Virus record (IMG/VR): IMGVR_UViG_3300042402_001966
Span: 1 to 21,224 of that record
From: a virus
Reading direction: 5' to 3' (one strand)
Length of the DNA: 21,224 nucleotides
Shown here: positions 1 through 21,224 of the stretch, in pieces
Layout: every line of letters begins with the position of its first letter
Position numbering within the stretch: the stretch's first letter is position 1
The notes under the pieces: generated by a model
The model's input: the letters and a program-made list of their open reading frames with translations, nothing else
Told to the model about the DNA's origin: nothing
The model's database searches: none
Position numbers and translations under genes: made by a program

Positions 1-54
1 CCACGCTGCTAGTCTTTTGGTCCCATACTCGTCAAACACCGTAGGCCACATCAT
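1..54 (-). CDS. start of a phage gene running out of the window (partial)
   Basis: Two consecutive ATG codons (52-54 and 49-51) open a frame that stays open to the window edge and reads MMWPTVFDEYGTKRLAAW. It overlaps the last 20 or so bases of the tailspike gene in another frame, the usual phage way of coupling a downstream gene. The MWxTVFDxxG beginning is reminiscent of short conserved proteins in T4-like phages of aquatic bacteria, but only 18 codons are visible. No clear Shine-Dalgarno precedes it, so translation may depend on ribosomes finishing the tailspike. Function cannot be assigned from this fragment. Confidence 0.55.
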   Translation of the reverse strand, partial: MMWPTVFDEYGTKRLAAW

Positions 55-1624
55 ACGATATGGACCCGGTTATACCGGTGGCAAGAGGATTTTTATAAGT
101 CAACATCACAGTGTCTATTACTGGCGCTGTTGAATCATCTAAGACGGTGTTACTGCTCTTAGACACGCTGAATTCAAAATTGGTCATTGTGTTTCCTCCC
201 GGTGATATCAATGTGTTAGGTGAATATGTAAAATTGTCTAGTATTGAAACGTCACTGCCGTGACTGGCAGGACTGAGATCGTCACCGATGGCAATAATTA
301 GTTTACCGTATCTAGTGTGTTCTCCTAGCTTTAGACAGTAATTGATCTCTGTGAATTTATTCTGCGCAGAAAATGCTGCTAGAGGTGTAAAACTATCTGA
401 CAAATATATCAGAGCATAATTTTTGTCAACTAAGGTCACTCCTGCGCTGTTATATACTTCTGAGAACGCTGCCGTGGAGGCGCCAACACTAACAGATTGC
501 TGTCGATTGCTTGAACAGTCTACCAATACATTTCCTATCATCTCGCCAAAATAAACCATGTAGTCGTTGGGGTTGGCACTGTTACCTAACCCGTTACCAA
601 CATTGAAAAATTTTGCTCTTTGTATTAGTGTGCCTTGGCCAGCAGTGGCTCTAAAGGCCTGATTGAATATTTCCTGAAACTCACAGTCATTGATCTGCCA
701 TCGGGTGCCTTGTGTAGCCACTCCTTCAACATAAATCGCTGTGTCGTTGACAAAAAATTCACAGTCTTGAAATCTTATATCTGTATCGAAGACTGCGTTT
801 TGTAGACATTTTATAGATATGGCATTTTCTTGAAACACACATTTTTCAAAAGTCACATTGGTAGTTCTTATACCAACTAGAGTATTTTGCCAAAACACAG
901 CTGCTGGTGCTGTTGCTATGACAGTGGTGTTGCCTAGAGCATAACTGCCAAGAAATTTCACAGCATTAAATTCGCTGTCTGCTACACCAGACAAGGTTAA
1001 CTGTCCAGTAGTGCGTTTGATGGTAAAATTACTGAAGTGGAGATTAGTAGGTCGGTTGGTGCTGTTGAAATCCCCTAGATCGAGACCTTGACTGGTTATA
1101 ACTCTTATGTTGTTACTTCCGATATTCAGCACAGCACCATGTTGAGTTTCTCCACGGAGAATTACTCCGCTAGGCACATCAAGGTCGCTGGTAAAAAGAT
1201 ATTCACCATTGGGTATTAACAGTGTTTTCTTATAGATGTCGTTGGCATTTCTAAACAGTTCTGTGAACGCAGTTTCAAATGCTGCCACACAGTCTGTGCT
1301 ACCATCTCCTACAGCACCGAAATCTGCTACACTCACTGTTTCGTCTAATTTGTTCTGCAGACTTCTTGGTATGCTGAGACTGATCGCGGTGTCATCACTG
1401 GCAAATCGATAGCTGGAAGCCAGCTCTAATATGTTGTCATGTTCGGTGAGAACTTTGGTGTTGCCCACATACGGAGCACCTTCTAATACGCTGCCGTTAC
1501 CTATAAACAGTTCTTGGGAATCTATTGCCCACGCAAATTCAGCAGAGCTTAATTGTGGAATGCCACTGTTGGAGTTTTTTTGGCCTCTTCTGACCTGGAT
1601 TTTCGAGATTTGGACAACGGCCAC
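32..1624 (-). CDS. tailspike / tail fibre protein with beta-helix (pectate-lyase-3-like) domain
   Basis: 530 aa. The first 65 or so residues (MAVVQISKIQVRRGQKNS..., with a WAIDSQELFIGNGS stretch) match the N-terminal attachment domain common to tail fibres of T4-like marine phages. Residues about 97-120 carry VSVADFGAVGDGSTDCVAAF, the hallmark opening of pectate-lyase-3 type right-handed beta-helix proteins, and the following 250 residues show the Asn/Ser/Val-rich repeating texture of a beta-helix. The role is probably host-surface binding, possibly with polysaccharide depolymerase activity; no catalytic residues can be fixed by eye. The start codon is GTG at 1622-1624, chosen because AGAGGA lies 8 nt upstream. 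A late-type promoter lies just upstream (1650-1657), so the gene probably has its own late transcript. Downstream it overlaps another gene start. Confidence 0.85.
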   Translation of the reverse strand: MAVVQISKIQVRRGQKNSNSGIPQLSSAEFAWAIDSQELFIGNGSVLEGAPYVGNTKVLTEHDNILELASSYRFASDDTAISLSIPRSLQNKLDETVSVADFGAVGDGSTDCVAAFETAFTELFRNANDIYKKTLLIPNGEYLFTSDLDVPSGVILRGETQHGAVLNIGSNNIRVITSQGLDLGDFNSTNRPTNLHFSNFTIKRTTGQLTLSGVADSEFNAVKFLGSYALGNTTVIATAPAAVFWQNTLVGIRTTNVTFEKCVFQENAISIKCLQNAVFDTDIRFQDCEFFVNDTAIYVEGVATQGTRWQINDCEFQEIFNQAFRATAGQGTLIQRAKFFNVGNGLGNSANPNDYMVYFGEMIGNVLVDCSSNRQQSVSVGASTAAFSEVYNSAGVTLVDKNYALIYLSDSFTPLAAFSAQNKFTEINYCLKLGEHTRYGKLIIAIGDDLSPASHGSDVSILDNFTYSPNTLISPGGNTMTNFEFSVSKSSNTVLDDSTAPVIDTVMLTYKNPLATGITGSISYDVAYGV

Positions 1625-1649
1625 TTTGATATCCTCTATGTTCTATAGA

Positions 1650-1657
1650 GTATTTAT
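1650..1657 (-). promoter_or_regulatory. T4-late-type promoter ATAAATAC for the tailspike
   Basis: On the minus strand the sequence GATAAATAC lies 26 nt before the tailspike GTG and overlaps the last codons of the exonuclease gene. It is identical in core to the motif upstream of other minus-strand late genes here (4677, 5586, 6546, 14754) and to the T4 late consensus TATAAATA. A short inverted repeat CTCTAT/ATAGAG sits in the leader. Confidence 0.7.
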
Positions 1658-2355
1658 CTTCCTAGGGCGTAGTATTCCTCTACCTTTGTAAGCCAAGCAT
1701 CTTGCCACTTGTTAAAGTCTGCAGGTTCTAGTGTAAACTGTTGATATTGAAAATCACGACTGCACATAAAAATAACACCTTTTTTAATGTCTGTGCCGTA
1801 GACTTCATTATGTGCTAATATATAGGCCATTAGTTGTAGGTAATAGTCTTCTACCCACTCTGCTTTCTTAGGCTTGTTGGTCTGCTTGTGATCCATAACT
1901 GCAGGCTCGCCTTCATGCACACCCACAAGGTCAGTGGTTCCGGAAAACAGTCCTGGAAAGTAAAGACTCTGCTCCATGGCCCATACTTCGCTGACTTTGC
2001 TGAGTCCGTTCTCGATAATAACATCGGCCATTTTATTGGCCTGAACATGCACAGGTGCATTACCGGGCTGTCGCTGCTCGCCAACAATAAATCGTTCTAG
2101 GTTGGCATGCATGGCAGTGCCTACTCCGGCAGCTTCTGTGGTGATCTGCTGTGCTTTGGCATGCCCGATTCTATCTCGCCATTCGTTTAAATGTGTCATG
2201 TCCTTGGTGGCTGACAGAATGGTTGTCACACTAGGAAGGCTTTCTCCGTCAGGTGTTAGATACACTCGTTTGCGTGTGACCGGATCGTTGATCTGTTTGC
2301 AGTTTTTATATTGAATGCGTTCAATGAACGGAGGGGGAGTAAAAGTAGTAGTCAT
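1654..2355 (-). CDS. PD-(D/E)XK exonuclease, MGME1/RecB-like
   Basis: 233 aa. The nuclease signature is visible in order: GVGTAMHANLERF (about 77-89, the His-containing motif), a Glu in EVWAMEQ (about 123-129), FSGTTDLVG (137-145, metal-binding Asp142), VMDHKQTN (153-160, Asp155 and Lys157 of the D-x-K core) and QLMAYILA (174-181, the Q-xxx-Y motif). This is the layout of the PDDEXK_1 / MGME1-like single-strand exonucleases found in many T4-like phages of aquatic bacteria. It probably acts in phage DNA recombination, repair or host DNA degradation. Length is normal for the phage version. The start ATG is at 2353-2355, with only a short AGG close by. A 7-bp inverted repeat lies immediately before the ATG (2355-2373). 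It is followed by the tailspike gene. Confidence 0.82.
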   Translation of the reverse strand: MTTTFTPPPFIERIQYKNCKQINDPVTRKRVYLTPDGESLPSVTTILSATKDMTHLNEWRDRIGHAKAQQITTEAAGVGTAMHANLERFIVGEQRQPGNAPVHVQANKMADVIIENGLSKVSEVWAMEQSLYFPGLFSGTTDLVGVHEGEPAVMDHKQTNKPKKAEWVEDYYLQLMAYILAHNEVYGTDIKKGVIFMCSRDFQYQQFTLEPADFNKWQDAWLTKVEEYYALGR

Positions 2356-2373
2356 CCTGTATATATTACAGGA
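2355..2373. repeat. perfect 7-bp inverted repeat at the exonuclease start codon
   Basis: TCCTGTA - TATAT - TACAGGA. The palindrome touches the ATG of the exonuclease and contains its only AGG. As DNA it could be an operator; as RNA it would fold the ribosome-binding region into a hairpin. No T-run follows it, so it is not a terminator. Confidence 0.45.
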
Positions 2374-2387
2374 ATAATATTAGTTTG

Positions 2388-2756
2388 TCAAGCCTGAGCA
2401 GCTAATTGTTGTGGGGCAGCAGATGCTGCCATTTTGTCCACTGCATCTTGGCTGGTCTGACCTTGTTTAACAGGAGTTTGTGTGTCTTTGTCTGTGCCAG
2501 GCACATTCAGCTCAATGCCATCAGCATTGAAGTTTTTCACTAGACTCTGTATGATTGGACTGGAGTCATAGATGCTTTTGAAAGTTTCATAGTCAGCACC
2601 CATTTCAAATCCGCTGCGGTCTGCAATCTGCTGTAGACTCTTCCAATTTAATTTGGCCGCTTGTTTTTTAGAGGATGACCTACCTACAAAGTTTTTGAGT
2701 ATCATCACAAACTTGTCGAGGTTGGCATCTGTGTCTACAAATTCAAAAAATCTCAT
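2388..2756 (-). CDS. small conserved phage protein, virion-type N-terminus
   Basis: 122 aa, not assigned to a named family. It begins MRFFEFVDTD, the same style of opening as several neighbouring late proteins. Residues 30-60 are basic and helical (RSSSKKQAAKLNWKSLQQIAD) and the C-terminus is a low-complexity Gln/Ala tail (AASAAPQQLAAQA). The ATG overlaps the stop of the preceding gene by 4 nt (ATGA, 2753-2756), so the two are translationally coupled, the third gene of the 4653-to-2388 operon. Context and composition suggest a prohead or virion component rather than an enzyme, but this is inference. Confidence 0.7.
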   Translation of the reverse strand: MRFFEFVDTDANLDKFVMILKNFVGRSSSKKQAAKLNWKSLQQIADRSGFEMGADYETFKSIYDSSPIIQSLVKNFNADGIELNVPGTDKDTQTPVKQGQTSQDAVDKMAASAAPQQLAAQA

Positions 2757-3139
2757 CCTAGTTCTGCCAATTGTTTTTGTAAGTCTGTAAGTTCTTGTTG
2801 CTTTTGTTTAATAGCATCTTGAACCTGTTTCTTTTGATCTTGTCGATCTTTTGCTGCCTGTGCTGCCTGTGCTGGATCCATGCCGCCACCCGCAAGTCCG
2901 CTGACTTGTGCTGCTTGACCAACTGCTTTGGCTCCTTGTGATGCCACATTGCCTACAGCCTTTGCACCTTGTGACACTGCACTGCCGACTCCTTTAGCAA
3001 GAGCAGCACCGCCTCTAAGTGCGGCACTACCCAATGCAGCTGCTCCTCGAGCCACGCCGCCCGCTACTGCTCCCAACACCGGTAGAATTTCGTCTAGCTG
3101 TTGTTGTTCTTTAGCGGAAGTGATTTCATCGAGTCGCAT
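2753..3139 (-). CDS. Ala/Gly-rich protein with C-terminal coiled coil, probable virion component
   Basis: 128 aa. After a polar start (MRLDEITSAKEQQQLDEI) comes a Gly/Ala-zipper stretch (residues about 20-85) with the near repeat SQGAKAVGNVA / SQGAKAVGQAA, then a heptad-like coiled coil at the C-terminus (QKKQVQDAIKQKQQELTDLQ and beyond). The central part could span or insert in a membrane, or be a flexible internal head protein. The N-terminus contains LDE, a possible prohead-protease cleavage point. Start and stop are both coupled to neighbours: TAATG one-base overlap with the 504-aa gene upstream and ATGA overlap with the 122-aa gene downstream. Similar Ala/Gly-rich proteins occur in T4-like phages of aquatic bacteria; function unknown. 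Confidence 0.7.
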   Translation of the reverse strand: MRLDEITSAKEQQQLDEILPVLGAVAGGVARGAAALGSAALRGGAALAKGVGSAVSQGAKAVGNVASQGAKAVGQAAQVSGLAGGGMDPAQAAQAAKDRQDQKKQVQDAIKQKQQELTDLQKQLAELG

Positions 3140-4653
3140 TAGCCTGCCAATACTTTTAGTAGACTGCTGCTGCGGTTAATGCTTTCGCGCTGCTCACGGC
3201 CTGCATCGCCTAGACCGCCTGCTGCTGGTTCTGCTGCGGCAAACTCATCTTCTCCGCCGATGTCGCCCATTTCGTCACCCATGTTCATAGCATCTGGTTC
3301 TGCTGGACCCATTTCATCACCACCCACTGCAGGCTCTCCGCCTAGCATCTCTGCGCCTTGCTCTTCACCGGTGAGCATTCTCACTCCTGTGCTGAGTGTT
3401 TCTCTAGTGGTTTTAAGATTTTCCAGCGCCTGTTGAATTGCTGGTGCCACTGAACTGATAAAGTTCTTGGCTTGATCAGCACTCATTTCGTCGCGGATGG
3501 AATCACCTAATTGTAATAGGGTGTCATTCTCCATGCCTGACAGTTCTTCAATCCAACGACTGACTCTGTCAACCATGGTCTTTGCTGTGACGATCGCAGA
3601 CGCTTGCTGGATTTCACCTTCTCTTAAATTACTCATATTGTCTCCTGTTTTGACTGACTCATTCTTTTCTTTGTTGTGTTGCTTCCATGCTGTAGCATAA
3701 GCAATGCCTTTTTCTTTCTTGGATAACTTGCCATCATCAGCATACCCTTTCTTGATATGCTTGACCATACGCTCACCTTTGGCTGTTGGCGGTGCTGATT
3801 CTGTTTCGATACTTTCAGTTGGGTTCTCGCCTGTGATAGAAACAGTCCACTGTTTGCCTGTAGACTCGCTCTTTTTAGCAGCCCACGCTTTTAATTGCTG
3901 GTAGTGTTGTTTTTCTCTGTCGTCGTCAGCATACTGGCCACGACCTTTAAATACTTTCCACTTCTTGCCGTTGATAGAAACAGCAAAGTTATTTGGAGGC
4001 TCTGTGTTGCCTTCGTCCCAATCTTCTGGATCTCTTACACGTTCCATTTCGATACTTTCGTAGTCTTCATCTGAACCAAAGCCTGCCGATGCTAAGGCAT
4101 AGTTGTCATCAGTTTCGCCGCCTTCGTCGTCTGAACCACGATCGCCATAATCAGCTTCGATGTTGTCTAACATACGATCATAAATTTGTTCAAAGTCATC
4201 GTCACCGTGATAGCCGGTATCAATAGTGATATCGTCATACATATCTTGCACAGCTCGTTCGATTTCTTTGCCAAACTTCCCCATTTGTGCATCGTAAAGC
4301 ATGTCATACCCAGCGTCTGGATCATTGGCAACTTTTGTCAAAAATTCTTCAACTTCTGGACTGCGACCTTCTAGTTGTGTGTTGTCAACAATGTGTTCTT
4401 GACGATCCATTAGTTCTGCAACAATGGCATCATGCATGAACTGTGCCTGTGTTAGGGTTTCGTTTTCGATGGTTTCATTGAAGCCGCTTTCTTGTCGTGC
4501 TGTATGTATTTGTGTACGTAATTTGTTACGTGCATCTTCTAGCTTGGGAGTATCAAAACTCTCCAGGTCTAGTCGTGTTCCAAACGTCTTGGCCAAAGAC
4601 TCGTTGAGTCTTTTCGCTGATCTGTTGTTTTTAAAAAGGTCGGTTGTTCTCAT
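3139..4653 (-). CDS. modular acidic virion/prohead-associated protein
   Basis: 504 aa, first gene of a coupled three-gene operon. Regions: N-terminal helical part opening MRTTDLFKNNRSAKRLNES (LNE is a possible prohead-protease site). Residues about 160-215 are very Asp/Glu-rich. A compact module at about 223-283 carries ISINGKKWKVFKGRGQ ... KQWTVSITGEN. A basic module at about 292-330 includes KLSKKEKGIAYATAWKQHN, a sequence type that recurs in phage structural proteins. A helical C-terminal domain from residue 340 ends in a Met/Gly/Ala/Asp-rich tail. No enzyme motif seen. The acidic, modular, late-expressed character suggests a head-interior or scaffold-associated protein. A strong internal ribosome-binding site at 3641-3646 predicts a second, 165-aa product. 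A late promoter lies 24 nt upstream of the ATG. Confidence 0.72.
   Translation of the reverse strand: MRTTDLFKNNRSAKRLNESLAKTFGTRLDLESFDTPKLEDARNKLRTQIHTARQESGFNETIENETLTQAQFMHDAIVAELMDRQEHIVDNTQLEGRSPEVEEFLTKVANDPDAGYDMLYDAQMGKFGKEIERAVQDMYDDITIDTGYHGDDDFEQIYDRMLDNIEADYGDRGSDDEGGETDDNYALASAGFGSDEDYESIEMERVRDPEDWDEGNTEPPNNFAVSINGKKWKVFKGRGQYADDDREKQHYQQLKAWAAKKSESTGKQWTVSITGENPTESIETESAPPTAKGERMVKHIKKGYADDGKLSKKEKGIAYATAWKQHNKEKNESVKTGDNMSNLREGEIQQASAIVTAKTMVDRVSRWIEELSGMENDTLLQLGDSIRDEMSADQAKNFISSVAPAIQQALENLKTTRETLSTGVRMLTGEEQGAEMLGGEPAVGGDEMGPAEPDAMNMGDEMGDIGGEDEFAAAEPAAGGLGDAGREQRESINRSSSLLKVLAG
3634..3646 (-). promoter_or_regulatory. internal ribosome-binding site and start inside the 504-aa gene
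   Basis: AGGAGA followed after 4 nt by an in-frame ATG (3634-3636) encodes residue 340 (MSNLREGEIQQ). This is a better Shine-Dalgarno than most gene starts in the window. Translation from here would give the 165-aa C-terminal domain (3139-3636) as a separate protein. Confidence 0.55.
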
Positions 4654-4676
4654 TTTATGGGATCCAATTTGATGTA

Positions 4677-4684
4677 GTATTTAT
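4677..4684 (-). promoter_or_regulatory. T4-late-type promoter AATAAATAC
   Basis: The minus-strand motif ATAAATAC lies 24 nt before the ATG of the 504-aa gene and a few bases after the stop of the preceding gene. Same core and spacing as the tailspike promoter. Confidence 0.7.
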
Positions 4685-4689
4685 TCAAT

Positions 4690-5109
4690 TCACAGCAAAC
4701 GTTCTGCTTGATTTTTAGCAGTAACGGTTCGATCTCGGCTTTCGCAGTATCGAGCCCACAGCATATCTGCACGATCATAGTCCTGAGTATGTATGGCTTT
4801 TTGATGCTGAGCCCTTAACATCTGGCTGTCAACAAACCAACGTCCGTATTCTTGATCGGCTCGATATAACAGATCAACAGATACATGACCGTGTCTTAGA
4901 GCCAGGATATTGGCCATTTTGATGGCCACAGAGTTTAGGTGTATTTCTGCGTAGATCAGCTGAGATTTCCTGTAAAGGAATTTGAGATTGTCTTGATTGG
5001 TTATTAGTATATCGCCCACTAGGATACCATCCGAAGTTTTAACAGGAATGATATTTTTAGATAATTCTCGACGAACTATCTGTTCTAGTCTACGGCTAAT
5101 TTGTGTCAT
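4690..5109 (-). CDS. conserved phage protein of unknown function
   Basis: 139 aa, no recognised domain. The N-terminal half (MTQISRRLEQIVRRELSKNI, then a hydrophobic beta-like VGDILITNQDNLKFL) is followed by a helical part with many Arg/His/Tyr residues (ILALRHGHVSVDLLYRADQEYG) and a C-terminal charged helix. The sequence looks like a small globular cytoplasmic or virion protein. The ATG follows directly on the U-tract of an intrinsic terminator, so it needs its own promoter. A TTAAATAA element at 5130-5137 would start transcription inside the terminator loop. Stop and next late promoter are only a few bases apart. Confidence 0.65.
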   Translation of the reverse strand: MTQISRRLEQIVRRELSKNIIPVKTSDGILVGDILITNQDNLKFLYRKSQLIYAEIHLNSVAIKMANILALRHGHVSVDLLYRADQEYGRWFVDSQMLRAQHQKAIHTQDYDRADMLWARYCESRDRTVTAKNQAERLL

Positions 5110-5131
5110 AAAAAAAGGACCTATGGTCCTT
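5110..5131 (-). terminator. intrinsic terminator after the coiled-coil membrane protein
   Basis: Minus-strand stem AAGGACC - ATA - GGTCCTT followed by seven T residues. It lies 18 bases after the stop of the 115-aa gene and its T-run ends against the ATG of the next gene. Confidence 0.75.
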
Positions 5132-5148
5132 ATTTAAGTGCGTATATT

Positions 5149-5496
5149 TTATAGTCCCAGGAACTTGAGTAAATGTGGGAAATGCACTGAATTAAGCCAA
5201 CCAGTGCCTGCGGCAAACGCCAAGCCAACCATGGCATAGGTTGTCCACTTATTTTTAAGTTTTTCTAGATCGCCGATTTTACTAGCAAGTTCTGCATGTT
5301 GGCTGTTTGATGCATCTGCCATTTCACACAGTTTTTTATCTAGCATGTCACGAGTGTTGTCTAAACAGTCGTGCATGTCCTTGACATCGGTTTTGAGGTC
5401 GTCGATTTTTTCTTCAATGTTGATAACTTTGATTTCAACTACAGCTACTCGTTCAGGTAGTGCAGCTAATTGTGCTACAGCTTCTTTAGTGGCCAT
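5149..5496 (-). CDS. coiled-coil protein with C-terminal membrane segment
   Basis: 115 aa. Residues 15-80 form a heptad-rich coiled coil (VAVVEIKVINIEEKIDDLKT onwards). They are followed by a basic patch (LEKLKNKW) and a single hydrophobic segment (TTYAMVGLAFAAGTGWL, about 85-102), then a short tail. This is the architecture of small phage membrane-anchored coiled-coil proteins, some of which assist lysis, but no holin or spanin hallmark is evident. AAGG lies about 12 nt before the ATG, longer than usual. The 5' leader from the late motif at 5586 is about 85 nt and contains a GCTCG/CGAGC hairpin (5529-5541). It ends at an intrinsic terminator. Confidence 0.7.
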   Translation of the reverse strand: MATKEAVAQLAALPERVAVVEIKVINIEEKIDDLKTDVKDMHDCLDNTRDMLDKKLCEMADASNSQHAELASKIGDLEKLKNKWTTYAMVGLAFAAGTGWLNSVHFPHLLKFLGL

Positions 5497-5585
5497 TATG
5501 GCATGTTTCCTTGTATGTTAAGTCAAGTGCTCGCTCCGAGCCATGTGCCTAAGTTAGTAACTGCCTAATGGGTGCCTTTGAACTA

Positions 5586-5593
5586 GTATTTAT
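5586..5593 (-). promoter_or_regulatory. T4-late-type promoter CATAAATAC
   Basis: Exact ATAAATAC core on the minus strand, about 90 nt before the ATG of the 115-aa gene and after the stop of the 130-aa gene. The intervening leader holds no gene but has a 5-bp hairpin (5529-5533/5537-5541). Confidence 0.65.
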
Positions 5594-5619
5594 GTTGACT
5601 GTGCGAAAACACACTTTGT

Positions 5620-6012
5620 CTAAATCATTGTTACCCAAGTATTTATCATATCACCCTGAGTTTGAAAGGCAGCAGGGCTGATGTCTTCGCTGTTTTCTAA
5701 ATCAACGACCACAGGCACATGATTGAGATCATGTGCCAATAGATAAACTGGATCATCGTTGTGAAGGAAAACCTGATCACGTTCACAATCAAACTCCCAG
5801 GTCCAATACGTGGCCTTGCCTTGGGCCGGCTCAGGCAGTCTTCCTGTATGCTTTTTTGGGTCACGCAACCATTCCACGTTGGATCGCATGCCTATAGCCT
5901 GTAGCAGGCTGTTGAAGTTGGCTTGTTGACCCAACAGAGTCTTGTCGGTGTCGTTCCTATCAGGTTGGCTGCGGGTTATATCTACGAGAGTAACAATTCG
6001 GTATCGTGCCAT
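5620..6012 (-). CDS. conserved phage protein of unknown function
   Basis: 130 aa. It opens MARYRIVTLVDITRSQPDRN and contains LLGQQANFNSLLQAIGMRSN and VEWLRDPKKHTGRLP, a pattern I associate with a conserved family in T4-like phages of aquatic bacteria that has no known function. No catalytic motif, signal peptide or membrane segment is seen. There is no Shine-Dalgarno; the late motif at 6020-6027 leaves a predicted leader of only a few bases. A second exact ATAAATAC motif (5639-5646) lies inside its last codons and may help drive the next gene. It is separated from the preceding gene by a strong terminator. Confidence 0.72.
   Translation of the reverse strand: MARYRIVTLVDITRSQPDRNDTDKTLLGQQANFNSLLQAIGMRSNVEWLRDPKKHTGRLPEPAQGKATYWTWEFDCERDQVFLHNDDPVYLLAHDLNHVPVVVDLENSEDISPAAFQTQGDMINTWVTMI
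5639..5646 (-). promoter_or_regulatory. additional ATAAATAC motif inside the 3' end of the 130-aa gene
   Basis: The codons for Met-Ile-Asn-Thr near the C-terminus create GATAAATAC, an exact match to the late-promoter core. It is in tandem with the motif at 5586, in the same orientation. It may be functional or a coding coincidence. Confidence 0.35.
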
Positions 6013-6019
6013 AATGTAT

Positions 6020-6027
6020 GTATTTAA
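6020..6027 (-). promoter_or_regulatory. late-type promoter variant GTTAAATAC
   Basis: TTAAATAC on the minus strand, 7 bases before the ATG of the 130-aa gene. The predicted start site lies about 3 nt before the ATG, so the mRNA would be almost leaderless. It matches the TTAAATAC in front of the ALA synthase gene. Confidence 0.5.
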
Positions 6028-6044
6028 CTCATAGAAATTCAGCC

Positions 6045-6070
6045 AACAAAAAAGGACCTTGCGGTCCTTT
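6045..6070 (-). terminator. intrinsic terminator after the 133-aa gene
   Basis: Minus-strand stem AAAGGACC - GCAA - GGTCCTTT followed by a T-run (TTTTTTG). The stem sequence is almost the same as that of the terminator at 5110-5131. It lies 30 bases after the stop. Confidence 0.8.
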
Positions 6071-6099
6071 AATGCTTCCCATCCCTGAGAATTAACTAA

Positions 6100-6501
6100 T
6101 TACAGTGCTGGTGTAAAGACTGCTTCAACAGTAACAGTGCAACCACCAATACCGGCTGCTGCGTCTGTTGTGTCAAATGTACCAGTGCCTTGAACACGCA
6201 TGAACAATACATCTGTTACACCGCTTTGGAAAGCTGCGCCGTTAGCTGTACCGATAGCTGCTACAGTGAATGCATCGCCTGTGTTAGATGGTAGGGCACC
6301 TGCTACTCCGCCTGCTTGTGTGATTGCGTTACGAATTGATGTAACGTTTGCGTCTGTCATGTTTGTCAATGCAATTTTCACGATCAACTCACGACCTACG
6401 TCAGCTTGGTTGATTACGTGCTTGCCAAAGTTTTGGCCAAATGTTGCTACTGTTGCACCTGTGTTGTCGACTGTTTCGACTCTTGATAATACGTCTGCCA
6501 T
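6100..6501 (-). CDS. small, probably abundant virion protein
   Basis: 133 aa, rich in Ala, Thr, Gly and Val, with alternating beta-type hydrophobic residues (GRELIVKIALTNMTDANV and the C-terminal CTVTVEAVFTPAL) and no enzyme motif. This composition fits a capsid decoration, tail or other structural protein. The expression signals are the best in the window: the only complete TATAAATAC late promoter, a leader with a 6-bp hairpin (6523-6539), an AAGGAGAA Shine-Dalgarno (6508-6515) and a dedicated terminator right after the gene. It is therefore a single-gene, high-output late unit. Which virion part it forms cannot be told from sequence alone. Confidence 0.72.
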   Translation of the reverse strand: MADVLSRVETVDNTGATVATFGQNFGKHVINQADVGRELIVKIALTNMTDANVTSIRNAITQAGGVAGALPSNTGDAFTVAAIGTANGAAFQSGVTDVLFMRVQGTGTFDTTDAAAGIGGCTVTVEAVFTPAL

Positions 6502-6522
6502 GATATGTTCTCCTTAATCAAT

Positions 6523-6554
6523 GACCTCGCTCAGAGGTCGGCATAGTATTTATA
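6523..6554 (-). promoter_or_regulatory. strong late promoter TATAAATAC plus 5' leader hairpin
   Basis: TATAAATAC at 6546-6554 equals the T4 late consensus. The leader then holds GACCTC - TGAGC - GAGGTC (6523-6539), a stem that could protect the mRNA 5' end, followed by AAGGAGAA and the ATG. Confidence 0.78.
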
Positions 6555-6585
6555 TTGGTTTGGCAAAATCACGCCGAAACAGCTG

Positions 6586-7701
6586 TTAATCAGCTCTAAA
6601 TGGAGTCCAGCGGTCTCTGGGCACTAGTTTTACGGAGTCCCGGCCTTTGACATAGCCTTCCCCACCGGGTTTTCCACCAGTGTTTGCAGTAATATCTCCT
6701 TCGGCAGCATCTAGCTCACGAATTACTTCGTCTTTGGCTTTCATCAGCTCAACTACTAGAGAAAACATGGCATCCATGGTTCCGGGATAGGTAGTGTTTA
6801 ATCCTGCAATTTTCTGCTGTTGTCCTGCACTGACCTTGCTTGTAGGCAACCATCCAAAGAATGCCTTAGAGTTTATGTTATCCAGTGCTTTAGCCTTGCT
6901 TTGATTATTGACAAATGTGTAGATAATATTCTGTAAGCCGCTGAGTCCTGGGATTGGACTCAGTAGTTTGTCTATGTTGGCAGCATGTTGATTGGCTAGT
7001 TTCTCAATGACTTTTAAGTTGTCTGCATTGACTGCGGGCTTAGAGTTGACATAGGTCTGCCCAAATACAGCCAGCTCTGGGTTGGCTGCAAATGTCTCAG
7101 GACTTTCAAACGGCTCACCACTCTTGTCACCAAAGTAACCATAGACCTGATGCGCTGCCACAGCAATTTTAGCCTTGGCTAATTTACGGCCGACTTCGCT
7201 GGATACCTTAACAGAGTATGTGGTTTGATTAGGTGTAAAAGATATTCTACCATCGGCGCCCTGATAAGGTTTGCCTGGATGAAACAGTATGTCACCATAA
7301 ACATAACCTTTGAAGTCTGCAGGAGTTGCCTTTTCAAATATGGGCCATAGTGCTGCCATATCACTGGCAAATTTATCTCGCCATTCTTCGCCTTTGCCGC
7401 GACTCAGAATAAACTGTTTGAGATCTTCTGGACTAGAACTTTTGCCTTCTTCACGTCCCCAGTTGTTTTTGCCAACCATACGGAAAGTGCCATCTTCGTC
7501 ACGCCCCCAGTATACTGTAGGATTACCGTCCCATTTAATAGCAACATCGCTGCTATCTTGACTTAGTCCTTTGAGAACTTCTACAGCACGACGAGCACCG
7601 TTGGGCTCTGTGAACACTAGATCTTCTAGGTGATTAAACTCCCTGCCCACTTTCTTCGGCGCTGGAGTTTCAGCTTCGGTTAGTATTTCCCAGAATCTCA
7701 T
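6586..7701 (-). CDS. ligase-like nucleotidyltransferase (KxDG) family protein
   Basis: 371 aa from the ATG at 7699-7701, which overlaps the preceding stop (ATGA); an upstream in-frame ATG would add 10 residues inside the previous gene and is less likely. Motifs of the covalent nucleotidyltransferase (ATP-dependent DNA/RNA ligase, capping enzyme) superfamily are visible. AIKWDGNPTVYWG (54-66) has the K56-x-D-G of motif I. KGYVYGDILF (131-140) resembles motif III. GEGYVKG (347-353) resembles motif IV. SVKLVPRD (356-363) resembles motif V. The 200-residue stretch between III and IV is longer than in classical ligases. It resembles phage proteins filed under DUF6267, though I cannot confirm this. 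The N-terminus MRFWEILTEA contains an LTE|A site like T4 capsid-targeting peptides. It is third in an operon with a pol-beta-type nucleotidyltransferase. Confidence 0.72.
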   Translation of the reverse strand: MRFWEILTEAETPAPKKVGREFNHLEDLVFTEPNGARRAVEVLKGLSQDSSDVAIKWDGNPTVYWGRDEDGTFRMVGKNNWGREEGKSSSPEDLKQFILSRGKGEEWRDKFASDMAALWPIFEKATPADFKGYVYGDILFHPGKPYQGADGRISFTPNQTTYSVKVSSEVGRKLAKAKIAVAAHQVYGYFGDKSGEPFESPETFAANPELAVFGQTYVNSKPAVNADNLKVIEKLANQHAANIDKLLSPIPGLSGLQNIIYTFVNNQSKAKALDNINSKAFFGWLPTSKVSAGQQQKIAGLNTTYPGTMDAMFSLVVELMKAKDEVIRELDAAEGDITANTGGKPGGEGYVKGRDSVKLVPRDRWTPFRAD

Positions 7702-8513
7702 TTTACTATTTCTATGAGCTGGCGCATCCAACCTATACTTCCTGGTTGGTAGCTTTCTATTTGATTGGCCTTGGGCAACTCTATGCCCTGCTTGCCTAGT
7801 GTTTCTCTAGCCCCTGCAACTAATTCTTCATAGTTGGGCAGTTTTTTAATGTAGTTAAGGATGGCATCTACTGAACGGATGTCTTTGATGGTAGCAGTCT
7901 GTCCCAACAATTCTTTGGCGATTTGATTCCAATCATTGCCGTTAGGCAGCAGTTCATCTGTTTGTGGATTTAATATCCCGTGCTTGGGACTATACTTCAT
8001 GTTCTTGGCTCTGGCTATAGAACTCAATAGAATGTGACGATGTTCGCCACGATACTCTCCGCCACCGCTGATCATTGATCCTTGTTGAAACTTGGGGTTA
8101 GCGGAGAACATAAAGTCTGCTTGCACAAACCCGTTGGCTGGATCACCTTTGATAGGCACCTTCCAATGCACATTGTCACCGCTTAGTTTGATGTTCTCTT
8201 TGCCAAACTGTGATATCAACTTATCAGCAAAGGTTCTTTTATCTACTTCGTTAGCGTCCACGCTGAGGTCTAGATCGCCGGAACTGTTGCGCTCAAAGGT
8301 GCCATCTGGATCTTCTTTGCGTCCAGTGGTGCCTAACCATTTTACTGGCTTTTTATCGTCTAGATCTTTTTCTTTGGTAAAGTCTAGCCCTGTGATCTGT
8401 TCGATGTAGTCTACTGTGCTTTCTACATCTGCAGTGGCAATGCGCTGTGTCAGAGGTTGCTTGTCTGCACCTTTGAATACATTTCCACCTTCAAATAATT
8501 TACTCTGATTCAT
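7698..8513 (-). CDS. pol-beta-superfamily nucleotidyltransferase
   Basis: 271 aa. The catalytic signature is NSSGDLDLSVD (76-86), with Asp80 and Asp82 in the same setting as the SSGDxD motif of DNA polymerase beta. A third acidic residue is likely in FVQADFMFS (129-137, Asp133). The rest has no polymerase finger or thumb domain that I can see, so terminal NMP transfer to RNA, protein or a small molecule is more likely than templated synthesis. The start MNQSKLFEGG includes LFE|G, compatible with prohead-protease processing. The gene starts 14 nt before the end of the 92-aa gene and overlaps the ligase-like gene by 4 nt, so the two nucleotidyltransferases are made together from one late mRNA. 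Confidence 0.75.
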   Translation of the reverse strand: MNQSKLFEGGNVFKGADKQPLTQRIATADVESTVDYIEQITGLDFTKEKDLDDKKPVKWLGTTGRKEDPDGTFERNSSGDLDLSVDANEVDKRTFADKLISQFGKENIKLSGDNVHWKVPIKGDPANGFVQADFMFSANPKFQQGSMISGGGEYRGEHRHILLSSIARAKNMKYSPKHGILNPQTDELLPNGNDWNQIAKELLGQTATIKDIRSVDAILNYIKKLPNYEELVAGARETLGKQGIELPKANQIESYQPGSIGWMRQLIEIVK

Positions 8514-8778
8514 TTAACTGTCTCTTGGTTCTTTTGGATTCGGCGATCTTACGTATGCCGCGGGTGAATTTGGCGGGATCCTGTCCACGTATGGCGTTTA
8601 ACAATCTACGCTCTAGCTCATCTGCTTGTTCTGCTGTGTAGTGTTTTTTCAACGTTTCTAGCAGATTAATAGCTGAATTGATGATGTTAGTGGCACGGCT
8701 TTCAAACAGTTCGTCCTTGTTACGGATTTCTGCTAATTCATTTAATTCCTGCAGGATTGATCTTGTTTTTAGTTTCAT
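8500..8778 (-). CDS. conserved small helical phage protein
   Basis: 92 aa, mostly helical and charged (KDELFESRATNIINSAINLL ... RRLLNAIRGQDPAKFTRGIR). I recognise the ESRxxxIIxSAINLxE and NxIxGQDPxKFxRGxxK pattern as a conserved T4-like phage family of unknown function. The N-terminus contains ILQE, a possible capsid-targeting cleavage site. AAAGG precedes the ATG at 8776-8778. It is the first gene of the nucleotidyltransferase operon and has both a late-type motif (8796-8803) and a sigma70-type promoter (8823-8851) upstream, so the operon could be used in two phases. Confidence 0.75.
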   Translation of the reverse strand: MKLKTRSILQELNELAEIRNKDELFESRATNIINSAINLLETLKKHYTAEQADELERRLLNAIRGQDPAKFTRGIRKIAESKRTKRQLNESE

Positions 8779-8795
8779 ATGCCTTTCCCAGTCAA

Positions 8796-8803
8796 GTATT
8801 TAC
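8796..8803 (-). promoter_or_regulatory. late-type promoter variant GTAAATAC
   Basis: GGGTAAATACTT on the minus strand, 17 nt before the ATG of the 92-aa gene. The same GGTAAATACT variant occurs on the plus strand at 8870-8877. Confidence 0.5.
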
Positions 8804-8822
8804 CCTCTGTGTATCATTTGAT

Positions 8823-8851
8823 ATTATACACTGTTTGTTCTATTTAATCAA
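8823..8851 (-). promoter_or_regulatory. sigma70-type promoter TTGATT-N17-TATAAT
   Basis: Minus strand: -35 TTGATT (8846-8851), 17-bp spacer, -10 TATAAT (8823-8828), about 45 nt before the 92-aa gene. The geometry is the same as for the other sigma70-type promoters in the window. Confidence 0.6.
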
Positions 8852-8860
8852 GTTGTAACA

Positions 8861-8884
8861 CTACTCATGGTAAATACTGAGTAG
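8861..8884 (+). promoter_or_regulatory. late-type motif framed by a perfect 7-bp palindrome
   Basis: CTACTCA (8861-8867), then GTAAATAC (8870-8877), then TGAGTAG (8878-8884). The arms are perfectly complementary. The element lies about 40 nt upstream of the 58-aa gene and looks like a promoter under a dimeric regulator, or an RNA hairpin. A second imperfect hairpin (GTAG-G-AAC / GTT-CTAC, about 8881-8899) and a repeated ACTGAGT follow. Confidence 0.45.
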
Positions 8885-8921
8885 GAACACTGAGTTCTAC
8901 ACACACTTACAGAGGAAAAGT

Positions 8922-9098
8922 ATGAAGACTATATCAAACAAGATGTTAGCCATCTTGGAACGTTTATCCGAAATGTTTCCAGGATCTAGCTATCAAACAC
9001 GCTTAGATGCATATCTAAGCACCAAAGGCATTACCGATGCCGCACAGTTGGAAATCTATCTCCGACAATTCAACTCCCAAAAGGAAAGTTATCTATGA
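8922..9098 (+). CDS. 58-aa mini-protein, DUF3563-like
   Basis: MKTISNKMLAILERLSEMFP... to ...QFNSQKESYL, preceded by GAGGAAAAG 2-10 nt before the ATG, a good Shine-Dalgarno. The second half (YQTRLDAYLSTKGITDAAQL, then EIYLRQF) resembles the SLDxYLxxxxxxxxADVExxxRxY pattern of DUF3563, a family of about 50-aa proteobacterial proteins of unknown function. The stop overlaps the next start (ATGA), so it forms a two-gene cassette with the 39-aa protein. It lies immediately after the palindromic promoter at 8861-8884. The resemblance points to capture from, or mimicry of, a proteobacterial host gene; this has not been verified. Confidence 0.6.
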   Translation: MKTISNKMLAILERLSEMFPGSSYQTRLDAYLSTKGITDAAQLEIYLRQFNSQKESYL

Positions 9099-9214
9099 AA
9101 ACAATTTTAAACTCAATCTGGTCATTTTTAGAAGCATTTGGACAAGCACGATATGCTGCAAGTCTTGCACGTCAGGGGCGCACTGAAGAAGCCAAAGCCG
9201 TATACGGAGCTTGA
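9095..9214 (+). CDS. 39-aa mini-protein coupled to the DUF3563-like gene
   Basis: Reads MKTILNSIWSFLEAFGQARY and ends ...QGRTEEAKAVYGA. AAAAGGAAAG lies just upstream of the ATG. The helix with Trp/Phe and the AxxLARQGRxEEAK segment resemble short proteobacterial proteins often predicted near small regulators (RSP_7527-type), but the call rests on pattern memory only. It is coupled by ATGA overlap to the 58-aa gene. Its last codons form the late-type motif GATAAATA that probably drives the next gene. Function unknown; possibly a membrane-surface or protein-binding amphipathic helix. Confidence 0.55.
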   Translation: MKTILNSIWSFLEAFGQARYAASLARQGRTEEAKAVYGA

Positions 9215-9225
9215 TAAATATTGGC
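9213..9225 (+). promoter_or_regulatory. late-type promoter placed for a leaderless mRNA
   Basis: GATAAATA (9213-9220) ends 6 nt before the ATG at 9226. In T4 late promoters transcription starts about 6 nt after this element, so +1 would be the A of the ATG. There is no usable Shine-Dalgarno for that ATG. Confidence 0.5.
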
Positions 9226-9801
9226 ATGAACTTGGTGTATATACACGGTGCCAATGCCACCAGCGAAAGTTTCAATTATATCAAGAGTAAACTGGGTACG
9301 GGGCTAGACATCAATTACGATAGTCGCAATGGGTTTGAAAATAACCTAAAAGACATGCAGTCAACATTGCAGAACTATCAGAACCTAGTGTTTGTTGCAC
9401 ATAGTTTAGGCGGTATATACGCATTACATCTAGCTAATGCTATACCCGATAGTGTTAAGGGTGCTGTTACATTGAGCACTCCGTATGGTGGTGCAGAAGT
9501 AGCGGATTATGCTCAATACTTTTTGCCATTTAGCAGACTAATGCGTGATATTGGTCCTAGCAGTTGGGTAATGAAGCAGGCTAGTAAGATTAAGATACAG
9601 CATCCTTGGACTAATATAGTAACCGTTAAAGGACAAAGTCCGTTTATGCATGAGCCCAATGACGGGGTAGTTACTATTGCCAGTCAAAAGCATCATGCAG
9701 ATATGGAGTTAGTAGAAGTAGATTATAACCACTATGAGGTTGTGCTCAGTGACGTAGTGGTTAAACTTATTAAAGAACGAACAAACAAGTTCAAAAAATA
9801 A
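9226..9801 (+). CDS. alpha/beta hydrolase (lipase/esterase-like)
   Basis: 191 aa from the ATG at 9226; an in-frame TTG at 9211 would add five residues but lies inside the 39-aa gene with no spacing for a ribosome site. Fold signatures: NLVYIHGAN (2-10, oxyanion HG), VAHSLGGIYALHLA (57-70, nucleophile Ser60 in the elbow), VTLSTPYGG (81-89), PNDGVVT (144-150, acid Asp146) and YNHYEVV (167-173, His169). All triad residues are therefore present. The TPYGG and SLGGxxA pattern fits the lipase/PGAP1-like branch that acts on acyl esters. No signal peptide is seen, so it would act in the cytoplasm or after lysis. The substrate is unknown. Confidence 0.8.
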   Translation: MNLVYIHGANATSESFNYIKSKLGTGLDINYDSRNGFENNLKDMQSTLQNYQNLVFVAHSLGGIYALHLANAIPDSVKGAVTLSTPYGGAEVADYAQYFLPFSRLMRDIGPSSWVMKQASKIKIQHPWTNIVTVKGQSPFMHEPNDGVVTIASQKHHADMELVEVDYNHYEVVLSDVVVKLIKERTNKFKK

Positions 9802-9802
9802 G

Positions 9803-9831
9803 TTGCTTTTCTATCACAGAGCATATATAAT
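9803..9831 (+). promoter_or_regulatory. sigma70-type promoter TTGCTT-N17-TATAAT
   Basis: -35 at 9803-9808, -10 at 9826-9831, 17-bp spacer, giving a leader of about 54 nt to the ATG at 9892. Confidence 0.65.
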
Positions 9832-9891
9832 AAGTTAACAGCGAAAAGGAAGTAGTTGTTAATACACAGACATTACACACAGGAGATTATT

Positions 9892-10164
9892 ATGTCAAAC
9901 GCATTTGAAACACCAAAACTACCAGAAGTTAAATTCAACAAGAACGGATATGAAATCCGCACAGACATCTTGGGCATGGCAAAAAGTCTAGTAAGCGAGG
10001 ACTTCCATGTCAAATTTCAAGGATGGGAAATGACTGCTACTCGTGATGAGAAGACTGGTCAAATCGTTAGTAAAGTTGATATGCCAGAATATCCAGGTTT
10101 AGATAAAGTACTAGAAACCGCCGAAAAGATGTATTCATTTGTTAACAGCGGCGTGAAGAAATAA
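9892..10164 (+). CDS. conserved small phage protein
   Basis: 90 aa, starting MSNAFETPKLPEVKFNKNGY. The ATG at 9892 is chosen because AGGAG lies 7 nt upstream; an ATG 36 nt earlier has no such site. The sequence NGYEIRTDILGMAKSLV ... YPGLDKVLETAEKMYSFVN is one I associate with a conserved small protein in T4-like phages of aquatic bacteria; function unknown. It is soluble, mixed alpha/beta, with no signal peptide. It has its own sigma70-type promoter and an intrinsic terminator, so it is probably a strongly expressed single-gene early or middle unit. Confidence 0.75.
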   Translation: MSNAFETPKLPEVKFNKNGYEIRTDILGMAKSLVSEDFHVKFQGWEMTATRDEKTGQIVSKVDMPEYPGLDKVLETAEKMYSFVNSGVKK

Positions 10165-10200
10165 TATTACGCTCATAGAGCATTACATAGCGGTAAAAGA

Positions 10201-10228
10201 AAAGCAGCCTCCGGGCTGCTTTTTCTTT
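10201..10228. terminator. bidirectional intrinsic terminator
   Basis: Stem AAAGCAGCC - TCCG - GGCTGCTTT with T-rich sequence on the right and A-rich sequence on the left. It ends the plus-strand 90-aa gene and the minus-strand desaturase, which converge here. Confidence 0.85.
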
Positions 10229-10934
10229 ATGCGTTTCTAAGTTTTGCTAAGCCTGCATAGCTAAACAATTTAAACCACATCCATCCAATATCGAATTCAA
10301 ACCAACGACGGCTCAATTTAGGATTAGCAGGATCCAAGTGATGATTGTTGTGCAGTTCTTCCCCGCCAATTAATATGCCCCAAGGCATTACGTTATGACT
10401 GTGGTCTTTGGTTTCACCATTGCGATATCCCCACCAGTGGCCTACACCATTGATAAAGCCAGCGGCCCAGAATGGAATCCATATCATCTGAACACCCCAC
10501 ACTACAAATCCCCATGGCCCAAATAACAAGAGATCTATGATCAACATTAAGAGAATGCCAAGGCGATGGTGGGGTGTATATAGTTTGCGTTCGATCCAGT
10601 CTTTGGGAGTGCCGGCTCCGTATTTTATAACCATATGGGCATCACTGCCTGCGCGGTTATAAAATTTAACTCCGCCAAAGACCAATTGCCAAATACCGAA
10701 TATGTGAGGGCTGTGTGGATCGCCTTCTACATCAGTATTCTGATGATGCTTACGGTGAATAGCTACCCATTGCTTGGTAGTCATACCTGTGGTAAGCCAT
10801 AGCCAAAAGCGCATAAAGTGGCTCAATGCTGGGTGGAATTCAATGCCTCTATGTGCTTGGTTTCTATGTAGGTATAGGGTAACGCATACTATTGTAATAT
10901 GCGTCATTATTAGTGTTGCGATTATCATGTCCAT
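10227..10934 (-). CDS. membrane fatty-acid desaturase (acyl-CoA / acyl-lipid delta-9 type)
   Basis: 235 aa. All three histidine boxes that hold the di-iron centre are present: HRNQAH (23-28), HRKHH (60-64) and ELHNNHH (193-199), plus the conserved GHWWGYRN (165-172). Hydrophobic segments lie at 3-22, about 41-50, 125-139 and 143-163, as expected for a four-helix membrane desaturase. It would put a double bond into acyl chains using O2 and reduced electron carrier. At 235 residues it is shorter than most bacterial enzymes but similar to phage-borne copies, and appears complete. No Shine-Dalgarno precedes the first ATG. The AAGTAAATT just upstream is a weak late-type match whose predicted start would fall at the second ATG (residue 3). 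Its 5' end is divergent from the HAD gene. Confidence 0.88.
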   Translation of the reverse strand: MDMIIATLIMTHITIVCVTLYLHRNQAHRGIEFHPALSHFMRFWLWLTTGMTTKQWVAIHRKHHQNTDVEGDPHSPHIFGIWQLVFGGVKFYNRAGSDAHMVIKYGAGTPKDWIERKLYTPHHRLGILLMLIIDLLLFGPWGFVVWGVQMIWIPFWAAGFINGVGHWWGYRNGETKDHSHNVMPWGILIGGEELHNNHHLDPANPKLSRRWFEFDIGWMWFKLFSYAGLAKLRNA

Positions 10935-10949
10935 AATTTACTTATCCCG

Positions 10950-10978
10950 TTGACAATCATACAAAACTGTGTTATAAT
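10950..10978 (+). promoter_or_regulatory. perfect consensus sigma70 promoter TTGACA-N17-TATAAT
   Basis: -35 at 10950-10955, -10 at 10973-10978. The ATG of the HAD gene begins at 10984, 6 nt after the -10, so transcription would start at or next to the start codon and the mRNA would be leaderless. Confidence 0.8.
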
Positions 10979-10983
10979 GCAGT

Positions 10984-11568
10984 ATGAAAAATAAACTTAT
11001 ACTTACAGACGCAGACGGAGTTCTACTAGATTGGGAATGGGCATTCTCAGTTTGGATGCAAGAACGCGGTTACACACTGACAGCAGATAACAAGAAAAGC
11101 TATTATCTGCATCATCACTACAACGAGCTAGAAGAAAAGGACTCTAAGAAAGTTGTAAAGACTTTTAATGAGTCAGCTGCTATTGGATTTCTTCCAGCAT
11201 TGCGTGATTCAGCTCATTATGTTAAAAGGCTGCACGAAGAACACGGCTACGAATTCCGTGTAATTACTAGCTTGAGTCTAGATAAGAACGCACAGAAACT
11301 GCGTGAAATGAATCTACGCAAGTTATTTGGCAATGCTATTGAATCAGTTATCTGTTTAGATACAGGTGCAGATAAAGATCTTGCATTGGCTCCGTACAAA
11401 GACAGCGGCATGTATTGGATCGAAGACAAACCGCAGAACGCAGATGTCGGACATGCATTAGGTTTGAAATCTATTCTAGTCGAACACGGTCACAACATGC
11501 ATCATGCTTGCGACTATCCAGTGGTCAAAGACTGGAAAGAGATCTACAGTATTATTGTAGACCATTAA
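10984..11568 (+). CDS. HAD-superfamily phosphatase, possible 5'(3')-deoxyribonucleotidase
   Basis: 194 aa. Motif I is LTDADGVLLDW (7-17) with Asp9 as nucleophile and Asp11 as acid/base. Motif II is the Ser/Thr of VITSLS (about 93-98). Motif IV is YWIEDKPQNAD (about 143-153) with the acidic pair Glu-Asp. This arrangement and size fit the small phage HAD hydrolases related to 5'(3')-deoxyribonucleotidases, which may act on nucleotide monophosphates; the substrate is a guess. The promoter is perfect sigma70 but there is no room for a ribosome site, so a leaderless transcript is expected. The last 17 bp overlap, tail to tail, the amidotransferase-like gene on the other strand. Confidence 0.8.
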   Translation: MKNKLILTDADGVLLDWEWAFSVWMQERGYTLTADNKKSYYLHHHYNELEEKDSKKVVKTFNESAAIGFLPALRDSAHYVKRLHEEHGYEFRVITSLSLDKNAQKLREMNLRKLFGNAIESVICLDTGADKDLALAPYKDSGMYWIEDKPQNADVGHALGLKSILVEHGHNMHHACDYPVVKDWKEIYSIIVDH

Positions 11569-12175
11569 CAAAGTCTAGTAATAGATTGTGATGGATACCT
11601 CGATGCCAATGCGGCTCGAGGTATTGTTTATTATACCACCATTGTTCACTTTCTAAATGACATCCGATTAGTCCGATATTCTTGTGTATAATCGCCATAG
11701 AATCATTGTTGCTATAGGTAGCCACAACGTCCACATTATCACCAACAAATGCACAGCCGTCATAGAAGTACATCCTTTCGTTATTGCCTTTCCATTGCAC
11801 AGACATGGCCTTGGGATGTGGCCTACGGGTGCAGGTATTAGGTCTTCGAATATATTGTTCTACACTGATATTGGGTAGAAGGTTGAAATAGTATTCTCCT
11901 GCCCAATATGCTCCCATGCAGATACCTAGATACTTTCCGCCACGGTTAACAAAGGTCCTTACTGCATCACGATTCCACCTTAGCAGTCTATCAAATCTAT
12001 CAGCATCACCAAAGCCTCCAGGGAAGCATACGCAGTCAACATCATCAAAGAATGATGATTCAACTTCGTCTGTGGAAAATAATTTGAAACTGTGCTGGGG
12101 AGAAAGTGCTTTGATTATTCCGTTTGCGGAATCTACTGCACACACTGGCTGATGTATGAATAACGCAATCTTCAT
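11552..12175 (-). CDS. class I glutamine-amidotransferase-like protein (BPL_N-like)
   Basis: 207 aa. VCFPGGFGDADRF (49-61) is followed by FVNRGGKYLGICMGAYWAGE (75-94), with Cys86 in the GxCxG nucleophile elbow. GLIGCHLESEQWW (168-180) supplies the His173 and Glu175 expected for a triad. The VNRGGKYLGICMGAYWAG run is typical of the BPL_N (biotin-protein-ligase N-terminal) group of GATase1 proteins rather than of anabolic amidotransferases. It stands alone here without a synthetase partner, so glutaminase, amidase or peptidase-like activity are all possible. No Shine-Dalgarno; a TATATT element ends 8 nt before the ATG. A compact structured segment lies directly upstream (12201-12296). Confidence 0.72.
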   Translation of the reverse strand: MKIALFIHQPVCAVDSANGIIKALSPQHSFKLFSTDEVESSFFDDVDCVCFPGGFGDADRFDRLLRWNRDAVRTFVNRGGKYLGICMGAYWAGEYYFNLLPNISVEQYIRRPNTCTRRPHPKAMSVQWKGNNERMYFYDGCAFVGDNVDVVATYSNNDSMAIIHKNIGLIGCHLESEQWWYNKQYLEPHWHRGIHHNLLLDFVNGLQ

Positions 12176-12200
12176 CTTAGAGAATATAAGTGCTCACTTT

Positions 12201-12296
12201 AGAAGACCATTCCCGGGCACGACTCCGATAATCCTCTGCCCAGCAGCCGGGCAACCCTGAAGTAACGCTAACGTTCCTAAGGTAGGGTGTTCTTCT
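12201..12296. ncRNA. candidate structured RNA with 23S-rRNA-like segment
   Basis: Read on the plus strand, AGAAGA (12201-12206) can pair with TCTTCT (12291-12296) to close the whole segment. Inside, GGGCA (12215-12219) can pair with TGCCC (12237-12241), or TGCCC with the second GGGCA (12249-12253), which are mutually exclusive. ACCCT (12254-12258) pairs with AGGGT (12284-12288) around a small AACG/CGTT hairpin (12264-12275). Bases 12262-12287 match 22 of 26 positions of the 23S rRNA helix 69 / I-CeuI target sequence as I remember it. No match to a known riboswitch was recognised. Strand and reality are uncertain. Confidence 0.35.
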
Positions 12297-13395
12297 ATTC
12301 CTCTCTGCGAATCCCAAGATCAGTTTGATCTATGTTAGGATGCCTTGCAACTATTTGTCTTAATGCATCCTGTTCATCAGTTGCCTGTATGCGAGCCTGC
12401 TTGCCGGTACTTCGTAATGTAACAATAAATGTTCCTGGGTCTTCTTGGGGTTCATCTTTCTTTTCCTCTTCGCCACTGTTATAACTCATAGGAAACTTGT
12501 TCTTTAGATCGCTGACAGCTTTGGCAGCATCATATCCGCCGCTGACAATCTCAGTGGAGTTCTTTTTGAGTTCGTCGGCGTTGGCTTGGATAGCATCTGC
12601 AATACGTTTCATTAGTCCTGGAAACAATTCAGCAAACTTTTCATCTTTACGAACAGTTTGATTACCGTTGTTGATTTGATTGGTAGGAGCATGCAGTTGC
12701 CACTTGCCGTTTACATCATCTGCATTCTGTTTGTCAAACACAGAGATGATAGGACCGTCATCTGCATAGCGATTGAACCATGTGGCACCCGAACTCGATC
12801 CTGTGCAGAAACTGGCGTTGAAGCCATGTGCATTGTTGAAGTTGTAGCAGGATCCGTAGTTGTAAGGAATAGTGACTAGGTAACGCTCATCATCGATCAG
12901 TGTGGTTTCTTTCTTTTCACGTTTGTGTTTTTCAATGACTTCAGCGTCTTTGATTTTATTAAGCTCGTTGCGATAGTCTCTGTTCTGAATGATAGCCTGT
13001 ATTTGGCGCAGGTTCTTGAACTTGTTGAAGTCTTGATGTGGCTCTTGCAGTTTGCCGCGGACGCTTAGAGCTTTCCAGGCACCCAGTGCATCACCGCCCT
13101 CACCGTTGATGTCCTCGTAATCAGCAACACCGTTGATGTACATGCGAGTTAGCCACTCATCAAACTTGCCGTCTTGACTGATATCACCATAGTCCGTGGT
13201 CTGTAATGATGCGTCTAGCAACTCACTCCACAACTTTAAAATTTCATCGTCTGAGGGTCTAGGTCCTAGTTTGGCCACCTTGGCCTTGGGCAGTGTGCCA
13301 TCGTGACGCATGGCAATGCTTAACATCTTAATAGTTTTGGGATCTTTTAATTTAGCTGCTACGTTGGCTTCTAGTACAATTTGATTTAGTTTCAT
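12295..13395 (-). CDS. phage protein of unknown function with a C-T/GP-type domain
   Basis: 366 aa. Residues about 170-260 contain RYLVTIPYNYGSCYNF ... NASFCTGSS ... GPIISVFDKQ ... GKWQLHAPTNQINNG. This is a variant of a widespread phage domain that usually reads (W)CT ... FxxY ... GPLYVIxxK ... KYQLQ; its function is unknown. Flanking regions are charged and helical, with a low-complexity acidic linker near 315-325 (EEEKKDEPQEDP) and a small C-terminal domain resembling a short beta-alpha fold (TFIVTLRSTGKQARIQATDE). It begins MKLNQIVLEA, similar to capsid-targeting starts. It is coupled by ATGA overlap to the 295-aa gene upstream, so they form one late transcription unit. Confidence 0.65.
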   Translation of the reverse strand: MKLNQIVLEANVAAKLKDPKTIKMLSIAMRHDGTLPKAKVAKLGPRPSDDEILKLWSELLDASLQTTDYGDISQDGKFDEWLTRMYINGVADYEDINGEGGDALGAWKALSVRGKLQEPHQDFNKFKNLRQIQAIIQNRDYRNELNKIKDAEVIEKHKREKKETTLIDDERYLVTIPYNYGSCYNFNNAHGFNASFCTGSSSGATWFNRYADDGPIISVFDKQNADDVNGKWQLHAPTNQINNGNQTVRKDEKFAELFPGLMKRIADAIQANADELKKNSTEIVSGGYDAAKAVSDLKNKFPMSYNSGEEEKKDEPQEDPGTFIVTLRSTGKQARIQATDEQDALRQIVARHPNIDQTDLGIRREE

Positions 13396-14279
13396 CCTGA
13401 TATCAAGCTCCTCTTAAAGAAAGAGAGAACTGTTCCTAGTTTCTTTTGATCGCCGCCTGCAATGTCTTTTAACAACTGTGCTGGTCCTTCGTTGAACTGT
13501 GCTGAAACGCCGGCAGATGAGCCGTATCGGCTGCGATTAAGATCGCCCGTAGTCTCTGGATAGTAATGGCTGGCTGTCATCAACACTGCTGAGTTGATAG
13601 CAGAACTAAGGAAGCCAGGAGTATCTGCATTACCAGCTTCCAGTTGTTCTAGACCGTTTTGTAGTGTTTCAATATAATTCAGTTTACGTTTGGCTTTTTC
13701 GAACGCATCATTCTTGATCATGTTGGCAATATGTCCTTTGATGTCTGCTATACTTGCTGTGATAGCACGAGACCATAAGGGTTTGAATTTTGCCACCAAG
13801 GTTGACTGGGTGACTTCTGTACCACCGGCGCCTTTTTGGGAATCACGACGTTTCTTTTGCTTGTCACTGACAGCAGTGGTATTGGGTGCCACATAGAACT
13901 TGTTTAGTTTGCCGATCTCACCTTTGAGGAAGTCGATGATGTTGCCGCCGCGACCATCAGACACTGAACGAGTTTCGCCGCCTGTGCTGGCCACTGCTTC
14001 GTAGCTGCCTGTGCTGCCGCCTCTGGCTCGTATAGCACCTGTGCCTTTGGTTCCTTGTATGATCACCCAAGCGCCTCGATAGCTGTCTTTGAGTTCACTC
14101 CATGAAATTTTATCTACAGGGCGATATCCAATATCGTGTGCCAAGCTCATGTCTTTGTGCAGTTTTTGCACTACTTCTTTGCCGCCTGGATTATTGGCGA
14201 TCAAGCTCATAGTAGTGCTGGCTTCGTTTACATAGCCTTCCAGCAATTGAGCAAAAATTTGATAAGATTCTATACGCAT
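13392..14279 (-). CDS. phage protein of unknown function, virion-type N-terminus
   Basis: 295 aa from the ATG at 14277-14279 (MRIESYQIFAQLLEGYVNEA). A longer frame upstream exists but would run through the promoter and into the thermonuclease gene. The start contains LLE|G, which fits a T4-type prohead-protease cleavage site. Middle: WVIIQGTKGTGAIRARGGSTGS, a Gly-rich beta region. Second half: long basic helices (FEKAKRKLNYIETLQNGLEQ), ending LGTVLSFFKRSLISG. No enzyme motif recognised. There is no Shine-Dalgarno; the late motif AATAAATA ends 5 nt before the ATG, predicting a leaderless mRNA. Its stop overlaps the start of the 366-aa gene. Confidence 0.65.
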   Translation of the reverse strand: MRIESYQIFAQLLEGYVNEASTTMSLIANNPGGKEVVQKLHKDMSLAHDIGYRPVDKISWSELKDSYRGAWVIIQGTKGTGAIRARGGSTGSYEAVASTGGETRSVSDGRGGNIIDFLKGEIGKLNKFYVAPNTTAVSDKQKKRRDSQKGAGGTEVTQSTLVAKFKPLWSRAITASIADIKGHIANMIKNDAFEKAKRKLNYIETLQNGLEQLEAGNADTPGFLSSAINSAVLMTASHYYPETTGDLNRSRYGSSAGVSAQFNEGPAQLLKDIAGGDQKKLGTVLSFFKRSLISG

Positions 14280-14282
14280 GAT

Positions 14283-14291
14283 ATATTTATT
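14283..14291 (-). promoter_or_regulatory. late-type promoter AATAAATAT for a leaderless mRNA
   Basis: AATAAATATATC immediately precedes the ATG of the 295-aa gene and overlaps the stop of the thermonuclease gene. The AAATATATCATG junction is the same as in front of the HNH gene (20113-20124). Confidence 0.55.
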
Positions 14292-14727
14292 GGCACCAGC
14301 TTTGTTTGGCTTCACCGTAGTATTCACGGGCTAAGCCGTTGGTAATAAGCCCTTGACGAATGCTCTGACCGTTTACCAAGATGTCTCCCAGTATACGGCC
14401 ACCAAACTTATCCCATCCATAGATAATAACCTGGTGCTTTGGGTGGGATTGTAGGGCTTGAGTTGTAAATTTACTCGCCAGTTGCGCTCGCTGGTCTTCT
14501 TGTGGACATTGAGCTCTGTGTCCTTTTTCTGGCGTGTCAACTCCGTAGATTCTAACAGCAAGTTCTGGTTTGAGCGGTGCTGGTAAAAAGGGGGCGGCGA
14601 TTACAATAGTATCGCCATCACTCACTCTAATAACTTGTGCATCATATGTTGCTGAATTTTTAGGCATCTTGCCCTGTGCAAATGCTAATGCAGGTGTAAT
14701 CAGCAATAATAGTAGTAGTTTTTTCAT
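14287..14727 (-). CDS. secreted thermonuclease (SNase family)
   Basis: 146 aa. A clear Sec signal peptide (MKKLLLLLLITPALAFA, probable cleavage after residue 17) is followed by the SNase fold. It shows VIRVSDGDTIVI (32-43), VRIYGVDTPEKG (58-69, with Arg59, Asp64 and Glu67 corresponding to R35, D40 and E43 of the staphylococcal enzyme), WDKFGGRILGDIL (105-117, Arg111 equivalent to R87) and GLAREYYG (131-138). All catalytic residues are kept. It would hydrolyse DNA or RNA in the periplasm or outside the cell, for example nucleotide scavenging, removal of competing DNA or aid to lysate release. AGGAT precedes the ATG, and an ATAAATAC late promoter sits 27 nt upstream. Confidence 0.9.
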   Translation of the reverse strand: MKKLLLLLLITPALAFAQGKMPKNSATYDAQVIRVSDGDTIVIAAPFLPAPLKPELAVRIYGVDTPEKGHRAQCPQEDQRAQLASKFTTQALQSHPKHQVIIYGWDKFGGRILGDILVNGQSIRQGLITNGLAREYYGEAKQSWCQ

Positions 14728-14753
14728 TTCGAATCCTAGAAATTGTTATAAGA

Positions 14754-14761
14754 GTATTTAT
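14754..14761 (-). promoter_or_regulatory. T4-late-type promoter AATAAATAC
   Basis: Minus-strand AATAAATAC, directly after the stop of the 211-aa gene and 27 nt before the thermonuclease ATG, with AGGAT in the leader. Confidence 0.7.
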
Positions 14762-15397
14762 TTAAATCCAAGCAACCATTTTAAATCGCTCTTCAGGAAT
14801 GCCAAAGTATTTGCATTTCCAGCGACTCTGAGCAAAGAAGTCTAGGGGGTACCACTCGGCTTTCTTAGCTAGGATATTCTGCGCTGCGTCTTGCCAATCT
14901 ATAGCTAACAGCACAGGTTCTACAATCTCTTTTATATACTGAGTTTCTTCGTAGACAAAGCTGTCCCATTCCCAGTGCAGTACTTCAAATGCTCTGCCCT
15001 CACGGTCAGCATAGTCCATTGAGAAGTCTAAGCCCCATTTAGGACGAAGTGCTATAACCTTGTTGACCAACGGTAATGTCTTGGCCCAATACTGTAATTC
15101 ATCTAGAGCAGCACCTGTGTAGCCTTTGCGTTCAAACAGTAGACTGTGATTGAGATGTGAGCCTTCTGTGGTAGGCTGTTGTGTAAACCAATCTTGTTTT
15201 AGAGCTCTAAGATGTTCTCTGTGCTTCTTGGGTTTGACTTTGTTACCGTAGGCAAAGTGCTGTTCTAAGGGAGTAAGATCGTAGCCATTTTGATCAAATA
15301 GATCAAGGTCATCTATTGTGGGTTGGTACAGCAGTTTCTCTATAGGGTGATCCCAGTAGCCGTTTGAATCAAACTGGTTGCTGGTTAGTGCGATCAT
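14762..15397 (-). CDS. phage protein of unknown function
   Basis: 211 aa, rich in Trp, Tyr and acidic residues, with no family recognised. Notable stretches: YWDHPIEKLLYQPTIDDLDL near the start, KWGLDFSMDYADREGRAFEV in the middle, and the aromatic C-terminus WYPLDFFAQSRWKCKYFGIP. The LHWEWDSF region and conserved-looking acids could belong to a small enzyme, but I see no diagnostic motif. The ATG (15395-15397) lies within the 3' end of the Cys-rich mini-gene, a 29-nt overlap, so translation is probably coupled to it. It is followed at once by the thermonuclease promoter. Confidence 0.65.
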   Translation of the reverse strand: MIALTSNQFDSNGYWDHPIEKLLYQPTIDDLDLFDQNGYDLTPLEQHFAYGNKVKPKKHREHLRALKQDWFTQQPTTEGSHLNHSLLFERKGYTGAALDELQYWAKTLPLVNKVIALRPKWGLDFSMDYADREGRAFEVLHWEWDSFVYEETQYIKEIVEPVLLAIDWQDAAQNILAKKAEWYPLDFFAQSRWKCKYFGIPEERFKMVAWI

Positions 15398-15533
15398 TCT
15401 TATCTACACAATCTAAACATGAACATTCGTTGCAGTCGCATCCATCAGTCATACAGCTTGCACCACAATGTCCGGTACACCAACAGATGCATTTGGGTTT
15501 TAATCTTTGATATGAGGTGTCGTTGTCTTCCAA
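15369..15533 (-). CDS. 54-aa cysteine-rich, metallothionein-like mini-protein
   Basis: Reads from a TTG start (15531-15533): MEDNDTSYQRLKPKCICWCT, with ten Cys in 28 residues (15, 17, 19, 23, 27, 32, 34, 37, 39, 42) and His22. The CxCxC, CxxxC and CDCNECSC patterns are those of metal-binding mini-proteins. A strong AAGGAGC lies 6 nt before the TTG and overlaps the stop region of the upstream Fe-S-like gene, so the start is well supported. It follows that gene by 10 nt and overlaps the 211-aa gene by 29 nt. Function may be Zn/Cu/Fe binding or cluster assembly; unproved. A disulphide-rich fold is an alternative, but there is no signal peptide. Confidence 0.68.
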   Translation of the reverse strand: MEDNDTSYQRLKPKCICWCTGHCGASCMTDGCDCNECSCLDCVDKNDRTNQQPV

Positions 15534-15543
15534 GATTCGCTCC

Positions 15544-15948
15544 TTATTTTACTATCGGGCCGCCGGTGATCCAAAGTTCACAGCTACGGGTTCCTGCACA
15601 TTTGAAATGCAATAGATTACAGTAGCCTAGATCAGCAGCTTCACGAGTCTTTTCAGCTTCATAAGCCTCTTTGCCCATACCGTCGTGTATGCACTTGTAC
15701 ATACTGTCTGAAATGTTAAATGCCGCACAATTTGCACACTGCATGGTCTTAGCAGTCTTTTCATCTATGCCCCATTGCTTGGCTGAGTCTTTCCAATAGT
15801 CACCCGGCTCATCGGGATTGGCAGGACCGTAATGATATTCGTCTATGGCTTTTTGACGATTTTTTAGATTAGTATCAATGTTGTATGTAGCAATGGGACA
15901 GCCTTTATTTGCGGCTTCTACTATGTTGATATATTTTCTGTATGTCAT
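15544..15948 (-). CDS. Cys-motif protein resembling a high-potential iron-sulphur protein
   Basis: 134 aa. The C-terminal half has MQCANCAAFNISDSMYKC (69-86), then LGYCNLLHFKC (107-117) and SCELWITGGP (122-131): Cys71, 74, 86, 110, 117 and 123. The CANC...C...G(Y/W)C order is like that of HiPIP proteins, although the spacings differ (HiPIP has about 14 and 13 residues between the later cysteines). I associate this pattern with a conserved phage family. It may hold an Fe-S cluster or zinc. It overlaps the upstream virion gene by 4 nt (ATGA) and is directly followed by the Cys-rich mini-gene, so two Cys proteins are made in succession. No signal peptide. Confidence 0.65.
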   Translation of the reverse strand: MTYRKYINIVEAANKGCPIATYNIDTNLKNRQKAIDEYHYGPANPDEPGDYWKDSAKQWGIDEKTAKTMQCANCAAFNISDSMYKCIHDGMGKEAYEAEKTREAADLGYCNLLHFKCAGTRSCELWITGGPIVK

Positions 15949-16760
15949 AGATATGTATTACTGATTAAGTAACCCTCAATTTGTCCACCAACTGCTGTAT
16001 TGTTAGGTACACTTGCTTGCCACTGTATGTCAGTCTTTTCAGTGTAAGGTCGAGCAACAACTTTGAGAGAGTTATATTGGTCCAAGATAGGAAAGTTTAA
16101 TATAACATTAATTAGCCCATCTGGGCGCTGGGTAAAACTACGATAAGACGCAGGTTGACTGGAGTTAATGTACCAGTTGCTCTGCGTTAGATAAAATGTG
16201 TAGCCTGCTGGCACGGTGTAGACAGTCATCTGACTGCGGCCTGAACTGGGACCGGCAGCGACAGTGTTAATGTATGCCAGTGTGATTGCTTTGTCACTGC
16301 TGCCTGCATGTATCTGTCCCAGGTTGTTTGGGGCACGGGTAAGACTGATTGAGTTTATTCTCAAAAACAGTTTAGTGGTCAGCACACCAGTAGTACCATT
16401 GGTCAGCAATACTGTTTCAGTTTGAGATACATAGTCGGCATCTAATCCGTCAATACGCACACTGACATCGGCATCGGATGCCGACGCACTCCATACTCGA
16501 ACTACCTGTGCTAAGGCAAAATAAACATAGGCACCGCCTTCCCACGCTGGGAGAAATCCTGTACCCGAAGACAGTCTGTATCCACTAATGCTTAATCCTG
16601 AGACGCCTGGAACCTTACCTTGTGCCACTGCTAGATTAAAATCTAAATTGCGTAGACTAGGTTGTCCTCCAGCGTTGTATTCCATAGCCATGTGCAGATC
16701 GGAAGTGTTGGGTTCCGATGTATGCTGATAGTTGGTACTGTTGGGGTTTAGAATTGGCAT
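15945..16760 (-). CDS. probable virion structural protein (baseplate or tail)
   Basis: 271 aa, beta-rich with many Ser/Thr/Asn/Gly and aromatic residues, and no enzyme motif. The middle shows RINSISLTRAPNNLGQIHAG and a VYTVPAGYTFYLTQ segment, the latter typical of receptor-binding or baseplate proteins of T4-like phages, where a VPAG turn starts a jelly-roll strand. Its ATG follows directly on the TAA of the GLEYA-like protein with no gap, and its stop overlaps the next gene by 4 nt. Together with its upstream neighbour it looks like a pair of exposed tail proteins; exact position in the virion is unknown. Confidence 0.62.
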   Translation of the reverse strand: MPILNPNSTNYQHTSEPNTSDLHMAMEYNAGGQPSLRNLDFNLAVAQGKVPGVSGLSISGYRLSSGTGFLPAWEGGAYVYFALAQVVRVWSASASDADVSVRIDGLDADYVSQTETVLLTNGTTGVLTTKLFLRINSISLTRAPNNLGQIHAGSSDKAITLAYINTVAAGPSSGRSQMTVYTVPAGYTFYLTQSNWYINSSQPASYRSFTQRPDGLINVILNFPILDQYNSLKVVARPYTEKTDIQWQASVPNNTAVGGQIEGYLISNTYL

Positions 16761-17516
16761 TTAGAAGCCGTTAGTTGCTGTATTATAGAACACTTTGCCA
16801 GTCCAGGTTTGTGTCTTGGCCTGTCCTGCGTGTTCGTAGCTGGCAAATAGTTGTCCAGGGCCTGCAGGACCGTTGCCAAACTGTATGCGTAACGGATAAT
16901 ATGTGCCGGCAACTAAACTTATTGTAGCACTGACTTCATTGAGTCCGTGCAGGCCACCATTCTGCACCAGTGCGTTTGCTGTAGTGAATCCAGTTAATGC
17001 TGTTGGTCCAATCCATAACCAACTGCCGTCATCTGAGTTTAGATAGAATGTATGTGTTCCAGTATAGGTTGCTAAAAAATAACCTTTGTATTCAATACTG
17101 GTATTGTTTAGTAAACTTGGTTCACTGATAGTGGTATCAGTGCCGTTGTAGTCGTTGGGGGCGGCTTTTAGTGCGGCTGTGGCAAAGAATGAAGGCGTAT
17201 CGTTGAAGTAGAGCTCGTAGTCTGTTCGCCAGATATTTGGGGCGAATGTGATACCTGCTATGTTTAACCATGGACGACCATTAAGCAACCCGCCAGTGTT
17301 GGCATTGTCATCTGCGGCTGTAGCATAGGTATCTGGTAACAGAGTAATATCCAAGGTATTGTTCACTCGATAAAATATCTTAGTTGTATCCGGACCTGAG
17401 GCAATTGTTCCGTCGGCATTTAATGTGTACCCCTTACGCTTTAGTTCTGCAATGTCCAGCTTGGCTGATTGCCTTTCTGCTTTGGTTGTTAGTGTCGATA
17501 TTCCATTTATAGCCAT
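16761..17516 (-). CDS. virion protein with GLEYA/PA14-like carbohydrate-binding domain
   Basis: 251 aa. Residues about 140-240 carry YKGYFLATYTGTHTFYLNSD, then DGSWLWIG, then SATISLVAGTYYPLRIQFGN and GQLFASYEHAG. The order (GxYTFxxxSDDGSxLxIG ... AGxYYPxRIQFGN) is that of the PA14/GLEYA group, which in yeast adhesins and bacterial toxins binds sugars. In this setting it is probably a surface-exposed phage adhesin. The N-terminal 100 residues begin MAINGISTLTTKAERQSAKL and may attach to the virion. The gene overlaps its upstream neighbour by one base (TAATG) and is directly followed by the 271-aa gene. Confidence 0.72.
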   Translation of the reverse strand: MAINGISTLTTKAERQSAKLDIAELKRKGYTLNADGTIASGPDTTKIFYRVNNTLDITLLPDTYATAADDNANTGGLLNGRPWLNIAGITFAPNIWRTDYELYFNDTPSFFATAALKAAPNDYNGTDTTISEPSLLNNTSIEYKGYFLATYTGTHTFYLNSDDGSWLWIGPTALTGFTTANALVQNGGLHGLNEVSATISLVAGTYYPLRIQFGNGPAGPGQLFASYEHAGQAKTQTWTGKVFYNTATNGF

Positions 17517-17833
17517 TATCTTGCTCCATAGACCTTGCCCGGGTAAATGCTAGGCTGTTCGCCGCGAATATCCGCAGGATGTTTAGGAGTCTGCATACCG
17601 CCCCCTGCTGCTGTGGTAACTGAGTCTAGGTCTGCATATTCTTCTCGTGGAGTATTTGAATACTCTGTAGGTTCGCCGTTGTCTGCGAGATCCACAATCT
17701 GACGGAATCTACGAACATCGTCATCATAGAATTGTTCGTTGGGTGTCGATTCATCAGGTTGCGCTATATCAGTTGCGTTTTCAGCATGATCAATCATATC
17801 TAATATACCACGAATAATTTCTTGCACTCTCAT
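17516..17833 (-). CDS. small conserved virion-type protein, first gene of late operon
   Basis: 105 aa. It opens MRVQEIIRGILDMIDHAENA and is acidic and Pro/Asn-rich after that. YSNTPREEYADLDSVTTAAG, then KHPADIRGEQPSIYP, is a sequence type I associate with a small conserved protein in T4-like phages of aquatic bacteria; function unknown. CGGAGAA precedes the ATG at a good distance, and a late-type promoter (ATAAATATC, 17851-17858) lies 17 nt upstream. It heads the coupled operon running down to the 211-aa gene. A structural or assembly role is the likeliest reading. Confidence 0.7.
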   Translation of the reverse strand: MRVQEIIRGILDMIDHAENATDIAQPDESTPNEQFYDDDVRRFRQIVDLADNGEPTEYSNTPREEYADLDSVTTAAGGGMQTPKHPADIRGEQPSIYPGKVYGAR

Positions 17834-17850
17834 TAATGTTCTCCGATATG

Positions 17851-17865
17851 ATATTTATTAAATAC
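17851..17865. promoter_or_regulatory. overlapping divergent late-type promoters
   Basis: On the minus strand AATAAATATC serves the 105-aa gene. On the plus strand TATTAAATAC (17856-17865) ends 4 nt before the ALA synthase ATG. The two elements overlap in an ATTTATTAAAT core, so one AT-rich site could fire both ways. For the plus strand the predicted +1 is the A of the ATG. Confidence 0.55.
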
Positions 17866-17869
17866 AAGC

Positions 17870-19081
17870 ATGATAAACAAAGAACCCTTTAACACTCTAC
17901 TCAAAACACTCAAAGACACGGGCAAATACCGTGTGTTCAACGATATCATCCGTGAAAAGGGCAAGTTTCCTTCAGCCATGTGGTACGGGCCATACAACAT
18001 CAAGAGCATCACAAACTGGTGTAGCAATGACTACTTGGGCATGGGCCAGCACAAAGTTGTGTTGGATGCCATGCACACAGCCCTAGACCACACAGGTGCA
18101 GGGTCAGGCGGCACACGCAACATAGCAGGTACCAGCCACTATCACGTAGCATTGGAATACGAGCTGGCCACTCTACACAACAAGGCACGAGCTCTGCTGT
18201 TCTCATCAGCCTATGTAGCCAACGAATGGACTCTGATTGCTCTAAGCAAGATCATACCCAACATACATTTTGTTTCGGACAGTGAGAACCACAACAGTCT
18301 AGTCATCGGTATGGTTCACAGCCGAGCACCTAAAACTGTGTTTCGTCACAACGATCTCAATCACCTAGAAGATATATTAACAAGCATACAACTCACAGGC
18401 AATGTGCCTTGTATTGTATTCGAATCAGTTTACTCAATGGATGGCGATGTTGGACACATCAAAGAGATCTGCGACCTAGCAGATAAGTATGGTGCTATAA
18501 CATATATCGATGAAGTTCATGCGGTAGGACTCTATGGACCCCACGGTGGTGGGAAAGTTGAAGAGCTAGGGCTACAATCCCGTGTTGACATAGTCAACGG
18601 TACATTAGGGAAAGCCTATGGAGTCCAAGGTGGCTATATAGCTGCCGATGCAGAGGTCATTGACGCCATCCGTTCTGTAGCTGCTGGATTTATCTTTACC
18701 ACAAGTATGAGCCCTGTGAGCTGTGCAGGTGCATTAGCTGCGGTCAAGTATCTAAAGGATCATCAAGAGCTGAGAGACAAGCATCAAGAACGAGCTCGTA
18801 AACTCAAACATAGATTGGCTGTGGCTGGCATGCCTGCAATGGAATGCACCAGCACACACATTGTTCCTATCCTAGTTGGGGAAGCTATGCGTTGCAAGGC
18901 CATCAGCGATGAACTGCTCAACGAACACAACATCTATATTCAACCCATCAACTCGCCTACTGTGGCTGTGGGCACGGAGCGGTTGCGTCTAGCACCTACT
19001 CCGTTCCACGATGATGGTATGATTGAAGATCTAATTACTGCTCTGACTGCTTCGTTTGCGTGTCACCCGGCGCAAGTCTAA
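17870..19081 (+). CDS. hemA: 5-aminolevulinate synthase (ALAS)
   Basis: 403 aa, full length for the family (about 400). It condenses glycine and succinyl-CoA to 5-aminolevulinate, the first step of the C4 haem pathway, with pyridoxal phosphate. Visible motifs: [11 protein letters not shown] (50-60), [15 protein letters not shown] (78-92), SENHNSL (138-144, His141 stacking on PLP), [12 protein letters not shown] (212-223, Asp214 and His217), [13 protein letters not shown] (244-256, Schiff-base Lys248), FTTSMSP (276-282) and [20 protein letters not shown] (357-376). The GTRNIAG and ERLRxxPTP features favour ALAS over KBL or BioF. No Shine-Dalgarno; the late motif ends 6 nt before the ATG. The last 47 bp overlap the cupin gene tail to tail. 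Nothing suggests decay, so it is probably active. Confidence 0.95.
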
Positions 19082-19418
19082 ATCGATCTTCAACGTAGTC
19101 TGGAGAGCCAACTTCAAAGATCACACTGTTGGCGACCAAGGCTTCGATTTGATGCGGACCAAGAGCTCCGAAGTCTGCAGTTTTGCCTTCTTCTAGGATG
19201 GCTTCCTTGGCTTCACCTGTGCTAACATCAATGTAGGTTACTTTGAATCTACCAGCATTGATGAACCAACTCTTGTATTTTTCTTTGTGAAACACTAAAC
19301 TGGTTTTGGCTCCTGCACGTTCGAATACCAGGAGTTTTCCGCAGTATTTGTCGTTGTTGGCCCATACCAATTCAAATCCCCACCCTTTGTCTATTTTACC
19401 TAATGTTTGTAAGTTCAT
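19035..19418 (-). CDS. cupin-fold protein (mannose-6-phosphate isomerase type II-like)
   Basis: 127 aa. A single cupin barrel: [17 protein letters not shown] (7-23), [20 protein letters not shown] (27-46, with His44 as possible metal ligand), [13 protein letters not shown] (68-80) and [13 protein letters not shown] (83-95, His89). The K-G-W-G-F-E opening parallels the KPWGxE start of sugar-phosphate cupins. A metal-dependent isomerase, epimerase or sugar-binding role is possible, but the usual H-x-H pair is reduced, so enzymatic activity is uncertain. The ATG overlaps the clpP stop by 4 nt, giving a clpP-cupin operon from a sigma70 promoter. The 3' end is antisense to the end of hemA. Confidence 0.75.
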
Positions 19419-20002
19419 GGTCGTTTCTCGATTATTTTATCTACTAGGCCATAGGCCAGTGCTTCTTCTGCTGACATGAAAGTGTCACGATCCATGTCAC
19501 GCTCGAAGTCTTGATAGGTCTTGCCTGCGGTATTGTGTTTGACATAAAGTTCAGTTAAGATGGTTTTCATCTTGGTGATCTCTTTGTATTGGATCTCAAT
19601 GTCGCTTTGCATGCCACGAGCACCGCCCGAGGGCTGATGGATCATGTGACGGGCATAGGGCAACATATAACGCTTGCCTGCTGCGCCTGCCTGTGCTAGG
19701 AATGAACCCATTGAACAGGCCTGCCCCATCACATAGGTAGCAACAGGACAACGAATAAACTGCATGGTATCATAGATACTCATGCCGGCAGTGATAACAC
19801 CACCTGGGCTGTTGATAAACATGCTGATTTCTTTGTCTGGGTTTTCGCTTTCCAAGAACAGCAATTGGGCTACAACTAGATTGGCCATGTGATCTTCTAC
19901 AGGACCATTCAACATGATAATACGCTCTTTGAGCAAACGACTAAAGATGTCGTAGGCCCGCTCACCTTTTGATGTAGATTCAACTACCATTGGTACTAAC
20001 AT
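19415..20002 (-). CDS. clpP: ATP-dependent Clp protease proteolytic subunit
   Basis: 195 aa from the ATG at 20000-20002, chosen because AAAGGA lies 6 nt upstream; a TTG 18 nt earlier would read through that site. The whole ClpP fold is present: [20 protein letters not shown] (3-22), [19 protein letters not shown] (62-80), [13 protein letters not shown] (91-103, Ser97), HMIHQPSGG (119-127, His122) and [20 protein letters not shown] (167-186, Asp171). The triad numbering equals mature E. coli ClpP. It resembles bacterial ClpP far more than phage S14 head proteases, so it is taken as a host-type protease subunit that would work with a host Clp ATPase. No ClpX/A partner is in the window. Confidence 0.94.
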
Positions 20003-20026
20003 AGAATTCCTTTTGTGCAAAATTAA

Positions 20027-20055
20027 AGTATAACGTGTCTAGTAATTATTGTCAA
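20027..20055 (-). promoter_or_regulatory. sigma70-type promoter TTGACA-N17-TATACT for clpP-cupin
   Basis: Minus strand: -35 TTGACA (20050-20055), 17-bp spacer, -10 TATACT (20027-20032), about 25 nt before the clpP ATG. Its -35 lies only 5 bp from the -35 of the divergent promoter at 20061. Confidence 0.75.
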
Positions 20056-20060
20056 GGCTC

Positions 20061-20089
20061 TTGTTTTCTTTGTAATCTGAGCATATAAT
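20061..20089 (+). promoter_or_regulatory. sigma70-type promoter TTGTTT-N17-TATAAT for the HNH gene
   Basis: -35 at 20061-20066 and -10 at 20084-20089 with a 17-bp spacer. It would give a leader of about 26 nt without a Shine-Dalgarno. Confidence 0.6.
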
Positions 20090-20109
20090 AGTCATGTAAT
20101 CAACCCGCA

Positions 20110-20118
20110 GTTAAATAT
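20110..20118 (+). promoter_or_regulatory. late-type motif GTTAAATAT before the HNH gene
   Basis: GTTAAATA (20110-20117) ends 5 nt before the ATG at 20122, the same spacing and the same TATC junction as at 14277-14291. It could give a leaderless late mRNA in addition to the sigma70 transcript. Confidence 0.4.
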
Positions 20119-20121
20119 ATC

Positions 20122-20637
20122 ATGAGCACCCTTTTATTAAATGCAGACATGCAACCTGTAAGCCTTTTACCCTTGAGTGTAGTAGATTGGCAGGAAGCCA
20201 TACGATACATGGTTCTGGACAAGGTCAAGGTATTGGAATGGCATGACGATTGGATTGTCCACAGTGCCAGATGGCAGACTCGTGTGCCTGCTGTGATCAT
20301 GTTGAACACATATCAAAAGCCCAAACATACCATGCGGTTAAGTAAACGCAACATATTTCTGCGTGATGCCTACACCTGCCAATACTGTGGCACAACAGTC
20401 ACAGAAATCAATGCCACTTTGGATCATGTGCATCCTGTGAGTCTGGGCGGCAAGACCACCTGGGAAAACTCCACCACGGCCTGCAAGCACTGTAACTATC
20501 GCAAGGCAGCTCATGTGGGTAAAATGAAGCCACGGATCGCTCCCTATAAACCTACATTTTGGGATCTAGTTGCCAAACGCAGGGTCAGAGGATATCACAT
20601 GGCGCATCCTAGCTGGGCAGACTATTTGGGTGTTTAA
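20122..20637 (+). CDS. HNH endonuclease family protein
   Basis: 171 aa. N-terminal domain LLLNADMQPVSLLPLSVVDW (4-23) through VKVLEWHDDWIVHS, typical of the bacterial/phage HNH proteins that begin with LLNADxxPLS. Then the HNH zinc-finger nuclease: FLRDAYTCQYCG (79-90, Cys86 and Cys89), LDHVHPVSLGG (100-110, Asp101, His102, His104), TTWENSTTACKHCNYRKA (112-129, Asn116, Cys121, Cys124). All core residues are present. Such proteins may nick DNA during packaging or recombination, act as free-standing homing endonucleases, or restrict rival phages. No Shine-Dalgarno precedes the ATG. It is divergent from clpP. Confidence 0.85.
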   Translation: MSTLLLNADMQPVSLLPLSVVDWQEAIRYMVLDKVKVLEWHDDWIVHSARWQTRVPAVIMLNTYQKPKHTMRLSKRNIFLRDAYTCQYCGTTVTEINATLDHVHPVSLGGKTTWENSTTACKHCNYRKAAHVGKMKPRIAPYKPTFWDLVAKRRVRGYHMAHPSWADYLGV

Positions 20638-20641
20638 TTAG

Positions 20642-20670
20642 TTGACAATTCACTCCTGAGATGCTATAAT
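20642..20670 (+). promoter_or_regulatory. perfect consensus sigma70 promoter TTGACA-N17-TATAAT
   Basis: -35 at 20642-20647, -10 at 20665-20670. It gives a leader of about 24 nt with AGGAG before the start at 20700 and probably drives the 117-aa gene and the ligase gene. Confidence 0.82.
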
Positions 20671-20699
20671 ATTAGCATTGTAACAGATTAGGAGTGGAT

Positions 20700-21053
20700 G
20701 TGCGCTATATTTTGGCATCATGGGATCGAGAAGGTTTTGAATGTCTGCAAGACATTACCAACAAACATCCAGACTCCTGGGACAAAGGACAACTCATAGA
20801 AGCTCTTCGAGGTAATACACCGCAGAGAAACCCGTTGTCTGAACAGATCGGAGCGATGAAACTTCGTGCTAGTTTTAACAGTCAACGTTGTTATGAAATC
20901 TATGTGTTCACTACACAAGACGACATAGAATTCAAAGATGTAGAGGATTGGATGATTGCTGATCCTCAGAGTTTGGTAGACTGGGTGCGTGTTAATCACT
21001 ACGCCCAAATCTATTCAGACTATGAACCCAATCGTAAACCCGTAATTGTTTAA
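20700..21053 (+). CDS. conserved phage protein of unknown function
   Basis: 117 aa from the GTG at 20700 (MRYILASWDREGFECLQDIT). AGGAG at 20690-20694 has ideal 5-nt spacing to this GTG; the GTG at 20694 overlaps that site and is rejected. The pattern RYILASWDxxGxEC ... MKLRASFNSQRCYEIYVFTT resembles a conserved small protein of aquatic T4-like phages, usually with a YEIYxxxTxD core; function unknown. It is soluble and acidic. The promoter upstream is perfect sigma70, implying early expression, and only 8 bases separate it from the DNA ligase gene, so both are likely co-transcribed as a replication-phase operon. Confidence 0.75.
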   Translation: MRYILASWDREGFECLQDITNKHPDSWDKGQLIEALRGNTPQRNPLSEQIGAMKLRASFNSQRCYEIYVFTTQDDIEFKDVEDWMIADPQSLVDWVRVNHYAQIYSDYEPNRKPVIV

Positions 21054-21061
21054 GGACTAAA

Positions 21062-21224
21062 ATGCGAACACAACCACAAGAAATTATTGCCCGACTCGAA
21101 GCAGACAACAGCCGTTTGGCCAAAGAAGCTATTCTTGCAGAAGCAATGACAGAAGGGCTAGATGAATTCTTCGAAGGAGTTCGCTGGTGTTTGGACAAAC
21201 TGCATACCTTTGGAGTCAAGCAGG
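21062..21224 (+). CDS. N-terminus of probable ATP-dependent DNA ligase (partial)
   Basis: 54 codons are visible, running off the window. The sequence starts MRTQPQEIIARLEADNSRLA and continues through EGLDEFFEGVRWCLDKLHTF to GVKQ. This matches the N-terminal segment of phage ATP-dependent DNA ligases, where a helical LExxxSRLxKEAIL stretch is followed by a LxxxxTFGVKxxP sequence before the adenylation domain. The catalytic KxDG lies outside the window, so the assignment is by N-terminal resemblance only. AAGGA lies 6 nt before the ATG. It follows the 117-aa gene in the same early operon. Confidence 0.6.
   Translation, partial: MRTQPQEIIARLEADNSRLAKEAILAEAMTEGLDEFFEGVRWCLDKLHTFGVKQ

Follow-up and report, generated by a model that had tools for sequence, protein, structure and literature searches.

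Phage metal handling during infection is hardly known. The closest described systems are found in bacteria, where metallothioneins of similar size to the protein considered here bind 3–4 Zn and contain His as well as Cys (PMC10612145), and in T4, whose internal proteins carry a capsid-targeting sequence of approximately ten residues and whose gp21 protease removes N-terminal peptides (PMC9958956, PMC3012670). Phage 5-aminolevulinate (ALA) synthases have already been published in aquatic phages (PMC11480375). In the open-access literature, we found no paper on phage metallothionein-like proteins or on a phage HiPIP. Here we describe a gene for a Cys-rich mini-protein, carried on a stretch of viral DNA of 21,224 nt (the window). 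The gene, which standard annotation has missed, is genuine and is widespread among T4-like viruses that infect aquatic bacteria.

Organization of the locus

The mini-protein gene and the features adjoining it are as follows.

14762–15397, (−): downstream coupled gene, 211 aa, whose start overlaps the 3′ end of the mini-protein gene by 29 nt
15369–15533, (−): gene for the Cys-rich mini-protein of type A, which starts with TTG and encodes 54 aa; 54 distinct relatives
15534–15546, (−): junction of the CANC and mini-protein genes, where the CANC stop codon TAA overlaps a GGAG Shine-Dalgarno site (translational coupling)
15544–15948, (−): gene for the CANC protein, 134 aa, 7 Cys, a predicted Cys metal protein with a capsid-targeting-like N-terminus
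15945–16760, (−): structural/tail-fiber-like gene upstream, overlapping the CANC gene by 4 nt (ATGA; PHROG 8198, E 3e-17, unknown function)

The mini-protein has a mass of 6.0 kDa and consists of 18.5% Cys, with its ten Cys at residues 15, 17, 19, 23, 27, 32, 34, 37, 39 and 42. The resulting type A spacing, C-x-C-x-C-x2-H-C-x3-C-x4-C-x-C-x2-C-x-C-x2-C, comprises four CxC and two CxxC motifs, and the low mass (<10 kDa) combined with high Cys content is typical of metallothioneins. At the junction, which reads AAA-TAAGGAGCGAATC-TTG, the GGAG lies 6 nt 5′ of the mini-protein TTG, and the CANC stop codon sits within the TAAGGAGC stretch. The first-pass annotation of a 54-aa frame with 10 Cys, a TTG start and a site 6 nt upstream overlapping the end of the CANC gene was borne out. 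A GGAG-type site was found again at most type A junctions. The TTG start is supported by the relatives, which use ATG, TTG or GTG at the same position, with a purine-rich site upstream in most of them. The case illustrates how a gene can escape annotation when it is short and does not start with ATG.

A gene of the 211-aa type follows most mini-protein relatives, usually with an overlap of 23 nt; the 211-aa protein of the window had no match in Pfam. On the other side, the slot of the tail-fiber-like gene is occupied in relatives by collagen-like fiber genes. The suggestion that the pair is coupled to late virion genes therefore stands as far as coupling is concerned, given the gene overlaps on both sides and the tail-fiber-like surroundings. 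Its late timing is deduced from position alone, because the late promoter sequence TATAAATA was no more frequent than chance in the window and sigma-70-like sites also occurred there at near-chance frequency.

Conservation and distribution of the mini-protein family

Three stop-free frames of the window reach 10 Cys in 45 aa, so that Cys content alone is weak proof of a gene, and this is what could be said for a chance ORF or a sequencing artifact. Among viral contigs, 29 loci were recovered with the window protein as query and 80 with an alignment, the latter representing 54 distinct type A proteins. All ten Cys, His22, Ser26 and Met28 are invariant in every one of them; Tyr8, Gly24, Thr29 and Asp30 are almost invariant, and Trp18 is common. 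No frame is broken in the homologues, and the Cys positions, whose conservation had been set as a check on the gene, are kept. The median dN/dS was approximately 0.20 for the mini-protein versus 0.07 for the CANC gene, which points to purifying selection on the mini-protein. The intact frames of 54 relatives, the invariant Cys and this dN/dS lead us to conclude that the gene is genuine; they already refute the chance explanation, to which we give practically no weight.

A sister type (B) was met downstream of CANC genes in other phages. It is 44–58 aa long and follows the type A layout, but has nine Cys and is richer in His. When viral contigs were searched for this type, 56 loci encoding 33 distinct proteins were recovered. 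In its core, C-x-H-C-x-H-x-A-H-C-G-H-S-C ... C-D-H-C-x-E-C-A-C-x2-C, the CxC of type A becomes CxHC while the layout is unchanged, as expected if these residues are metal ligands. The YxRLKPK segment is gone from most type B proteins. Intermediates occur, including two (L187 and L249) that combine a type A N-terminus (DDNDAYFRLK) with a type B core, and on these sequences the two types are most likely a single family.

A cellular origin of the mini-protein was considered and rejected. Neither type had a relative in approximately 85,000 prokaryote species genomes (GTDB) scanned with short peptide patterns, which could miss distant relatives; neither had a convincing relative among isolate phages, and a scan of plasmids found none of type A. 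Searches of Pfam, NCBIfam, PHROGs and the PDB returned nothing useful: no Pfam metallothionein family was matched up to E 5 by the 54 members scanned, a profile search of the PDB sequences gave no relevant match, and neither a zinc-finger family nor a known cluster-carrier family was matched. The mini-protein looks phage-specific and undescribed, and it had indeed been overlooked, as no family in Pfam, NCBIfam or PHROGs annotates it. Among the large contigs carrying the family or the CANC neighbor, a gp23-type capsid gene was present in 7/10 and a gp21-type prohead protease gene likewise in 7/10, from which we infer that the carrier phages are T4-like. These viral contigs are fragments, and the gene calls in relatives were mechanical; the window, a 21-kb fragment, is too short for gp21/gp23-type genes itself.

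Identity of the CANC protein

The CANC protein had been described as a HiPIP-like protein with six Cys. The count is seven, at residues 17, 71, 74, 86, 110, 117 and 123. Five of these (C71, C74, C110, C117 and C123) are kept without exception, also in distant relatives from podo- and myophages; C86, at the third-ligand position of HiPIP, is absent from L190 and L191, which are distant relatives. The HiPIP assignment was rejected on several grounds: none of 60 CANC relatives matched Pfam HIPIP (PF01355) up to E 1, hhalign of the CANC profile with four solved HiPIPs gave probabilities of 2–6%, and the four-Cys CxxC...C...GWC set, with its third ligand, is not conserved. GenBank records label CANC relatives as HiPIP, a label that may be explained by the sub-threshold match of L190 to PF01355 (E 0.06). 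From its sequence, we prefer to describe CANC as a predicted Cys metal protein of unspecified type.

The N-terminus of CANC in the window, MTYRKYINIVE|A, looks like a T4 capsid-targeting sequence. Glu11-Ala12 is invariant in 60/60 CANC relatives within a short [LI]-x-E|A context, as in MYRKYINIVE|A, MRQYINILE|A and MKTFKELLSE|A. These N-termini were read with the gp21 cleavage consensus, and the likeness is one of sequence. Targeting-like motifs were found at 4/30 protein N-termini of the window versus 0.63 expected from internal stretches, a count reached in 1/2000 resamplings, and at 11/123 N-termini of a wider protein set versus 2.2 expected; the mini-protein has no such motif. Packaging of CANC in the virus head is plausible. 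Several further proteins of the window have [LIV]xE|[AG] N-termini, encoded by genes at 6586–7731, 7698–8513, 12295–13395 and 13392–14327, all on the (−) strand, with the peptides RFWEILTE|A, NQSKLFE|G, LNQIVLE|A and FAQLLE|G, as though phages of this group packaged numerous internal proteins.

Linkage of the mini-protein and CANC genes

A CANC gene lies directly beside 42 of the 87 distinct mini-proteins, in both orders. Type A proteins are found directly behind it in 15/54 cases and directly before it in 6/54. For type B, 21/33 are directly behind the CANC gene, often with their ATG within its 3′ end, and 8 more are within 2.6 kb. Counted from the CANC side, a mini-protein adjoins 16 of 47 distinct CANC genes; the counts from either side cover nearest relatives only. 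Half of the mini-proteins have no adjoining CANC gene, and many of their records have none elsewhere, so that CANC could not be the sole client of the mini-protein. Large records, which may be incomplete, include both mini-proteins without a CANC gene and CANC genes without a mini-protein. The proposed partnership is therefore supported only in part: direct linkage recurs, but each gene also occurs without the other, the mini-protein often so, and the pair is a recurrent but optional association. Operon adjacency may reflect expression timing only.

Three loci (L064, L073 and L075) retain the first 8–12 CANC codons directly before an intact mini-protein gene, and the gene upstream of the remnant is the same as in an intact locus (L045). 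We read the remnant as a deletion scar, which makes CANC followed by the mini-protein the earlier order there, and some phages deleted the CANC gene yet retained the mini-protein. The remnant is essentially just the capsid-targeting-like peptide of CANC. Two other loci (L150 and L170) have an unrelated, zinc-ribbon-like protein with 6 Cys in this position immediately behind the CANC gene; it matches the double zinc ribbon and DUF6171 families weakly and PHROG 13558 with E 2e-10. The CANC protein tree suggested many changes of arrangement (24 by parsimony) and is poorly resolved; for the split between none and any, well-supported branches forced only 3 changes.

Heme pathway gene and other genes of the window

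Other genes of the window are the following.

10227–10934, (−): fatty acid desaturase of the DesA family (NF049918, 392 bits versus a cut-off of 400)
17870–19081, (+): 5-aminolevulinate synthase (TIGR01821, E 1e-169)
19415–20020, (−): ClpP-like protease, close to the ALA synthase gene
20122–20637, (+): HNH-type protein, probably an ordinary HNH endonuclease, which an IscB model matches weakly (E 2e-10, far below the cut-off)

A link between the mini-protein and the heme pathway gene had been raised as a possibility. An ALA synthase gene was found near CANC genes in 14/18 cases with the mini-protein and in 12/27 without it, and the link is not specific. The association is weak and is equally explained by phage lineage.

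Proposed function of the mini-protein

We propose that the mini-protein is a phage-specific metal-thiolate protein of T4-like aquatic phages that acts like a metallothionein. It would probably be expressed late, with the virion genes, and its ten thiolates, together with the single His, would enclose several d10 metal ions in one cluster, with approximately 3–4 Zn(II) as the likeliest content. In this form it would store metal or pass it on within the infected cell during virion production; its commonest client would be the neighboring CANC protein, which could be loaded with metal and then packed into the prohead. We estimate at roughly one in two the probability that the mini-protein buffers or donates metal as a metal-thiolate protein with CANC as a frequent client. 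Its components differ in strength: the mini-protein very probably binds metal, and the assignment of CANC as a client is tentative.

The metal-thiolate reading is favored by the metallothionein composition, by the CxC to CxHC swap and by the 3–4 Zn bound by similar-sized bacterial metallothioneins. The invariant ten Cys and His with CxC and CxxC spacing, the exchange of ligands in type B within a preserved layout, the purifying selection and the repeated linkage to CANC all speak for it, as do the deletion scar and the zinc-ribbon-like protein that occupies the same slot in two loci. Of the two roles first suggested for the mini-protein, the metallothionein-like one is the more natural, and that of a partner in iron-sulfur cluster delivery is improbable. 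Against the metal-thiolate reading stand the lack of a Pfam metallothionein match and a weak AlphaFold2 model (pLDDT 62), from which no cluster geometry can be read; a second model was also weak (pLDDT 46). In addition, the strongly conserved Tyr8 and His22 and the common Trp18 are less usual in animal metallothioneins and might fit better with a zinc adaptor that has a fold.

Such a zinc adaptor or regulator is the main rival, although we regard it as rather unlikely. Here the Cys and His would hold two or three structural Zn, while Tyr8, Arg10, Lys14 and Trp18, present in most type A proteins, would bind a protein or a nucleic acid of either the host or the phage, and metal storage would not be the point. 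The conservation in type A of residues that are not ligands (Ser26 and Met28 without exception, Tyr8, Gly24, Thr29 and Asp30 nearly so) fits this explanation, as does the independence of the mini-protein from the CANC gene in many phages. However, with 10 Cys in 28 residues and a CxCxC motif, the mini-protein is denser in Cys than ordinary zinc fingers; most type B proteins lack the YxRLKPK segment, and zinc-finger families are unmatched. Neither AlphaFold2 model is strong enough to choose between a metal-thiolate protein and a zinc adaptor.

The suggestion made in the first-pass annotation, that the mini-protein is an iron-sulfur cluster carrier or insertion factor for CANC, would account for the tight coupling and the repeated linkage with a Cys protein. 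We consider it improbable, because CANC failed every HiPIP test applied, so that nothing indicates an iron-sulfur cluster there; known cluster-carrier families are also unmatched, and most of the homologues that lack a CANC gene would have no client. Equally little probability attaches to an accessory role in the virion, in which the mini-protein would be a small metal-stabilized part or a chaperone of the adjacent, highly variable tail-fiber genes. The gene is often located at the 3′ end of a tail-fiber-like region (clusters c1, c8, c18 and c22), but the fiber genes vary while the mini-protein is constant, and distant relatives (L079, L098, L099 and L101) lie in other contexts.

In an extension of the metal-thiolate reading, a Cys metalloprotein would be packaged in the heads of T4-like aquatic phages and injected with their DNA, while a dedicated, metallothionein-like mini-protein would load it or protect its metal as virions assemble. 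We regard such a metal-delivery pair as doubtful. The targeting-like N-terminus of CANC raises the question of metalloprotein delivery by phages into their hosts, and the widespread, unannotated and phage-specific Cys-rich family offers a small, directly testable protein.

Comparison with known systems

The likeness of CANC to HiPIP is confined to the short motifs CxxC-A-x-F and G-x-C; CANC is longer, has the extra Cys117 and Cys123, does not conserve the third ligand and has a capsid-targeting-like N-terminus. Its targeting-like N-terminal peptide, ending in [LI]-x-E|A, resembles that of the T4 internal proteins IPI–IPIII, and it occurs in a phage group that has a gp21-type protease and a gp23-type capsid (PMC9958956). 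In contrast, the body of CANC has no detected relation to IPI–IPIII.

For the mini-protein, part of the animal metallothionein beta domain has the spacing of the type A end, CxCxxCxCxxC, which is a lead only; the mini-protein differs in its aromatic residues and its one invariant His, and no homology is detectable. The bacterial metallothioneins SmtA and PmtA have a CxCxxCxC-type spacing that can be likened to that of the mini-protein. Like it, they are small and Cys-rich, of similar size and with His as a likely ligand, and SmtA binds 4 Zn (PMC10612145). However, the order of Cys differs and there is no Pfam sequence match, and the mini-protein, unlike SmtA and PmtA, is found only in phages, in an operon with virion-region genes.
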